Assembly: GCA_016871175.1 (NCBI GenBank)
Contig: VFZL01000003.1
Span: 1-64,000, forward strand
Reading direction: 5' to 3'
Length of the DNA stretch: 64,000 bases
Origin: Acidimicrobiia bacterium
GTDB taxonomy: Bacteria > Acidobacteriota > Vicinamibacteria > Vicinamibacterales > CAVVIG01
Part shown: positions 1-64,000 of the stretch, piece after piece
Layout of the letters: the number at the start of each line of letters is the position of its first letter
Numbering within the stretch: position 1 is the stretch's first letter
Position numbers and translations under genes: made by a program
The notes under the pieces: generated by a model
The model's input: the letters and a program-made list of their open reading frames with translations, nothing else
The model's database searches: none
Told to the model about the DNA's origin: nothing

Positions 1-950
1 TTCAATCGAGCGGCGGAGCGGATGTTCGGTTATCGCGAGGCAGAGATGCTCGGGCGGAGCGTGAATCTGCTGATGCCGTCGCCCTATCACGAGGAGCATG
101 ACGGGTACGTCGCGCGTGACTTGGCGACCGGCGAACAGCGTATCATCGGTATCGGGCGTGAAGTCACCGCGCGGCGGCGTGATGGCTCCACCTTTCCGGT
201 TCACCTGTCGGTTGGAAAGTGGCAGGTGGGCGACACGCGCCGCTTCACCGGCATTCTGCACGACCGCGCGTCCGTCTGGAAGAGCAGGTACGCGAACAGG
301 CGGCGCTCGCGCGACTCGGCGAAATGGCGGCGGTCATCGCGCACGAGATCAAGAATCCGCTCACCGCCGTGCGGGGCGCAATCCAGGTCATCGGCGGACG
401 CCTGTCCGCGGGCAGCAGGGATGCACCCGTGGTCAAGGAAATCGTCGCGCGACTCGACGCGTTGAACGATCTCATCAAGGAGCTTCTGCTCTTCGCCCGA
501 ACGCCGCAGCCGCGCTTCGGATCGGTCTCGCTCGAGGGGCTGATGCAGATGACGCTCGATCTCTTAGCCAAGGATCCCGCGTTCGCTAGCGTCCACCTCT
601 CGGTGAGCGGTGACGCACCGCTGGTGAAAGGCGACGCGGAGCTCTTGAAGATCGTCTTCCAGAACCTCTTCATCAATGCGGCCCAGGCCACTCAGGAGCA
701 CGGCGAGATCCGCGTGATGATCGTGCCAGGCACGACCACTCACGAGGTGCGCGTGGTGGACAATGGTCCCGGCATTCCGGCAGACGTTCGAGAGAAGCTG
801 TTTCGACCGTTCTTCACCACGAAAGCTCGAGGGACTGGCCTCGGTCTGTCGACGGCTCGCCGGCTGCTCGAAGCGCACGGCGGCTCGATCGCGGTCGAAC
901 CGGGAGAGCACGGCGGCACAGCGGTCACGGTGACACTGCCGGCGTCCTAG
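1..950 (+). CDS. PAS-domain sensor histidine kinase, 5-prime truncated, apparent frameshift
   Basis: C-terminal part of a two-component sensor kinase; the gene begins before the window. Reading frame 1 from base 1 gives a PAS segment (AAERMFGY, then FTGILHD) up to about 264. From about 264 the third frame continues as a kinase: H box (AHEIKNPL) near 340, N box (NLFINAAQA) near 665-690, G1 box (DNGPGIP) near 760 and the RPFFTTKARGTGLGL G2 region near 800-850. The two halves join if one base is missing at about 262-272. It ends at TAG 948-950. The NtrC-type regulator on the opposite strand is a plausible partner, which is inference. Frameshift may be real or a sequencing error. Confidence 0.85.
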
Positions 951-1029
951 TCGCCAGTCACAGGGTCGCAAGTCCCAACGCTGTCTCTCCGGCTCGCTGA
1001 ACGCGCGCACACGTCCGAGTGCCCCGTGA

Positions 1030-2394
1030 TTACGCGGGTTTATCGAGCTTGAACTTCTCGATGCGGTAGCGGATCTGGTCTCGGTTCAGTCCGAGCAGCG
1101 TGGCGGCGCGTGTTTGATTCCAACTGCTGCGCTCGAGCGCTTGAATGACGAGCGAGCGCTCGAGCTGTTCCAGGTCGATGCCCTGTGCGGGAAGCTCGAC
1201 GCTTTCGCTGAGGCGGCTTGCGGACGCCGCGGTCATGGGGAACTGATCCGCGGTGAGCTCGTCGCCGTCGACCAGCAGCATCGCACGCTCGACAGCGTTG
1301 CGGAGCTCGCGAATGTTCCCGGGCCACCCGTACGATCGAAGGCGCGTCATGGCGTCCGGGGACACGCGGCGAATCTTCTTGCGAAACTCCTAGTTGTAGG
1401 CATCCACGTAGAAGTGAACCAGAAGTGGAATGTCCTCGGTCCTCTGTCGCAGGGGCGGCAGGACGAGGGGCAGTACGTTCAGCCGATAGAAGAGGTCTTC
1501 GCGAAAGCGGCCCGCGCGAACCTCGTCCTCGAGGTGCCGATTCGTGGTGGCGATCACACGCACGTCCACGCGCAGAGCCGCGTTCCCGCCCACGCGCTTG
1601 AAGGCCTTCTCCTCCAGGAACTGCAGCAACTTGGCTTGCAGCCCCGGTGTCATTTCGCCGATCTCGTCCAGGAACACGGAGCCCCCGTCGGCGGCCTCGA
1701 GCAGCCCGCGCTTCTGCCTGTCGGCCCCCGTGAACGCCCCCCGTTCATGGCCGAACAACTCGCTTTCGAGCAGAGACTCGGTCAGCGCCGAGCACGTGAT
1801 GTTCATGAACGGATGGCTGGCGCGATCGCTGGCGTAGTGGATGACCTTCGCCGCGAGGTCTTTGCCGGTGCCGCTCTCGCCAGTCAGGAGCACCGTCGAC
1901 GCTGGGCTCGTGGCGATCTTTTGCAACAGAGCGCGGATGCCGACAATGGCGGAGCTCTGGCCGACGATTCTGTCAAGACTGTAGGGTTGCGCCTGCGACG
2001 CGCGGAGCGCACGCACCTCGCGCCTGAGCTGTGTCGTTTCGAGAGCTTTCTCGACGAGCAGCGCAATCTGATCCGCATCGAAGGGCTTGTTGGCATAGCG
2101 ATAGGCGCCGTGCTTCATCGCCTCGACGGCGTTGTCCACGGTCGAGTGCGCCGTCAACATGATGACCAGCGTGTCTGGATCGTTCTCCTTGATGTGCTTC
2201 AGCACCGTCAGGCCATCCGAATCGGGAAGGCGGTAGTCGAGCAGCACCAAATCAACCCCATCTCGACTGCGGGCGATCGCCTGCGCTGCCGTCTCCGCCT
2301 CGAGCACGCGATAGCCCGCATCGGCGAGCCGGCTTGACAACGACCAGCGGATCAGCTGCTCGTCGTCTACGACGAGAATGGTCGGGCTCTTCAT
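1030..2394 (-). CDS. NtrC-family sigma-54-dependent response regulator interrupted by an in-frame TAG
   Basis: Transcription activator acting with sigma-54 RNA polymerase after phosphorylation by a sensor kinase. Receiver domain: acidic pair D10-D11, phospho-acceptor D53, K103. AAA+ domain: Walker A GESGTGK at 172-178, the sigma-54 contact loop GAFTGA at 219-224, Walker [10 protein letters not shown] near 235-245. After YVDAYN an in-frame TAG at 1390-1392 stops translation; the same frame resumes as EFRKK and continues through [14 protein letters not shown] and a Fis-type helix-turn-helix ([19 protein letters not shown]) to TAA at 1030. Without the stop the length (about 454 residues) is normal for the family. 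As read, the product lacks its DNA-binding domain. Confidence 0.85.
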
Positions 2395-2474
2395 GTAGAG
2401 TGGCTAGCATAGGACGGCGCGGCGCGTTGGTGGAGACGGGCTAGCAGTGCGGAGAACGACGGGCCGGGTGCGAT

Positions 2475-2930
2475 TCACCAGCGGCTGTCTGAGGCTCGCA
2501 CCAGCCGCTCGACGTCCTGCATCTCGAACGGCTTGGCGACCACGTCGTACGCCCCCAGATCGCGGGCATCTTGGGTCATCTCCGCGGTCCCGAACGCCGT
2601 CATCATGATGATTCGGGCACGCGGCGCCAGGCGGCGCAGGCGCGAGAGCAGCGTAAGGTCGTCGGAGTCAGGAAGGCGGAAGTCCAGCAGCACCACGTCG
2701 AACGGACGAGACGTCGTCATGACCGCTTGAATCGCCGCGCGCCCGTCACCGGCCTCAACAACGCGGTGCCCCGCTTCCGATAGCGTTTCCGCGAGCGACC
2801 ACCTGATGAGCAGCTCGTCGTCCTCCACCAGAATCGATAGTTCTGGGGACTTTTTCGCGGCCCTGGGGAAATCTCCAAGCGGGCTCACGGCGTCGACCGG
2901 GTGCTCTTCGTTGGGAAACTGGCTTGCCAT
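2475..2930 (-). CDS. Stand-alone response-regulator receiver protein
   Basis: CheY-like receiver of 151 residues from the chosen ATG at 2930 (an in-frame ATG at 3020 would add 30 residues that do not resemble the family). Visible features: acidic cluster E36-D37-D38, phospho-acceptor D83 in LLDFRLPDS, T111 in MTAFG, K133 in AKPF. No output domain follows; about 30 residues precede the receiver. Its receiver closely resembles that of the neighbouring NtrC-type regulator (shared LIRWSL and [16 protein letters not shown] segments), so the two probably arose by duplication. It could compete for, or relay, phosphoryl groups in the same pathway; that is inference. Confidence 0.8.
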   Translation of the reverse strand: MASQFPNEEHPVDAVSPLGDFPRAAKKSPELSILVEDDELLIRWSLAETLSEAGHRVVEAGDGRAAIQAVMTTSRPFDVVLLDFRLPDSDDLTLLSRLRRLAPRARIIMMTAFGTAEMTQDARDLGAYDVVAKPFEMQDVERLVRASDSRW

Positions 2931-3190
2931 AGCGAGAACGTCGATTTCCGATTCAAGAGCCGGACCATCGCGGGTGCTGCGTCGGCTACGCCCGAGGAAC
3001 CCTCCCAGATCGCCTGTCACGCCGCCACCGCTGCCACGCTACTATTGGTGGCCGCCAGAAATGCGGCGGAGGGTTGGCTCATCCCGAGGCTGGGGCGGCG
3101 TATCGCCCCATTTCTCGCACGGGCGCGGTGGCACGGCCTTCGCTACCCGGAAGTGCTGCGACTTCGATGTCGCCGAAAAACAAGGCTCAT

Positions 3191-3685
3191 ATGATCGCCC
3201 TGAAGAACGTTCTGGTCGCGACTGACTTCAGCGACGCGTCCGCGACGGCGCTCGAGTACGGTCGCCACTTCGCTCGCACGTTCGGCGCATCACTCCAAGT
3301 AATCCACGTGGTGGAGAATGTGATGGCGCGATTCGCGGCGGATGCGTACCCAGTGGTACTTCCAGACCTTCAAAAGGAGGTGGAAGACGCCGGGCACAAG
3401 AAGCTGCTGGCCGCCCTGAACGACGAAGACTACAAGCAGCTCAACGCAGTGCCCGTGGTTCGCACGTCGGCTGCCCCGGCATCGGCCATCGCTGAGTACG
3501 CCAAGGAGGCCAAGGTGGACCTGATCATTATGGGAACGCACGGCCGCGGGGGCGTTGCGCACTGGCTGATGGGAAGCGTGGCCGAACGGGTCGTGCGCAC
3601 CGCCACCTGCCCTGTGCTGACAGTGCGGCACCCGGAGCGGGAGTTCATCGCGCCTGACGCACTGGTCAGCGTGAGCAAGGCGTAG
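3191..3685 (+). CDS. Universal stress protein (UspA family)
   Basis: Single-domain universal stress protein, 164 residues from ATG 3191; upstream in-frame ATGs at 3167 and 3074 are possible but the family normally begins right at the first strand (here MIALKNVLVATDFS). The C-terminal ATP-binding signature G-2x-G-9x-G-S is visible as MGTHGRGGVAHWLMGS, followed by VVRTATCPVLTVR. Members bind ATP and are linked to survival under starvation or redox stress; the client here is unknown. A strong hairpin lies about 55 bp downstream. Confidence 0.88.
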   Translation: MIALKNVLVATDFSDASATALEYGRHFARTFGASLQVIHVVENVMARFAADAYPVVLPDLQKEVEDAGHKKLLAALNDEDYKQLNAVPVVRTSAAPASAIAEYAKEAKVDLIIMGTHGRGGVAHWLMGSVAERVVRTATCPVLTVRHPEREFIAPDALVSVSKA

Positions 3686-3738
3686 CCCATCTGAAGGCGA
3701 CACGTGATCCCGGGCGTCCATCAGTAGGCGTTGTCTGA

Positions 3739-3769
3739 GCGAGCCTCCCCGGTCCGAGGGGAGGCTCGC
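3739..3769 (+). terminator. Terminator-like hairpin after the stress-protein gene
   Basis: A perfect 12-bp stem (arms 3739-3750 and 3758-3769, GC-rich) closes a 7-base loop. It lies 53 bases after the universal stress protein stop codon. No T tract follows, so a classical intrinsic terminator is not proven; it could also protect the transcript 3-prime end. Confidence 0.45.
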
Positions 3770-3800
3770 GAGGTGGCCCTCGGGATTGGTATCCTGAGGC

Positions 3801-4940
3801 ATGCTGGAGCTGGGGTATCCTGCGGCGCGTGTGGTGGCTCCGCGCGCGCACGCGCATTTCGTGCGCCACCGGGCAGCTCCCTCCTCCGAGGACTCACGGC
3901 GTGCGCCGGTTCCGGATCCCGGCGACATCGAGATGCTCGTCGACGCGGCGTTCTGGGCGAGCTTGCGTCGCGAGGAGGGCTACGTCCCGCGCATCTCGCT
4001 CGTCCTGCTGGCGCCCGAGGCGGCGCCGCACGCGTTGCGCTTCGAGCGAGCGCTCCCACTGAGCCCTAGCGCGCTGGTTCGCGTGGCCCCGGCGGTCGAG
4101 CGGCCCCAGATTCACCTGGGTGTCTGGCGGGACGCCACTGGCGAGCTCCGCGTCTGGGGCACCACGCGGACCGTGCCCGTGTCGTCGTTCGTGCTCGAAG
4201 TATCAGCACCCGGTCTGCTCGTCATCAAACACCACGTGCAAGCAGGTCACAAGTTCGTCAACGTCGCCGTGCTCGAGGGCGATCAGGTCAAGGTGATCGA
4301 CGAGCAGGCCTCCTCCTTGCCGGACTGCCCCTCGCTCCTGGGTGCATTGTTGGGATTCGACACCAACGACGCGCGCCGCACGCGGCCCCGGAGCGTCCTG
4401 GTCTCACTCGCCGTCTCGATGCGCGCGCACGGCCGCGGCGGCACGCTGCTCGTGGTCCCGTCCGAAGACGAGCGCTGGCGCGCATCGATTGTCACGCCCA
4501 TTTCGTATTCGGTCCATCCGTCGTTCGCCGAGCTGGGACAACTACTGCACGAGGAAACCACCCGAGAACACGACCGTGGCTGGCAAGACGAGCTCGACGA
4601 GACGATCCAGGCGCTCGCGGGGCTGACCGCCGCGGACGGCGCCACCGTACTGTCGGATCGACATGAGCTGCTGGCGTTTGGTGCCACAATCGCTCGGCGA
4701 GACGGCGCCTCTGTGGTCGAGCGGGTTACCGTGACCGAACCCATCGAAGGAACGGATGCGCTCATCATGCATCCGACGCGGCTCGGCGGGACGCGGCATC
4801 TGTCGGCCGCTCAGTTCGTCTCCGATGAGCGCAGGGCGCTAGCGCTCGTCGCGTCACAAGACGGCCGGTTCACCGTGTTCGCCTGGTCACCGTGCGAAGA
4901 CATGGTCCATGCCCATCGCGTCGAAGCGCTGCTCTTTTGA
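3801..4940 (+). CDS. Protein with degenerate diadenylate-cyclase (DisA_N)-like domain, probable DACNV-type sensor
   Basis: 379 residues, no signal peptide or membrane segment. The C-terminal third carries remnants of the diadenylate cyclase fold: DGATVL at 279-284 followed by LLAFGATI, and GGTRHLSAA at 329-337. True DisA/CdaA enzymes use DGA and RHR motifs; DGA is kept but the third residue of RHR is Leu, so catalysis is doubtful. A central GRGGTLLVVP (221-230) also resembles the fold. Proteins of this shape are catalogued as DACNV 'probable sensor domain' proteins (recalled, not searched). Start: ATG 3801 fits the conserved-looking YPAARVVAPR opening. The ATG is flanked by a near-duplicate GGTATCCTG(A/C)GGC. 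Confidence 0.7.
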   Translation: MLELGYPAARVVAPRAHAHFVRHRAAPSSEDSRRAPVPDPGDIEMLVDAAFWASLRREEGYVPRISLVLLAPEAAPHALRFERALPLSPSALVRVAPAVERPQIHLGVWRDATGELRVWGTTRTVPVSSFVLEVSAPGLLVIKHHVQAGHKFVNVAVLEGDQVKVIDEQASSLPDCPSLLGALLGFDTNDARRTRPRSVLVSLAVSMRAHGRGGTLLVVPSEDERWRASIVTPISYSVHPSFAELGQLLHEETTREHDRGWQDELDETIQALAGLTAADGATVLSDRHELLAFGATIARRDGASVVERVTVTEPIEGTDALIMHPTRLGGTRHLSAAQFVSDERRALALVASQDGRFTVFAWSPCEDMVHAHRVEALLF

Positions 4941-4953
4941 GTCGGACTCGGCC

Positions 4954-5066
4954 GCGACCAGCGACCATCGAACCAGGGCCATCCGCCATTGACGATTGGC
5001 CAACGACCAGCGACTATTGACCCATGTCCATCGGTCCAACGACGAAAGACCAACGACCAATGACCG
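4954..5066 (+). repeat. Degenerate 7-bp tandem repeat island, consensus NNGACCA (about 16 units)
   Basis: The gap between the DAC-like gene and the dioxygenase reads as consecutive units of mostly 7 bp (GCGACCA, GCGACCA, TCGAACCA, GGGCCA, TCCGCCA, TTGACGA, TTGGCCA, ACGACCA, GCGACTA and so on to ATGACCG), with occasional 6- or 8-bp units. The ATG proposed for the dioxygenase (5060) is inside the last unit. A shorter copy (GTGACCA, ACGACCA) lies at 32324-32337. Confidence 0.8.
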
Positions 5067-5782
5067 ATTCGCTCCGAGCTCAGGTCGCCGCCGATGGATT
5101 CGCGTTCGTGCGCGGCGCGACGATGCGCGAGCTTCTGCTGAGCGCGGGACCACTCACCGACTGGTCTGCTTTCGCGGACAGCTGGAATGCGCTCGGGCTC
5201 GATACGTACATGGCCGATGGCGGGCGATATCGGCGACGGCGACACGCCGTGTTCACGGTGCCGGTACACGGCGCCCCGATCAGAGAACCACACCAACCAC
5301 ACTATCAATCGACCGCGTACAACCCGCTTCACGGAGGCATCGAGCGCTGGTTCGAGCCGGTCGTCGATGCGATCGCTCAAAGTGACGCCCTTGACACGGT
5401 GCTCCGTTTCTGCCGGACGCTGTTCGGGGCGCTGGCGCCCGAAGTGACGACATGGCGCGTGGAAGTGCATCAATTCCGCATCGAAGCGCGTGAGGGCGAG
5501 GCAGGCCGACCGACACCGGAAGGACTCCATCGAGACGGCGTCGACTACGTGCTCGTGCTACTCATCAATCGTCGCAACATCGCAAGCGGCGTAACCGGCA
5601 TCTGCGATCCCGCCGGGCGGTCGCTAGGATCGTTCACCCTGACCGATTCGTGCGACGCCGCAATCGTGGACGATCACCGGGTTGCGCACAGCGTCACACC
5701 GGTGGAGGCCATTCAGGCCGGCCAGCCCGCCTATCGCGACGTGCTCGTCGTCACGTTCCAGGGGGAGGAATCAGGGAGCTGA
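5060..5782 (+). CDS. 2OG-Fe(II) dioxygenase family protein (2OG-Fe_Oxy_2 type)
   Basis: 240 residues. Iron ligands are visible as H157-x-D159 (in LHRDGVDYV) and H210 (in DDHRVAHSVTP); R226 in YRDVLVVTF is placed to bind 2-oxoglutarate. This pattern matches the family that includes bacterial free-amino-acid hydroxylases such as isoleucine dioxygenase (established family knowledge); the substrate here cannot be read from sequence. ATG 5060 is preferred over ATG 5024 because the extra 12 residues would be encoded by the 7-bp repeat island. Stands alone on the plus strand. Confidence 0.82.
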   Translation: MTDSLRAQVAADGFAFVRGATMRELLLSAGPLTDWSAFADSWNALGLDTYMADGGRYRRRRHAVFTVPVHGAPIREPHQPHYQSTAYNPLHGGIERWFEPVVDAIAQSDALDTVLRFCRTLFGALAPEVTTWRVEVHQFRIEAREGEAGRPTPEGLHRDGVDYVLVLLINRRNIASGVTGICDPAGRSLGSFTLTDSCDAAIVDDHRVAHSVTPVEAIQAGQPAYRDVLVVTFQGEESGS

Positions 5783-5853
5783 CCGGCGAACCGCTCAGCG
5801 GTCAGGCTTCAGCTCCCCGATTCTGGGCTCTCGCCAGCGGAAGTTGACCTGCG

Positions 5854-7884
5854 TCAGTTCCCCAGCTTGAAGGTCAGATACTCCCCGCTGTAGCCCGGAC
5901 CGCTGATCGCCATCGTGAGGTACTGCACGCCGTCGAGCATGTACGTCATCGGCGAGCCAGTCTGTGGCGCCGGGATGAAGACCGCACCGACTTCGCTGCC
6001 GGTCGCCTTGTCGTACGCGCGCAGGTACGCTCCGCGTCCCTGAGGCGTCGTGTTGAACCCACCCTCGCCCGCGATGACGAGCGACTTCGTCACGAGGACG
6101 CCGATGCGCCCTTGCCGTCCCGTCCGCGGAATATTCACACCCTTGAGCGCGGGGTGATTCTTCACGTTGTCTGGCGTATCGCCGTGCGCGATCTGCCACA
6201 CGAGCTCGCCCTTGTTCATGTCGATCGCCGTGATGCGACCGTAGGGAGGCTTGACGAGCGGGAGGCCGCGGACCGTGAGGCCACCGCCACCCTCACCACC
6301 ACCGCCAGGTCCGGAGCCCCGCCCGCCGGGGGCTGGCGGAGCCGCATTCGGGTCGCGCGCCGTGCCCTGCACGTAGGCCATGTCCGAGCGTCCGGGCGCG
6401 GGTGGCGTGAGGCCGAGGGGCGTGATGCCCGTATTGGTGAAGATGTAGAAGATCTTCGTGTCGGGGTCGAACGCGCCCCCTTGCCAGTTCGCACCGCCGG
6501 TGGCGGCCGGGAGCATCAGCGTGGCGAGCGGCCCGGGCCACGTGCTCACAACGGGCGGCGTGAAGATCGGCCCCAGCTTGTAGTTCGCGGCGAGTTTCAC
6601 TGCCTCGGCGCGGAGCTCCGGTGTGAAGTCGATCAGATCGTCCACTGACACGCCCTGGCGCTCGTACGCCGGCGGCTTCGTGACGAAGGGCTGCGTCTTG
6701 GCGTACCACTCGCCCGGCACGATCCCCTGTTCCACCGCTCGTTCCTCGATGGGCCACACCGGCTGGCCGGTGTTCCGGTCGAACACGTAGATCCACCCCT
6801 GCTTCGTCGGTTGTCCGACCGCTTTGATCTGACGGCCGTTCACCGTCAGGTCCATGATGATGGGGGCGCACGGGATGTCCATGTCCCACAGACCGTGGTG
6901 CACCAACTGGTAGTGCCACTTCCGTCGGCCGGTGTGGAGATCGACGGCCACCACGCTCTCGCCGAAGAGGTTGTTGCCAGGACGATGCATGCCGCTGTAG
7001 TCGCCAGTGGGCAGCTCGACCGGCAGGAACACCGTGTCCGTTTCCTCGTCGATGCTCATCTGCGCCCAGACGCCGCCGTTGCCGGTGTACGACCACGAGT
7101 CGTTCAGCCATGTATCATTGCCGAACTCACCTGGCCGTGGGATCGTGTGGAAGATCCACAGGCGCTTGCCCGTCCGAACATCGAAGCCGCGCACGTAGCC
7201 CTTTTCGTTGGTCTTGCTCTTGGGGATGCCGCCGGTCTGGTGCGCCGCGCCGATGACGATCACGTTCTTCGAGACGACCGGCGCTGCGTGCAAACCGACC
7301 TCGCCAGTGATGAGGTCCATGTTCTGATCGTCTTCGAGTTTCAGATCGACGATGCCGTCCTTACCGAAGGTCGGGATGCGATACCCGTTCTTCGCGTTGA
7401 GCGCGATCATCTGGTAGCCGGGCGTGACGTAGAGGATCCGCTCGTCGCCCTTCCCGTCGGTCCAGTACGCGAGCCCGCGGCCGGACAACTGACGCGGCGC
7501 CGCCTCACCGCGCTTGCCTTCGTTCAGGCTGTGCATCCAGAGCTGCTCTCCGGTCTTGGCGTCGAGCGCCACCACCGCGCGACGCGTTCCACCGGTCGCG
7601 TACATCCGTCCACCGATGAACAATGGAGTGCCTTGGAGCTGGAACTCGGGACGCGGACCGAGGTGATCGGTCTTGAAGCGCCACGCCACTTCGAGCTTGT
7701 TGAAGTTCGTGGCGTTGATCTGATCGAGCGGCGCGTAGCGCGTGCTGCGCAGGTCGGCGCCATACGTCTTCCACTCCCACGTTTGGCCGCCGCCCGTCTG
7801 GCCCTGCGTCGGCATCGTCGCCCACAGCAGCAATGCCACGAGTGGGCCGAGTCCGATTGCCCAACGCCGCACGTATCCCCTCAT
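5854..7884 (-). CDS. Exported PQQ-dependent dehydrogenase-like beta-propeller (downstream paralogue)
   Basis: 676 residues with an N-terminal signal peptide (hydrophobic to about residue 29, then QTGGGQ). Quinoprotein propeller of the membrane glucose dehydrogenase type: repeated ALDAKTGEQLW / AVDLHTGRRKW tryptophan-docking motifs, HHGLWDMDIPCAP, TGGANWQGGAFDP and PPYGRITAIDMNKGELVW. Such enzymes oxidise sugars or alcohols in the periplasm and pass electrons to quinone or cytochrome. No CxxCH haem motif and no N-terminal membrane-spanning domain are present, so electrons must leave through a partner. A glycine-rich insert (GGRGSGPGGGGEGGGG) near residue 520-540 is absent from the upstream paralogue. 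Substrate unknown. Confidence 0.88.
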   Translation of the reverse strand: MRGYVRRWAIGLGPLVALLLWATMPTQGQTGGGQTWEWKTYGADLRSTRYAPLDQINATNFNKLEVAWRFKTDHLGPRPEFQLQGTPLFIGGRMYATGGTRRAVVALDAKTGEQLWMHSLNEGKRGEAAPRQLSGRGLAYWTDGKGDERILYVTPGYQMIALNAKNGYRIPTFGKDGIVDLKLEDDQNMDLITGEVGLHAAPVVSKNVIVIGAAHQTGGIPKSKTNEKGYVRGFDVRTGKRLWIFHTIPRPGEFGNDTWLNDSWSYTGNGGVWAQMSIDEETDTVFLPVELPTGDYSGMHRPGNNLFGESVVAVDLHTGRRKWHYQLVHHGLWDMDIPCAPIIMDLTVNGRQIKAVGQPTKQGWIYVFDRNTGQPVWPIEERAVEQGIVPGEWYAKTQPFVTKPPAYERQGVSVDDLIDFTPELRAEAVKLAANYKLGPIFTPPVVSTWPGPLATLMLPAATGGANWQGGAFDPDTKIFYIFTNTGITPLGLTPPAPGRSDMAYVQGTARDPNAAPPAPGGRGSGPGGGGEGGGGLTVRGLPLVKPPYGRITAIDMNKGELVWQIAHGDTPDNVKNHPALKGVNIPRTGRQGRIGVLVTKSLVIAGEGGFNTTPQGRGAYLRAYDKATGSEVGAVFIPAPQTGSPMTYMLDGVQYLTMAISGPGYSGEYLTFKLGN

Positions 7885-7910
7885 GATCTGCCCTCGATTA
7901 TTGGTCGCAC

Positions 7911-7927
7911 CGCCCCGAACCGGGGCG
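7911..7927 (-). other. Small hairpin between the two PQQ-dehydrogenase genes
   Basis: A 6-bp GC stem (7911-7916 with 7922-7927) and 5-base loop lie in the 64-bp gap between the stop of the upstream paralogue and the start of the downstream one. It may tune or attenuate expression of the second gene; that is inference. Confidence 0.35.
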
Positions 7928-7948
7928 AACCGCCAATATTGTAGCCCG

Positions 7949-9925
7949 TCATTTGCCTACGCTGAACGTGAGCACTTCGGATCCGAATCCCTGTGCGCTG
8001 ACGGCGACGGTCAGGTACTGCCTGCCGTCCAGCATGTAGGTCATGGGTGATCCAGTCTGCGGCGCGGGCATGTAGACAGCACCCACCTCCTGGCCGGTCG
8101 CCTTGTTGTACGCGCGCAGCATCGCACCGCGCTGACCGTTGGGCGCCGTGAAGAAGCCGCCCTCACCGGCGATGACCAGCGTCTTCGTCGTCAGGACACC
8201 GATGCGCCCTTGCCGGCCGGTCCGCGGTATGGTCACGCCCTTGAGCATCGGGTGATTCTTGATCTCGTCGGGCGTCTCGCCGTGGGCGATCTGCCACACC
8301 AACTCACCCTTGTCCATGTCGATGGCCGTGATGCGACCGTACGGTGGCTTCACGAGCGGCAAGCCTCGGACGTTGAGGCCACTCGGCTGCGCACCTGGGT
8401 TCACCGGCTCGGCCGTGCCCGCGACCCAACCGAAGTCGCTCTTGGCCGGATCGGCCGGAATGAGCCCGAGCGCACTGATGTTCGTATTCGAGAAGATGTA
8501 GAACATCTTCGTTTCAGGATCGAACGAACCGCCTTGCCAGTTGGCACCGCCCGTCACATGCGGCAGCATCAACGTGCCGTACGGTTTCTCCCGACGGCTG
8601 ACGATCGGGGGCGTGAACATCGGGCCAAGCTTGTACTGGGCCGCGATACGCGCGCCCTCCGCCTTGAGCTCCGGCGTGAAGTCGATGAGATCGTCGAGCG
8701 TCACGCCCTGGCGATCGAACGCGGGCGGCTTGGTCACGAAAGGCTGCGTCTTCGCGTACCACTCGCCCGGCACGGTCCCATGCTCGACCAGTCGCTCCTC
8801 GATGGGCCACACCGGCTGACCCGTCATCCGGTCGAACACGTACACCCACGCCTGCTTCGTGGGTTGCGCCACAGCCTTGATCGCGCGGCCGTTCACAGCG
8901 AGATCCATCAGTATCGGCGCGCACGGGATGTCGTGATCCCAGATGCCGTGATGGACGAGCTGGTAGTGCCACTTCCGCTTGCCCGTCCTCAGATCGACCG
9001 CCAAGAGTGTCTCGGCGAACAGGTTGTTGCCCGGGCGATTCCCGCCGTAATAGTCGCCTGTCGGCAACTCGACTGGCAGGTAGACGGTGTCGGTTTCTGC
9101 GTCGATGGTCATCTGCGCCCAGACGCCGACGTTGCCCGTGTAGGACCAGGAGTCGTTCAGCCACGTGTCGTTGCCGAACTCACCGGGGCGCGGGATCGTG
9201 TGGAAGGTCCACAGCCGCTTGCCCGTTCGCACGTCGTACGCGCGGATATACCCCTTCTCGTGCGTCTTGCTCTTTGGTGCACCGCCGGCGAGGTGCGCCG
9301 CGCCAATGACGATGACATCCTTCGCCAGCACGGGCGCTGCGGCCAGCGCGACTTCGCCGGTCACAGGATCCATCACCTGATCGAAGTCCTGCTTCAGATC
9401 GACGATGCCATCGGTGCCGAAGGTGGCGACGCGCCGGCCGTTGGCCGCATTGAGGGCAACGAGCTGGTAACCGGTCGTGACGTAGAGAATGCGCTCGTCA
9501 CCACCGGGCGTTCCGTCCGACCAGTACGCGAGCCCCCGACCGGACTGCTGGCGCGGCGACGCCACGGCTCGCATGCCCTCGTCCAGGCTGTGCTGCCACA
9601 GCATCTCGCCGGTGCGCGCGTCGAGCGCGACGGCCGCGCGCCGCGATCCCGCCGTCAGATACATCTTGCCGTTCGCGACGAGAGGCGTGACCTGCAGGTT
9701 GTTTTCCAGCCGTGGGCCGAGATTGTTGGGACGAAACCTCCAGGCGATCTCCAGCTGGTTGAAGTTCGACGCGGTGATCTGGTCCAGCGCCGCGTAGCGT
9801 GTGTTCCCAAGATCGCCGCCGTAGGTGCGCCATTCCCCGATGGGGGCGCCCGTTTGCGCACGCGCCGTTGCCAGGGCGCCGATGAGCGCCACCGCGGTCG
9901 AGGCCGCCCGCAGTCTCGTCTTCAC
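7949..9925 (-). CDS. Exported PQQ-dependent dehydrogenase-like beta-propeller (upstream paralogue)
   Basis: 658 residues from GTG 9925, chosen because AGGAAGG (9934-9940) sits 8 bases upstream and a signal peptide (TRLRAASTAVALIGALATARA) follows directly. The architecture and most motifs match the downstream paralogue (HHGIWDHDIPCAP, TGGANWQGGSFDP, PPYGRITAIDMDKGELVW), with no haem motif. The two genes are adjacent, same strand, 64 bp apart, so they arose by tandem duplication and are probably co-transcribed. Family knowledge gives periplasmic quinoprotein oxidation of sugars or alcohols; the division of labour between the copies is unknown. The 257-bp gap before the divergent GGDEF gene should hold its promoter. 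Confidence 0.88.
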   Translation of the reverse strand: MKTRLRAASTAVALIGALATARAQTGAPIGEWRTYGGDLGNTRYAALDQITASNFNQLEIAWRFRPNNLGPRLENNLQVTPLVANGKMYLTAGSRRAAVALDARTGEMLWQHSLDEGMRAVASPRQQSGRGLAYWSDGTPGGDERILYVTTGYQLVALNAANGRRVATFGTDGIVDLKQDFDQVMDPVTGEVALAAAPVLAKDVIVIGAAHLAGGAPKSKTHEKGYIRAYDVRTGKRLWTFHTIPRPGEFGNDTWLNDSWSYTGNVGVWAQMTIDAETDTVYLPVELPTGDYYGGNRPGNNLFAETLLAVDLRTGKRKWHYQLVHHGIWDHDIPCAPILMDLAVNGRAIKAVAQPTKQAWVYVFDRMTGQPVWPIEERLVEHGTVPGEWYAKTQPFVTKPPAFDRQGVTLDDLIDFTPELKAEGARIAAQYKLGPMFTPPIVSRREKPYGTLMLPHVTGGANWQGGSFDPETKMFYIFSNTNISALGLIPADPAKSDFGWVAGTAEPVNPGAQPSGLNVRGLPLVKPPYGRITAIDMDKGELVWQIAHGETPDEIKNHPMLKGVTIPRTGRQGRIGVLTTKTLVIAGEGGFFTAPNGQRGAMLRAYNKATGQEVGAVYMPAPQTGSPMTYMLDGRQYLTVAVSAQGFGSEVLTFSVGK

Positions 9926-10182
9926 GTGTACCGCCTTCCTCAAACATCTTGTGCCTCTTGTTACCACGACGAAAAAACGATGATCCGGCGGGACATCAAG
10001 CCGTGAATCAGGGTCCGTGTCATTCTTGCACGGCCACGTTGACATCCCCCGAACGATCACGTGACAGGATGGTCGTTGGGGCACAGTTCTGCTAGGCGGG
10101 TGACATCTTTTCTGCGAAAGCGAGGCGAAAAACCGCTACGCGAGCCGGGCACGTCCTTTGTAACATTGTAGAAATCGTTCTC

Positions 10183-11136
10183 ATGCCTGCTCACGATTCG
10201 ACCCGCGCCGGCGAACCTCACACGCGTCGAGACCTCGAGTTTTGGGTCCGCGACAACCTCGGCCTGCGTCCGGACCAGGTCACCGAATTGATGTCGATGA
10301 TCGACGCCGTGTTTACGCGACACGAACGGATGTGGCAGGAGTCGAAGCAAGAAGCCATTCAGGCGCTGTCGGCCGGGTTCGCAGAGAAGATGAACCGCCT
10401 GAAAGACGAGTTGAGCGAAAAAGAGGCGACCGTCAGCAGCATCTCGCAGTACTTCGAGCAGCTCGTCGCCGATCTCACTGAGAAGACGCACCGCGATCCG
10501 AAGACGAAGCTCATGAACTTTGGGCGGTTCATGGAGCAGCTCGAGTCGTTCCTCGCGCTCGAACAACGCGGGCGGTGGTGCGCGGTAGGTCTAGTCGATA
10601 TCCACGGATTCAAGCGGTACAACGACGCGCTCGGGCATGCCGTGGGCGATCGGATCATCGAGCGCGTTGCGCAGCTCCTGCGCGAGCAGGCACGGTCCGA
10701 CGACCTGATCGCGCAGGAACGGCCCGGCGGCACACCCAAGAACTTGCACGCGCGGCTCGGCGGCGACGAGTTCTGCTTCATGATTCCCGACCTCGCTGAG
10801 TACCAGCAGGCGAACACAGTCGGGGAGCGGTTCCGCGAAGCGGTCGAGCGATTCGACTGGACAATCGAGGATCCACGGCTTGCGGCCCAACCGGTCCGTG
10901 TCGACGTGGGCGTCGTCTGCCTGTGGCTCGGGCGCGTGAACGAGCGTCGGACAATGGCGCGGAAGCTGGCTGCGGCGCTGATCCAGCGGGCCGACAAGCT
11001 GATGTACGACGCGAAGGGCAAGAGCGCGAATCACATCTACCTCGATCGCGTCTGCGTGTCTGGCGGAGAGCTGGCCGAGATGACCGACGAGAAGGTGGTC
11101 CGGATGATGCCTGGTCGTCGCAACGCCAACAGCTAG
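10183..11136 (+). CDS. GGDEF-domain protein, probable diguanylate cyclase
   Basis: 317 residues, cytoplasmic (no signal or membrane segment). Residues 1-95 are helical and rich in charged residues, likely a dimerising or sensing region; the GGDEF domain follows with DPKTKLMNFGRF, VDIHGFKRYND and an intact active site LGGDEF, then RADKLMYDAKG. It would make c-di-GMP from two GTP. The product-inhibition RxxD motif that usually lies just before the GGDEF loop is not seen (the equivalent stretch reads GGTPKNLHAR), so feedback control may be weak. A 15-residue insert lies just before the active site. Confidence 0.88.
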   Translation: MPAHDSTRAGEPHTRRDLEFWVRDNLGLRPDQVTELMSMIDAVFTRHERMWQESKQEAIQALSAGFAEKMNRLKDELSEKEATVSSISQYFEQLVADLTEKTHRDPKTKLMNFGRFMEQLESFLALEQRGRWCAVGLVDIHGFKRYNDALGHAVGDRIIERVAQLLREQARSDDLIAQERPGGTPKNLHARLGGDEFCFMIPDLAEYQQANTVGERFREAVERFDWTIEDPRLAAQPVRVDVGVVCLWLGRVNERRTMARKLAAALIQRADKLMYDAKGKSANHIYLDRVCVSGGELAEMTDEKVVRMMPGRRNANS

Positions 11137-11191
11137 GGCGCGTTCGACATCCTGCAGCCTCGCGACTCGGAGCGTACGACTGCTGTCGTCG

Positions 11192-11216
11192 ATTCTCCCA
11201 AGGTATTCTCCCAAGG
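11192..11216 (+). repeat. 12-13 bp tandem duplication
   Basis: ATTCTCCCAAGG occurs twice head to tail (11192-11203 and 11205-11216) in the gap between the GGDEF gene and tRNA-His. Function unknown; possibly a replication-slippage product. Confidence 0.7.
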
Positions 11217-11326
11217 CTCCGCACCGGCGCCTGCGTTCGGGTGGCCTCGAGGAGCGTCCCGGTTCGCTCGCTCCGGCGGACCTGCGTGCTACACTCAGGT
11301 CTTCGACGGCCTTTATCTCGCCACAC

Positions 11327-11403
11327 GGTGGGTGTAGCTCAATGGTTAGAGCGCCGGACTGTGGCTCCGGAGGCTGCGGGTTCGAGTCCCGTCATCCACC
11401 CCA
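11327..11403 (+). tRNA. tRNA-His (GTG anticodon), CCA encoded
   Basis: Full cloverleaf by eye: acceptor stem 11328-11334 pairs with 11393-11399 (one G-T pair), D arm starts GCTCAATGGTTAGAGC, anticodon stem CCGGA/TCCGG encloses loop CTGTGGC with anticodon GTG, T arm carries GGTTCGAGTCC. The extra 5-prime G at 11327 can pair with C73 at 11400, the histidine-specific identity pair, and CCA is encoded at 11401-11403. An integrase remnant abuts its 3-prime end. Confidence 0.95.
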
Positions 11404-11404
11404 A

Positions 11405-11568
11405 CACCTAACCTGTGACAGCCTGACGCTGCGCTCGACGAGCCGCGACGCGTATTCGTGCCCCAGGTCGTGCCAGTGGAGGTCAATGCGTTTCAGCGCG
11501 CCCAGAGACTCCTCGCTCAGTCGGAAGGCCGCGCGACCGTAACCCACCACACCTCGATCCGCAGGCTG
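11405..11568 (-). pseudogene. Tyrosine recombinase (phage integrase) C-terminal remnant next to tRNA-His
   Basis: On the minus strand an open stretch from 11568 reads RAAFRLSEESLGALKRID, then LHWHDLGHEYASRLVERS and VRLSQVR, ending where the tRNA begins. This matches box II of tyrosine recombinases, normally H-D-L-R-H-x-x-A-S followed by a VxxLLGH helix. The catalytic arginine of HxxR is Gly here, no start codon is near, and the LLGH and catalytic tyrosine are missing because the sequence runs into tRNA-His. It is therefore a dead fragment. A tRNA 3-prime end is the classic integration target for such enzymes. Too short for firm family assignment but the motif is distinctive. Confidence 0.6.
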
Positions 11569-11646
11569 TCAGTTCGGACGCGACTCGTCCATGGCGATGC
11601 GTGAGGCATGGTGTTCGTGGATAGTGTGTGTTTCACGGTACGTGGA

Positions 11647-11666
11647 AAATTACTCGCGAGTAATTT
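11647..11666. promoter_or_regulatory. Perfect 20-bp palindrome, operator-like
   Basis: AAATTACTCG and its exact reverse complement lie back to back with no spacer, centred on CGCG, 59 bases before the ATG of the broken AAA ATPase. The AT-rich arms stand out in this GC-rich context. Likely a dimer-binding operator or a site bound by the ATPase system; not proven. Confidence 0.55.
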
Positions 11667-11725
11667 CTGATCTATCGTGATATGCTCCGGCGGCGTTCCG
11701 GCCCGCGCCGCGGCAACATCGCGAC

Positions 11726-12094
11726 ATGCCGCGCTACCTCCACCGCCAGGTCGCGGCCGATCTTGCCGAGAAGATGGTGCTCTTGGGCGGACCCCGCCAG
11801 GTCGGCAAGACCAGACTGGCGAGACACCTCCAGCCGGATCCAGCCGGGTAATTGAACTGGGACATTCCCGCTCATCGGGCCCGCATCCTTCGGCGCGACC
11901 TGCCCGACACCGAGCTGTGGGTCTTCGACGAGCTCCACAAGTACCGGCGGTGGCGGAATTTTCTCAAGGGCGTCTACGACGAATTTCACGGCGAGCGCCG
12001 CGTGCTGGTCACCGGCAGCGCCCGGCTCGACCTGTACCGCTTCGGCGGCGATTCGCTCCAGGGGCGTTATCACTACCTAGCCACGCTCGTCTGA
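11726..12094 (+). pseudogene. AAA family ATPase (AAA_14/DUF4143 type), broken by in-frame TAA and 3-prime truncation
   Basis: From ATG 11726 the frame gives MPRYLHRQVAADL, Walker A GGPRQVGKT, then TAA at 11849-11851 exactly where homologues have Tyr in a YLNWD motif (LNWD follows the stop). It continues in frame with ILRRDLPDTELWVFDELHK (Walker B) and FLKGVYDEFHGERRVLVTGSARLD, the sensor region, then stops at 12092-12094 right after GRYHYL. Intact members are about 380-400 residues and carry a DUF4143 C-terminal domain, absent here. Such ATPases are common solitary accessory genes of uncertain role. Both lesions indicate decay. Confidence 0.75.
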
Positions 12095-12238
12095 CGCCTC
12101 GCGATTGAAGGCTTCAGTGAGCGCGAAGTACACGCTCTCCACACGGACGAGTATACGGCGGGCCAGACACAGCCCACTCGCATCCGGTGCAGCGAGACGC
12201 CAACTCTCCCGATCGTGGCCCGTCGCCCGAAACCGCTG

Positions 12239-12889
12239 TCAGAGGCCGCGGCCCAGCTGTTCGAGGGCGACGCGCACGAGCTGGCTGCGGGTGCGCACAC
12301 CCGTGCGGTTGAAAAGCACCTGTAAGGCAGCCTTCACGGCGCTCTCCGAGAGCCGCAGGCGCACCGCCATCTCCTTGTTCGCCAGGCCTTCCATCAGAAA
12401 CGTGAGAATCTGACGCTCGCGGTCCGTCAGCCGCAGCGCGGGCGACTCGTCGACGTCGGTGCCCTGTACCAGCTTCCGTAAGTAGTGCTCATCAATCAGC
12501 ACCTTTCCCTCGAAGACCTCGCGGATGCTGCGCTTCAGGTCGTCGGCGGCGTGCTGTTTGTGGAAGATGCCCGCGACCCCCGCGCCAATCATCTCCCGCG
12601 CCTCACGGTCGGGCAGGCCCGCGGTGACAAGGAGCAAGCGCCCGGCGAAGCCGCGAGCGCGCAACGCCGACACGACGTCGTCGGCCGTCCGCTCGCCGAG
12701 CATGTAGTCGAGGAGGACGACATCGACCTCGACCTGCGCCAGCGCCTCGATCGCCTCCTCGGCGGCGCCGGCGATGCCCACGACCTCGAAAGCGGGATCG
12801 CCGGCGAGCAAACGAGCCAAGCCGTCCCGAAAGAGCGCGTGGTCGTCGACAAGGAACAGACGGATCGCCCGGGTCGTGCTAGCTGACAC
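12239..12889 (-). CDS. LuxR/NarL-family response regulator
   Basis: 216 residues from GTG 12889, supported by GGAGGA at 12895-12900, 5 bases upstream. Receiver: D15-D16, phospho-acceptor D61 (VVLLDYML), T89, K111. C-terminal LuxR-type helix-turn-helix: LTDRERQILTFLMEGLANKEMA, then RLSESAVKAALQVLFNRTGV. It would bind DNA when phosphorylated; no cognate kinase is adjacent, so it is an orphan here. A usual start is preferred over the far longer open frame upstream, which is antisense to a different coding remnant. It lies inside the decayed island but is itself intact. Confidence 0.87.
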   Translation of the reverse strand: MSASTTRAIRLFLVDDHALFRDGLARLLAGDPAFEVVGIAGAAEEAIEALAQVEVDVVLLDYMLGERTADDVVSALRARGFAGRLLLVTAGLPDREAREMIGAGVAGIFHKQHAADDLKRSIREVFEGKVLIDEHYLRKLVQGTDVDESPALRLTDRERQILTFLMEGLANKEMAVRLRLSESAVKAALQVLFNRTGVRTRSQLVRVALEQLGRGL

Positions 12890-12949
12890 GCAATTCCTCC
12901 AACGTACGAACGCGCACCGGTCGAGCCCTCCGTCGAACGGGCCGCTCGC

Positions 12950-13402
12950 ATGGCCGCCATCCTGCCCGCATGCGGCGTCGAGGTCGTCGCCGCTTGCACG
13001 TCCGATGACGACGACGTTCGACGAGATGTGTTGCGGCAGCACTTGGGTGCTGTTCCGACGATCCACCTCGTGCCAGCACACCAACATGCCATCGACTTCG
13101 CCCTTCAGGAGGCTGGCGGCTCGACGAGCGTCGTCACCGCTGCGGCCGAGAGGTACCGTGTGCCGAAGCACCCGCAGTCGCCGACGCTCGTGCTCGATCG
13201 GCCGCTCGCAGGCGATTCGGTGCTAGCCGTCGTCGACCCACGAGCGAACCGGTTCGACCCGCTTCTGACCGCGATCGATTTCGCGGAGCGGCTGTCGGCG
13301 CAGCGCGTCGTCGCCTGCCATGTGTAATTCGATGAGGCGCAGGCCGCGTGCGACGAATGGGAGCAGGAGGCGTTCGATCAGCTCCGTACCGTTGGCGGAG
13401 CG
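12950..13402 (+). pseudogene. Universal-stress-like protein fragment with in-frame TAA
   Basis: The frame is open from 12887 and reads like protein (VERAARMAAILPACGVEVVAAC, then SPTLVLDRPLAGDSVLAVVDP and LLTAIDFAERLSAQRVVACHV), the last part resembling the start of a UspA domain. TAA at 13325-13327 interrupts it, after which the same frame continues plausibly (FDEAQAACDEWEQEAF, DQLRTVGGA) to about 13402, where similarity to protein fades. No good start codon with a ribosome site precedes ATG 12950. I read it as a remnant of a tandem universal stress protein; identity is uncertain. Confidence 0.4.
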
Positions 13403-13640
13403 CGTCGACCTTTCCGGCGTACTCTCGCTTCGAACACTCCCGCTTCAGGTACCGCTCGCGGAGTTTTCGGATCTCGTACTTGTACAGCTCGAGGACGTAG
13501 CCGCGTGCGAGCGCGGGTGGCGTGTGTTCGGTGGGAATGATGCCGTGGCGCCAGACAACCGCAAGCACATCGGTGCGATATCGATACGGTCCGTCGCCAC
13601 GGACGATTCCAGCGCCCCCTTCTCCGGGCATCTCAGACAT
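13134..13640 (-). CDS. Small conserved-looking protein, C-terminus replaced by unrelated sequence
   Basis: ATG 13640 overlaps the thrC stop (13633-13635), suggesting coupled translation. Residues 1-85 look like a genuine protein: VLAVVWRHGIIPTEHTPP, LELYKYEIRKLRERYL, KREYAGKVDALRQRYG, rich in Arg/Lys helices. From about residue 86 (near 13385) to the stop at 13134 the reading is antisense to the stress-protein fragment and is Arg/Pro-rich noise. So the natural C-terminus was probably lost at a rearrangement junction near 13385-13402. Function unknown. Confidence 0.45.
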   Translation of the reverse strand: MSEMPGEGGAGIVRGDGPYRYRTDVLAVVWRHGIIPTEHTPPALARGYVLELYKYEIRKLRERYLKRECSKREYAGKVDALRQRYGADRTPPAPIRRTRPAPHRITHGRRRRAAPTAAPRNRSRSEAGRTGSLVGRRRLAPNRLRAADRARASATAGASAHGTSRPQR

Positions 13641-14925
13641 CGATCGCTCGTGACACCGCGTCGAGCGACGCGTCGATTCGCAGGATGTGCAGCGGCCCCG
13701 CAAGCGCTTCGGCCAACGGCCCGGGTGTCTCGATGGTCTTATGGATCACGGGCTCCACGATCTCACGGAACTTCGCCGGATGCGCGGTCGCCAGGAACAC
13801 TCCGGGCTGATTCGATTGAAGAACACTCTTGAGGCCCATGTACGCAATCGCGCTGTGGGGATCGAGCAAGTAGCCCCGTTCCTCGTAGACACGTCGAATC
13901 GTCTGGCGCACGTCGTCGTCTGCGAAACGACAGCCGATGACGTCGCGTCGCATGGCGTCCACGCCGTTGCCGTACAACCACAGCATGCGATCGAAGTTGC
14001 TCGGGTGGCCGACGTCCATCGCGTTCGCGATCGTGGCCACCGAGGGCCTCGGCGCAAAGACGCCGCGCTCCAGGTACTCGGGCACCACGTCGTTCACGTT
14101 CGTAGCGGCCACGAACCGCGACACCGGCAATCCCGCGCGCTTGGCCATGAGGCCAGCCGTCAGATTGCCGAAGTTGCCGCTCGGCGTGCACATCAGCAGG
14201 TCTCCCCCGACCGGGCCGAGTTGGGCCACCGCATGGAAGTAGTAGACCATCTGCGGCAGCAGTCGTCCGACGTTCACGGAGTTGGCTGACGTGAGCCTCG
14301 CGGCGCGGCTCAGCGCATCGTCGCCAAACGTCTCGCGCGTCAGCCGATGGCAGTCATCGAAACTACCCGCCACCGCATACGCCCGGACGTTCCCCGCCTC
14401 CGCGTTGAACATCGTCAGCTGCGCTTCCTGGGTAGGGCTGACGCGGCCATCCGGATACAAGACGACGACTCGAGTGTGCGGAACGCCGTGGAAGGCGTGC
14501 GCCACGGCGCTCCCTGTGTCACCGGAGGTCGCCGCCAGGACGGTGAGGTCTCGTTCGTCCTTGTCGAGCGACGCCATCAGCCGCGCCATCAGCCGTGCCC
14601 CGACGTCCTTGAAGGCAAGCGTCGGTCCATGGAACAGCTCGAGGGCATAGACGCGGGGCTCGACCTCTACTAGCGGGATTGGGAAGTTCAAGGCATCGAC
14701 AACGAGCGCCTCGAAGAGAGTGGCGTCGAGCTCCCCTCGCGTGTACGGACGGAGCGCGCGGTAGCCGATCTCGGTCAGGGTCCGGTTCGACAGGCGACTG
14801 AGCTCGTCCGCGCTCCACGGCTCGATCGTCTCGGGCACGTACAGGCCACCGTCGGGCGCGAGCCCGATGAGCGCGGCTTCGCGGAACGATACCGGCTGAC
14901 CGCCACGCGTCGTTACGAACCGCAT
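13633..14925 (-). CDS. thrC: Threonine synthase
   Basis: Converts O-phosphohomoserine to threonine with pyridoxal phosphate, last step of threonine synthesis. 430 residues from ATG 14925. The family N-terminus (FVTTRGG, FREAALIGLAPDGGLYVP) is clear; the PLP-binding lysine is K106 in PTLAFKDVGARL; the phosphate loop AATSGDTGSA follows, and the CTPSGNFGN segment is present. The gene overlaps the thrB stop by 13 bases, so the two are translationally coupled. Confidence 0.96.
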   Translation of the reverse strand: MRFVTTRGGQPVSFREAALIGLAPDGGLYVPETIEPWSADELSRLSNRTLTEIGYRALRPYTRGELDATLFEALVVDALNFPIPLVEVEPRVYALELFHGPTLAFKDVGARLMARLMASLDKDERDLTVLAATSGDTGSAVAHAFHGVPHTRVVVLYPDGRVSPTQEAQLTMFNAEAGNVRAYAVAGSFDDCHRLTRETFGDDALSRAARLTSANSVNVGRLLPQMVYYFHAVAQLGPVGGDLLMCTPSGNFGNLTAGLMAKRAGLPVSRFVAATNVNDVVPEYLERGVFAPRPSVATIANAMDVGHPSNFDRMLWLYGNGVDAMRRDVIGCRFADDDVRQTIRRVYEERGYLLDPHSAIAYMGLKSVLQSNQPGVFLATAHPAKFREIVEPVIHKTIETPGPLAEALAGPLHILRIDASLDAVSRAIDV

Positions 14926-15854
14926 GACGAGGTGACGTGCGCACCCTGGGCTGCGATGGGCGACACGTAGACTCGCGGATCGCCGCCGATGTGCGTCTTC
15001 ACCGCGGTGGTCATCGCCTCGGCCACGACCCTGGCCACGGTCGGCGTCTGGCACAGCGCGAAGAGAGAGGGCCCCGATCCGGACAAGCTACAGCCCAGCG
15101 CTCCGGCGTCGGCGGCGGCGCCCTTGATCTGTGCGAGGCCGGGCACCAGCGGCGCGCGCCGTGGCTCCGCAATCGTGTCTTCGAGCGACCGAGCGATCTG
15201 CGCGAAGTCACCGCGATGGAGCCCGTCCACGAAGGTGCCAAGATTGGCCCACTGGCGGACCGCGTCGCGCAGCGACACCGTATCCCCAAGCAACTCCCGG
15301 GCCTTCGCCGTCTCGATCTCGAGGTTGGGATGCACGACCACGGCGGTGAGACCGTCGGGCACCGGCAGCCGGATGATGTCCGGGGGACTCGCCCGACGGA
15401 CCAACACTAAGCCACCACAGAGGCAGGGTGCGATGTTGTCGGCATGTGCCGACCCGGCGCCGAGCCGCTCACCCTCGAGTGCGGCCTCCACCAGCACGTC
15501 GAGCGCCGCGTGCGCACCGACGAGCGCGTTGACGGCGACCACGGCAGCCGCTGCGCTCGCCGCACTCCCGCCCAGTCCGCTCGAGAGCGGGAGCCCCTTC
15601 CGAATCGTGAGCGTCATACCGCGTCGCTCTCCGAGACGCGACAGGAGCGCCTGGACGGCCACACCTGCCGTGTTCCGGGACGCGTCTCTCGGCAACCGTC
15701 CGCCGTCGTTCAGGATGTCCGCGATGCGCACGCCGTCGGCGCCGAACGTCGCTGTCACCTCGTCGCCCGGTGCCTGGAGGGGGAAGCCGAGCACGTCGAA
15801 TCCGCACGCGACGTTGGAGACGGTCGCGGGCGCAAAGGCAGTCACGCTGGTCAT
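14913..15854 (-). CDS. thrB: Homoserine kinase (GHMP family)
   Basis: Phosphorylates homoserine with ATP, the step before threonine synthase. 313 residues from ATG 15854; the typical opening is VTAFAPATVSNVACGFDVLG. The GHMP ATP loop is PLSSGLGGSAASAAA, and a C-terminal GCSLSGSGPSLFAL motif closes the active site. ATG overlaps the TGA of the upstream dehydrogenase (ATGA), and its own 3-prime end overlaps thrC, giving a tight three-gene operon. Confidence 0.95.
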   Translation of the reverse strand: MTSVTAFAPATVSNVACGFDVLGFPLQAPGDEVTATFGADGVRIADILNDGGRLPRDASRNTAGVAVQALLSRLGERRGMTLTIRKGLPLSSGLGGSAASAAAAVVAVNALVGAHAALDVLVEAALEGERLGAGSAHADNIAPCLCGGLVLVRRASPPDIIRLPVPDGLTAVVVHPNLEIETAKARELLGDTVSLRDAVRQWANLGTFVDGLHRGDFAQIARSLEDTIAEPRRAPLVPGLAQIKGAAADAGALGCSLSGSGPSLFALCQTPTVARVVAEAMTTAVKTHIGGDPRVYVSPIAAQGAHVTSSCGS

Positions 15855-16864
15855 GAGGCGTAGAAGCTTCCGATGGCTGGAATGAGGTACTCGCGGAACG
15901 CGCGACCGAACTCGTACGAAGGCGCAAAGCCCCAATCGGCTCGCGCGGCGGCGTCGTCCACGTCGGCCGGCCAGGAATCGACGATGCCCTGACGCTTGTA
16001 GTCAATCTTATAGGAGATTTCCGCATTGGGGAATGCCGCCTGCACGGTGTGCCGGATCTCCTCCGCGGATCGGCTAAACGCCGAGACGTTGTAGGTGGTG
16101 CGGCGGAGCCGCTCGCGCGGGGCCTCGGCGAGCGCCTGCAGGGCGGCCGACGCGTCGGGCATCGCCATGAACGGAATCGTCGTGTCCGGTCGGACAAAAC
16201 ACGCGTACGGCTGCCTCTTTGCGGCTGCGTGGATCATCTCTGGCGCATAATCCGACGTCCCACCCGCCGGCACCGTGGTCGCGGAGATGAGCCCGGGGAA
16301 TCTCACGGCTCGGAAATCGACACGCGGAATGGTGTCGACCGACAGCTGCTTGTAGTGGCGCGCGTAGTAGTCCCCAAGCAGCTCGCAATACAGTTTGTTG
16401 CACCCGTACATCGTCGTCGGCTGAAGATGCTCGTCCTCGCGGACACGGCCCGCGCGCGCTTTGGCCTCGAGCGAGGGCAGACCGTACGCGGCAATGGACG
16501 AGGGGTACACGAATGTCACAGGACGCCCGTGGGACTCTCCCTCGTGCTGCGCGAACTCGAGGAGGTTCAGCGTCCCTTCGACGTTCACGTGGTGCGCCGT
16601 CACGGGCGTGAACTCCGATCGACTCGAGAGCCGCGCGGCCAGATGGTAGATGACCCCGACCTCGAACTGTGCCAGCAGCCGATCGAGGAGCGGGACGTCG
16701 GTGATGGATCCCGTGAACTCACGCAGGACTCGCGGGGCCAGCGTCGCGTCGAGTGGCGTCAGGTCCAGGGTGATGACGGCGGTGCCGGCATCGGACAATC
16801 GCGTGACCAGCGAGTGACCGATTTCGCCCCCTGCACCGGTGATGAGCACGACCGGTTTCCGCAT
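15851..16864 (-). CDS. SDR-type L-threonine 3-dehydrogenase-like NAD-dependent epimerase/dehydratase
   Basis: 337 residues from ATG 16864. Extended short-chain dehydrogenase: Rossmann motif VLITGAGGEIG, catalytic Y-x-x-x-K as MYGCNKLYCE, and S in VYPSSIAAYG. Segments TSDYAPEMIHAAAK, CFVRPDTTIPFMAMPDA and VDSWPADVDDAAARADWGF match the SDR-type threonine 3-dehydrogenases, which oxidise threonine to 2-amino-3-ketobutyrate with NAD. A sugar-nucleotide epimerase is the alternative. It is the first gene of an operon with thrB and thrC, which is odd for a catabolic enzyme. It diverges from the fatty-acid transporter with only 29 bp between starts. Confidence 0.82.
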   Translation of the reverse strand: MRKPVVLITGAGGEIGHSLVTRLSDAGTAVITLDLTPLDATLAPRVLREFTGSITDVPLLDRLLAQFEVGVIYHLAARLSSRSEFTPVTAHHVNVEGTLNLLEFAQHEGESHGRPVTFVYPSSIAAYGLPSLEAKARAGRVREDEHLQPTTMYGCNKLYCELLGDYYARHYKQLSVDTIPRVDFRAVRFPGLISATTVPAGGTSDYAPEMIHAAAKRQPYACFVRPDTTIPFMAMPDASAALQALAEAPRERLRRTTYNVSAFSRSAEEIRHTVQAAFPNAEISYKIDYKRQGIVDSWPADVDDAAARADWGFAPSYEFGRAFREYLIPAIGSFYAS

Positions 16865-16893
16865 TTGCGCTGCTTCGAGTAGATTGTAGCCCC

Positions 16894-18303
16894 GTGATTG
16901 CACGATTAGCGCTCGCGCTGACGGCTTGGACCGAGCGCTGGATTCCCGACGCCTTCATCTTCGCTCTCGTGGCGACGGTCATCGTGGTGGTGGCCGGCGT
17001 CACGGCGACGCCGTCCACGCTTCCGCAAGTCATCGACGCTTGGGGACACGGCTTCTGGGAGCTGATCCCGTTCACCCTCCAGATGTCGGTCGTGATCATC
17101 ACAGGGCACGTCCTGGCCACCTCACGACCCATGGGGGCCCTGATCCGAGCGATTGCCAAATGGCCTCAGTCGCCCAAGGCGGCTGTGGCCCTGGTGACCT
17201 TCTTCTCACTCGTGAGCTCCTGGTTCAATTGGGGCTTCAGCCTGGTGTTCAGCGCCGTGCTGGCGCGCGAAGTCGCCCGGCGGGTCGAGGGCGTGGACTA
17301 CCGCGCGTTGGCCGCGTCGACCTTTCTCGGCTTGGGCAGCATCTGGGCACAGGGGCTGAGCGGGTCTGCGGCGCTCCAGATGGCCAGCCCGGGCGCGCTG
17401 CAGCCGCAGATCCGCGAGATCGTCGCGGGGGGGCCGCCACCATTGGTGCCCGGCGGCATCATCCCGTTCTCCGACACGATCTTTCTCTGGCAAAGCCTTG
17501 TCGCCGTCGCGATCGAGATCGTCGTCGTGACCGCCGTCATGTACATGGCCACGCCGCCGCTTGGTCGAGGAAAGACCGCGCGCGATTTGGGGATCGATCT
17601 GGGCACGGAAGAATCGCACGGCGACGAGCACGTCCGGCCCGCGGTCATCACGCCGGGCGCGTGGCTCGAGCATCAGCCGATGCTCAATTGGGCCATCGTT
17701 GCGGTCGGCGCCGTGTATCTTTGGCGGTACTTCGCCGCGCTGCCCAATCCGCTCAACGGACTCACGGTGAACATCGTGAACCTGACTGTCCTGCTCGCAG
17801 GCATGGCGCTGCACAGGACGCCCGCGCGGCTGGCGCGCGCCGTGCAGAACGCGACGCCGGCGGTGTGGGGCGTCGTCCTGCAGTTTCCGTTCTACGCAGG
17901 CATCGCGGGCGTTATTACGGGCACGCACCTGAGCGCGCAACTCGCGCAGGTCTTCGTGAGCGTCTCGACGCCGGCCACGTTTCCACCGCTCGTGGCGGTG
18001 TACTCGGCCATGCTCGGCGTGTTCGTGCCATCGGGTGGTTCGAAGTGGGTGATTGAAGCGCCGTATGTGATGCAGGCGGCGCACACACTCAAGGTCCACT
18101 TGGGGTGGATCGTCACGGCCTACGACCTCGGCGAGGCACTGGCGAACCTCGTGCAGCCGTTCTGGATGCTCCCCACGCTTGGGCTGCTCAAGCTGAACGC
18201 GCGCGATGTTATGGGCTACACCTTCGTCGTGTTCCTGGCGCTCATCCCGGTCGTCCTGCTCATCATCGGCTTTCTCGGACGCTCGCTACCATATCCGCTA
18301 TAG
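16894..18303 (+). CDS. Short-chain fatty acid transporter (AtoE/TIGR00366 family)
   Basis: 469 residues from GTG 16894, about 11 hydrophobic segments. The opening WTERWIPDAFIFALVATVIV, the conserved SLVSSWFNWGFSLVFSA, and the GVFVPSGGSKWVIEAPYVM motif are diagnostic for AtoE-like carriers of short-chain fatty acids such as acetoacetate or butyrate. It sits in the inner membrane. It diverges from the threonine cluster, so both promoters must lie in or overlap 29 bp and the flanking coding ends. The gene ends directly before a repeat island. Confidence 0.88.
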   Translation: MIARLALALTAWTERWIPDAFIFALVATVIVVVAGVTATPSTLPQVIDAWGHGFWELIPFTLQMSVVIITGHVLATSRPMGALIRAIAKWPQSPKAAVALVTFFSLVSSWFNWGFSLVFSAVLAREVARRVEGVDYRALAASTFLGLGSIWAQGLSGSAALQMASPGALQPQIREIVAGGPPPLVPGGIIPFSDTIFLWQSLVAVAIEIVVVTAVMYMATPPLGRGKTARDLGIDLGTEESHGDEHVRPAVITPGAWLEHQPMLNWAIVAVGAVYLWRYFAALPNPLNGLTVNIVNLTVLLAGMALHRTPARLARAVQNATPAVWGVVLQFPFYAGIAGVITGTHLSAQLAQVFVSVSTPATFPPLVAVYSAMLGVFVPSGGSKWVIEAPYVMQAAHTLKVHLGWIVTAYDLGEALANLVQPFWMLPTLGLLKLNARDVMGYTFVVFLALIPVVLLIIGFLGRSLPYPL

Positions 18304-18309
18304 CTCGCC

Positions 18310-18337
18310 TGGCTCTCAGCTCTCTGCTCTCGGCTCT
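18310..18337 (+). repeat. 7-bp repeat, consensus NNGCTCT (4 units)
   Basis: Units TGGCTCT, CAGCTCT, CTGCTCT, CGGCTCT in a row, just after the transporter stop. The minus-strand gene ends inside it, so its last residues (GEPRAES) are repeat-encoded. Same family as the copies at 23055, 29092, 37492 and 50850. Confidence 0.75.
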
Positions 18338-18819
18338 CCTTGACGTTGCGCCAAGGCGCCCCAGGTATCCGGATCCTGACAGACGAGGGTGTCGAGGTAC
18401 AGCGACACGTGCTCCGATGGATATTTCCCGGCGATCGCCTGGACGGCGGCGTTCAACTTCTCCGCCTCAGGCTTGATCGCGTCGTCCTTGGTGAGCCCGT
18501 CCTCGTGCGCGATGCCGAGCGCGTCGAGGAACGTGCCCATCATTTCTCGCTGATGAGACAGGTGGTACAACACGAGCGCACGCGCGGCCATCGGATCAGG
18601 CAAGTTCAAGAGGCCGGCGAAGTGCTTGGCCTTTCGCTCAGCATCCAAGGCGAGGACTGATTTCGGCCGAAACTTCTTCTGCTGGGCGATCAGCATGATC
18701 GCCTGGATCTGGTCGTCGGTGGCCTGCTCTTCCGCCCAGAGCGCCTGCGCGGTCTGAAGCCGCTGCTCGGGCGTCATCCGCTTCCACAGTTTCGAAGGAG
18801 TCAGCATCGTGTCGGACAT
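18316..18819 (-). CDS. Conserved hypothetical protein
   Basis: 167 residues from ATG 18819, no signal peptide or membrane segment, predicted mostly helical. It opens with MLTPSKLWKRMTPEQRLQTAQALWAEEQA and contains two helical stretches (KHFAGLLNLPDPMAARALVLYHL). I do not recognise the family. The last residues lie in the repeat island, so the native C-terminus may be a little shorter. Its start is only 18 bp from the divergent methyltransferase start. Confidence 0.7.
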   Translation of the reverse strand: MSDTMLTPSKLWKRMTPEQRLQTAQALWAEEQATDDQIQAIMLIAQQKKFRPKSVLALDAERKAKHFAGLLNLPDPMAARALVLYHLSHQREMMGTFLDALGIAHEDGLTKDDAIKPEAEKLNAAVQAIAGKYPSEHVSLYLDTLVCQDPDTWGALAQRQGEPRAES

Positions 18820-18837
18820 TGTTGCTATTCTAGTCGC

Positions 18838-19539
18838 ATGCGTGCATGGCTTTGCCTCGGCTTGACGGGCGCGCGACCTCTCCTGGTTGCCGCCGTCGCA
18901 GTCGGACTCACGACCGCGCTCCTGGCGCAGCAGCCCGGTGTGCATCCCATCAGCGGACGTCGGTACGCCGGCGTGATGGGCTACCAAGGCGCCGACTGGC
19001 TCGATCGAGAGGAACGCGATATCGAGGAGGCACCGGACATCGCGTTGGCCGCACTGGATCTGAAGCCCGGCATGACGGTCGCGGACATCGGCGCCGGCTC
19101 CGGCTACATGACGGTCCGCATGGCCAAGTTGGTCGGCCTGGCAGGCAAGGTGTACGCGGAAGACATCCAGCCGCAGATGATCGACATCCTGAAACGACGG
19201 CTGGAGCGCGACAAAGTCACCAACGTGGTGCCGGTGCTAGGCACGATTGACGATCCGAAGCTCCCGGCGGAGTCGATCGATCTCATGCTGCTGGTCGACG
19301 TCTATCACGAGTTCTCCGAGCCGGTGAAGATGCTCGCTGGCATGCGAGCGGCGTTGAAGCCGGGCGGACGCCTGGTGCTGCTCGAGTACCGAAAAGAAGA
19401 CCCGACGGTGCCGATCAGGCTCGAGCACAAGATGACGGTCGCCGAAGCCAAGAGGGAAGTGGAAGCGGCCGGCTTCACCTTGACCAAAGTCGACGGCCGT
19501 CTGCCGAGACAGCACATTCTCATCTTCACGAAGCCGTAG
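18838..19539 (+). CDS. Exported class I SAM-dependent methyltransferase
   Basis: 233 residues. Residues 1-33 form a signal peptide (hydrophobic core PLLVAAVAVGLTTALLA, then QQPGVHP). The methyltransferase domain follows: motif I VADIGAGSGYMTVRMA, YAEDIQPQMI (acidic residue for the ribose), and LKPGGRLVLLEY. Fold and motifs are intact, yet SAM is a cytoplasmic cofactor, so an exported or membrane-tethered form is unusual. An internal start at a Met near residue 42 (GVMGYQG) could give a cytoplasmic form. Substrate unknown. Confidence 0.82.
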   Translation: MRAWLCLGLTGARPLLVAAVAVGLTTALLAQQPGVHPISGRRYAGVMGYQGADWLDREERDIEEAPDIALAALDLKPGMTVADIGAGSGYMTVRMAKLVGLAGKVYAEDIQPQMIDILKRRLERDKVTNVVPVLGTIDDPKLPAESIDLMLLVDVYHEFSEPVKMLAGMRAALKPGGRLVLLEYRKEDPTVPIRLEHKMTVAEAKREVEAAGFTLTKVDGRLPRQHILIFTKP

Positions 19540-19612
19540 ACTGATTTCGGTTTCAGTGAGAAGGGAGGCTGGTTCCCTCGCGGTAGGCTCCCCTGGAAAG
19601 CGTCTCACTGCC

Positions 19613-21067
19613 GTGCTATTCACGGAGCCAACCTTTCTCTTCCTGTTCCTCCCGATCCTCATTGGGTTGCTGTTCCTGCGTCAGGATCCGACGGTTCACG
19701 GCAGGTCCGCCAACTGGCTGCTCCTCATCGCGAGCGTGGTCTTCTACGCGAAAGGGGGTGGCTCTTTCACCTGGCTCATGCTGGCGTCGATTGCCTTCAA
19801 CTACTGGATGGCGATCGCCGTCGATCGCGCCCGCGAGACCGGGCGAGCCCGACAGGTGCTGACCGCCGCCGTCGCGATCAACCTCATCGTGCTCGGTCTC
19901 TTCAAGTACGCGAATTTCTTCGGCGAGAACGTCGACGCGGTCGCTCGCACCATCGACGCCGGCCCGCTCGACTGGCCGCAGATCGTGCTGCCCATCGGGA
20001 TCTCCTTCTATACCTTCCACGCGATCTCATACGTCGTCGACGTCTACCGCCGTGATGCCTCGGCGCAGAAGAGCCCGGTCCACGCAGCGCTCTACCTGCT
20101 GCTGTTTCCGCAGCTCATCGCTGGGCCGATCATCCGCTACCGCGATATCGCGGATCAGCTCGCACATCGGCTGATCCGCCTGGACGACTTCGCCTGGGGT
20201 GTGCGGCGATTCGTCATCGGCCTGGGCAAGAAAGTCCTCGTGGCCAACACCGTGGCCGAGGTCGCGGACAAGATCTTCGCGCTGCCGGAAACCCAGCTCA
20301 CGCCCGGGCACGCCTGGCTGGGCATCACCTGCTACACGCTCCAGATCTACTTCGACTTTTCCGGCTACTCCGATATGGCCATCGGCCTCGGTCGGATGTT
20401 CGGCTTCCGCTTTCCGGAGAACTTCCGCTGGCCCTACGTTGCCGACACGGTCCAGGAATTCTGGCACCGGTGGCACATATCGCTCTCGTCGTGGTTCCGC
20501 GACTATCTCTACCTCCCGCTCGGCGGGAATCGGATCTCGTCTGGGCGTACGTATATCAACCTCGTGACGGTGTTCTTCCTTTGCGGACTGTGGCACGGCG
20601 CGAGCTGGAACTTCGTGGTGTGGGGATTGTTTCACGGCGCCTTCCTCGTGATCGAGCGTCTCGGCCTGGCACGCGTGGCGCAGACTTGGTGGCGTCCGTT
20701 TCGCCACGCCTACCTGCTGCTCGTCGTCATGGTGGGCTGGGTGTTCTTCAGGGCCGACACGCTCTCGGGCGCATGGTCGTTCCTGGCGGCGATGGCCGGT
20801 CGCGCGGCGACCGCGCCAACGCCCTATACCGTGCAATGGTTCATGACGCCCCTGTTGTGGATGACGCTCGCGGCCGGCGTGATCGGCTCGCTGCCGATTG
20901 GTCCGGCCTTGGAGCGATGGCACAGACGTCGGCTCTCGGCATCCGACGCCGGGCGGCCGAGGGGCCTTGCGCTCGCGAGCGCGGGGATCGTCGCGATCGT
21001 TCTGGTCGCAAGCCTCACGCAGATTGCGGCCCGCACCTACAACCCGTTCATCTATTTCCGATTCTGA
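19613..21067 (+). CDS. MBOAT family O-acyltransferase (AlgI-like)
   Basis: 484 residues and about 11 membrane segments from GTG 19613; the family usually begins with MLF-x-x-x-x-FLFLFLP, and here GTG gives (M)LFTEPTFLFLFLP. An in-frame GTG at 19556 is the alternative. Key residues: the HRWHISLSSWFRDYLY segment and the catalytic His in GLWHGASWNFVVWG. Such proteins move acetyl groups across the membrane to modify exopolysaccharide or cell wall. The next gene overlaps the stop as TGATG and encodes the periplasmic partner type. Confidence 0.9.
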   Translation: MLFTEPTFLFLFLPILIGLLFLRQDPTVHGRSANWLLLIASVVFYAKGGGSFTWLMLASIAFNYWMAIAVDRARETGRARQVLTAAVAINLIVLGLFKYANFFGENVDAVARTIDAGPLDWPQIVLPIGISFYTFHAISYVVDVYRRDASAQKSPVHAALYLLLFPQLIAGPIIRYRDIADQLAHRLIRLDDFAWGVRRFVIGLGKKVLVANTVAEVADKIFALPETQLTPGHAWLGITCYTLQIYFDFSGYSDMAIGLGRMFGFRFPENFRWPYVADTVQEFWHRWHISLSSWFRDYLYLPLGGNRISSGRTYINLVTVFFLCGLWHGASWNFVVWGLFHGAFLVIERLGLARVAQTWWRPFRHAYLLLVVMVGWVFFRADTLSGAWSFLAAMAGRAATAPTPYTVQWFMTPLLWMTLAAGVIGSLPIGPALERWHRRRLSASDAGRPRGLALASAGIVAIVLVASLTQIAARTYNPFIYFRF

Positions 21068-22263
21068 TGCCGGTGCACACCCCCTCACCTCGAACGGATG
21101 GCATCGCCAGTCCTCAATCGCCACAGGTCGCGCTTGCGCGGGTCCCTGGCGCGCTGAGCATCGTGGTGCTGTTTCTCGTCATCATCGTCGCACCAGGCCT
21201 GGGCCTCGCACTCGGTCTCGATCGCGCCACCGTGTCCGAGTCAGAGCTGCGAGAGCTGGCCAAGTGGCCGGCGTGGTCGTGGAGGCTTCACGACATCCGG
21301 GCATGGCCGGCCGCGTTCCAGACATACTTCGACGACCACTTCCTGTTCCGGAACCGGCTGATCGACGGACGGGCGTCGCTCCTCTGGACGGTGCTAGGCA
21401 CGTCGGGATCCGATCAGGTCATAGTGGGGAAGAACGGCTGGCTGTTCTATGCAGCCGATGGCGGGATCGACGATTGGATTCAGCTGGAGCCCTTCACACG
21501 GGAGGAGCTCGACGTGTGGCGAGACACGCTCGTGCGTCGCCGGGCGTTTCTCGCGCGCCGCCGCATCCCGTACGTGCTCGTCATCGCGCCAGACAAACAG
21601 ATGATCTATCCAGAGCACATGCCTGGCGCGTTGCGTCGGCTGCGGCACGACTATCGCGCCGACCAGCTCATCGCCTACATGCGCGAGACGGAACCGGACT
21701 TCAGGATCATAGACCTTCGCGTGGCGGTCCTCGCTCACAAAGACCAGGAACTTCTCTACCATCGGTACGACACCCATTGGAACGATCGCGGCGGGTTGGT
21801 CGCCTATCGGGCCATCGCGTCCGAGCTGACGCGCTGGTTTCCGTCACTCGTGCCGCTCCGTCGTGAGGACTTCGACGACGACCCTGCCGTGCCGTCTGGC
21901 GACAGGACCACCATGCTGGGGCTCACGGATCCAGGCAAGGCGTCCATGTCCGGGTTGGTCCGTCGAGGGGGTGATCGCCATCGAGTCGTCTTTCCCGATC
22001 GCCCGGATCCGTACGGAGAAGTCGGTGAGCTGCGTACCGAGCACGCGGACAGCTCACTGCCACGGCTCATGATGTTCCGCGACTCGTTCGCGGGCCGGCT
22101 GATCCCGTATCTCTCCGAGCACTTCAGCCATGCGACCTACTTCTGGCAGAACGAGCTCGACTTTCAGGCGATCGAGACCGAGCGACCCGACGTCGTGATC
22201 CAGGAGTACGTCGGACGCCATCTCGTCACGTACGTGCCATATCCGGGGATCGTGCCCCACTGA
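21067..22263 (+). CDS. AlgJ/AlgX-like SGNH-type O-acetyltransferase
   Basis: 398 residues, one N-terminal membrane anchor (SIVVLFLVIIVAPGLGLAL), remainder periplasmic. The conserved GKNGWLFY and the active-site pair D235/H237 (RYDTHWND) and S340 (MFRDSFAG) fit the AlgJ/AlgX SGNH fold, which transfers acetyl groups onto polysaccharide supplied by an AlgI-like MBOAT. ATG 21067 overlaps the TGA of the MBOAT gene, so the pair is coupled. Which polymer is modified is not shown; no polymerase genes are adjacent. Confidence 0.86.
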   Translation: MPVHTPSPRTDGIASPQSPQVALARVPGALSIVVLFLVIIVAPGLGLALGLDRATVSESELRELAKWPAWSWRLHDIRAWPAAFQTYFDDHFLFRNRLIDGRASLLWTVLGTSGSDQVIVGKNGWLFYAADGGIDDWIQLEPFTREELDVWRDTLVRRRAFLARRRIPYVLVIAPDKQMIYPEHMPGALRRLRHDYRADQLIAYMRETEPDFRIIDLRVAVLAHKDQELLYHRYDTHWNDRGGLVAYRAIASELTRWFPSLVPLRREDFDDDPAVPSGDRTTMLGLTDPGKASMSGLVRRGGDRHRVVFPDRPDPYGEVGELRTEHADSSLPRLMMFRDSFAGRLIPYLSEHFSHATYFWQNELDFQAIETERPDVVIQEYVGRHLVTYVPYPGIVPH

Positions 22264-22378
22264 CGGACCAGCGACATCGAGACGCGCACGGAGCGCACTT
22301 CGAAGCCGGATGAACCGACGGCGAAACCAGCTCACGAATCCCGTCGGCCGAGGACGGAGACCGTGACGACGTCTTGGC

Positions 22379-22663
22379 CTACTCGAAATCAACCGCGACG
22401 ATGTGCTCGCACAGCGACACGCCGAGCTGTGCCACGGGCACGTGGCCTGGATCCTTGGCGTAGATATCTAGCGCGGCGCGATCCGGAAAGACGACAACGA
22501 GACCGGTGTCGTACGAACGAGGCGACCGCACGACGTCCGCACCCACCTTCAGGTCAACCACGCCGGGTAGGCCGGCAAGCCCATCGAGGCAGCGTCGATG
22601 CTCGTCTCGCTGCGCGGCCGACGTTTCAGCCTTGTACTTGAAGCACACGATGTGGGTCAGCAT
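22379..22663 (-). CDS. Dabb-family (stress-responsive A/B barrel) protein
   Basis: 94 residues from ATG 22663, selected because GGAGGAG lies 6 bases upstream; an ATG at 22678 overlaps that ribosome site. Dabb features: MLTHIVCFKYKAET, LAGLPGVVDLKVGADV, DTGLVVVFPDRAALDIYAKD and HxxV near the middle. Dabb proteins form dimeric ferredoxin-like barrels, some with enzymatic roles; the role here is not known. Preceded in operon by an uncharacterised 116-residue protein. Confidence 0.85.
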   Translation of the reverse strand: MLTHIVCFKYKAETSAAQRDEHRRCLDGLAGLPGVVDLKVGADVVRSPRSYDTGLVVVFPDRAALDIYAKDPGHVPVAQLGVSLCEHIVAVDFE

Positions 22664-22687
22664 CCACAGCTCCTCCAAGGCGTGACG

Positions 22688-23038
22688 CTACAGCTCCTCG
22701 CCTTCGATGTCGTCTTCGCCCACATCTACGACCGTGCTGTGCACGTCGACGTGGAACCACTCACGAAAGGTCTTTAAATCGCGGACCGACGGCCACGCCG
22801 ATTCATCCTCGGTCCAGGTGGACAACTGATATTCGAAAAGCCAGGTGTGGTTGTCTTCGATCCACTCCTGGACGTCCGACTCCTCGTCGAACTCCGGGAG
22901 CAGATACGCCGTCCCAAATGGCCTGGCCCGGGCAACGGTCAGTGTGCCCTTGTTGAAATCCGCATCGCGAGACCGCATCCAGTCGACGTAGGGCTGTGCC
23001 CCGATCACGCTCACGGCTGTCCGATTGACGACGCGCAT
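22688..23038 (-). CDS. Conserved hypothetical protein, small acidic
   Basis: 116 residues, no signal peptide, acidic C-terminus (VVDVGEDDIEGEEL). Central part AYLLPEFDEESDVQEWIEDN and WPSVRDLKTFREWFHVDVHS looks like a compact folded domain seen in other Gram-negative small proteins, but I cannot name it. It lies 24 bp upstream of the Dabb gene, same strand, so an operon is likely. Confidence 0.7.
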   Translation of the reverse strand: MRVVNRTAVSVIGAQPYVDWMRSRDADFNKGTLTVARARPFGTAYLLPEFDEESDVQEWIEDNHTWLFEYQLSTWTEDESAWPSVRDLKTFREWFHVDVHSTVVDVGEDDIEGEEL

Positions 23039-23054
23039 GGCGAAAAATTCTACC

Positions 23055-23082
23055 CTCAGCTCTCAGCTCTCAGCTCTCGGTT
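23055..23082 (-). repeat. 7-bp repeat CTCAGCT (3 perfect units plus 1 variant)
   Basis: CTCAGCT occurs three times head to tail, followed by CTCGGTT. It fills most of the 60-bp gap between the protease stop and the small acidic protein start. Same family as 18310 and 29092. Confidence 0.85.
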
Positions 23083-23098
23083 CCTCGTCATTGAACCG

Positions 23099-23758
23099 TT
23101 AGCCCTCAGCCAGCCCATGGCTGTGCTCCCGCAACCAACGGCGCGCGCGCTGGTAGTCTGGGCAGGCGACGGCGACGTGCTTCCAGAACGCCGGCGAATG
23201 ATCCATGCGTCGCAGGTGCATCAGCTCGTGGATGAGGACGTAGTCGCGCACCCACTCGTGCATGTCGACAAGCCGCCAATTGAGACAGATGTGCCCCTGA
23301 CGAGAACATGACCCCCATCGCCAGCGCGGATTCCGAATGCTGATCTTGCGCACCACCAGGCCGAAGCGATCCGCCAATTCCAGCAAGCGCTGAGGGAGCA
23401 CGCGCTGCGCGCGGACGCGGGCCTCTCGCACTTCGTGCGGTGCCGGAGCAGGTCGACGAGCCGCACGCAGTCGGGCAGCGACGACCTGCTGACGAGCGAT
23501 CCACTCGGCCTGCATCTCGACGAAACGGGCCGCTTCCCGCTTCGATCCCCGCCGCGGAATCGTCGCTCGCACGCAGCCGTCGCGACCTACGCGAATCAGG
23601 TAGCGCTTCGCCCTGTGATGACGAACGTACTCGATTGGCGGGCTTGGCCGAGGTGCAGGAATCGGTGCGGAACCTGGTCGGTCGAACGGCAGGGTCCCTT
23701 GTCGCAGCGTCGTCCCGGGCGCGGTCAGCCCCGCCGACGCGCCGTCTGGGCGCCTCAT
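23099..23758 (-). CDS. YgjP-like (M48/DUF45-type) zinc metalloprotease
   Basis: 219 residues. The metal site is HELMHLRRMDHSPAFW: H-E-x-x-H with the third ligand His downstream, as in YgjP/WLM-type hydrolases. The preceding segment (RNPRWRWGSCS, CLNWRL) is the usual YgjP lead-in. The start ATG 23758 overlaps the stop of the SDR gene as ATGA. Residues 1-40 are low-complexity, Pro/Arg rich. Cytoplasmic protease or peptidase by family; substrate unknown. Confidence 0.85.
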   Translation of the reverse strand: MRRPDGASAGLTAPGTTLRQGTLPFDRPGSAPIPAPRPSPPIEYVRHHRAKRYLIRVGRDGCVRATIPRRGSKREAARFVEMQAEWIARQQVVAARLRAARRPAPAPHEVREARVRAQRVLPQRLLELADRFGLVVRKISIRNPRWRWGSCSRQGHICLNWRLVDMHEWVRDYVLIHELMHLRRMDHSPAFWKHVAVACPDYQRARRWLREHSHGLAEG

Positions 23759-24567
23759 GACGCGGTCGCGTCGACGCCCAAAGCCGAGGCCGAATGGAGC
23801 CACAGGCCACCGTCGACTACGAGCGTGACACCGGTGATGAAGGCCGAAGCATCTGAGCACAGGAAGAGCGCCGCAGACGCGATCTCATCAATCGTGGCCA
23901 TCCGTCCGAGCGGGCAGATCTCCGCAATCCGCGCTCGACTGGCATCCGTCGTCAGCCGGCGCACGCCCTCGGTTTCCGCAACCGGCCCAGGCGCGAGGCC
24001 GTTCACGCGAACCTTCTCCGGGCCCCACTCGACGGCGAGCGTCCGCGTCATCGCATCGATACCAGCTTTGGCGGCCGACGCGTGGACCTGTCCAACCGTG
24101 CCGAGCAGCTGCAACGTGGCGCTGATGTTCAGGATGACGCCACCGTGCGCTTTCAGCAGGGGAAACGCCGCGCGTGACACGTTGAACGTGCCTTTCAGAT
24201 CGATGTCGACGACGGTGCCGAACCCGTTCGGTGAAAGCGCTTCGGACCGTGCGATGAAGTTGCCAGCGGCACCGTTGATGAGGATCTCGAGACCACCCAG
24301 CGTGTCGGCTGTTCCTTGCACGATACGGTCGACTTCAGCGGGAACTCGGACGTCTCCCGCGATCCCAATCGCGCGAACGCCGTGTGCCTGCAGATCTTGA
24401 ACGGTCGGCGCGAGATGATCGGACTTTCGGCTGGCAACGGCTACGTCAGCCCCGGCCGCCGCCAGCGCGATCGCGATGCCGCGGCAGATGCCAGTGCCAC
24501 CACCGGTGACCAACGCGCGCTTTCCCTTGAGCAGGTCGGGGCGTGCCCACATCGCCGGCATAGGCAT
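23755..24567 (-). CDS. SDR-family oxidoreductase, 2,4-dienoyl-CoA reductase-like
   Basis: 270 residues from ATG 24567 (ATGs at 24561 and 24552 are alternatives). Rossmann loop ALVTGGGTGICRGIA; INGAAGNFIARSEALSPNGF and the GTVGQVHASAAKAGID stretch match peroxisomal-type 2,4-dienoyl-CoA reductases. In those enzymes the usual Tyr of YxxxK is replaced, and here it reads H-A-S-A-A-K. The likely role is removing double bonds during unsaturated fatty acid oxidation, with NADPH. Downstream gene overlaps. Confidence 0.82.
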   Translation of the reverse strand: MPMPAMWARPDLLKGKRALVTGGGTGICRGIAIALAAAGADVAVASRKSDHLAPTVQDLQAHGVRAIGIAGDVRVPAEVDRIVQGTADTLGGLEILINGAAGNFIARSEALSPNGFGTVVDIDLKGTFNVSRAAFPLLKAHGGVILNISATLQLLGTVGQVHASAAKAGIDAMTRTLAVEWGPEKVRVNGLAPGPVAETEGVRRLTTDASRARIAEICPLGRMATIDEIASAALFLCSDASAFITGVTLVVDGGLWLHSASALGVDATAS

Positions 24568-24625
24568 GGATCGTACACGGAAAACGTGTCCGGCGGGATG
24601 AGGATCGCCGTGGCACTCGTGCGGA

Positions 24626-25948
24626 TCAGCGCTTCTCGACGAGCGCAATGTCGACCGAGGACTCCTCCGTCTCACTGTCCGCAAAAGGCAGCCCGTTGGT
24701 CAGCTCCTGCGCCTGGGGCATTCTGGGCACACGATCGATCGCCTCGAGTGGCTTGAGGTCGTCACCAAGCGAGGCGCCCTGCAGCTCCTTGAATTTCCGG
24801 GCTTTCACCAGCACATTCCCCTCAAGCGAACCGACGGCAAGGTTGTACGCATCGAGACTGGACTTCAGCCGAGTGCCGAGCGTCTCGAAGTGGGTGCCAA
24901 GCACACGCACTGAGTCATACAGATTGCGTCCGAGTTCGCTGATCACGCGGGCGTTCTCCTGCATCGAGTCCTGCTGCCACCCGTACGCCACGGCTCGCAG
25001 CAACGCGATGAGCGTCGTCGGGCTGGCCGGAATCACCCGCAGCCCTACTCCGAACTCGATGAGCGTCGGGTCCTGTTCGAGCGCCGCGCTGAAGAACATC
25101 TCTCCCGGGAGAAACATCACCACGAAGTCCGGGCTCGGGGTCACGCTGGTCGCGTAGTTCTTCGATGACAGCTGCTGGAGGTGGGTTCGCACCTGGCGGG
25201 CGTGATCGGCGAGCAGCGCCTGGCGCGTGGCTTCGTCCGGGGCTTCGAGGGCCTTCAGATAGGCGTCGAGCGGCACCTTGGCGTCGACCACAACATGTTT
25301 GCCTCCGGGAAGGCGAACGATCAGATCCGGACGGATACGGCGTTCGGTGGGCGCCGACACCGCGAGCGTCTGCTGCTCCTCAAAGTCGCAGCGGTCGACC
25401 ATGCCGGCCAGCTCGACCACGCGCTTCAACTGGAGTTCGCCCCACCGACCGCGCACGCCCGGGCGCTTCAGCGCATCGACGAGGCGGGCCGTCTCGGTTC
25501 GCAACGCCTGTCCGGCCGAATCGAGGGCGGCGATGCCCTGAAGCAGCTGCGTCCCCGTTTCGAGGCGGCGGCGCTCGGACTCCTTCACCTCGCGGTCCAC
25601 GGCGTCCAGCGTCCTCGCCAGCGGCGTGAGCAGATCCTCGATGGCCTTCTTGCGCGACTCGATGTCGCTCGTCGCCTCGCTGCGCGCTTGCTGCAGCCGG
25701 GTCTCCGCGAGGTCGAGGAACGCCCGGTTGTTCGAGCGCAAGGCCTCAGCGCTGAGGGACTGAAACGCCTCACGCAGTGAGGCCTGCGCGTCCTGAGAAG
25801 CACGCACCCGCTCCGCGTGCACAGCGCGCTCCTGCGCGAGGTCCGCTTGCAGCCGCAGCTGGCCCGGTCGAGTGGCCAGCCACCCCAGGAGCGCCCCAAC
25901 GGCGAGCGCAGCCAGCGTCAGCAACACGAGGGTGAGATCGATGGGCAT
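24626..25948 (-). CDS. rmuC: DNA recombination protein RmuC
   Basis: 440 residues from ATG 25948. N-terminal membrane anchor (LTLVLLTLAALAVGALLGWLA), then a long coiled coil (about 25-170), then the nuclease-like RmuC domain with GKHVVVDAKVPLDAYL and FLPGEMFFSAAL. RmuC limits inversions at short repeats in E. coli (established). ATG chosen over GTG 25972 because that extension would come from a repeat island. Confidence 0.92.
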   Translation of the reverse strand: MPIDLTLVLLTLAALAVGALLGWLATRPGQLRLQADLAQERAVHAERVRASQDAQASLREAFQSLSAEALRSNNRAFLDLAETRLQQARSEATSDIESRKKAIEDLLTPLARTLDAVDREVKESERRRLETGTQLLQGIAALDSAGQALRTETARLVDALKRPGVRGRWGELQLKRVVELAGMVDRCDFEEQQTLAVSAPTERRIRPDLIVRLPGGKHVVVDAKVPLDAYLKALEAPDEATRQALLADHARQVRTHLQQLSSKNYATSVTPSPDFVVMFLPGEMFFSAALEQDPTLIEFGVGLRVIPASPTTLIALLRAVAYGWQQDSMQENARVISELGRNLYDSVRVLGTHFETLGTRLKSSLDAYNLAVGSLEGNVLVKARKFKELQGASLGDDLKPLEAIDRVPRMPQAQELTNGLPFADSETEESSVDIALVEKR

Positions 25949-25964
25949 CAGTATCGCACTAGCG

Positions 25965-25995
25965 AGGTTCACGGGTTCGAGGGTTCACGGGTGCG
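25965..25995 (-). repeat. 8-bp repeat, consensus NGGGTTCN (4 units)
   Basis: AGGTTCA, CGGGTTCG, AGGGTTCA, CGGGTGCG in the 20-bp space between two minus-strand genes. The upstream gene stops inside it (its C-terminal REPSNP is repeat-encoded). Same family as the longer copy at 40299. Confidence 0.65.
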
Positions 25996-26547
25996 AGAGG
26001 CTAGGGAAGCGACGAATGACAACCATGATTCCGGCATCTGCAACTCCGCGGCGTAGGTGGCCTGCGCCAGCTCCGGGTGACGGGCCGGGGCGGCGATGCC
26101 GCGCGCCCGCAAACCCTCGGCCAGCCGCTGAAGGGCATGACGCGCTGAGATCTGCGCGTGTCGCCGCTTGTCGACGAACTGGCCCACGCCCTGTCGATCG
26201 AGCGCCCGCGCCGCTTGACGCTGGGCACGGAGCTGATTCAAACGCGTGCGATTGACAGGCTCGAAAGGCAACGAGATCTGGAAGCGCGCCTCGGAGGCCG
26301 TCGAGAGCTCACGCGCCGCCTTGAACTTCTCCTCTCGCTCCCGCTCAGCCTTGAAGCAGCTCAGGCAAAGCGGTCGCCTGCCGACGCGGCGGCAGCTGGG
26401 ACACAGAACCCGAACGCGCGGCGCTTCGAGCTCGCCACCTGGAAGCGGAACCCACTCGCGTACCGCCAAGGCGCGCGCATCGGCTGAGATCGGCGTGGGG
26501 TGTCGGTCCAACAAGGGGCCGTCGACAGTCGCGAACAGATTCCTCAT
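25969..26547 (-). CDS. Hypothetical protein with a zinc-ribbon-like CPSC/CLSC pair
   Basis: 192 residues, no signal peptide. Residues 48-66 carry two CxxC pairs (VLCPSCRRV, PLCLSCFKAE), a likely zinc knuckle, followed by a highly charged helical region (EREREEKFKAARELS) and Arg/Ala-rich helices. Family not recognised. It lies immediately upstream of rmuC on the same strand, so they may share a transcript. Confidence 0.6.
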   Translation of the reverse strand: MRNLFATVDGPLLDRHPTPISADARALAVREWVPLPGGELEAPRVRVLCPSCRRVGRRPLCLSCFKAEREREEKFKAARELSTASEARFQISLPFEPVNRTRLNQLRAQRQAARALDRQGVGQFVDKRRHAQISARHALQRLAEGLRARGIAAPARHPELAQATYAAELQMPESWLSFVASLASRTREPSNP

Positions 26548-26667
26548 ACCCCGACTTTAGAGGGGGGGTGTGACAGGGGAGGTCACTCTCTACATGGCCC
26601 GGCCCCGAGAACCCTGGCCGGCCTCTTCCAGGGCTACCCGGATTACCAGCCCTGCGTGGCCTACCCG

Positions 26668-27684
26668 TCAGTGAGCCACCACGAACTCCGTGACGGCCTG
26701 GAGGCGATACTCGATTTCGTCGATGACGTCGGGGGCGAACTGGGGCTCTGCGACTTTCTTTCCGCCCGACTGGCCGCGCCGCGTGAACATGGTCTTGAAG
26801 ATGCCCCGTCGCTTGAGCACGTACAGGTCGACGCCAGGAATCTGCTCATTCAGGTTCCGCATGAGGAGATAGCGGCTGAACCCGTCGCGAACGGCTTCGC
26901 GACGGCCTTGTTCGTGCAGCCGCCACAGCCGACCCATCAGGTCGGCGTACATCGATTCGCCGGTGATCACGCCGTCCAGGCCGAGGCGCATTTCGAAGAG
27001 CCATCCTGTAGCGAACGACGCGCCGAAAACACCCTTCATGACGGCGCGCTGGGAGAGCTCCTGCCGCATCCGTTCGACGATGGGCGTGCTCTCCTCCTTG
27101 ACGTAGCCCAGATGCGGGAACTCGCGCGCCATGTCGAAGATGACCTCGGTGGAGAGCGGAAGATCCTTCGCGCCACCCGACGTTTGCTGAATGACCGGAC
27201 GCTGTGTCGTGCCTGCCAGCGCGCGAAAGTACGCGCGGTAGTCGTCCAGCGATTTCCCCGTCGTGGGCGGCATCGCGATGAAGGCATCTGGCTCCAGGGC
27301 TTCGGCCTGACGCGCATACTCCATCATCTCGGGGATGTCCTTGCCCTGCACACCGAGCACGCAGGCGACCTTCAGATCGCGGCACGTCCTAGCCAACAGC
27401 CGCATCCCGTGGAGTCGTTCTTCTTTCGTGAGCGTGGCCACGGCGCTCGAACCCTGGGGCCAGACGACGCCGCTACAGCCTCCATGGTCCACGAATCGTA
27501 CCTCGTTGACCAGGTCGTCCCAGTCGACCTCGCCAGTCGCGGTGAACGGCGTGTTCAGGATCATGAACGCGCCGCGTATCCGCTTGGCTCGCGCCACCGC
27601 AGCCACGGCCAGCCGCTGTGAGAGAAACGTTGCCCCAAGTGCCGTCATCGCCGCCCATTCGCGTCGGTTCATGAGACGAGTCAT
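26668..27684 (-). CDS. Dihydrodipicolinate synthase-family protein with export signal
   Basis: 338 residues. N-terminus NRREWAAMTALGATFLSQR resembles a Tat-type signal (twin Arg plus hydrophobic stretch). The rest is a DapA/NAL aldolase barrel: GAFMILNTPFTATGEVDWDDL and the Schiff-base lysine in LGYVKEES. Some expected strand motifs are altered, so substrate could be a sugar acid rather than pyruvate plus semialdehyde. Export of an aldolase barrel is uncommon. ATG 27684 used; ATG 27672 (NRREW) is equally plausible since the visible GGGGAG is very close to the first ATG. Confidence 0.75.
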   Translation of the reverse strand: MTRLMNRREWAAMTALGATFLSQRLAVAAVARAKRIRGAFMILNTPFTATGEVDWDDLVNEVRFVDHGGCSGVVWPQGSSAVATLTKEERLHGMRLLARTCRDLKVACVLGVQGKDIPEMMEYARQAEALEPDAFIAMPPTTGKSLDDYRAYFRALAGTTQRPVIQQTSGGAKDLPLSTEVIFDMAREFPHLGYVKEESTPIVERMRQELSQRAVMKGVFGASFATGWLFEMRLGLDGVITGESMYADLMGRLWRLHEQGRREAVRDGFSRYLLMRNLNEQIPGVDLYVLKRRGIFKTMFTRRGQSGGKKVAEPQFAPDVIDEIEYRLQAVTEFVVAH

Positions 27685-27762
27685 CGCTCCCCCCGGGACA
27701 AGAGCTTAGCAGCCGGGGCGCCCTCCGGCGCTAAGACCTTCGACTCCGCCGCAGCTGTGAGG

Positions 27763-28254
27763 TCAGACGACGATCCAGCGCACGACGTGCCCCGTGTACG
27801 CAAGAAATCGCTGGAAATCGGTACAGGTGAGGACGAGTGTCGCGGTGTTGTCGTTGGGGTGAAACGACACCCGCTCCGCTTGGAACAGGTCGCGATCCAC
27901 GTACACACGCACGTGACAGGCCTCGTCGTGAATCAATCCGAAAGGCGAAACCGAGCCAGGCGTAACGCCGAGGTACTTCAGCATCCGCTCCGGCGACGCG
28001 AAGCTCAGCTTGCCGTCGCCGACCTGCTCTGCCACATGCCGAAGGTCCGCTCGCTTGGCTGCGGCGAGGATCACGAGGTAGTGACGGTCACCCTTCTGAT
28101 TGCGGAGAAACAGGTTCTTGCAGTGTGCCGCATCGATGTCGGCCCAGTGCGCCTGCGCTTCGGTCACCGTGGCAACCGCCGGATGATCGTGCCGCTCGAA
28201 CGCAATCTGAAGCTGAGCCAGCACGTCGAGAATGAGCTGCTGGCGTTCAGTCAT
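27763..28254 (-). CDS. Prolyl-tRNA deacylase/editing protein (YbaK/ProX family)
   Basis: 163 residues. Opening LILDVLAQLQIAFERHDHP, the substrate pocket stretch HCKNLFLRNQKGDRHYLVIL, and the GVTPGSVSPFGLIHDE segment match ProX/PrdX-type trans-editing enzymes that hydrolyse mischarged aminoacyl-tRNA(Pro). Such proteins act in the cytoplasm. It is 13 bp upstream of nothing related; the adjacent membrane protein is on the same strand and ends at 28268. Confidence 0.82.
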   Translation of the reverse strand: MTERQQLILDVLAQLQIAFERHDHPAVATVTEAQAHWADIDAAHCKNLFLRNQKGDRHYLVILAAAKRADLRHVAEQVGDGKLSFASPERMLKYLGVTPGSVSPFGLIHDEACHVRVYVDRDLFQAERVSFHPNDNTATLVLTCTDFQRFLAYTGHVVRWIVV

Positions 28255-28267
28255 CGTTCAATCACCC

Positions 28268-29056
28268 TCACATGGACCTCGCAAAGAAGTAGACCGTCAT
28301 GGCCCATGCGATCGCGATCACCATCCAGCGAACGTGATCGCCGTGCATGCGGCGCGCAAGCGCTGCTCCGCCGTATCCACCCACGCTGGTGCCCAGGACC
28401 ATCACGAGGGCGGGCATCCACGCCACCGCGCCCGTCCGCGCGAACTCGACCACCGCGATCCCGTTGATCGCCACGGCCAACAGCGCTTTCAGGCCGTTCA
28501 TGGCGTGTATGTCGGTCATCCCGGCCAGAGCGAGGGTTGCCAACATCATGATGCCCATGCCCCCGCCGAAGTACCCACCGTAGACGGCGATCACCAATTG
28601 CAGCAGCACCGTCCAGGCCGAAGGTGGCTGGCCGGGCCCGTCACGGGCCAGATCTCCAACGGGGCGTGGCGTGCTCCAGGCGGACAGCGGGCCGCCGAAG
28701 GAGAAAGTCAGCGAGGCAGTCAACATCAGCCAAGGCAACAACCGCAGAAAGCCGTCGTCAGAGGTCCGGATGAGCAACATCGCCCCGGCGAGGCCACCCA
28801 CGACGCTGACGAGCACGAGGACTGGCCACCAGTGCCTGGTGCCCGCGAGCTCGTGCCGGTACGCCCACGCCGACGCCATTGACCCGGGCCACAGTGCAAC
28901 GGCCGAGGTGGCGTTGGCCTCGATGGGCGACACGCCGACATAAATGAGGGCCGGAAGCGTCAGAAACGATCCACCACCGGCGACCGCGTTGAGCGCCCCG
29001 CCTAAAAGGGAGGTGACCAGGAGAAACAGGGCGAAAGTCGGCGTCAAGGAAGTCAC
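28268..29056 (-). CDS. TauE/SafE-family membrane exporter
   Basis: 262 residues and about 8 hydrophobic segments from GTG 29056. Family features: GGALNAVAGGGSFLTLPALIYVG, VYGGYFGGGMGIMM, and NGLKALLAVAING. These proteins export sulfite, sulfoacetate or related organosulfonates, though many homologues have other cargo. GTG chosen because the upstream extension is repeat-like and charged. The repeat at 29092 lies just upstream. Confidence 0.82.
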   Translation of the reverse strand: MTSLTPTFALFLLVTSLLGGALNAVAGGGSFLTLPALIYVGVSPIEANATSAVALWPGSMASAWAYRHELAGTRHWWPVLVLVSVVGGLAGAMLLIRTSDDGFLRLLPWLMLTASLTFSFGGPLSAWSTPRPVGDLARDGPGQPPSAWTVLLQLVIAVYGGYFGGGMGIMMLATLALAGMTDIHAMNGLKALLAVAINGIAVVEFARTGAVAWMPALVMVLGTSVGGYGGAALARRMHGDHVRWMVIAIAWAMTVYFFARSM

Positions 29057-29091
29057 GTGCTCGCGATGATAGCAACGCGAACGGTCGAGTT

Positions 29092-29105
29092 CGGCTCTCG
29101 GCTCT
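29092..29105 (-). repeat. 7-bp repeat CGGCTCT (2 units)
   Basis: CGGCTCT twice in a row, upstream of the exporter start. Shortest member of the CAGCTCT family; found only because of the longer copies. Confidence 0.5.
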
Positions 29106-29120
29106 CCGGAGCCAGGCACG

Positions 29121-29138
29121 ACTTACAAAGGTGTAAGT
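29121..29138. promoter_or_regulatory. Inverted repeat with 7-bp arms between divergent genes
   Basis: ACTTACA and TGTAAGT flank AAGG, in the 254-bp gap between the exporter gene (minus) and mreB (plus). It could be an operator for either. The rest of this gap shows no other recognisable gene. Confidence 0.35.
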
Positions 29139-29310
29139 GGCGTCGAATTTTGGCACGTGCGCGAGTGTCGACCCCGCGGAAACGCTGGTATTTCTGTGCG
29201 GCATTGCCTTTGTAGCGCCCGGGGTGTCGGGACTGATCGTCAGTGCCGGCCGCTTCACAATACTCGACGCGCTTTCAGGCATCACAAAGGGGCATCCGTT
29301 GGTCTCAGCC

Positions 29311-30321
29311 ATGCTCTCCCGGTTCTCCCACGACCTAGCGATCGATCTCGGCACGGCGAACACGTGCGTCTTCGCTCGGGGGCGGGGCATCGTCGTCAGC
29401 GAGCCGTCCATCGTGGCGTTCAACAAGGTCAACGGTCGCATCGAGGCCGTCGGCACCGAGGCGAAGGAAATGCTCGGTCGCACGCCGGGCAACATCACGG
29501 CCATCAAGCCCATGCGGGACGGCGTGATTGCGGACTTCGATGCGGCCGAGCGGATGCTCACGCACTTCATCCGGAAAGCACACAAGCGCAGCGGATGGCT
29601 GCGGCCGCGCGTGGTGATCGGCGTCCCCTCAGAAATCACACAGGAGGAGCGCCGCGCCGTCAAGGACAGCGCGATGCGCGCCAAGGCGAGCGAAGTGCAC
29701 CTCATCGATGAAGCCATGGCAGCCGCGATCGGCGCGGGCATGCCGATCACCGACGCAGCTGGCAACATGGTGTTGGACATCGGTGGCGGCACGACGGACA
29801 TCGCCGTCATCTCGCTCGCGGGCGTGGTGTACGGCCGGTCGGTCCGGATCGCCGGCAACGAGCTGGACGACGCGATCATCCAGCACGTGCGGAAGGCGCA
29901 CAATCTGCTCATCGGTGAACGCACGGCGGAGCAGATCAAGATCGAGCTGGGATCGGCCGCCGCGCTGGAACAGTCGCTGTCGATGGAAGTCAAGGGGCGC
30001 CACCTGAGTGAGGGCGTGCCGAAGACGATCAAGATCAACGACGAGGAGATTCGTCGAGCGCTGAGCGAGCCGGTGCGCGCGATCGTCCAGGCCGTCCAAG
30101 ACGCGCTCGAGCGGATTCCGCCGGAACTGTCCGCAGACATCTACGATCGCGGGATCATCATGACCGGCGGCGGCGCGCTGCTGAAGAACCTCGACAAGCG
30201 CCGCCGCGAGGAAACCGGCCTCCCCGTTCAGATCGCCGAAGATCCGCTCTCTTCGGTCGTGCTCGGCGCCGGCAAGATGCTGTCGGACTTCGACCTGCTG
30301 CGTCGTATCTCGATGGATTAG
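29311..30321 (+). CDS. mreB: Rod shape-determining protein MreB
   Basis: 336 residues from ATG 29311; a longer open frame upstream adds 58 residues with no family similarity. Actin-fold phosphate loops are clear: DLAIDLGTANTCVFARGRG, VIGVPSEITQEERRAV, MVLDIGGGTTDIAVISLAG and MTGGGALLKNLD. MreB polymers guide cell-wall synthesis along the side wall. No mreC or mreD follows, so this is a stand-alone copy; another mreB may lie elsewhere, which cannot be seen here. Confidence 0.94.
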   Translation: MLSRFSHDLAIDLGTANTCVFARGRGIVVSEPSIVAFNKVNGRIEAVGTEAKEMLGRTPGNITAIKPMRDGVIADFDAAERMLTHFIRKAHKRSGWLRPRVVIGVPSEITQEERRAVKDSAMRAKASEVHLIDEAMAAAIGAGMPITDAAGNMVLDIGGGTTDIAVISLAGVVYGRSVRIAGNELDDAIIQHVRKAHNLLIGERTAEQIKIELGSAAALEQSLSMEVKGRHLSEGVPKTIKINDEEIRRALSEPVRAIVQAVQDALERIPPELSADIYDRGIIMTGGGALLKNLDKRRREETGLPVQIAEDPLSSVVLGAGKMLSDFDLLRRISMD

Positions 30322-30469
30322 TCGCGCACTGCCACGAGCCCAGCACAGTTCACACGCACCAGGACATCTCGGGGCGTCTGAAAGAGCGAGGGACGCGCCG
30401 CAGCATGCGGCGGTCTCTTGCTCAACCGCGTCCAACGACCCGCGAGGACGAGCGAAGTACAATGGCTTC

Positions 30470-31477
30470 GTGCCTCGCAATGCCGAAGTCATTCGGCAGT
30501 GGACGATCCTCCGCGAAATTGAGCACGCTCGCGCGGCGGGCGTGACCATCGACGAGCTCGCCGTGCTATCGGGCGTCACTACGCGCACCGTTCGCCGCGA
30601 CCTCCAAGCGCTCGAGGAAGCCGGCTTCCCCGTGTACGACGACCGCTCGAATGACGACGGGCGTACGCGCTGGCGCCTGAACGGACAGGCGTTCAAGGGG
30701 CTGGGGACTGGGCTCACGCTGGCGGAGTTGTGCGCGCTCTACTTCGGCCGCACGTTGCTCGAGTCGCTGGCCGGCACGCCCTTCCGCGGCGATCTCGAGT
30801 CGGCTTTCGACAAATTGAGCGGGGTTTTGACGCCGCACATGCAACAGTTCCTCGATCAGTTGCCACGCGTCATTGCCACCAAGCCCGGACCAATCGGCAC
30901 ATCAGACGTGACGGCGGACCCCGCCCGGGTCGCCCGGCTCCTCGAGGCGACGCTGCAGCAGCGACAAGCCCGCATCACGTATCACTCCTCCTCCAGCGGG
31001 CGGACCAAGACGTACCTCATCCACCCGTATCGCGTGGCCTACGCGCAGGGCACCCTCTATCTGCTCGCCTTCGTGCCCGAGTACGGCGAGGTCCGGACCT
31101 TCGCCGTGCCCCGCATCCAGCAGCTCTCGCTGCTCGAAGAGCGGTTCACGCCGACAGAAGAGCTGCCCGACGAGGCGTTTCCCGATTCGCTGGGCGTACA
31201 CTCCGGTCCGCCGGAGGAGATCCGCATCGCCTTCGAACCCGGCGCGGCAGCGTATGTCCGCGCGCGGACGTGGCACGCATCGCAGCGGATTGACGTGGCC
31301 GCTGATGGCTCGGTCGTGCTCTCGCTTCGAGTGAGCCTCGATCGTGCCCTTCGCGGCTGGGTGTTGAGCTTCGGATCGCAGGCTCGCGTCCTTCAGCCGA
31401 GGTCGCTTGTCGGCGACATCGCGCGGGAGCATGAGGCCGCCGCCGGGCGGTACGCGGCTGCGCCGCGAGGCGCGTAA
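30470..31477 (+). CDS. WYL-domain transcriptional regulator
   Basis: 335 residues from GTG 30470. N-terminal DeoR-type winged helix (VTIDELAVLSGVTTRTVRRDLQALEEAGFP, 25-55), followed by the WYL ligand-binding region (ITYHSSSSGRTKTYLIHPYRVAYAQGTLYLLAF) and a C-terminal WCX-like part. WYL regulators sense ligands or nucleic acid damage; target genes are not evident. It is 4 bp upstream of the HAD gene, so the two are likely co-transcribed. Confidence 0.88.
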   Translation: MPRNAEVIRQWTILREIEHARAAGVTIDELAVLSGVTTRTVRRDLQALEEAGFPVYDDRSNDDGRTRWRLNGQAFKGLGTGLTLAELCALYFGRTLLESLAGTPFRGDLESAFDKLSGVLTPHMQQFLDQLPRVIATKPGPIGTSDVTADPARVARLLEATLQQRQARITYHSSSSGRTKTYLIHPYRVAYAQGTLYLLAFVPEYGEVRTFAVPRIQQLSLLEERFTPTEELPDEAFPDSLGVHSGPPEEIRIAFEPGAAAYVRARTWHASQRIDVAADGSVVLSLRVSLDRALRGWVLSFGSQARVLQPRSLVGDIAREHEAAAGRYAAAPRGA

Positions 31478-31481
31478 CGCG

Positions 31482-32327
31482 ATGGTGCCTCGTCGCATTC
31501 GGATGCTGGCCATCGACGTCGACGGCACGCTCCTCGATTCAACAGGTCGAATCCCTCCGGCACACGCCGAGGCCGTCGCCGACGCGCACGCCGCCGGCAT
31601 GCTGGTCGTGCTCGCGACTGGACGGGTGCACCACTTCGTCCAACCCGTGGTCGACGCACTCGGCGTGCCCGTCGCCACCATCGTCAACAACGGCGCGGTC
31701 TCGCGGGACCCGGACGGACGCATCGTTGTTCGTCGCGTGCTCGAGCGAGACGTCGCGCTCGCAATCCTCGATGAAGTCCGCGGCTTCGACGACAGCGTCG
31801 CCTTGGTCTTCGATCGCCCCGATGGCCAGATCGTGTTCGAGGGGATGGACTGGACGCATCCGCACCGCCAGGGGTACTACCGACGGAATCACGCCTTCCT
31901 CACACAGGCCCCGCTTCGTGAGGCACTGTCGGAGGATCCGATTCAAGTGATGTTCAACGGGAGCATCGAACCGATGCGCGCCTTGGTCGCCTCGCTGCAC
32001 CGCCTGTCCTGCGCGGACCGATGCACAGTCGCCGTCACGGAGTACGAAGCGCGAGACTTCGCGCTCGTCGACGTCAACGGTCCCGACTGCTCCAAAGGCA
32101 CGACGCTGGCACGTCTCGCCGCAAGGCTCGACGTCCCCGCCGCGCAGATCATGGCCGTCGGAGACAATTGGAACGACCTTGAGATGCTCGAGTTCGCCGG
32201 TCTGCCCGTCGTCATGGGCAACGCGACCGAAGCTATCAAGCGGCGCGGGTTCCCCGTCGTACCCGATCACGACACGGGTGGCCTCGCCATCGCCATCCGC
32301 CGCTACGCGCTCACGACCGACCGGTGA
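31482..32327 (+). CDS. Cof-type HAD-IIB hydrolase
   Basis: 281 residues from ATG 31482, 4 bp after the WYL regulator stop. Catalytic pair D12/D14 in LAIDVDGTLLDS, motif II in VVLATGR, and the acidic GDNWNDLEML with preceding Lys (CSKGTTLARL). Members dephosphorylate sugar phosphates or nucleotides in the cytoplasm. The large cap domain between motifs II and III is normal for type IIB. Substrate unknown. Confidence 0.88.
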   Translation: MVPRRIRMLAIDVDGTLLDSTGRIPPAHAEAVADAHAAGMLVVLATGRVHHFVQPVVDALGVPVATIVNNGAVSRDPDGRIVVRRVLERDVALAILDEVRGFDDSVALVFDRPDGQIVFEGMDWTHPHRQGYYRRNHAFLTQAPLREALSEDPIQVMFNGSIEPMRALVASLHRLSCADRCTVAVTEYEARDFALVDVNGPDCSKGTTLARLAARLDVPAAQIMAVGDNWNDLEMLEFAGLPVVMGNATEAIKRRGFPVVPDHDTGGLAIAIRRYALTTDR

Positions 32328-32337
32328 CCAACGACCA
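32324..32337 (+). repeat. 7-bp repeat GTGACCA/ACGACCA (2 units)
   Basis: GTGACCA and ACGACCA follow each other at the end of the HAD gene. Same NNGACCA family as the long island at 4954-5066. Confidence 0.45.
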
Positions 32338-32365
32338 GTGGGGCATAATCCCCTGAGGAGTTCCC

Positions 32366-34285
32366 TTGAGAATGACCCGTATGGGAGGCGCCGCCGAACG
32401 CAGCGGGGGTCTTCGGCCGCGAGCGGAGGAACCGGTGTCCAAAGGCGGCGCCCCTAAGAAGGGGCTCACCCCAGGCGCCTGGCAAGAGGCCCGGGCGTTG
32501 ATCTGGATTCACCGCCAACGGCTCGCGGTGGGCCTCGCTCTCATGCTGGTGAATCGCGCGGCCGGCCTGGTCCTCCCCCTGACGTCCAAGTTCCTCATGG
32601 ACGACGTGGTCGGACGCCAGCGGTGGGATCTGCTGTCAACGCTCGCCTTCGCCGCGGGTATCGCGACAGTGGTCGAATCCAGTTCCTCGTTCGCGCTCTC
32701 TCAAGTGCTCGGCGTGGCGGCACAGCGGGCCATTACCGACATGCGCAAACAGGTCGAGGGGCACGTGATGCGTCTGCCCATCCGCTTCTTCGATTCCACC
32801 AAGAGCGGCATGCTCATCTCGCGGATCATGACCGACGCCGAAGGCATCAGGAACCTGGTCGGCACCGGCCTCGTTCAGCTCACGGGCTCGATGGTAACGG
32901 CCGTCGTCTCGCTGGGCATCCTGCTGTACTTGAATTGGCGCCTGACGGCGATGACCATCCTCGTCCTTGGCGTGTTCGGAGGCGGTATGGCCACCGCGTT
33001 CGCGCGCCTGCGGCCACTGTTCCGTGAGCGCGGCAAGATCAACGCCGAGGTGACCGGTCGCCTCGCCGAAACGCTCGGCGGCGTCCGGATCGTCAAGGCC
33101 TACACGGCGGAGAAGCGGGAGGAGCTCGTGTTCGCGAAGGGCGCGCACCGCCTGCTCCGCAACGTCGCCCAGTCCCTGACCGGCGTATCCGCGGTCTCCG
33201 CCTTTGCCACGCTCGTCCTGGGAGCGATTGGTATCGTGATGATTCTGGTCGGCGGATCCTCGATTCAGGCCGGCCGAATGACGGTTGGCGATTTCGTCGC
33301 GTACCTGATGTTCACGGGGCTGATGGCGTTCCCGGTGATCCAACTCGCGTCGATTGGCACCCAGATCTCCGAGGCATTTGCCGGGCTCGATCGTATCCGG
33401 GAGATCCGCCAGATGGCGACCGAAGACGACGAGGACGAGACGCGCGCGTCAATGCCAAACGTCAAGGGGGACGTCGCGTTCGAGGACGTCACGTTCGAGT
33501 ACACGCCCGGGGTGCCCGTGCTCAAGCACGTCACGTTCAAGGCGCCCGCGGGCACCACGACCGCGCTGGTGGGATCGAGCGGGTCCGGAAAGAGCACGCT
33601 GATCTCGTTGGCCATGACCTTCAATCGCCCGTTGGCGGGCAAGGTGCTGGTCGATGGACAGGACCTGACGACGGTCAAGCTGCGTGATTACCGGGAACAC
33701 CTGGGCGTGGTGCTCCAGGACAACTTCCTGTTCGACGGCACCGTCGCCGAGAACATCGCGTACGCCCGCCCGCACGTCACACGGGAAGAGATTGTGGCGG
33801 TCAGCCGAATCGCCCACTGCGACGAGTTCATCCAGAGCTTCGAGAAGGGCTACGATACCGTCGTCGGGGAACGAGGGGTACGGCTGTCCGGGGGGCAGCG
33901 ACAGCGGGTGGCCATCGCGCGTGCCATCCTTGCGAACCCACGGATTCTGATCCTCGACGAGGCGACGTCGAGTCTCGACAGCGAAAGCGAGGCACTCATT
34001 CAGGACGGGCTACACTCGCTTCGCCAGGGACGAACGACCTTCGTCATCGCCCATCGGCTGTCGACGATCCGCAGCGCGGATCAGATTCTTGTGCTCGAGC
34101 ACGGTGAAATCGTCGAGCGCGGCACGCACGACACGCTCTTGGCGAAAGGTGGACGGTACCGGCAACTGCACGACAAGCAATACAACTTCGAGCGGGATCG
34201 GTTCATCAACCCGGGAGAGGACTTCACGCCCGAGCCTGTGATCCCCGATCTTCCCAAGGCGTCGGGAGCGGGCGGCGCGTTGTAG
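32366..34285 (+). CDS. ABC exporter, fused permease and ATPase (MsbA-like)
   Basis: 639 residues from TTG 32366; GAGGAG (32355-32360) is 5 bases upstream, while ATG 32372 is 11 away and also possible. Six-segment transmembrane domain to about residue 330, then the nucleotide-binding domain: Walker A VGSSGSGKSTLISLA, Q loop VVLQDNFLFDG, signature LSGGQRQRVA, Walker B ILILDEATSSLDS, and the H loop VIAHRLST. Likely homodimeric exporter; substrate unknown. It is not adjacent to the lpx genes, so a lipid A flippase role is only a guess. Confidence 0.93.
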   Translation: MRMTRMGGAAERSGGLRPRAEEPVSKGGAPKKGLTPGAWQEARALIWIHRQRLAVGLALMLVNRAAGLVLPLTSKFLMDDVVGRQRWDLLSTLAFAAGIATVVESSSSFALSQVLGVAAQRAITDMRKQVEGHVMRLPIRFFDSTKSGMLISRIMTDAEGIRNLVGTGLVQLTGSMVTAVVSLGILLYLNWRLTAMTILVLGVFGGGMATAFARLRPLFRERGKINAEVTGRLAETLGGVRIVKAYTAEKREELVFAKGAHRLLRNVAQSLTGVSAVSAFATLVLGAIGIVMILVGGSSIQAGRMTVGDFVAYLMFTGLMAFPVIQLASIGTQISEAFAGLDRIREIRQMATEDDEDETRASMPNVKGDVAFEDVTFEYTPGVPVLKHVTFKAPAGTTTALVGSSGSGKSTLISLAMTFNRPLAGKVLVDGQDLTTVKLRDYREHLGVVLQDNFLFDGTVAENIAYARPHVTREEIVAVSRIAHCDEFIQSFEKGYDTVVGERGVRLSGGQRQRVAIARAILANPRILILDEATSSLDSESEALIQDGLHSLRQGRTTFVIAHRLSTIRSADQILVLEHGEIVERGTHDTLLAKGGRYRQLHDKQYNFERDRFINPGEDFTPEPVIPDLPKASGAGGAL

Positions 34286-34339
34286 TCGCTCCTGAATGAC
34301 GATGACACCCCCTCCTACAAGGCATACTCGGAGGAACGT

Positions 34340-34894
34340 ATGAGCGCGACGCTGCAGCAACGGGTCACGGGAATCCTGACCTCACCTCAGACGGAGTGGC
34401 CGAGGATCGCCGCGGAAGCAGAAACGGTGTCGGGCTTGTACTCGCGGTACATCGTCCTGCTGGCGGGGATCGGTCCGGTGGCCCTCATCATTCGCTATCC
34501 GGGTGTGAGCACGCTTATCGCGGGGATCGCGCAGTTCGTCATGCAGATGGCCGCGATGATTATCTGCGCGAAGGTGATCGCGTGGCTCGCGCCGAAGTTT
34601 CAGTCGACCGGCGACACGGTTCAGGCGCTGAAGCTGGTGACCTACGCGAACACGCCGTCGTGGGTTGCCGGCATTTCGAACCTCATCCCGTTTCTCGGGC
34701 TGCTGGTGTCGCTCATCGCCGGTCTCTACAGCATCTACCTCTATTACCTGGGCCTCCCCTCGGTGCTCAAGACGCCGGACGGCCAGGTGCTGCCGTTCAT
34801 GATCGTGTCGGCGATCGCGATCATCGTCGTCTTCGTGGTGCTCACCAGCTTCCTCGCCATGTTTGGCATCGTGGGCATGATGAGGATGGTTTGA
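34340..34894 (+). CDS. Yip1-family integral membrane protein
   Basis: 184 residues, five hydrophobic segments, start ATG 34340 with GGAGG 5 bases upstream. Family marks: GILTSPQTEWPRIAAE at the N-terminus and the LVTYANTPSWVAGI motif. Role in bacteria unknown. Same strand as the ABC exporter, 54 bp downstream. Confidence 0.83.
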   Translation: MSATLQQRVTGILTSPQTEWPRIAAEAETVSGLYSRYIVLLAGIGPVALIIRYPGVSTLIAGIAQFVMQMAAMIICAKVIAWLAPKFQSTGDTVQALKLVTYANTPSWVAGISNLIPFLGLLVSLIAGLYSIYLYYLGLPSVLKTPDGQVLPFMIVSAIAIIVVFVVLTSFLAMFGIVGMMRMV

Positions 34895-34988
34895 CGCAGC
34901 CTAGTCCCGGCCGCCAATGATGCTCACGGCGATCTCCGTCTGGACCACAGCTGAACACTCGTTGCAGTGAATCCTCCGAACCGCGAGA

Positions 34989-36404
34989 GTGGTCGTGTTT
35001 CGCCGCCTCTGTAGTCTCGTGCTCGGAGTCGCGATCGTGGCTCAGACCCTGCCCGTCTCTGCGCAAGCACAGGCTCGCAGACGACGCGCCGCGGCGCCGA
35101 CAGGGCGGTTCGATGTTGCGCCGTACCGCGACGCGGCCTCCCGGCTCATCGGCGCTGCCTTGGCAGATCGCGCCGCCTGGCTCCGTCTCGCGGAGCTCAC
35201 CGACACGATTGGCCATCGTTTGAGCGGTTCACCGCAACTGGAACGCGCGATCGCCTGGGCCGTCGATCGGATGACCCGAGACGGCCTCGAGCACGTCCGC
35301 ATCGAGAAAGTCATGGTGCCCAAGTGGGTGCGCGGTGCTGAACGCGCGGACATCCTCGAGCCGTATCCTCATGCGATCGCGATGCTCGGCCTGGGCGATA
35401 GCGTCGGGACGCCACCCGAAGGCATCACGGCCGAGGTGCTGGTCGTCAGCGGCTTCGCGCAACTCGACGAGCGCGCGTCCGACGCGCGCGGCCGCGTCGT
35501 CCTCCTCAACGTTCCGTTCACGACCTACGACGAGACGATGAACGTGCGCGTGACGGGAGCCTCGCGCGCGGCCCGTCACGGCGCTGTGGCGATGCTGATT
35601 CGATCCGTGGGCCCCAACGGCCTTCGCCTACCGCACACGGGGATGCTGCAGTACGCGGCGGATGCCCCGGCGATACCGGCGGCCGCCATCGCCTCGGAGG
35701 ACGCGGATCGCCTGCAGCGTATGGCCGACCGTGGCGACACAGTCGTCGTCCGCCTCCAGATGGAGGCGCGCACGGATGGTGATGTCGAGTCGGCCAACGT
35801 GATCGGCGAGCTCCGTGGACGTGAGCGACCTGACGAGATCGTCGTCGTCGGCGGGCACCTCGATTCGTGGGACGTCGGCGCCGGCGCCCAGGACGACGGC
35901 GGCGGGTGCATTGCGACCTGGGAGGCCGTCCGCCTGATGAAAGCGCTCGGGCTGCGGCCCCGACGCACCGTGCGAGTCGTCCTGTTCACCAACGAAGAAA
36001 ACGGGACGCGAGGCGGCACCGCGTACCGCGACATGCATCGCGCCGAGCTCGCGCAGCACGTGGCCATGTTGGAGTCGGATAGCGGCGTCTTCCGGCCCAC
36101 CGGCTTCGGCTTCACGGGCAGCGCCCGCGCACGGGCGACGGTGATGGTTATTGCGTCGCTCCTTGAAGGCCTCGGCGCCTCGACAATATCGGCCGTAGGC
36201 GGCGGGGCAGACATCGGGCCCAGCGTCGAGGCGGCGCGCATTCCGGCGCTGTCCCTGGACGTCGACGGACCCTACTTCCAGATCCACCATACGCAGGCCG
36301 ACACGGTCGACAAAGTCGATCCGCGGGAGCTTGCCACGTGTGTCGCGGCGATTGCGGTGATGACGTATGTGCTAGCCGAAATGCCCCAGCGCCTGGGCGA
36401 GTAG
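34989..36404 (+). CDS. M28-family zinc metallopeptidase, exported
   Basis: 471 residues, signal peptide in the first 30 (LCSLVLGVAIVAQTLPVSAQAQA). Two-zinc site: H290 in GGHLDSWD, the bridging Asp in AQDDGGG, E in TNEENGTRGG, D in LESDSG, and His in QIHHTQADTVD. A protease-associated insert lies between residues about 130 and 250. Aminopeptidase or carboxypeptidase type; periplasmic. GTG 34989 or GTG 34995 may be the start. Confidence 0.88.
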   Translation: MVVFRRLCSLVLGVAIVAQTLPVSAQAQARRRRAAAPTGRFDVAPYRDAASRLIGAALADRAAWLRLAELTDTIGHRLSGSPQLERAIAWAVDRMTRDGLEHVRIEKVMVPKWVRGAERADILEPYPHAIAMLGLGDSVGTPPEGITAEVLVVSGFAQLDERASDARGRVVLLNVPFTTYDETMNVRVTGASRAARHGAVAMLIRSVGPNGLRLPHTGMLQYAADAPAIPAAAIASEDADRLQRMADRGDTVVVRLQMEARTDGDVESANVIGELRGRERPDEIVVVGGHLDSWDVGAGAQDDGGGCIATWEAVRLMKALGLRPRRTVRVVLFTNEENGTRGGTAYRDMHRAELAQHVAMLESDSGVFRPTGFGFTGSARARATVMVIASLLEGLGASTISAVGGGADIGPSVEAARIPALSLDVDGPYFQIHHTQADTVDKVDPRELATCVAAIAVMTYVLAEMPQRLGE

Positions 36405-36424
36405 CCCATGAGATACTGAAGACC

Positions 36425-37477
36425 GTGCAGCAGCTGTACGCGCGTGTCTCGGCGGGCGTGATTGTGATGGGGATCTCGGCGTGCTCGACGTCAGCTCAAC
36501 CAGCGCGCCAGCCGGCAAGGACTCCGGCGCCCACCGAGATCGTGGCGCGATACGGCGATGCGACGCTCACGCTGGGCGAGGTCGACGCACGCGCTCTGTC
36601 ACAGCCGACGAGCAACTTCGGGTCGATGCGGTTGGCCGACGCGCTGTACGAGGCGCGGCGGGCCGCCATCGACGACATCATCAACATCCGCCTAGTCGAG
36701 CGGGAAGCCAAGGCGCAAGGCATCGAGGTCGCTCCGCTGCTGGAACGCGAGATCACCCACAAGGTCGTGCCGCCGACCGAGCTCGACGTGGCGGCCTGGT
36801 ACAAGGCGAACCCGCAGCGCGTCAACGGCGCTGCCATCGAGCAAGTCCGTGATCCGATTCGCAATCTGCTGATGCAGGAGCGGAGTCAGGAGGCCCGGCG
36901 CGTGTATCTCGACTCTCTTCGGGCCAAGCTGTCGATCTCGGTGTCGCTCGATCCGCCACGCGTGCAGATCGACGCTGCCGGACGGCCGACGCGCGGCCCG
37001 AACGGCGCGCCCATCGAGATCGTCGAGTTCTCGGACTTCCAGTGCCCCTTCTGCCTGAGCGCCTTTCCCACGGTCCAGAAGGTGCTCCAGATCTACGGCG
37101 ACAAGATCCGATTCACCTACCGGCACTACCCGCTGCAGAATCACCCGAACGCCAGACCGGCAGCGGAAGCGTCCGCCTGCGCGGCCGAACAGGGCAAGTT
37201 CTGGGAGTATCACGACCGGTTGTTCACCGACCAGAGCAAGCTGAGCCAAGGGGACCTGCGTCAACACGCGGCGGCGCTTGGCCTCAACGCGATCAACTTC
37301 AATGACTGCCTCGAGAGCAAGCGGTTCGCGCGGCAGGTGGACGAAGACGTGGACGCCGGCAACAAGGTCGGTGTCAACGGTACGCCGGCGTTCTTCATCA
37401 ACGGCCGCATCCTCAGCGGAGCGCAGCCGTTCGACGCATTCAAGCGCATCATCGACGAAGAGCTGGCTGCGCAGTAA
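36425..37477 (+). CDS. DsbA-like thioredoxin-fold lipoprotein with PpiC/SurA-like N-terminal part
   Basis: 350 residues from GTG 36425. Signal peptide ends in a lipobox-like ISAC, so the protein is probably lipid-anchored. Residues about 40-180 are helical and chaperone-like (LVEREAKAQGIEV, LDVAAWYKANP). The C-terminal DsbA-type domain has the active site C207-P-F-C210 in DFQCPFCLSAF and the cis-Pro loop VNGTPAFFING. It should act as a periplasmic thiol oxidoreductase on envelope proteins. Confidence 0.85.
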   Translation: MQQLYARVSAGVIVMGISACSTSAQPARQPARTPAPTEIVARYGDATLTLGEVDARALSQPTSNFGSMRLADALYEARRAAIDDIINIRLVEREAKAQGIEVAPLLEREITHKVVPPTELDVAAWYKANPQRVNGAAIEQVRDPIRNLLMQERSQEARRVYLDSLRAKLSISVSLDPPRVQIDAAGRPTRGPNGAPIEIVEFSDFQCPFCLSAFPTVQKVLQIYGDKIRFTYRHYPLQNHPNARPAAEASACAAEQGKFWEYHDRLFTDQSKLSQGDLRQHAAALGLNAINFNDCLESKRFARQVDEDVDAGNKVGVNGTPAFFINGRILSGAQPFDAFKRIIDEELAAQ

Positions 37478-37491
37478 CCCTGCAGCGGTTC

Positions 37492-37519
37492 AGAGCGGAG
37501 AGCCGAGATCGCTGAGCCT
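37492..37519 (+). repeat. 7-bp repeat AGAGCGG/AGAGCCG (4 units)
   Basis: Units AGAGCGG, AGAGCCG, AGATCGC, TGAGCCT fill the 57-bp gap between two convergent genes. It is the reverse-complement orientation of the CAGCTCT family. Confidence 0.6.
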
Positions 37520-37534
37520 GTCGTGGACTGCGAT

Positions 37535-38419
37535 CTACACGACGCTCGTGACGAGTGAGGCGATGATCGCGGCGAGCGAGGCGGCGACGCAAACGATGGC
37601 GACGATCATGTGGTCGCCCTTCTCCCGAGTCAGCGGATTCAGCCACGTTGACAGCGCATATCCGCCGATGAATCCCCCGGCGTGCGCGAAGTTGTCGATG
37701 CCTGGCAGCAACAGTCCATACGCGAACATGATCACTGCATAGCGCGTGGCCTCGGTACGAATGTGGCTGCTGCCGCTCACGCGCCCGTAATGCACGAGCG
37801 CTCCCACCAGACCGAAGATCGACGCGGACGCCCCGGCCGTGAACGACGCGCCGCTGAGCAATGGGATGTCGATTAGAGACATCGCCGACGTCAGCAGGAA
37901 CCCGCATGCACCGGACACCACGTAGATGATCACCGTCCGAGCCGGCCCTACGATGTCGACGATGGTGGGGCCGAGATTCCAGACGCCCATCATATTGAGC
38001 ATGATGTGAAGCAGGTTCCAGTGCAGCCAGCTCGCGCTCAGCACCGTCCACCACGCGCCAAGCCCGATCACCGGCACTCCGCCGCTGGCGCCGAATCGAA
38101 GCATCGCTGTCCGACTCGGCGACAGGAAGTCGAGCGGATTCAGGCTCCGGAACGGACTTGCACCGGAGGTGACCAGCGTCAGCGCATACAGAACTCCGCA
38201 CGCGCCGATCACGAATGGCACGACACCCATGTCGGTACCGAGCCGGCGCAGCAGCGGCGCAAACCCCCACAGCCCGGGATTCGCCCGGCCGCAGGTATAG
38301 CAACGGCCGTCATTCACACCAACCAGGGATCCGCACGATGGACACACGACCGAGCCGGACGTTTTGCGGTTCAGCACTTGACGATCATAGGCCAGGTTGG
38401 CCTGGCCTACCCGGCTCAC
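37535..38419 (-). CDS. Rhomboid-family intramembrane serine protease with zinc ribbon
   Basis: 294 residues. N-terminal zinc ribbon ([18 protein letters not shown]), then six or seven membrane segments. The rhomboid core is intact: [15 protein letters not shown], catalytic Ser in [14 protein letters not shown], catalytic His in [12 protein letters not shown]. Start GTG 38419 overlaps the typA stop as GTGA; GTG 38377 is an alternative and would remove a stretch encoded by a short repeat. Cleaves membrane proteins within the bilayer; substrates unknown. Confidence 0.86.
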
Positions 38420-38420
38420 C
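38392..38420 (-). repeat. 9-bp repeat-like stretch, ACCTGGCCY units
   Basis: The junction of typA and the rhomboid gene contains successive units close to ACCTGGCCT / ACCCGGCTC / ACCTGGTC. A similar run (ACCTGGCCC, ACGCGGCCT, ACCTGGCG) is at 43470-43495, near the 5-prime end of lysC. A weaker, third repeat class. Confidence 0.35.
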
Positions 38421-40281
38421 TGGTCTCGTCTTTCGACTTCGGCCGCATGTTCGCCGCGAGGATCCGCTTGCGCAAGCGGATGCTCGACGGCGTGATCTCC
38501 ACCAACTCATCGTCGTTGATGAACTCGATCGCCTGCTCGAGCCCGAGCTTGCGTGGTGGGATGAGGCGTATGGCTTCGTCGGCCGTGGACGCGCGCATGT
38601 TCGTCTGTTTCTTTTCTTTCGTGATATTGACGTCCATGTCCGCGGTGCGCGAGTTCTCCCCGATGATCATGCCCTCGTAGACTTGCGTGCCGGGGTCGAT
38701 GAAGATTTCTCCGCGTTCCTGCAGGTTGAAGATGGCGTAGGCCGTCCCGACGCCTGGACGATCCGCGATGAGCACGCCGTTCTGGCGTGACGCAATCGCG
38801 CCGTACCAGGGCTCCCAGCTCGAGAAGAGATGATTCATGATGCCGGTGCCCTTGGTGTCGGTCATGAACTGGGAACGGAACCCGATCAAGCCACGTGCTG
38901 GAATTCGGAATTCGAGGCGGACGCGTCCGCTTCCGTTGTTGACCATCTTCGTCATTGTGCCCTTGCGCTCACCCACCTTCGCAATGACGATCCCCTGGTG
39001 ATCCTCGGGCACATCGATGACAAGTTCCTCTATCGGCTCGTGCCTCACGCCGCCGATGTCCTTGGTGACGATGTCCGGCTGTGACACCTGGAGCTCGAAC
39101 CCCTCGCGGCGCATCATCTCGATCAGAATGGAGAGCTGCAGCTCCCCACGTCCAACGACTTTCATCTGCTCCGGTGTGTCGGTCGCCTCCACGCGAATCG
39201 AGACGTTGCCGAGCAGCTCGCGATCGAGCCTGTCCTTGATCTGGCGAGAGGTCACGTACTGCCCTTCACGGCCGGCCATCGGGGACGTGTTGACGCCGAA
39301 GACCATCGACACCGTCGGTTCGTCGATCGCGGTCGGCGGAATAGCCGACGGGTGCTCCGCATCGGCGATGGTCTCCCCGATTGTGATGTGTTCGATGCCC
39401 GCGAGACAAACGATGTCACCGGCGGACGCCTGGTCGATCTCGATTCGTTTGAGGCCGTCGAAGGCGTAGAGCTTGGTGACCTTGGTCGTCAGGAGGCTTC
39501 CATCGAGCTTGCATACCGACACGGCATCACCGATCCGGACGGTCCCATTGAAGATGCGACCGATGGCGATGCGGCCGAGGTAGTCGCTCGAATCCAGGTT
39601 CGCGACCAGCAGTTGCAGCGACGCGTCCGCGCTCCCCCGGGGAGGAGGCACGTGGTCGACCACGGCGTCGAACAAAGGTCGCAGGTCGGCCCCGGTCGTG
39701 TCCGCATCCAGACTCGCCGTCCCGACCTTCGCGTTCGTGTAGAGCACGGGAAACTCGAGCTGCTCTTCCGTGGCATCGAGATCGATGAAGAGGTCGTAGA
39801 TTTCATTCAAGACCTCCTGCGGCCGTGCGTCAGGTCGATCGATCTTGTTCATCACGACGATGGGGGTCAGGCTCCGTTCGAGCGCCTTCCGGAGCACGAA
39901 TCGCGTCTGCGGCAGCGGGCCCTCCGAGGCGTCGACGAGCAAGATCACGCCATCGACCATCGAGAGTGTCCGCTCGACTTCCCCGCCGAAGTCCGCGTGG
40001 CCCGGTGTGTCGACGATATTGATGAGAACGTCCTTGTAGTGAACCGCGGTGTTCTTGGCGAGGATCGTGATACCCCGCTCGCGCTCGAGGTCGATGCTGT
40101 CCAACGCACGCTCGGCCACACGCTCGTTCGCACGGAACGTGCCGCTCTGATGCAGCAGGGCATCCACCAGGGTCGTCTTGCCGTGGTCGACGTGCGCGAT
40201 GATCGCCACGTTGCGTCGGAGCGGGTTGGCGATTTCAACCCCGCGGGGTGGGAACGAACGAGCATCAGCGGGCACGGGCAT
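38416..40281 (-). CDS. typA: GTP-binding protein TypA/BipA
   Basis: 621 residues. Translational GTPase: G1 [13 protein letters not shown], switch [13 protein letters not shown]3 [13 protein letters not shown]4 NKIDRPDA. Downstream domains resemble EF-G III/V and end in the TypA-specific tail ([24 protein letters not shown]). It binds the 70S ribosome and aids assembly at low temperature or stress (established). Confidence 0.96.
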
Positions 40282-40298
40282 CTATTCAGTATACAGAC

Positions 40299-40372
40299 CG
40301 GGTTCGCGGGTTCAGGGGTTCCTGGGTTCAGGGTTGGGGATCCGGGGTTCCAGGTTCTCGGTTCTCAGGTCC
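40299..40372 (-). repeat. 8-bp repeat island, consensus NGGGTTCN
   Basis: CGGGTTCG, CGGGTTCA, GGGGTTCC, TGGGTTCA are perfect 8-bp units, followed by degenerate ones to about 40372. It fills the 172-bp gap between typA and the next minus-strand gene; the remainder of that gap shows no gene. Confidence 0.8.
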
Positions 40373-40453
40373 GGGCAGACGGGGTTGCTCGCGCGCCGGC
40401 AACCTGCGAGCGTTCGAGCCTCTGAGCGTTCGCGCCTTGGAAACGCTTCAGCC

Positions 40454-41704
40454 CTAGAAGAGCGGATGGATGTTCGCAAACAGCGACAGGCAGAGCATGT
40501 ACAGCATCGCGAACACGACGAGCGCGGCCGAGAAGAGCGCACGTGACGGCAGGGCGGCCACACCGATGAAGAACGGGAACAGCACCGAGCAATAGCGACC
40601 GAGGCCCTCATACTGGCTCGATGACAGCGGCAACCACAGATTGGCCGCCATGAAGAGCCCGTACGCCGCACCCAATCGGTACCAAACGAAGGGCGTCGCC
40701 AGCACGAACAAGAGGCTCGTCACCCCGTTGAGCGTGTCGTACAGCGCCATCCGTTCGCCGGCGAGGTAGTCGTACGGCCGACTGACCAACGCTTGGACGA
40801 GCTGCAACAAGGCTACGCCTGGTGCGCCACCCGGGTAGTAGCCCCAACGTTGGATGGTAGCGAACCACTCCAGGGGGCGCCCGCTCAAGATGTACACGAA
40901 GAACGAAAACGCACCGATCCCGCACGGCACCAAGAAGAGGGCGCTCAGCGCCAGCAGGCGTTCTCGTGCGTGTGCGCGTGTGCGCTCAGGTTCCGGTTCC
41001 ATCGGCGTCTCCACGCCATCGTGGGCATGCGGTGTCTCCGAGCCGCGAAACACGCTCGTCCAGACCAGCCACGCCAACGCCGGCACAATCAGGATGCCGT
41101 TGACCCGCGTCGCGGTGGCGATCGCGCCACACACGCCGCCAAGCAGCCAGCGGCGCGTGCGAAACGCGTAGAACGTCCAGACACACGCGGCGAGGAAGGT
41201 GGCCTCGGTGTACACCGCGCCGAAGAAGTACGCGAACGGGAACACCGCTGTGAGCATCAGCACACGTGCGGACCGACGGGGCGACAGGTCGAGCCCCGCC
41301 AGCTTGTACAGGCCCACCATGGCGAGCGCGAACGCCAGCCACGAGACGACGACGCCGCCAATGTACAGATCGGAGGCTGCAGGGCCGAGCAACCGGCCCA
41401 CATGCCGCATGAGCAGCGGGTAAACGGGAAAGAACGCGATCGTATCCCGGCCATCCGGGGTGTAGTGATAGCCGAAGCGGGCGATTTGGAAGTACCAGCC
41501 CGAATCGTACCGGGCGAGCGCATCCCAAAACGGCTCGGTCTGGTTGAACACCGTGAACTGCGCCCGCTGATAGTCGGGGAACGCGACGTTGGCCAGAAAA
41601 GAGAGCACCGCAGAGCCGACGCGAAACGCCAGCGCCAGGACACCGACGGCGAGGGCCATTGGCACGCGTCGGAGCAACACGCGAGCCCGTGTTCGTCGAA
41701 TCAC
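40454..41704 (-). CDS. PIG-V/mannosyltransferase-like multipass membrane glycosyltransferase
   Basis: 416 residues, about 10 hydrophobic segments. A DE-type pair early in the first loop (FWDALARYDSGWYFQIARFGY) and the TPDGRDTIAFFPVYPLLMRH motif match GT-C mannosyltransferases of the PIG-V/Gpi18 kind, which use lipid-linked mannose. Bacterial members' acceptors are unknown. GTG 41704 is used; ATG 41659 is a later candidate. FmdB-type gene diverges 140 bp away. Confidence 0.8.
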   Translation of the reverse strand: MIRRTRARVLLRRVPMALAVGVLALAFRVGSAVLSFLANVAFPDYQRAQFTVFNQTEPFWDALARYDSGWYFQIARFGYHYTPDGRDTIAFFPVYPLLMRHVGRLLGPAASDLYIGGVVVSWLAFALAMVGLYKLAGLDLSPRRSARVLMLTAVFPFAYFFGAVYTEATFLAACVWTFYAFRTRRWLLGGVCGAIATATRVNGILIVPALAWLVWTSVFRGSETPHAHDGVETPMEPEPERTRAHARERLLALSALFLVPCGIGAFSFFVYILSGRPLEWFATIQRWGYYPGGAPGVALLQLVQALVSRPYDYLAGERMALYDTLNGVTSLLFVLATPFVWYRLGAAYGLFMAANLWLPLSSSQYEGLGRYCSVLFPFFIGVAALPSRALFSAALVVFAMLYMLCLSLFANIHPLF

Positions 41705-41843
41705 GACAAATCCCGCAGCGGCCTCAGGACCCTCGGCACGGCCCTCGTGCCGATAAGTGGGCTAACAGAGGGTGCGCGCCCGCTGAGGTGCGGCCAACGA
41801 GGTACATGGGCATGCCGTCCGGAATTTTGCAATGATACAAGAT

Positions 41844-42071
41844 ATGCCGCTTTTCGAGTACGCCTGCCGCGACTGTGGCCACCATTTCGAGTATTTGACG
41901 CGTGCCGGAGACAGCCCGAGCTGCCCGGCCTGCGCCAGCGTGACCTTGGAGAAGCAACTCTCCGTGTTTGCGGTCAGCACCCACGAAGGGGCACCGCAAC
42001 GCGAGGCGTCGCCGACGCCGTGCGGGATGTGCGGAGACCCGCGGGGTCCGGGCGCGTGTAGCATCAATTGA
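41844..42071 (+). CDS. FmdB-type zinc-ribbon protein
   Basis: 75 residues. The opening MPLFEYACRDCGHHFE and the second pair SCPACAS form a four-Cys zinc ribbon; a C-terminal CGMCGD adds two more Cys. Start ATG 41844 (an ATG at 41832 would add four residues before the conserved MPLFEY). Regulatory or accessory role in formamidase clusters in other bacteria; here isolated. The 177 bp after it hold only GC-rich hairpins. Confidence 0.85.
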   Translation: MPLFEYACRDCGHHFEYLTRAGDSPSCPACASVTLEKQLSVFAVSTHEGAPQREASPTPCGMCGDPRGPGACSIN

Positions 42072-42141
42072 GGGGGCTCTGCCCACACCCCGGCTCGGTC
42101 GCTCACGGGGCCCCAACACGCCGTGCCGCTGTCTGTTCACC

Positions 42142-42162
42142 CCAGGGCCCCCTGCCCCCTGG
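42142..42162. terminator. GC-rich hairpin between convergent genes
   Basis: CCAGGG (42142-42147) can pair with CCCTGG (42157-42162) over a 9-base loop, in the 177-bp gap between the FmdB-type gene and lysC. No T tract. It may end transcripts from both sides; weak. Confidence 0.3.
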
Positions 42163-42248
42163 TCCGGGGGCGCGCGGTCTATGCGCGCCGCCGCTCTGCG
42201 GCCGGCGCGACTCACCCGGCACGGCTGGCCGATCGCCGCAGAACGCCT

Positions 42249-43466
42249 TCAGCCGATGAAGGCCTTGTGTACGGCGCGCAGGGCCTGGTCGGCTTGCGTG
42301 ATCTCGATCACCACCGAAACCTTGATCTCGCTCGTAGAAATCATGCCGATGTTGATCCCCTCGTGAGCGAGCGACTCGAACATCTTCGCCGCGACACCGG
42401 CGTGGCTCCGCATGCCGACACCAACCATCGAGAGCTTGGCGATCTTCTCGTCACTCAGGACCTCGCGAAAGCCGATGTCGCTGCGGATGGATTCGATTAC
42501 CTGCAGCGCCTTTGCCAAGTCGGGCTTGTCCACGGTGAACGAGACATCGGTCAGCGGGAGGGTCGCGTCGTGGCTCACGTTCTGCACGATGACGTCCACG
42601 CTGATCGCCGCGTCCGCGAGCGCGCGGAACACCTTGGCGGCGACGCCCGGCTTGTCTGGCACGCCGAGTAATGTCACCTTCGCTTGGTTCTTGTCGACGG
42701 CCACGCCTCGTACGACGATGTCTTCCATGCTGCGCGTCTCTTCCTTGACGATCGTTCCAGGTTTGTCTGACAGGCTCGAGCGGACCTCGAACACCACACC
42801 GAACTTCTTCGCGATCTCCACCGACCGAAGCTGCATCACCTTGGCGCCAGATCCCGCGAGCTCCAGCATCTCATCGTAGGAGATCTCGTCCATCTTGCGC
42901 GCCCCAGGCACGATGCGGGGATCCGCGGTGAACACGCCCTCAACGTCGGTGTAGATCTGACACAAGTCGGCCTTTAGCGCGGCAGCGAGCGCGAGCGCTG
43001 TCAGGTCCGACCCCCCGCGTCCGAGCGTGGTGATCTCCCCTTCCGCCGTCTGGCCCTGGAACCCAGCAACGATGACCACGTTGACTTCGTCGAGCAGCGC
43101 GTGGACCTCGTGCGGGGTGATGTTGGTGATCTTCGCTTTCGTGTGCACGCCGTCTGTCGTGATACCCGCTTGCGCTCCCGTCAGCGACACGGCGTCGACG
43201 CGGATAGCGTGCAGTGCCATGGCCACCAACGCGATGGTGGTCTGCTCACCGGTCGCGAGCAGCATGTCCATCTCCCGCTCGGGGGGCATGGGCGTGATCT
43301 GCTTCGCGAGCGCGATGAGGCTGTCGGTGACGCCGCTCATCGCGGAGACAACGACGACGATTTGATCACCGTGCGCACAGCTTTGCGCAACACGGTTCGC
43401 GACGTTCTTGATGCGTTCGGCATCTCCCACGGAGGTGCCGCCGTACTTCTGGACAATCAGTGACAT
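42249..43466 (-). CDS. lysC: Aspartate kinase
   Basis: 405 residues from ATG 43466. Kinase domain begins MSLIVQKYGGTSVGDAERI; ATP and aspartate contacts in VVVVSAMSGVTDSLI and GFQGQTAEGEITTLGRGGSD. Two C-terminal ACT repeats (VTLLGVPDKPGVAAKVFRAL, LSMVGVGMRSHAGVAAKMFE) indicate feedback by lysine or threonine. First step of the aspartate pathway feeding threonine, lysine and methionine; it is 27 kb from thrB/thrC. Confidence 0.95.
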   Translation of the reverse strand: MSLIVQKYGGTSVGDAERIKNVANRVAQSCAHGDQIVVVVSAMSGVTDSLIALAKQITPMPPEREMDMLLATGEQTTIALVAMALHAIRVDAVSLTGAQAGITTDGVHTKAKITNITPHEVHALLDEVNVVIVAGFQGQTAEGEITTLGRGGSDLTALALAAALKADLCQIYTDVEGVFTADPRIVPGARKMDEISYDEMLELAGSGAKVMQLRSVEIAKKFGVVFEVRSSLSDKPGTIVKEETRSMEDIVVRGVAVDKNQAKVTLLGVPDKPGVAAKVFRALADAAISVDVIVQNVSHDATLPLTDVSFTVDKPDLAKALQVIESIRSDIGFREVLSDEKIAKLSMVGVGMRSHAGVAAKMFESLAHEGINIGMISTSEIKVSVVIEITQADQALRAVHKAFIG

Positions 43467-43485
43467 GTGACCTGGCCCACGCGGC

Positions 43486-45234
43486 CTACCTGGCGTTGAG
43501 CAACTCGTCCGCGCCAGGGAACCGCGGTTCGATATCGGTGGGCACGTCGCGGAGCTTGTCGAGGGCGGCCTGCACGGGCGGACGGATGACACCGAGACGC
43601 TCGCCAAGCGCCTTGGCCTTGGCGTAGTCGCCGGCCGCCTGCATCTCCATGATCTCAGTGGTGAGGGCGGCGATCCCCTGCTTCACTTTGGCGTGATCGA
43701 CGTGGAAGGTGCCATCGGGACGAACGACAAATCCACCCTGGTCCAGCAGGTAGTTCATCTGAATGGCCACGCCCTTTCCGTGCGCTTCACCGATGCCAAA
43801 ACGGATCGAGCGGAAGGCGGATGCGAGGAAGGTCGTATAGATCTGACGTTCGAGGCTCTTGTCGATGACGCCCTTGTCCATCAGATACTGCACCGCCCAC
43901 AGGCCTGAGATGTCGGCCTTCGCTTCTTCGAGGAAGCTCGACGCATCTTTCATCTCCTGACGCACTGTCGTCTGGCGACCGTTGACCGTGATGGTGTGTG
44001 GCCCGAGACCGTGCATCAGCTCGTGCATGACGATGTGCGTGAAGAACGCCTCGAACGAGAGGTCCGCCTGATCCGCCGTGGACAACACGACCTTCGAGAT
44101 CGGGATTAGTGTCTTGGCGAACTTCGCGTCCTGCACGTTCTTCAGCATGACGCGCTTCGCTCCCTTCTCCCGCGTCACTCGCTCGTCGTTCGGCAGGTTG
44201 AAGGCGGCCGTCTGTACGCCCCGATTGCCGTCGCCGGCCGAGAAAATCTGATTGACCACGACCAGCGGCGCGAGCGATCCGAGCTTGGGATTGCGGAGGT
44301 GAGGTGCGATCGGCAGGTGGTTCTCGATGTCCTGGAGCTCGCCGCTGAACCTCTGAATCTTGTTGCTCTCCGCGGCGTCTCGAAGTGCCACGTGCGACTC
44401 GAAGGCCGCCTTGTAGTTGAAGAACTCGTCTTCGTAGACCTCGTAGGGGCCGATCGTCGGCTCGATCGTGCCGTTCAGCTCCATCCACGTGACGTCGCTG
44501 TCGTAATAGTCATTGGTCAAGAAGGCGTCCGCGCGCTTGGTCAGGTAGGTCTTCAGCGTCGGCTCCGTGGCGAGCGCCGCCGCCTCACGCAGCAACCTGG
44601 CCATCTCGGTCAGCTCGCTCTGATACTCGAGGCTGTAAGGCACGGCCGTCAGCCGACCGCCGGCGGCTCGCCTAATGGTCGTGAAGAACCCAGTCGCCTG
44701 GACGCGCTCGGCGTCAGGCAGCGATCGCAGCCAGCGGTCAATCTCGTCTTTGCTCGCATCCGCCGGATAGAAATTGGCACCCGCGGGCTTGGCCGGAGCG
44801 CCCGGGATGAACGGCTCGTGGTGATCGAGCCGCGACCACGGGCCTTTGTTGATGACGAAGTAGTGGAGGCGGTCACGGCCGAGAGGGCTGTCGTCGCGGA
44901 CGAGATCCAACAACATCGCCTCGTTACCAGCCCACACCTGCCGGAGAAACAGCGCATCCACGATCTTCGACGCTTGCACCAGCTTCGTTAGAATCATCCT
45001 CTCGTTCGTCGTCAGGGCTGAGAGATCCGTCGTGATCTCAGTGGGCGCGAAACGTGCGGCTTTGGTCGCGAGCTCCGAGGACGCGTGGCGCGCCACCGGA
45101 GCGTCTGGCGGCGCCGATTGAGACGAGGGCACTGGGGCCTCCTGGCGCGCGCAAGCGACCGTGACCATTCCGAGAGCTCCGAGCAGGACGACGACCGTGG
45201 CGCGGATGCGTACACTGACCATGATGTATGTCAT
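43486..45234 (-). CDS. M49-like (dipeptidyl-peptidase III-type) zinc peptidase, lipoprotein-like
   Basis: 582 residues. Signal peptide ends with VTVACARQ, close to a lipobox. Zinc site: HELMHGLGPH with a second acidic helix EEAKADISG about 45 residues later, the M49 arrangement, though classic DPP III has HELLGH and here it is HELMHG. ATG 45234 is used, with ATG 45222 an alternative. Supporting segments: YEVYEDEFFNYKAAFESH and NLPNDERV. It should cleave peptides in the periplasm. The start is 35-47 bp from a divergent gene. Confidence 0.78.
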   Translation of the reverse strand: MTYIMVSVRIRATVVVLLGALGMVTVACARQEAPVPSSQSAPPDAPVARHASSELATKAARFAPTEITTDLSALTTNERMILTKLVQASKIVDALFLRQVWAGNEAMLLDLVRDDSPLGRDRLHYFVINKGPWSRLDHHEPFIPGAPAKPAGANFYPADASKDEIDRWLRSLPDAERVQATGFFTTIRRAAGGRLTAVPYSLEYQSELTEMARLLREAAALATEPTLKTYLTKRADAFLTNDYYDSDVTWMELNGTIEPTIGPYEVYEDEFFNYKAAFESHVALRDAAESNKIQRFSGELQDIENHLPIAPHLRNPKLGSLAPLVVVNQIFSAGDGNRGVQTAAFNLPNDERVTREKGAKRVMLKNVQDAKFAKTLIPISKVVLSTADQADLSFEAFFTHIVMHELMHGLGPHTITVNGRQTTVRQEMKDASSFLEEAKADISGLWAVQYLMDKGVIDKSLERQIYTTFLASAFRSIRFGIGEAHGKGVAIQMNYLLDQGGFVVRPDGTFHVDHAKVKQGIAALTTEIMEMQAAGDYAKAKALGERLGVIRPPVQAALDKLRDVPTDIEPRFPGADELLNAR

Positions 45235-45268
45235 TATGGCTTACGGGAGTCATGCTGGGAGGCTGCCC

Positions 45269-46447
45269 GTGAAGATCATCGCTCCGCTTCTGACACTCGC
45301 CCTCGTCGTTGGGTCGCCGTACAGGAGTACGGCACAAGGACCGCAGCGCACCGGCGGCGGCATGCCGGACGCGAAGCCTCAGCTCGACACGCTCAAGCTC
45401 CCGGCTGGTTTCGCGGCCGAAATCTACGCCACGGGCGTGCAGGGCGCGCGGTCGATGGCGCTGGCGCCGGACGGCACGATCTTCGTCGGCACGCGCGCGA
45501 AGACCGTGTACGCGGTGGTGGACAAGGACAAGGATCGCAAAGCCGAGACGGTGCTCACGATCGCCAACGGCCTGAACATGCCCAACGGGATCGCGTTCAG
45601 GGACGACGCGTTATTCGTGGCGGAGGTCAACCGCATCAGCCGATACGACAACATCCTGGATGCCGCGTTGTCGGGCAACACGGCCGGACTGACCCCGAAG
45701 GTGGTGCTCGAAGGGCTGCCCTCGGACTGGATGCACGGGTGGAAATACATCGCGTTTGGACCTGACGGCTATCTCTACTATCAGATCGGCGCCCCCTGTA
45801 ACGTCTGCGACAAAGGTGATCCGTATGCAGCGATTTGGCGTGTGAAGCCCGAGGACGGTACGCCAGAGATCGTGGCGCGGGGTGTGCGGAACACCGTCGG
45901 GATGACATGGCATCCGGACACCAAGGCGCTCTGGTTCACCGACAATGGTCGGGACATGCTCGGGGATGAGTCACCGAGCGACGAACTGAACGTCGCGACG
46001 AAGCTGGGTCTGCACTTCGGGTATCCGTACTGCCATCAGGGTGACACGCCCGATCCGAACACGGACAAGAACAACCCGATCGACACCGCCGCCAATCCCT
46101 GCTCGAAGTTCACACCGCCCGCACAACGTCTCGGACCGCACGTCGCAGCGCTGGCGCTGAAATTCTACAGCGGCACGATGTTTCCATCGGAGTACCGAAA
46201 GAAGCTGTTCATCGCGAACCACGGATCGTGGAATCGGACGCCGGCTGCCGGACCAATCGGCTACCGGATCATGGTGGCGACGGTGGAGGGCGACAAGGTG
46301 GCGAAGTATGAGCCCTTCGCGGAAGGCTTCCTTCAGGGCAAACAGGCCTGGGGCCGCCCAGTCGACCTGCTCGAGCTGCCAGACGGGTCGCTTCTCGTGT
46401 CGGATGACACGTCAGGAGCCATTTATCGGATCACGTATCGGCGATGA
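45269..46447 (+). CDS. Sorbosone/glucose dehydrogenase-like exported beta-propeller
   Basis: 392 residues from GTG 45269, picked for GGGAGG 6 bases upstream and the signal peptide that follows (IIAPLLTLALVVG). Single six-bladed propeller: APDGTIFVGTRAKTVYAVVDKD, PNGIAFRDDALFVAEVNRI, WFTDNGRDMLGDESPSDELN and FIANHGSWNRTPAAGPIGYR, typical of soluble PQQ sugar dehydrogenases (GSDH family). Calcium and PQQ residues cannot all be confirmed by eye. Divergent from the M49-like gene. Confidence 0.83.
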   Translation: MKIIAPLLTLALVVGSPYRSTAQGPQRTGGGMPDAKPQLDTLKLPAGFAAEIYATGVQGARSMALAPDGTIFVGTRAKTVYAVVDKDKDRKAETVLTIANGLNMPNGIAFRDDALFVAEVNRISRYDNILDAALSGNTAGLTPKVVLEGLPSDWMHGWKYIAFGPDGYLYYQIGAPCNVCDKGDPYAAIWRVKPEDGTPEIVARGVRNTVGMTWHPDTKALWFTDNGRDMLGDESPSDELNVATKLGLHFGYPYCHQGDTPDPNTDKNNPIDTAANPCSKFTPPAQRLGPHVAALALKFYSGTMFPSEYRKKLFIANHGSWNRTPAAGPIGYRIMVATVEGDKVAKYEPFAEGFLQGKQAWGRPVDLLELPDGSLLVSDDTSGAIYRITYRR

Positions 46448-46480
46448 CGGGTGGGATCCGACAGCCAGGCGCGACGGGAC

Positions 46481-47044
46481 TCAGTGCACCTCCCGAGACG
46501 TCTGACCGCCGAGCAATCCTGGTTCAGCTCCAAGGCGGCGAATAGCGGTTTCCCACATCTCGAGCGGGTCCACGCCGAAGACGATCTCCGGATCGACGAC
46601 GCCCAGTAACCAGGCTGATGCCGCGAGCTCGGCCTCGAGCTGGCCGGGTCCCCACCCAGCGTAGCCGACCACTAGGTGTACACGAGACGGCGGATCCGGC
46701 TGGAGGGCCTGCCGCAGCAGGGTTGGGGACGTCGACAGATACAGCCCATCGGTGATTGCCGTGCCGCCCTCGGGATCGTCCTCGTCCAGGGGCCTGCCGA
46801 CGAGCATCCAGCTTCGATGTGGTTCAACAGGTCCGCCCACCCACACCTGAACGGCTCGCTCGGTCTCGACCGGCGGATCGAGGGTGACAGACACGCGGCC
46901 CGTCGTCATCACCGGTCGATTCACCACGAGGCCGAACGCACCGTCCTCGCTGTGGCTGCAGAGGAGCACGACCGCACGCTCGAAGTTCGGATCCCTCAGC
47001 TGTGGCATCGACAAGAGAAACGCAGGCGCGAGCGAGTTCGGCAC
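46481..47044 (-). CDS. UPF0301/AlgH (YqgE) family protein
   Basis: 187 residues from GTG 47044. Diagnostic stretches: LAPAFLLSMPQLRDPNFERAVV, GAFGLVVNRPV, VWVGGPVEPHR and GYAGWGPGQLEAEL. Role unclear; often in cotranscribed housekeeping clusters. Last gene of the acnA-queG-yqgE-like run (19 bp after queG). Confidence 0.88.
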   Translation of the reverse strand: MPNSLAPAFLLSMPQLRDPNFERAVVLLCSHSEDGAFGLVVNRPVMTTGRVSVTLDPPVETERAVQVWVGGPVEPHRSWMLVGRPLDEDDPEGGTAITDGLYLSTSPTLLRQALQPDPPSRVHLVVGYAGWGPGQLEAELAASAWLLGVVDPEIVFGVDPLEMWETAIRRLGAEPGLLGGQTSREVH

Positions 47045-47063
47045 GAGGGCATCATACGATCTT

Positions 47064-48026
47064 TCAGGGTGCGGCCCCGCGCCGCTCCGCGTTCTGCGCG
47101 GCGGCCGCCAGGTTCCGGCGAATCCCCTCGAGCTTCGCCCGCTTCATGGCGCTGGCGTTCAGGTCCTCTCGCAGCTCCTCGTCGGATCGGCCCCGCAGGT
47201 CAGTAATCGACCGAAAGTCCCAAGCCGCGCGTGGCTGCCACGCGGGGTCGCTGGAGGTCGGCGCATGCGCGTTCCAGGGACACACCTCCTGGCAGATGTC
47301 GCACCCGTACACGTGCGAGCCGATGCGAGACGCGACATCCGGGGGAAAATCGCCACGATGCTCGATCGTCCAGTAGGAGATGCAGCGGTTGGCGTCGAGC
47401 ACGCCCGGAGACACCAGTGCCTGGGTCGGGCACGCCTCGAGACATCGCGTACACGTCCCGCAGAGATCGAAGGCCGGCGTATCGAACGGCAATGGAAGGC
47501 TCGTTAGGATTACCCCCAGAAACACGAACGAGCCGACCTCGTCTGAGATCAGGCAGCAATTCTTGCCAATCCAACCGATACCTGCGTGCAGCGCGAAGAC
47601 CCGCTCTTGCACGGGACCGGTGTCCACATAGCTGAGCGCGTCGAACGACTCGGTGGTCTGTTCACGCATCCACGCAATCAGGGCCTCGTGACGCGACGCC
47701 AAGACACGATGGTAGTCCTCACCCCAGGCGTAGCGGGCGATCTGCGCGCGGACGCCGTCTCGGCAATCGATGGAGAAGGGCCTGTCGGTGTTGTAGTTCG
47801 TCGCGGTGACGATGACGCTCTGCGCGGTCGGGAGAACCAGATGCGGGTCAAGACGCTTGTCCGCCGTTCGCGCGAGCCACGGGGTCATTCCGGCGGCGTA
47901 ACCGCGTTCCAGCCAGGTGGCAAAAAAAGAAAGCTCCTGAAGCTCTGCGGACGCCGGTGCGACGCCGCAAGCGTCGAAGCCCACCGCGACGGCCTGCGCC
48001 TTCAGCCTCTCAGACGGAATGGACAC
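47064..48026 (-). CDS. queG: Epoxyqueuosine reductase
   Basis: 320 residues from GTG 48026, 4 bp after the aconitase stop. Makes queuosine in tRNA by reducing epoxyqueuosine, using cobalamin. Two 4Fe-4S motifs are plain: CGTCTRCLEACPTQAL and CDICQEVCPWN, preceded by GIGWIGKN. C-terminal HEAT-like domain of longer members is absent, as in many Gram-negatives. Confidence 0.93.
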   Translation of the reverse strand: MSIPSERLKAQAVAVGFDACGVAPASAELQELSFFATWLERGYAAGMTPWLARTADKRLDPHLVLPTAQSVIVTATNYNTDRPFSIDCRDGVRAQIARYAWGEDYHRVLASRHEALIAWMREQTTESFDALSYVDTGPVQERVFALHAGIGWIGKNCCLISDEVGSFVFLGVILTSLPLPFDTPAFDLCGTCTRCLEACPTQALVSPGVLDANRCISYWTIEHRGDFPPDVASRIGSHVYGCDICQEVCPWNAHAPTSSDPAWQPRAAWDFRSITDLRGRSDEELREDLNASAMKRAKLEGIRRNLAAAAQNAERRGAAP

Positions 48027-48030
48027 ACTA

Positions 48031-50718
48031 TCACTGACTCTTCCCAACGAGCAGACGCAACACGTAGGGCAGGATGCCGCCGTGACGGAACGCCACGAGC
48101 TCCTCAGGCGTATCGATGCGAGCCACGGTCTTGAACTCAATCGTACGCTCGCCGACTGCTCGAACGGTGAGCGTGGCGCGCGGCGCCAGCCCAGCGACAA
48201 TTCCCAGCACTTCGAACACTTCCCTGCCACTCAAACCGAGCGAGGCCGCATTGGCGCCATCCAGGAACACGAGCGGCAGCACACCCATATTGACCAGGTT
48301 GCTGCGATGGATCCGCTCGAAGCTCTCGGCGATGACCGCCCGGACGCCAAGCAGCGCCGTACCCTTCGCGGCCCAGTCACGGGACGACCCAGACCCATAC
48401 TCCTTCCCCGCGAGCACCAAAAGCGGCACACCGGCGGCCTTGTACCGCATGGCCGCGTCGTAGATCGACATGACCCCGCCGTCCGGCTGGTACGTGGTCC
48501 ATCCACCTTCTGTGCCTGGCGCCAGCTGATTCTTCAGGCGCGTGTTGGCGAACGTGCCGCGCATCATCACTTCGTGGTTGCCACGGCGCGCCCCGTATGA
48601 GTTGAAGTCCGCCGGCTCCACGCCCTGTTCGACCAGGTACTTGCCGGCCGGGCTGTCCTTCTTGATACTGCCTGCCGGCGAGATGTGATCGGTCGTGATG
48701 CTGTCGCCGAGAACCGCCAGCGCGCGACCGCCGCGGATGTCAGCGAGCGGCGCGGGCTCCATCGTGACGTTCTCGAGGAACGGTGGGTTGCGCACGTACG
48801 TGGAGTGCGGGTCCCACGCGAAGCGATCACCCTTCGGTACCTCGAGCTTCCGCCAGCGCTCGTCGCCGCGGAAGACGTCCGCGTACTCCTTCCGAAAGTG
48901 CTCCGACGTCACCGCGGCGGCCATCGTCGCCTGCAACTCCTCTTGGGTCGGCCAGATGTCTTTCAGGAAGACGGGTCGGCCGTCTTTACCGAGGCCGAGC
49001 GGTTCGGTGGTCAGGTCGAGGTTCATCGTGCCCGCCAACGCATAGGCGACCACCAGGGGTGGGGACGCAAGGTAGTTCGCGCGGACTTGCTGCTGCACGC
49101 GACCCTCGAAGTTCCGATTACCGCTCAAGACGGACGCGACGACCAGTGCCTCTGCGTCAATTGCCGCTGACACCTCGTCGGGCAAGGGACCGCTGTTCCC
49201 GATACAGGTCGTGCAGCCATAGCCGACGAGATTGAAGCCCAGCTGATCGAGATAGTGATCGAGACCCGCCTGCCGAAGATAGTTCGTCACCACCTTCGAG
49301 CCGGGCGCGAGGCTCGTCTTGACCCAGGGCTTTCGCAAGAGGCCCTTCTCGACCCCCTTCTTTGCCACGAGCCCGGCGCCAATCATGACGCTGGGGTTCG
49401 AGGTATTCGTGCAACTGGTGATCGCCGCGATCACGACCGACCCGTGCTCGAGCCCCGTCACCGGCGGAGCGGCAACGGCGGTGCCACCACCCGAGCCGCC
49501 CTTCTTGGCCACTAGCATGCTGGGAAGCGCTGCGGCGAAACCCTGCTTGGCGCCCTTCAGCGGCACGCGATCCTGGGGCCGCTTCGGACCGGCGAGGCTG
49601 GGCTCGATCGCGTCGAGATCGACGTGGATCGTTTCCGTGTATGTCGACTCCGCCGTGCTCGCGTCATGGAACAGACCCTGGGCCCTCGCGTAGGCCTCCA
49701 CGAGCGCGAGCTGGGTCGCGTCCCGACCGCTGAGCCGGAGGTAGTCCAACGTCATCGCGTCGACGGGGAAGATGGCAATCGTGGCCCCGTACTCGGGGCA
49801 CATGTTGGCGAGCGTCGCGCGGTCCGCAAGCGTCAGGTGCTTCAGGCCCGGACCATAGAACTCAACAAACGTGCCAACGACGCCATGCTTGCGTAACCGC
49901 TCGGCGATCGTCAGCACCAGGTCGGTGGCCGTGGTCCCTTCCGGCAACCGGCCACTGAGGCGCACGCCCAGTACCGGCGGAATCAGCATTGATGACGGCT
50001 GGCCGAGCATGGCAGCCTCCGCCTCGATGCCTCCCACGCCCCAGCCAATCACACCCAGACCATTGACCATCGTGGTGTGCGAATCGGTCCCCACGAGCGT
50101 GTCCGGGAAGGCCATCAGTCCGGCTGGGCCCTCGGTCGTCATCACTACCCGAGCGAGGTACTCGAGGTTGACCTGGTGGACGATCCCGGTGTCCGGCGGC
50201 ACGACGCGGAAGTTGCGAAACGCGTTCTGTCCCCAGCGGAGGAAGGCGTACCGCTCTTTGTTCCGCGAGAACTCGAGCTCCGCGTTGAGATCGAAGGCGT
50301 CGGGACGGCCAAAGTAGTCGACCTGGACGGAATGATCGATGACGAGCTCGACCGGCTGCAGCGGGTTGACTTTGTCAGGATTGCCCCCGAGCCGCACGAT
50401 CCCGTCCCGCATCGCCGCCAGGTCGACGACGCACGGCACACCGGTGAAGTCCTGCAGTAGGACGCGCGCGGGCATGAATGAAATCTCGCGCTGCTCGGTG
50501 CTCCGGACGTCCCAGGTGGCCAGCGCCTCGATATCCGCCTTCTTGACGGCCCGCCCGTCTTCGTTGCGCAACAGGTTCTCGAGGAGGATTCGCAGTGAGA
50601 ACGGCAGGCGGGCAATGGCGGGAAAGTCCGCTTGCAGCGTGGTCAGGCTGTACACCTGATAGCGGCGGCCATTGACGTCAAGGTCCTTCCGGGCGTTGAA
50701 GCTGTTCACCGTCGACAT
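48031..50718 (-). CDS. acnA: Aconitate hydratase AcnA
   Basis: 895 residues, usual length. Interconverts citrate and isocitrate in the TCA cycle. 4Fe-4S ligands: Cys in [15 protein letters not shown] and the pair in [13 protein letters not shown]; the substrate Ser/Arg loop [17 protein letters not shown] is intact. N-terminus [17 protein letters not shown] is normal. First gene of the queG-containing run. Confidence 0.97.
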
Positions 50719-50849
50719 GCGCGTTCGTCCTCGTCTTGATCAGTGTCCTGAGTATTCGCGGCTACACCTCGAGCGCCCGCACGAGGCGATCGAGCAAAAC
50801 ATCGTACAGCCTGCTGCTCCGCCGGAGCAAGCTGGCGCGCTGGAAGCCG

Positions 50850-50890
50850 AGAGCTGAACGCTGAGAGCGGAGAGCTGACGCCGACAGCTA
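50850..50890 (-). repeat. 7-bp repeat AGAGCTG (6 units)
   Basis: AGAGCTG, AACGCTG, AGAGCGG, AGAGCTG, ACGCCG (6), ACAGCTA, between acnA and the next minus-strand gene. Reverse complement of the CAGCTCT family. The rest of that 169-bp gap is unremarkable. Confidence 0.75.
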
Positions 50891-51577
50891 AAAGCGCAGG
50901 AAGAGAGCTGTCCAAATGGCTGGGGCCGCGCGGAGGCGGTTGTCGAACGCGACACCACCGTCCAGCGCCGCGGCGCGCACCTCGAGTCGAAACCCAGACT
51001 CCTTGAACGTACCGTCGGGCCGCTGTGGTAGCGCGATGATCGCGCCACCACCCGCATGGTAGCTACGTCCGGTCTCCACGAGCGTACCGCTCGCATGCAA
51101 CTGGCGCAGGTAGCCGAGGCCTCCCGTCGCAAACAATCGGACTCGGGCACCGCGGCGCCAAGACGGCGGCATCCACAAGGCTCCGCCCTCGATCACGAGA
51201 TGCTGAACCGCCTCCGACGCCGTGGCATCTGGCGCCTCCAGGTCGTTCGTGACGTGCGTCGACAGCCGCGCCGAATGGTAGCGGCCAACGGCCTCGACCC
51301 ACAGATGGCGCGTCCATCGAGCCGCCACGCTGCCGCTCACGCCCACGCCGCCCGCCAATGTCGAACGCGTCTCGAAGAGCCGTGTCGTCCCGCCCGGGTT
51401 TCGTGTCAGCCTTGCGTCTTGCCCCCGCAGATCAGCCCGTCCGAGCCACTGGGGGCCAATCGCCACGGCCAGGCGCGGCTCCGGCGTGGCTTGCGCACGC
51501 GCCACGGTCACCGGCCACACCAGACCAAGTCCGATCGCCCCGCACGCGAGCCAGCCAGGACGCCGAGACCGGATCAC
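50888..51577 (-). CDS. Exported outer-membrane beta-barrel-like protein
   Basis: 229 residues, signal peptide (WLACGAIGLGLVWPVTVARAQA). The mature part alternates hydrophobic and polar residues in barrel-like strands and ends in a phenylalanine (ALFLRF), as barrel proteins often do. No sequence family recognised. GTG start overlaps the stop of the upstream gene as GTGA. Confidence 0.7.
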   Translation of the reverse strand: MIRSRRPGWLACGAIGLGLVWPVTVARAQATPEPRLAVAIGPQWLGRADLRGQDARLTRNPGGTTRLFETRSTLAGGVGVSGSVAARWTRHLWVEAVGRYHSARLSTHVTNDLEAPDATASEAVQHLVIEGGALWMPPSWRRGARVRLFATGGLGYLRQLHASGTLVETGRSYHAGGGAIIALPQRPDGTFKESGFRLEVRAAALDGGVAFDNRLRAAPAIWTALFLRF

Positions 51578-52601
51578 TTCGACGAGACCTCGATGACCGT
51601 GTTGCCGCTGTCGCCACCTCGAGGCACCACGATCACTCGATCGTGGATGGTCGCGCGCAAGTCCACGTCGACCGAGGGCTCATCGGCCAGAAAACTCGCG
51701 ACGTCAGCATCATCGATCGGTTCGACCCGAACGATGTACGCGCCCGGCGCCAACCCTCCGATCGAGAACTGACCGCGGGTGTTCAACGTGAAATTCCCGA
51801 CCAGCGTGCCTGTTCGCGGACTGAACGCGACCACATGCGCGCCGTAGACCGGCACGCCGTCGCGCGTGACCTGGCCCGACAGGCTGCCCGTGTCACTCTG
51901 AAGCTGCCGTCCGGATACACGTCCGATAACCCGGCGATGTCGTCTGGCCGGAGCGTTCGCCCGGTCGTGCTGCCCGGGCCAAAGGCAATCGGAAACATCA
52001 CCGCCTCGGCTCCAAGGACCCGGCGGCCCGTAGACACCAGCTCGGTCTCGCCGAGGGCCGAATGTCCTAGCCCGCTGAAATGACCGATCTCCTGCACAGC
52101 GATCGATGCCAGATCGAACCGCCCGGGCTCGCCGTTCGGCGCGGTCGACCACGGGAAGGACGCATTGAAGAAGATGTCGGACTCGAGGAGCGCTCCCGTT
52201 TCCTCGTCAACGAGCAGGGTGGTCGACGCGAGCACGCGATCGAGCTCAGGGCGATCGGCGAACCCCAGCGTCGACACCGAATCCTCGTCACCCGGACGGG
52301 ACGTCGACGTGAACCCGTCGAAGGTGTAGCGGATGCGCGCCGTCTGAACGGCCTCCCAGGAGGCGAACGCGCTCGCGATCGCCTCGCGAAACTGCAGCGC
52401 GCTGACGTCGGAGACGCCCGTCTCGAAGACGCGATAGTGAACCGGATTGTGGGTCCACTTCACAGCCACCGTGCGCCCCGCCACGGGCACGCCGAACCGC
52501 AGGTACGCGAAAGCCGGTGCGGCTTCACAAAACGCGACACCAACGATGGCCACGACCCCGGCCACCCGCCGTGACCACGCGACGTGCGTCGTGGCGCTCA
52601 T
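51574..52601 (-). CDS. Exported matrixin-like metalloprotease with C-terminal beta-sandwich, frameshifted
   Basis: From ATG 52601: signal peptide (AIVGVAFCEAAPAFA), then a matrixin-like domain (RVFETGVSDVSALQFREAI, VASTTLLVDEETGALL). Zinc motif reads VQEIGHFSGLGHS, so the first His of HExxHxxGxxH is Gln (CAG at 52092-52094). The frame breaks near 51905: after YPDGSF the alternate frame continues sensibly as SDTGSLSGQVTRDGVPVYGAHV and TRGQFSIGGLAPGAYIVRVEP, a carboxypeptidase-regulatory-like sandwich, to TGA 51574. One missing base reconciles them. Ligand loss and frameshift together suggest decay or sequence error. Confidence 0.7.
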
Positions 52602-53154
52602 CGCGCACCACCGGACGCGCGAGCGCCTGCACCTCTCGCTCGAACGCCTCGAGCGACCACGGGCGCCGCGCCGAGTCGCCGCGCACCAGCCGCTGCGGTG
52701 TGGCGGTGCCAACCAGCGCCACTGGCGTCACGCGCTCGATCGGCCCCTCCGCGCGAATCCGGTACACGCCCTGACCCAGGCCGATCACATGTGGCACGCT
52801 TGGCCCGCGATGTCCGAGGAACACGATCACGCGCTCGTCGAGCGCGAACTGCGGCGCACCGACGACGATGCTGCGAACGCGTCTGACACGACCGCCAGGC
52901 ACGCGAAAGGTGACGGCCTCGCCGAGCGACCCCTTCAGCGAGGACTCCACGTCCAGTGTCCCTCGTGTCTCGACGCCGCGCCGATCGTCGGTCCAGTGGC
53001 TGGCGACGCTCACGACTCGACCGCGCACGATGGCACCCGCTTCGCGCGAGAGCTCACGGAGGTCGACCGGGACGAGGACGGTCGCATGGGCGGCTGGCGT
53101 CAGCAGTGCGCCGATGAGCCACACCAGGCAGCAACGACCAACGGCGACTGGCAT
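52525..53154 (-). CDS. Exported hypothetical protein
   Basis: 209 residues from ATG 53154; GGAGAG is 5 bases upstream and the ATG overlaps the lpxB stop as TGATG. Signal peptide LVWLIGALLTPAAHA. Mature part is beta-rich (REAGAIVRGRVVSVASHWTDD, TGLGQGVYRI). It resembles small exported proteins found beside matrixins, but no named family. Its 3-prime end overlaps the next gene by 77 bp, so the true C-terminus may be shorter. Confidence 0.65.
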   Translation of the reverse strand: MPVAVGRCCLVWLIGALLTPAAHATVLVPVDLRELSREAGAIVRGRVVSVASHWTDDRRGVETRGTLDVESSLKGSLGEAVTFRVPGGRVRRVRSIVVGAPQFALDERVIVFLGHRGPSVPHVIGLGQGVYRIRAEGPIERVTPVALVGTATPQRLVRGDSARRPWSLEAFEREVQALARPVVRDERHDARRVVTAGGRGRGHRWCRVL

Positions 53155-54311
53155 CACGCTCTCCTGTTTCGATCCGGAACCATGTGGAGCTGCTTGACGA
53201 TGGCTTCGGCGGCACGACGACTCGCGCCCGGGCCACCAAGCCGCTGGCGGACCGTCGCCAGACCGGCACGCACCGACGCCGCACGCGTGGGATCGGTCAG
53301 CATCTCGACCGCCTCGCGGGCAACCGCCTCTGGCGTGAAGGCGTCCTGGATCAACTCCGGGACGATTCGTTCGCCGGCGATCAGATTCACCATCGCGAAC
53401 GTGTCGACCTTCACAAACGGCCTCCCCAGCGTGTACTCGACGCTCGACAGCCGGTAGACGACGACCATAGGGACGTCGTGGAACGCTGTCTGGACGGTCG
53501 CGGTCCCAGATGCGGTGAGCGCGACGTCGGCAGACGCCAGCACGGCGTCCACGCACCCCTCGACGAGCGCCACCGGCACACCTGCGTCGGTCGACAGCCG
53601 GAACAGGGATTCGTCGAGGTTGGGCGCGCGCGCAATCACGAACTGCGCGCCAGGGACGCGAGACGCGATGAGGCGTGCCGCCTCCAGCAGGTCTGGCAGC
53701 ATTCGGCGCACTTCATTGGGACGGCTCCCAGGCAGAACGGCCACCACCGGCCCAGCAGGATCCAGCCCAAGCCCGCGCAGGAACACCTCTCGCGGTTCCG
53801 CCCGCGGAACGAGATCGACGAGCGGATGGCCGACGAAGGCCACCGGGACACCGGCCTTGCGGTAGATGGCTTCCTCGAATGGAAAGATCACGAGCATCAG
53901 GGCGGCCGTCTTCCGGATGGTGTTGAGCCGTCGAGCACGCCACGCCCAAATCTGCGGGCTGATGTAGTAGATGACCGGAATACCCAGCTGGCGAACCGAC
54001 CAGGCGAGCCGCAGATTGAAACCCGAATAGTCGATGACGATCAGCGCGTCGGGCTTGTGCTCACGGGCATACTCGACCAGGCGACGTTTGGTGGCGGCGA
54101 GCCGCGAGAGGGCGCCGATGACCTCGGTGACGCCGGTGACGGCCAGACCACGATAGTCCTCGACCAGGCGGCCGCCCGCTGCGGCAAACTGCGGTCCGCC
54201 GAGCCCCGCGACCGTCAGGTTCGGAACGAGCGACCGAAGCTCGCGCGCGAGCGCTCCGGCGTACAAATCGCCGGACGGTTCGCCGCACGACAGCAAGAGC
54301 TGCGGGGTCAA
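53154..54311 (-). CDS. lpxB: Lipid-A-disaccharide synthase
   Basis: 385 residues from TTG 54311, overlapping the preceding stop as TTGA. Joins UDP-2,3-diacylglucosamine and lipid X on the inner face of the membrane. Signature parts: LLLSCGEPSGDLYAGAL, GLGGPQFAAAGG, YYISPQIWAWRARRL, AVLPGSRPNEVRRM and the C-terminal TASGTATVQTA. A TTG start is uncommon but places the family N-terminus exactly. Confidence 0.95.
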   Translation of the reverse strand: MTPQLLLSCGEPSGDLYAGALARELRSLVPNLTVAGLGGPQFAAAGGRLVEDYRGLAVTGVTEVIGALSRLAATKRRLVEYAREHKPDALIVIDYSGFNLRLAWSVRQLGIPVIYYISPQIWAWRARRLNTIRKTAALMLVIFPFEEAIYRKAGVPVAFVGHPLVDLVPRAEPREVFLRGLGLDPAGPVVAVLPGSRPNEVRRMLPDLLEAARLIASRVPGAQFVIARAPNLDESLFRLSTDAGVPVALVEGCVDAVLASADVALTASGTATVQTAFHDVPMVVVYRLSSVEYTLGRPFVKVDTFAMVNLIAGERIVPELIQDAFTPEAVAREAVEMLTDPTRAASVRAGLATVRQRLGGPGASRRAAEAIVKQLHMVPDRNRRA

Positions 54312-56638
54312 GACGAGGGGCGCGCGAAGAGCGAAGCGTCGAGCGGACTGTTGATCCGCAGCTCCCGCACCTTGCGCTCGATCAACGTCACGCCGCCGCG
54401 TCGCACCGACGCCGAGAACGCGACGTGCACACCGTCCACCGGCTTGTAATCACCAAAGGATTCCTCGATGAGCGCGCCACCAAGGCCGCCCGCGACATAT
54501 GTCTGCTTCGCGACCAGGCCGGTGTTCGGATCGACGTACAACATCATCGGGTCGAGCCCATTGCCGGACAGCTCCAGCGCTCGGTAGTGCCGACCGGAGT
54601 CGTCCTTCGTGTCGGGCAACAGCCGTGCGCGGACCTTGCCGTCCAGCGCGGCAAGCAGCGCGGCGACGGTGTCGCGCTTGAGCCCCCCGACAAGATCCTG
54701 GATGGCGCGATCCGGAACCTCGTGCACCCCTGTCGGATCCTTGATCCAGGCGTGTTGGCCGTCGAACACCTGCACGACCGATCCCTCGGGCAACTCGGTC
54801 TCGACGCGCACGCGGTCCGGGTACGCCAGATACGTCGTCGTCTTCGCTCGCGCCGGCCCCGAGCGCGATGGCAGCTCGGCATCGGTCACAGCGGTGATCG
54901 TCTTGATACGGCGCAACGTTTCCACACCGCCCTTGGCCGCGATCACGCGGTCGAGCAACCTTTTCGCACCGCTCTCCGAATCGCTCGTCACTGGAGGCCG
55001 TGGAGCGACCCCGCCGTCGCGCTGATACCACAGCCGCTGCTGCCGCCCTAAGCCGAGCCGGCCGGCGCCGCCCGCCGGAGCGCTCGTGCCGGCGACGCGC
55101 TTCAAGTCCGCGCGCGTCAGATCGACGTCTGGCATATCGATCGACTCAAACGCGGTGAAGCCGATACCCTTCAACTGCGGCGCGAACGCCGCCGCGTTAC
55201 CCACAAGCACCACCGACAGCCGGTCCGGACGGAGGTAGGTCCTGGCGACGCGCTCGATGTCGTCAACCGTTACGGCATTCACCCGCTGTCGATAGGTCTG
55301 CAGCTCTTCCACCGGCAGACCGTAGAACAGCACGTTCAGCACCTGTGTCGCGATCGCATCAGGCGTCTCGATCGTGAGCGGGAAGCTGCCGGTGATGTAG
55401 GCCTTGGCGTCGGCGAGCTCGCGTTCTCGCACGCGCTCGCGCTGCAGCCGCCAGAACTCGTCGACCATCAAACGGAGCACTTCTCCCGTGGCGTCCGACC
55501 GCGTGTTCGTGGACGCTTCGATATCCCCGCCATCCTTCAGCGTGTGGAAGTCCGCTTGTGCCCCGTACGTCAGCGCCCGCTGCGTGCGCAGCACCTGATG
55601 CAGACGGTTGGCGCCTTCTCCACCCAGGATGCGGATGGCCAAGTTGACTGCCATGTAGTCCGGATGGTCCCGCTTGATGCCGAGGTGGCCGACGCGCACC
55701 TCGGTCTGGACGGCGTCCGGCTTGTTGACGATGACCACGCGACGCGTCGGGTCGGGCGGAGGCATGAACCCGCCGGACGACACCTCGCGGCGAGCCCAAT
55801 CACCGAAGATCGTCTGTACGCCGCTGAACGCCTCTTCGGCGGTCACGTCGCCCACGATCGCCAAAATCGTATTGTTGGGGACGAAGTTACGCTGATGGAA
55901 CGCGACAATGTCGTCGCGCGTGATGGCCCCCAGCGTTTCGGGCGTGCCTGTCTCGGGCATGCCGTAGGGATGGAATCCGTATACGAGGCGGTCGAACACC
56001 GCGTTCGCGATAAAGCCGGGATCATCCAGGCTGACCTGAAGGCCAGAGAGCATCTGCTGGCGCTGGCGCTCGATCTCCTCTTGACTGAACGCTGACCGAC
56101 GGGCCATGTCGGAGAGGATCTGCAGGCCAGTCGTAACGCTGTCCTTCATCACGATCATGTTGAGGAAGGTCAGATCCGTCCCGACGCCCGAGCCCATCGC
56201 GGCGCCCATGAAATCGACTTGTTCGTTTAGCTGCGTCGCCGTTCGCCCTTCGGTCCCTTGGGTGAGCAGCGAGGCCGTGATCTCCGCCACGCCGAGCTTG
56301 TCCTTGGGATCGAGTGAGCTCCCCGCTCGCACGATCATCCGCATGCTCACCACGGGATTCTCGTGGTGGAGGACAGCGACGACCTGCAGTCCGTTGGGCA
56401 GCGTCCGTATCTCATACGGCGGGAATTGGACATCGCGCGCGGCGAGCGGACGCGGGGGGCCCTCGGAGGGCCACGCCCCACGTTCGATGGGGCCACTCGC
56501 GGCCGGAGCCGGCTGTTGAGCACCTGCGACGTCCGACGCGAGCACCGTGAGGGCAACTGCCACACCGACGGCCCACCGCACGAACGCACCAGAGCCGCTG
56601 CGGGCCTGGCGCCGAGGTGAGAGAGCGTCCGCCATCAT
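54308..56638 (-). CDS. M16-family peptidase-like protein (non-catalytic subunit) with C-terminal lipoprotein-like domain
   Basis: 776 residues, signal peptide. The M16 fold is clear (EIRTLPNGLQVVAVLHHENP, GIKRDHPDYMAVNLAIRIL), but the HxxEH zinc motif is missing; the equivalent reads SLLTQGTEG. So it resembles the non-catalytic partner of heterodimeric M16 pairs. Residues about 545-770 form an extra domain (AKGGVETLRRIKTITAV, LPEGSVVQVFDGQHAW) like LolA/LolB-type or DUF4292 lipoprotein folds. ATGATG start overlaps the catalytic subunit's stop. Confidence 0.85.
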   Translation of the reverse strand: MMADALSPRRQARSGSGAFVRWAVGVAVALTVLASDVAGAQQPAPAASGPIERGAWPSEGPPRPLAARDVQFPPYEIRTLPNGLQVVAVLHHENPVVSMRMIVRAGSSLDPKDKLGVAEITASLLTQGTEGRTATQLNEQVDFMGAAMGSGVGTDLTFLNMIVMKDSVTTGLQILSDMARRSAFSQEEIERQRQQMLSGLQVSLDDPGFIANAVFDRLVYGFHPYGMPETGTPETLGAITRDDIVAFHQRNFVPNNTILAIVGDVTAEEAFSGVQTIFGDWARREVSSGGFMPPPDPTRRVVIVNKPDAVQTEVRVGHLGIKRDHPDYMAVNLAIRILGGEGANRLHQVLRTQRALTYGAQADFHTLKDGGDIEASTNTRSDATGEVLRLMVDEFWRLQRERVRERELADAKAYITGSFPLTIETPDAIATQVLNVLFYGLPVEELQTYRQRVNAVTVDDIERVARTYLRPDRLSVVLVGNAAAFAPQLKGIGFTAFESIDMPDVDLTRADLKRVAGTSAPAGGAGRLGLGRQQRLWYQRDGGVAPRPPVTSDSESGAKRLLDRVIAAKGGVETLRRIKTITAVTDAELPSRSGPARAKTTTYLAYPDRVRVETELPEGSVVQVFDGQHAWIKDPTGVHEVPDRAIQDLVGGLKRDTVAALLAALDGKVRARLLPDTKDDSGRHYRALELSGNGLDPMMLYVDPNTGLVAKQTYVAGGLGGALIEESFGDYKPVDGVHVAFSASVRRGGVTLIERKVRELRINSPLDASLFARPSS

Positions 56639-58017
56639 CGTGCCTGCCCTGCGAGACCGCCACCGCCTCTTGCCGGCATCAACGTCAGCACCACACGGTT
56701 TTCAGGCTTGAAGTAGGTCTGCGCCACGCGCTGGACGTCGGAGGCCTTGATGTTCTGGAAGATGTCGAACTCCCCGTCGGCAGTGGTGATGTCGTTGTGC
56801 AAGACCGCCGCGTGGGACAGCACGGACGCCTTCTGCTGGTTCGTCTCACGGTTGAGAATGTAGTCTCGCGCGAACTGATTCTTCGTTCGCAGCAGGTCGC
56901 GATCGCTGATCGGTTCGTTCTTCAACCGTTCAAGCTCGCCGATGAGCGTGGTGATCGCGGTTTCCGGCGACTTCCCCGGCTGGACGATGGCGACGGCGTA
57001 AAACAGGTTCGGATGCTCGATGAGTTGTGCGCCCCCGAACGCGGCGACCGCGATCTGTGTTTCGTAGACCAGCTTCTGGTAGATGCGCGAGCTCTGCCCG
57101 TCAGACAGCACCTTCGACGCGATGTGCAGCGGGTACGAATCGGGATGCCCGTCGTACGTGATGTGGTGGGCGACGACGACGGCCGGCAGCGGCCAGGGCG
57201 TCTCCAGCGTGACCCGCTTCTCCTTCGTTTGCGGGGGCTCCTTCGGAATGTCGCGCGGAACCGGCTTGTTCGAGCCTGGCACACGCCCCAGATGCTGGTC
57301 GATGAGCGCCTTGGTCTGCGCGGTGTCGAAGTCCCCGACAATCGTGATGGTGGCGTTGGCGGGCACATAGAACGTGTTGTAGAAGTCCCGCACGTCGTCA
57401 ATCGACGCAGCCTTGAGATCGGCCATGCTGCCAATCGTCGGATGTTTGTACGGGTGCACCGTAAACGCCTGGTCGTAGATGATCTCCGTCAGGCGGCCGT
57501 ACGGCTGGTTGTCGACCCGCATACGCCGCTCTTCCTTCACGACTTCGCGCTCGTTGACGAAGGTCGCCTCATCCACACGCAGCGTCGCCATCCGGTCGGC
57601 TTCCATCCACAGCATCAGCGGGAGGAACTGGGTGGGGGCGGTTTGCCAGAAGACCGTTTCGTCATCCGTGGTGTAGGCGTTGCTCTGTCCACCGACCGAT
57701 GCGATGATCGACGTGTGCGCCTCAGGCTCGATGTTCTTCGAGCCCTTGAACATCATGTGCTCGAAGAGGTGCGCAAACCCGGTGCGCCCAGCCTTCTCGT
57801 TCTTGGAACCGACGTGATAGGTCACCTGAACGTGCACGATGGGTGTGGAGTGATCCTCGGACAGGATCACCGTCAAGCCGTTGGCCAGCTTGTACAGCTC
57901 GTAACTGAGCTTGGGCGGCGGCACTGCCGCGCGTAGGGGAAAGGTCGCCCCAGCGACGAGAAGGGCCGACAACGCCACCACGGCTGCGGTGTGAGGACGC
58001 ACGATCCGTCTGATCAT
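56635..58017 (-). CDS. M16-family zinc peptidase (catalytic subunit)
   Basis: 460 residues from ATG 58017, with signal peptide (AAVVALSALLVAGATFPLRA). The inverted zinc motif is HLFEHMMFKG (HxxEH), and the distal Glu lies in NEREVVKEERRM. Partner gene overlaps by four bases and lacks the motif, so the pair should form a heterodimer in the periplasm that degrades peptides. GTG or later starts are not needed. Confidence 0.92.
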   Translation of the reverse strand: MIRRIVRPHTAAVVALSALLVAGATFPLRAAVPPPKLSYELYKLANGLTVILSEDHSTPIVHVQVTYHVGSKNEKAGRTGFAHLFEHMMFKGSKNIEPEAHTSIIASVGGQSNAYTTDDETVFWQTAPTQFLPLMLWMEADRMATLRVDEATFVNEREVVKEERRMRVDNQPYGRLTEIIYDQAFTVHPYKHPTIGSMADLKAASIDDVRDFYNTFYVPANATITIVGDFDTAQTKALIDQHLGRVPGSNKPVPRDIPKEPPQTKEKRVTLETPWPLPAVVVAHHITYDGHPDSYPLHIASKVLSDGQSSRIYQKLVYETQIAVAAFGGAQLIEHPNLFYAVAIVQPGKSPETAITTLIGELERLKNEPISDRDLLRTKNQFARDYILNRETNQQKASVLSHAAVLHNDITTADGEFDIFQNIKASDVQRVAQTYFKPENRVVLTLMPARGGGGLAGQAR

Positions 58018-58052
58018 CCAGAGGATTATCCCTCGGAAGTGGCCCGCCGGAC

Positions 58053-58883
58053 TCAATTCACGAGACGAAAGCCAGCGAAGCCCCAGCTGCGGGGCTGGCG
58101 ATCGAAGAGGTCCGCGTCGATCATCCGCTCCCAGCCGGCAAACAAGTCCATCGCCCCGCGCCCGCCCCGGAGCCGGACGCCGAGCTCGACCCGGCCGCCA
58201 CGCTGCACGCCGTTTCGGCCCGCGACATCGGGATCCGTCGCGTAGCCCTCGGCGAGCACCCGGCCATACGCGCCCGCAACGCCTCTCAGGCGGCGGCGGA
58301 TCGTGAGGTCCAGCTTCCCGATCCACGTGTAATCGACGTAGGCGCGGGCCGTCGTGTGGCCGACCTCCGCCTTGAGATCCAGTGTGGTGGCATCGCGCAC
58401 CCTGAAGTGGCGGAGCGCACGGAGCTCGAGTGCGTTCATCGCGACCGCAGGAAGCTTGGGACGATCGCTCAGGTGACGCGAGACGTGATGAAAAACGACC
58501 GCCACCTCCGTCTTGCCCAGTCGATGCGACCCCGAGAACTCGAGCGTGTAGTTGCCTTGAATCGGGTCGAAGGCGCGAAGCTCGTTGCCAAGAATCGTCT
58601 GGTAGTCCGCCAGGAATCCGAACCGACCGGTGACGTAGTCGACCAGGTCGAAGTCGCCCCCCCAGTGCGTGTCCCATTGGAAACGGCTGGGGTCACCGCT
58701 CGCCAGGCCAGCCGCCGCAAGGTGGAAATCGTACCGTGGGAGGAACTGCACCTGGGTCGGCGCCTCAGGCAGCGGCTGTGGGTACTGCGCCAACGCCTCG
58801 GACGCCACGCCCATCGAACACACGCCGAGACGGATACCGGCCAGCAGGCGCCGGCACACGACCTCCAACAATGAGAGCTTCAT
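58053..58883 (-). CDS. Outer-membrane beta-barrel-like protein
   Basis: 276 residues; ATG 58883 overlaps the lpxD stop as ATGA. Signal sequence (LAGIRLGVCSMGVASEALAQ) then beta-strands with aromatic belts (DFDLVDYVTGRFGFLADYQT, VEVGHTTARAYVDYTW) and a C-terminal LVN. Looks like a DUF-type barrel; no named family. Position between lpxD and M16 genes suggests an envelope role. Confidence 0.7.
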   Translation of the reverse strand: MKLSLLEVVCRRLLAGIRLGVCSMGVASEALAQYPQPLPEAPTQVQFLPRYDFHLAAAGLASGDPSRFQWDTHWGGDFDLVDYVTGRFGFLADYQTILGNELRAFDPIQGNYTLEFSGSHRLGKTEVAVVFHHVSRHLSDRPKLPAVAMNALELRALRHFRVRDATTLDLKAEVGHTTARAYVDYTWIGKLDLTIRRRLRGVAGAYGRVLAEGYATDPDVAGRNGVQRGGRVELGVRLRGGRGAMDLFAGWERMIDADLFDRQPRSWGFAGFRLVN

Positions 58884-59956
58884 TCCGCCGATGGCTCCTC
58901 GGTGGGGGCCTGCGCCGTCGATCGAACGCCGAGCCGCTCCTCCAGTTGGGCGAGACGTGCTTCCAGCTCCGCGACGCGACGCTTGAGGGCGGGCAAGCGG
59001 CGGTACACGGCGGACGACTTCAACCACTCGCGGTTCGCGATAGCCGGGTACCCGGAGACGAACGCGCCAGCCTCGACATCGTTCGGAATGCCGGTCTGCG
59101 CGCTCGCGATCGCACCTGCACCGATCGTCAGATGTCCGGCGACGCCCACCTGGCCCGCCAGCAGCACATCGTCCTCGACGATGGTGCTGCCCGCGATGCC
59201 GACTTGTGCGGCGAACCGGACGCGATGCCCGATTGTGACGCCGTGGCCAATCTGCACGAGGTTGTCGATCTTCGTACCGCTCTTCACGCGTGTCTCGCCC
59301 ACCGCCGGTCGATCGATCGTGGTGTTCGCGCCGATCTCCACGTCGTCTTCGATGTAGACATCGCCGTGCTGCGGAATCTTGAGGTGCGTCTTGTCCGCCT
59401 GCGTGACGAACCCGTAGCCGTCCGAACCGACCACGGCGCCATCCTGCACGATCACGCGGTCTCCCAGCACGACACGCTCCCGAATGGACACCCGCGCGTG
59501 CAGCACGCAGTCCGTGCCTATCCGAGCGCCAGGGCCGATGACGACACTCGGATAGATCACGGTCCGGGCCCCCACCACCACGCCAGGACCGACCGCCGCG
59601 AACGGACCGACCGACACCCCGTCACCGAGCGTGACGTCCGGCGCGACGCAGGCCAGCGCGTCGACGCCCTCCGCGGGCGGGACGGTCTGCGCAAAGAGGC
59701 TGACGGCTTGCGCGAACGCGAGATACGGATCCTGGCAGCGGATGATCGCGCGTGTGCGGGGCGGCACGACGACCGACGGACCCACGATCACAGCCGACGC
59801 GCGTGTGGATTCGAGATGTCCGACGTACTTCGTGTTCGCCACGAACGTCAGATCGCCCGGCTGGGCGTGCTCGATGCCGGCGACACGGACGATGTCGACG
59901 TTTGGGTCGCCGTCGAGGCGGCCTTGCAGCCGCTGCGCGATGTCACCGAGCTTCAT
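58880..59956 (-). CDS. lpxD: UDP-3-O-(3-hydroxymyristoyl)glucosamine N-acyltransferase
   Basis: 358 residues. N-terminal uridine-binding region (MKLGDIAQRLQGRLDG, GDLTFVANTKY), left-handed beta-helix of hexapeptide repeats (IGTDCVLHARVSI, IEDDVEIGANTTID), catalytic His in NLVQIGHGVTIGH, and a C-terminal coiled helix. Third step of lipid A synthesis. fabZ and lpxA, which often follow lpxD, are not here. Confidence 0.95.
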   Translation of the reverse strand: MKLGDIAQRLQGRLDGDPNVDIVRVAGIEHAQPGDLTFVANTKYVGHLESTRASAVIVGPSVVVPPRTRAIIRCQDPYLAFAQAVSLFAQTVPPAEGVDALACVAPDVTLGDGVSVGPFAAVGPGVVVGARTVIYPSVVIGPGARIGTDCVLHARVSIRERVVLGDRVIVQDGAVVGSDGYGFVTQADKTHLKIPQHGDVYIEDDVEIGANTTIDRPAVGETRVKSGTKIDNLVQIGHGVTIGHRVRFAAQVGIAGSTIVEDDVLLAGQVGVAGHLTIGAGAIASAQTGIPNDVEAGAFVSGYPAIANREWLKSSAVYRRLPALKRRVAELEARLAQLEERLGVRSTAQAPTEEPSAE

Positions 59957-59973
59957 GGAGAACCAAAGATTAC

Positions 59974-60008
59974 TGAAGATTGAGGGCTGGAGATTGAAGA
60001 TTGTGGGG
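59974..60008 (-). repeat. 7-bp repeat TGAAGAT (5 units)
   Basis: TGAAGAT, TGAGGGC, TGGAGAT, TGAAGAT, TGTGGGG in the 108-bp gap upstream of lpxD. A further unit sequence distinct from the other repeat families. The rest of the gap shows nothing clear. Confidence 0.7.
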
Positions 60009-60064
60009 CGGAACGCGAGTATAGCACGCAGGGTCCGACGGAGGCGCGACGTCGCGGCCGGAGT

Positions 60065-60730
60065 TCATACCGATGGCACGGCGACGCGATCGAAGAACGC
60101 GGCCAGGTCACGGAGGTTCAGGCGCTCCGCGATGGCGCGCACGCGGTGCGCCCGCGTGCTCCGCGGGACGTCGACGAGTGCCTGGAGCTCGGTCAGCGCC
60201 GCGTCGGCCCTGAAGGTCCACCTCACCCCGTCCATCCCCTGGCGCGCGCCACGCCAAGACTGTAGGTGTCCGACGCACCGAAACGCGAAGCAGTACGCAA
60301 TGAGGTTGGGGCCGGGCACCAACGCCAACAGTCCGGACGCGACGAAGATCACGCTATCGACGATCAACCCCCGGAGATGTTGGCGCCGGGCGTGCGCGAG
60401 GTCCGTCATGAGGAGTATGCGGGCATCAGGGACGGTGAGGGCGCTCGGCGTCAAGACCATGACCGCGGTCGCGCTGCGCAGCGCCCAGAGCGTCCGCTGT
60501 TCGGCAATGGATTCAGCGAGCGTGCCGATCACCCGATCGCGGAGGCGGGCAAGCCACCCGGTGGCGCCGCCCTGACGAGCCTGTGCGACGAGGGTGCCCC
60601 ACTGCTCGTTCGCTCGATGCAGCCACCGGCGGAACCGCCCCTCCGGCGGGGCGCCCGTGTCCTCCGACTCCGGAGCCTCCGAGTACAACTCATAGCGCCC
60701 GGACCGAGCCGGGACGAGATAAATGATCAT
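60065..60730 (-). CDS. K+/H+ exchange-related (KHE1-like) protein
   Basis: 221 residues from ATG 60730, overlapping the upstream nuclease stop as ATGA. The opening MIIYLVPARSGRYELYSE and a strong C-terminal membrane segment (VIFVASGLLALVPGPNLIAYCF) fit the bacterial members of the mitochondrial K+-H+ exchange-related family. That family name is by recall; no transport function is demonstrated in bacteria. It is coupled to a P1-type nuclease gene, an unexpected partner. Confidence 0.65.
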   Translation of the reverse strand: MIIYLVPARSGRYELYSEAPESEDTGAPPEGRFRRWLHRANEQWGTLVAQARQGGATGWLARLRDRVIGTLAESIAEQRTLWALRSATAVMVLTPSALTVPDARILLMTDLAHARRQHLRGLIVDSVIFVASGLLALVPGPNLIAYCFAFRCVGHLQSWRGARQGMDGVRWTFRADAALTELQALVDVPRSTRAHRVRAIAERLNLRDLAAFFDRVAVPSV

Positions 60731-61632
60731 TTCTCCTGGCGGCCACGATCGATCCGCTGCGGCGATCGCGGCCTGAGCGGGCCAACCGCCGGTCGACCGG
60801 CCTCGACCCAAGCGCCCGAGATGGTCGCCGCTGTGGCGGCAATGGCTCGGCTGATCTGCCGCGTCAGTAACGGAGTGGTCGCCTCGAGCAGCTGCTGGTA
60901 GTACCGGTCGTCGTAGAACTCCAAGCCCCGAGAGGCAGCCCTGTCCGCGCGCAGCAGCGAGTCGACCTGCTGGTAGCTGTCCAACAGTACCGTCCAAGCG
61001 AACTCCTCCGGATCGCGAATCGGCGTCACTGGCGGCGATGTGAACGTCAACGTCGCGTGGGCGCGCTCGAAGAGGTCGATCTCGAATCGTGCGTGAATGC
61101 CTCGTTGACCGGTGAGCTGACCGTCGTAGTTGTCGGATGCGTGCAGCGGCTGATGCGCGTCTTGAATATAGTGCGCAGCCACGCCGGAAAAGAGCACGAC
61201 TTCATCGGCCGCAAACGGCGAGTTACGCGCAAACCCTTCGAAACCGCGTCGAAGACTGCCAAAGACTTCAGCGAAACGCCACGGCAGGCGGCCGTTACGC
61301 GTGAGCGTCGCCTGGCCGAACTTCGCGAGGGCTTTGGTGTGGTCGCGCGGGAGCGCGGTGAACGGATAGTCCCCGTACTCCTTGGCCCCGAAATCCATGA
61401 AGTGATTCGGGTCGTCGGGCCATCCCGCGGTCCGCCACAGGTCAGGGTCCTTCACGCGGACGACGACTTCCTCGCGTCGCTGCTCGAAGAACGGCTTGAT
61501 CTCGGCGGGGAGCAGGTCAATCGCGCGACGCATGATGAACTGATGAGCGGCAAAGCCCCAGGCCGACGCAGAGGGTGGGAGCAGCAGCATCCCGATGAAG
61601 ACGATGCCCGACGCGAGGCTCAGTCGCACCAT
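60727..61632 (-). CDS. S1/P1-type nuclease or zinc-dependent phospholipase C family protein, exported
   Basis: 301 residues with signal peptide (IVFIGMLLLPPSASA) whose cleavage would leave an N-terminal Trp (WGFAAHQFI), the first zinc ligand in this family. Other ligands: Asp in DPNHFMD, His and Asp in AAHYIQDAHQPLHASDNYDG, and H-x-R-F-E later. Secreted three-zinc phosphodiesterase of nuclease or phospholipase type. Divergent from the hydrolase with 17 bp between starts. Confidence 0.83.
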   Translation of the reverse strand: MVRLSLASGIVFIGMLLLPPSASAWGFAAHQFIMRRAIDLLPAEIKPFFEQRREEVVVRVKDPDLWRTAGWPDDPNHFMDFGAKEYGDYPFTALPRDHTKALAKFGQATLTRNGRLPWRFAEVFGSLRRGFEGFARNSPFAADEVVLFSGVAAHYIQDAHQPLHASDNYDGQLTGQRGIHARFEIDLFERAHATLTFTSPPVTPIRDPEEFAWTVLLDSYQQVDSLLRADRAASRGLEFYDDRYYQQLLEATTPLLTRQISRAIAATAATISGAWVEAGRPAVGPLRPRSPQRIDRGRQEK

Positions 61633-61649
61633 ATGGTTATATTAAGACG

Positions 61650-62734
61650 TTGGACAACGTCACGCACACGCTGTTCGGCGCGACGCTTGGGCGTGCCGTT
61701 TTCCACAGAGCCGGGCGCGGCGTGACCGTGGCGCTCGTGCTGGCGTCCAACGCCCCCGACGCAGACATCGTAATGGCCGCGCGTGGCGCGCTGACTATCT
61801 GGCATGGCACCGTGGTCCTACGCATGGACCGATCGGCGTGATCGGGCTCGCCGTCCTGACCGCCAGTCTGGTTTGGGGGTGGCAACGCTGGCTCGAGCGG
61901 CATCGTGCTTCGGAGCACGCACCATTCCGTGCGTTGCTGGTCGCCGCTTTGGCCGGGCTCGTCTGTCACGTCCTCATGGATTTCCCCACGTCATACGGTA
62001 CGCGCCTGTTCAGTCCGTTCAACTGGGACTGGTACGCGACCGACCTAATGCCAATCGTCGACATCTACTTCCTCATCGTCCTCGCGGGCGGGATGGCGTT
62101 CGGACGCCTGCGTCCGGCGCTGCGGCAGCCCCTGGCGGCGGTCGTGATGGGCCTCACGCTGCTGAATTACGGGGTCCGAGCAGGGGCGCACCACTGGGCG
62201 CTCTCAGCGGCTACCGCCGCCATGGCGCCAGCCCTTCCCGACCGGTGCCCTGATGCCCTACCACAGTCGTTGATCAGCCGCTGGCCGACCGAGAGCGCGA
62301 CGCAACGGCGCGAGCGTGGCGCCGCTCGCTGCCTTGTCGAAGTCGCTGCCATACCGACGTTCCTGTCGCCGCTGCGTTGGCAGATCGTCGTCCGGAACAC
62401 GGATTCGTACCAGACACTCGCCCTCGATTTGCTTCGGGATCCGGCTCGGGTACCGGAGGCGATCGACGCGCCGTGGCGGTCGGCGGTCCACCATCCCGAT
62501 CAGTGGACGCCAGCCGCCTTGCGCGCGGCTGAAACCGAACTCGGTCGGGTGTTTCTGGGTTTCTCACGATTCCCCGCCACCGAGTCGGTCCTGAACGACG
62601 ACCAGTCCGCCACCGTGCGGTGGACCGATCTGCGATTCACCACGCCCGGCGGGCCGGCACCGCGCGGCCTGTTCACCGCCGTCGTGACGTTGACACCAGA
62701 GGGCCGTGTGGTCGCGATGCGGCTTGGGGAGTAG
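61650..62734 (+). CDS. Membrane-bound metal-dependent hydrolase (YdjM/DUF457 type), apparent frameshift
   Basis: TTG 61650 gives MDNVTHTLFGATLGRAVF and an Asn-Ala-Pro-Asp-Ala-Asp segment. Near 61793 the frame must shift: the alternative frame reads DYLAWHRGPTHGPIGVIGLAV, including the metal-binding HRGPTH motif, and continues to TAG 62734. One base appears missing between 61790 and 61794. Intact length about 361 residues, several membrane segments, with a long exported C-terminal region (DALPQSLISRWP, WQIVVRNTDSYQ). Real mutation or assembly error cannot be told apart. Confidence 0.75.
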
Positions 62735-62741
62735 ACCTCGC

Positions 62742-63377
62742 CTAGTGGAGCCGGTCCGCGTAGCCAGCCAGCGTCAACACGTGGCGAACGAGCTCGTGAA
62801 ACGGACCCTGCGTCGACGGCTGCCGCTCGACGTGATGGTATCCGCCGCCCAGCCGCCCCTCGAGATCCCACAGCGGCACGCTGTCCGCCGGGAGGTGACC
62901 CTCTTCGGCAGGCATCTCCCAGAAGCCCGCCGAGCGGAGCGCGGTGGTCAGGGCATGCCACTCCTCTTCCGGCACGGGCCGGATCTTGGACGCGACGACG
63001 CTCAAGGGCTGGGCCGCCTCAGGGGACGCCGCCCACGCGTACTGCCGGGCAATGAGTAGCGCCTGCCCCTCCATGCGGCTCAGCCGCACCGATAGCGGCG
63101 AAGATGCGCGGTCCGGCGACTGGGCGACGAAGCGATACACTTCGTCCTCGGCGAACGGACCGCAGGCAAGCACCGGTTCGCCCATCCACTGCAAGGAACG
63201 GCGCGAGAGCGGTCGGACGACGCTCGCGCGCTGTTCGGGAGGACACTGGTCTGGGGCCGGCAGGGCGCGTCCGAGCAGCGCCCGCGCGGGCTTGGAGGAA
63301 TCCGCCGCCCGACATCCCGGAACAGTCACGCCGACGATGACCAGCGCGGCCAACACGGCTCGGAGCCGTGCACTCAT
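62742..63377 (-). CDS. Exported lipoprotein, hypothetical
   Basis: 211 residues from ATG 63377, 2 bp after the upstream stop. Signal peptide with lipobox (VGVTVPGCRA), so likely a lipoprotein. The mature part has PEEEWHALTTALRSAGFW and GHLPADSVPLWDLEGRLGGGYHHVE, a pattern seen in unnamed exported proteins; family not identified. Confidence 0.65.
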   Translation of the reverse strand: MSARLRAVLAALVIVGVTVPGCRAADSSKPARALLGRALPAPDQCPPEQRASVVRPLSRRSLQWMGEPVLACGPFAEDEVYRFVAQSPDRASSPLSVRLSRMEGQALLIARQYAWAASPEAAQPLSVVASKIRPVPEEEWHALTTALRSAGFWEMPAEEGHLPADSVPLWDLEGRLGGGYHHVERQPSTQGPFHELVRHVLTLAGYADRLH

Positions 63378-63379
63378 CC

Positions 63380-63883
63380 TTAGGTGAGCCACCGACCGAC
63401 CTCGACGAAGCGGCGAGCGCTCGGATCGAATTGCCAGCAGATTGCGAGCGTCGGATCAGCGAACCCGCACACTGTGGTCGTCGCCCAACGGGGCGCAAGG
63501 TGTCCGTGGATCCCGACGGAGTCCTTGAGCGCCGTGCTGATGTCCGCCGCCTCCTTTCGGCTGTAGCAGGACAGGTCCACATCGCCGGTGAACGTGCCGA
63601 GCTCGATGGCCGGACCGTCGACATCGATCGCGAAGTATCGTCCGGTCGACTCCTGTGGTGCTCGCATCGCGATCGCGAAGGCGCCGCGATGCCCGGGCTC
63701 GAACTCCGCCGGGCAGAACCGCAGAATCGGACCACTGAGGCCCAGGGCTGCCACGCGCGCAACGAGCTCGGGCGGACGCACTTGCGCGGAGGCGAGATCG
63801 GTCAGAACGACCGCCGCGAGGCCGATCGCAACTGCGGACGCACGTGCCAACCAATGGGTCAACCTCGCGCTGCCGATCTGCAA
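63380..63883 (-). CDS. Exported hypothetical protein
   Basis: 167 residues from TTG 63883, chosen because GAGGAG ends 5 bases upstream; a GTG at 63889 would sit on that ribosome site. Signal peptide (LARASAVAIGLAAVVLTDLASA). Mature part beta-rich with two Cys pairs (LRFCPAEFEPG, DLSCYSRKEAAD). Unknown family; same transcript as the downstream lipoprotein. Confidence 0.65.
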   Translation of the reverse strand: MQIGSARLTHWLARASAVAIGLAAVVLTDLASAQVRPPELVARVAALGLSGPILRFCPAEFEPGHRGAFAIAMRAPQESTGRYFAIDVDGPAIELGTFTGDVDLSCYSRKEAADISTALKDSVGIHGHLAPRWATTTVCGFADPTLAICWQFDPSARRFVEVGRWLT

Positions 63884-63911
63884 TGTCACTCCTCGATCAA
63901 ATGCACGAGAC

Positions 63912-63998
63912 TCAGTCAGTGATCCATGTTCGCTTGAACGCCCTTGACTTCGCGTCCCACCAGAAAATCGATCGAGCCTTGTCGAACTGCACAAGCTC
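63912..63998 (-). CDS. C-terminal end of a further gene, cut by the window
   Basis: Minus-strand frame ending TGA 63912-63914 reads QFDKARSIFWWDAKSRAFKRTWITD, coherent protein with aromatic and basic residues, running off the window end. It is only 28 residues, so the family cannot be named. It lies 28 bp upstream of the small exported gene and probably belongs to the same transcript. Confidence 0.5.
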   Translation of the reverse strand, partial: ELVQFDKARSIFWWDAKSRAFKRTWITD

Positions 63999-64000
63999 GA

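Follow-up and report, generated by a model that had tools for sequence, protein, structure and literature searches.

Vestiges of a putative tRNA-His insertion and of a deleted two-component operon at an apparent rearrangement seam in an Acidobacteriota genome bin

Introduction

The 3' ends of tRNA genes are common attachment sites. The locus described here resembles the tyrosine-recombinase islands found at such ends in that an integrase vestige lies by the tRNA with its C-terminal side facing the tRNA 3' end, accessory genes follow downstream and the tRNA itself is intact. It also resembles two other kinds of described loci. One is the two-component-SulP-USP system carried by contig C75 of the same genome bin and by locus L109: the response regulator in our sequence is 98% identical to that of C75 at the DNA level and 75% identical to that of L109 at the protein level, and a universal-stress-like (USP) remnant has its counterpart in the third USP gene of C75. 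The other is the group of AAA_14 ATPases of relatives in the same order (L009, L011-L016), to which a remnant in our sequence is alike at 60-69% identity over about the first 120 residues.

The sequence under study, hereafter the window, is a stretch of 64,000 nucleotides of contig C3 of an 85-contig, 4.44-Mb genome, which is itself a bin. An earlier note on this DNA had proposed that an element integrated downstream of the tRNA-His gene and largely decayed, leaving a regulator behind. Our analysis makes it probable that the locus has a longer history, in which a tRNA-His insertion gave rise to an accessory region, this region became a rearrangement seam, and nested deletions then pared it down.

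Results

The features of the locus are collected in Table 1. The broken AAA ATPase, the orphan LuxR-type regulator, the USP-like fragment with an in-frame TAA and the replaced C-terminus of a small gene, all described in the earlier note, were recovered upon re-analysis with coordinates that agree to within a few bases.

Table 1. Positions of the features of the tRNA-His locus in the window
Feature	Position	Strand	Remarks
GGDEF-domain protein gene, left flank	10183..11136	+	conserved position in family relatives, immediately upstream of tRNA-His
tRNA-His (GTG)	11328..11403	+	intact; identical over its length to tRNA-His of the sister species G001
Left junction	11404..11412		similarity to G001 stops at 11412; integrase remnant begins at 11407
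Tyrosine-recombinase remnant	11407..11520	-	38 aa spanning the HxxR box; lacks the C-terminal part and the N-terminal two thirds
AAA_14 ATPase pseudogene	11717..12094	+	first third only; in-frame TAA at 11849-11851
LuxR/NarL-type response regulator	12239..12889	-	intact ORF, orphaned from its histidine kinase
Deletion scar GAACGCGC	12908..12915		8-bp microhomology; about 4.8 kb (HK, SulP, USP1, USP2) of C75 missing
USP-like pseudogene (third USP of operon)	12908..13390	+	first codons missing; TAA at 13325-13327; cut at right junction
Small gene downstream of thrC	13134..13640	-	conserved part 13396-13640; C-terminus replaced
Right junction	13386..13396		USP remnant meets small-gene tail
Threonine synthase (thrC), right flank	13633..14925	-	intact

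ARAGORN found a single tRNA, the tRNA-His, which is linked to the GGDEF gene in family relatives as well. Only 9 bp beyond it are still similar to the sister species. The remnant that follows, noticed before as lying directly after the tRNA, encodes LSEESLGALKRIDLHWHDLGHEYASRLVERSVRLSQVR and is homologous to intact tyrosine recombinases of relatives (54-68% identity, E 1.6e-7 to 1.7e-9). Among the catalytic residues (R, H-x-x-R, Y), the HxxR box alone is left and the tyrosine region is deleted; the box itself has changed from HDLRH to HDLGH, with loss of the catalytic arginine. The segment that carried the catalytic tyrosine has therefore been lost, the remnant beginning 4 bp from the tRNA where related loci have a gap of 200-555 bp.

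In 19 of 22 related loci a tRNA lies at that distance from the homologous integrase, and in all 19 of these tRNA-linked loci the C-terminus of the integrase faces the tRNA 3' end; some of the frames extend into the tRNA itself. The vestige in the window thus adjoins a tRNA 3' end in the usual orientation of a tRNA-targeting lineage. The tRNAs targeted by its homologues are those for Gln, Glu, Val, Phe, Arg, Met, Lys and Pro, and no homologue was seen beside tRNA-His in the related loci. Likewise, nine tRNA-His regions checked in relatives lacked this integrase nearby, with only a weak match in G015. Beside tRNA-Gln, relatives carry other truncated or mutated vestiges of this integrase family (L084 3830-4027, L085 3571-3768 and L210 1311-1427), and decayed insertions at tRNAs seem to be common in the order.

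A search for an attachment duplication gave a negative result: with up to 3 mismatches allowed, the genome contains a single copy of the final 23 nt of tRNA-His, and the window a single copy of its final 26 nt. Weak 16-mer matches at 35495 and 38308 were considered as attachment sites and rejected as not credible. The missing attL/attR repeat is what would be expected if the far end of the element was lost; as no repeat was found, we speak of the remnant of an integrated element and not of an integrated element. The vestige and its orientation make it very probable that a tRNA-targeting element was once present at tRNA-His, and from them we infer its integration. A duplicated or moved integrase fragment could also lie near a tRNA with no integration there.

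Next to the integrase remnant lies the AAA_14 pseudogene, which retains roughly the first 128 of some 378 residues and is 60-69% identical to intact relatives of 375-383 residues. The rest is absent, and with the internal stop no open frame of this gene covers a complete AAA_14 domain and the C-terminal part.

The regulator ORF, by comparison, is whole: it has 216 aa and both domains (Response_reg 1.3e-13, GerE 6.2e-12), which place it in the NarL/FixJ (LuxR-type) group, and its best match in the same family lies on a 10,094-bp contig of G022 (C138). No partner histidine kinase (HK) gene lies beside it in the window; C75 and L109 both have one. On C75 the response regulator (RR) and HK genes are followed by divergent SulP, USP1 and USP2 genes and the start of USP3, so that the operon is largely whole. 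Because L109, from an Acidobacteria MAG, has the same gene order through USP2, HK-RR/SulP-USP is an established operon. Positions 1-447 of C75 correspond to window 12472-12918 at 98% identity and positions 5269-5360 to window 12908-12999 at 95%, and the scar between the two can be read to the single base. On this comparison, the regulator and the USP fragment are the two ends of one operon, the regulator being the stump left by the deletion; this link was absent from the earlier note. The USP assignment rests on C75 and on an intact paralogue on C53, as Pfam alone gives no match to the fragment; against the C53 paralogue, in-frame homology continues past the stop codon and reaches about 13381-13390. 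Nothing points to the HK-RR/SulP-USP operon having been cargo of the tRNA-integrating element.

We rejected the idea that C75 is a simple strain allele of the window, as it carries its own USP3 deletion followed by IS91-like sequence that it has in common with VGVH01000038.1 (L111). The two ends of C75 match L111, which is recorded under a Gammaproteobacteria MAG, in exact overlaps of 101 bp (L111 1-101, C75 1-101) and 127 bp (L111 5955-6081, C75 5640-5766; C75 being L039 in our locus set). Besides the remaining part of the regulator, L111 carries genes for an IS91-type transposase, a second tyrosine recombinase and a carbonic anhydrase, together with a piece of SulP. C75 and L111 probably come from one assembly graph; as their bins belong to different phyla, at least one of the two is probably mis-binned. 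The SulP/carbonic-anhydrase part of L111 is 79% identical to G001, which favours an Acidobacteriota origin; the tetranucleotide profile of C75 is consistent with the genome of the window and would fit other Acidobacteriota too. We also observed a motif of about 33 bp (GATAGACAACATTAGAGGGGTCGAAGGTTAACC) twice in L111, at 329-362, where it replaces the last codons of the regulator, and at 3431-3466, where it ends the transposase/tyrosine-recombinase unit. It is possible that this motif is an IS91-like terminus bracketing the HK-RR/SulP-USP operon.

The coexistence in one assembly of near-identical regulator copies (C75 and L111), with a 109-bp exact stretch common to the window, and the fact that the genome is a bin of many contigs, raise the question of whether the locus is an assembly artefact, in which C3 fuses two genuine loci from a single organism or from more than one. 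This is unlikely in our estimation: there are several independent junctions (at about 11412, at the border of the AAA and RR genes, at 12908 and at about 13390), apart from the 8-bp microhomology no shared repeat was found at them, the copy in the window shows a 2% difference from C75 and has its own decay, and the base pairs next to the tRNA still resemble G001.

The small gene had been counted as a member of the island, but comparison with relatives assigns it to the conserved flank of thrC. Its C-terminus is replaced from about 13395, ending in '...VDALRQRYGADRT' in the window and in '...VDALRRRYGVLALVPQRWLVEP*' in relatives. The right junction falls inside its last codons (relatives '...RYGVLALVPQRWLVEP*', window '...RYGADRTPPAP...'), and the ORF now continues antisense through the USP remnant.

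Gene order in relatives separates the two flanks. In G001, G007, G010, G015, G016, G018 and G022 one and the same block lies 2-14 kb beyond the GGDEF gene and tRNA-His (G022 provided the query, and six other relatives were tested), and in the genome of the window this block sits on C40. The small gene and thrC adjoin another block in G001, G006 and G010, which in the genome of the window is on C5. thrC and the tRNA-His region never share a contig in those family relatives in which both were located; these relatives are fragmented bins, so that different contigs mean less than far apart, but the flanking kilobases on each side do differ. The earlier note had looked to an empty tRNA-His site as a check, and none of the relatives examined, the nearest being the one other genome of the genus, joins the two flanks. 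Since each flank has its own conserved neighbour, 11404-13395 is the junction of two formerly separate regions, a rearrangement seam between two parts of the chromosome, a circumstance missing from the earlier note.

These results bear on whether a simple insertion followed by decay would be enough, with the ATPase, regulator and USP genes forming one island beside thrC at tRNA-His and no other rearrangement. The integrase remnant 4 bp from the tRNA speaks for it, as do the clustering of the lesions and the accessory nature of all genes from the remnant to 13390, which are broken except for the regulator; to this extent the original proposal stands. We nevertheless judge it improbable, because no relative examined has the two flanks side by side and no attachment repeat exists. 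The regulator that the element was thought to have left is the residue of a deleted operon.

A reciprocal rearrangement between C40 and C5 was considered and discarded. Other neighbours are found at both breaks (S15 peptidase and xanthine-dehydrogenase-like genes; SulP and nitrile hydratase genes), so a single inversion is insufficient. The SulP gene on C5 (120911-122593; L102 8911-10593) adjoins the block that lies next to thrC in relatives; its Pfam match is confined to the later part, and its start may be frameshifted. Elsewhere in the window, 5856-9839 holds two similar adjacent genes with about 73-76% cross-identity, the second of which reads as a PQQ-dehydrogenase-like protein; the pair is conserved in G001.

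Finally, we compared the codons of the regulator with those of its second copy, joined from the overlapping contigs C75 and L111. Over 215 codons, 17 synonymous and 3 amino-acid-changing codons differ (P = 2.5e-7), where neutrality would lead us to expect 71% amino-acid-changing differences. On the branch of the window, polarised approximately with two distant outgroups, 7 changes are synonymous and 1 alters the amino acid (P = 0.0009 on the neutral expectation). By these counts, purifying selection acted on the regulator through most of its history, a signal that may predate the deletion. The same branch counts, together with the intact reading frame and its two domains, would also agree with a working orphan response regulator kept by selection after loss of the kinase. 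This is compatible with the history that we propose, differing on present function only. We hold it to be unlikely, though not far-fetched: the selection signal may be older than the deletion, the HK gene upstream is gone, and what now lies upstream is the USP pseudogene on the opposite strand. The regulator probably lost its promoter together with the kinase and is now probably a silent or recently orphaned relic, and the stretch as a whole most likely does little at present.

Discussion

The favoured history, whose order of events we infer, would have begun with the integration, at the tRNA-His 3' end, of an element whose tyrosine recombinase belonged to a tRNA-targeting family, as its vestige and orientation suggest. 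The site would then have become an accessory-gene region that also held the AAA_14 ATPase and the HK-RR/SulP-USP operon. Synteny shows that the chromosome was then cut here by rearrangement, the post-tRNA block now lying elsewhere and the thrC-small-gene region being joined to the far side. Nested deletions removed all but a vestige of the integrase, two thirds of the ATPase gene and, across the microhomology seen against C75, 4.8 kb of the operon. The tRNA and thrC remain intact, as does a regulator ORF without its kinase and probably without a promoter. A variant to which we give little credence has the tRNA-His-borne element itself driving the rearrangement. An accessory island at tRNA-His could, for instance, have recombined with another that carried the HK-RR/SulP-USP operon beside thrC, with the regulator carried to the tRNA site and kept as a functional stand-alone gene.

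On the favoured history, the locus offers a well-resolved case of how a tRNA insertion site may turn into a rearrangement seam pared by microhomology deletions, with a less decayed copy of the lost operon present in the same metagenome bin. It also cautions that, in metagenome bins, an "orphan regulator" may be what a deletion left behind and not a stand-alone regulator.

Set against the described systems, the window differs from the same-order AAA_14 ATPases by a nonsense codon and the loss of about two thirds of the protein, and from the C75/L109 system by the deletion of HK, SulP, USP1 and USP2 and the breakage of USP3. Unlike the tyrosine-recombinase islands at tRNA 3' ends, it has lost nearly all of its integrase, including the catalytic arginine, has no attR copy and has a rearranged far flank. 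The locus is thus unusual in detail and ordinary in kind, and it leaves the understanding of such islands unchanged.
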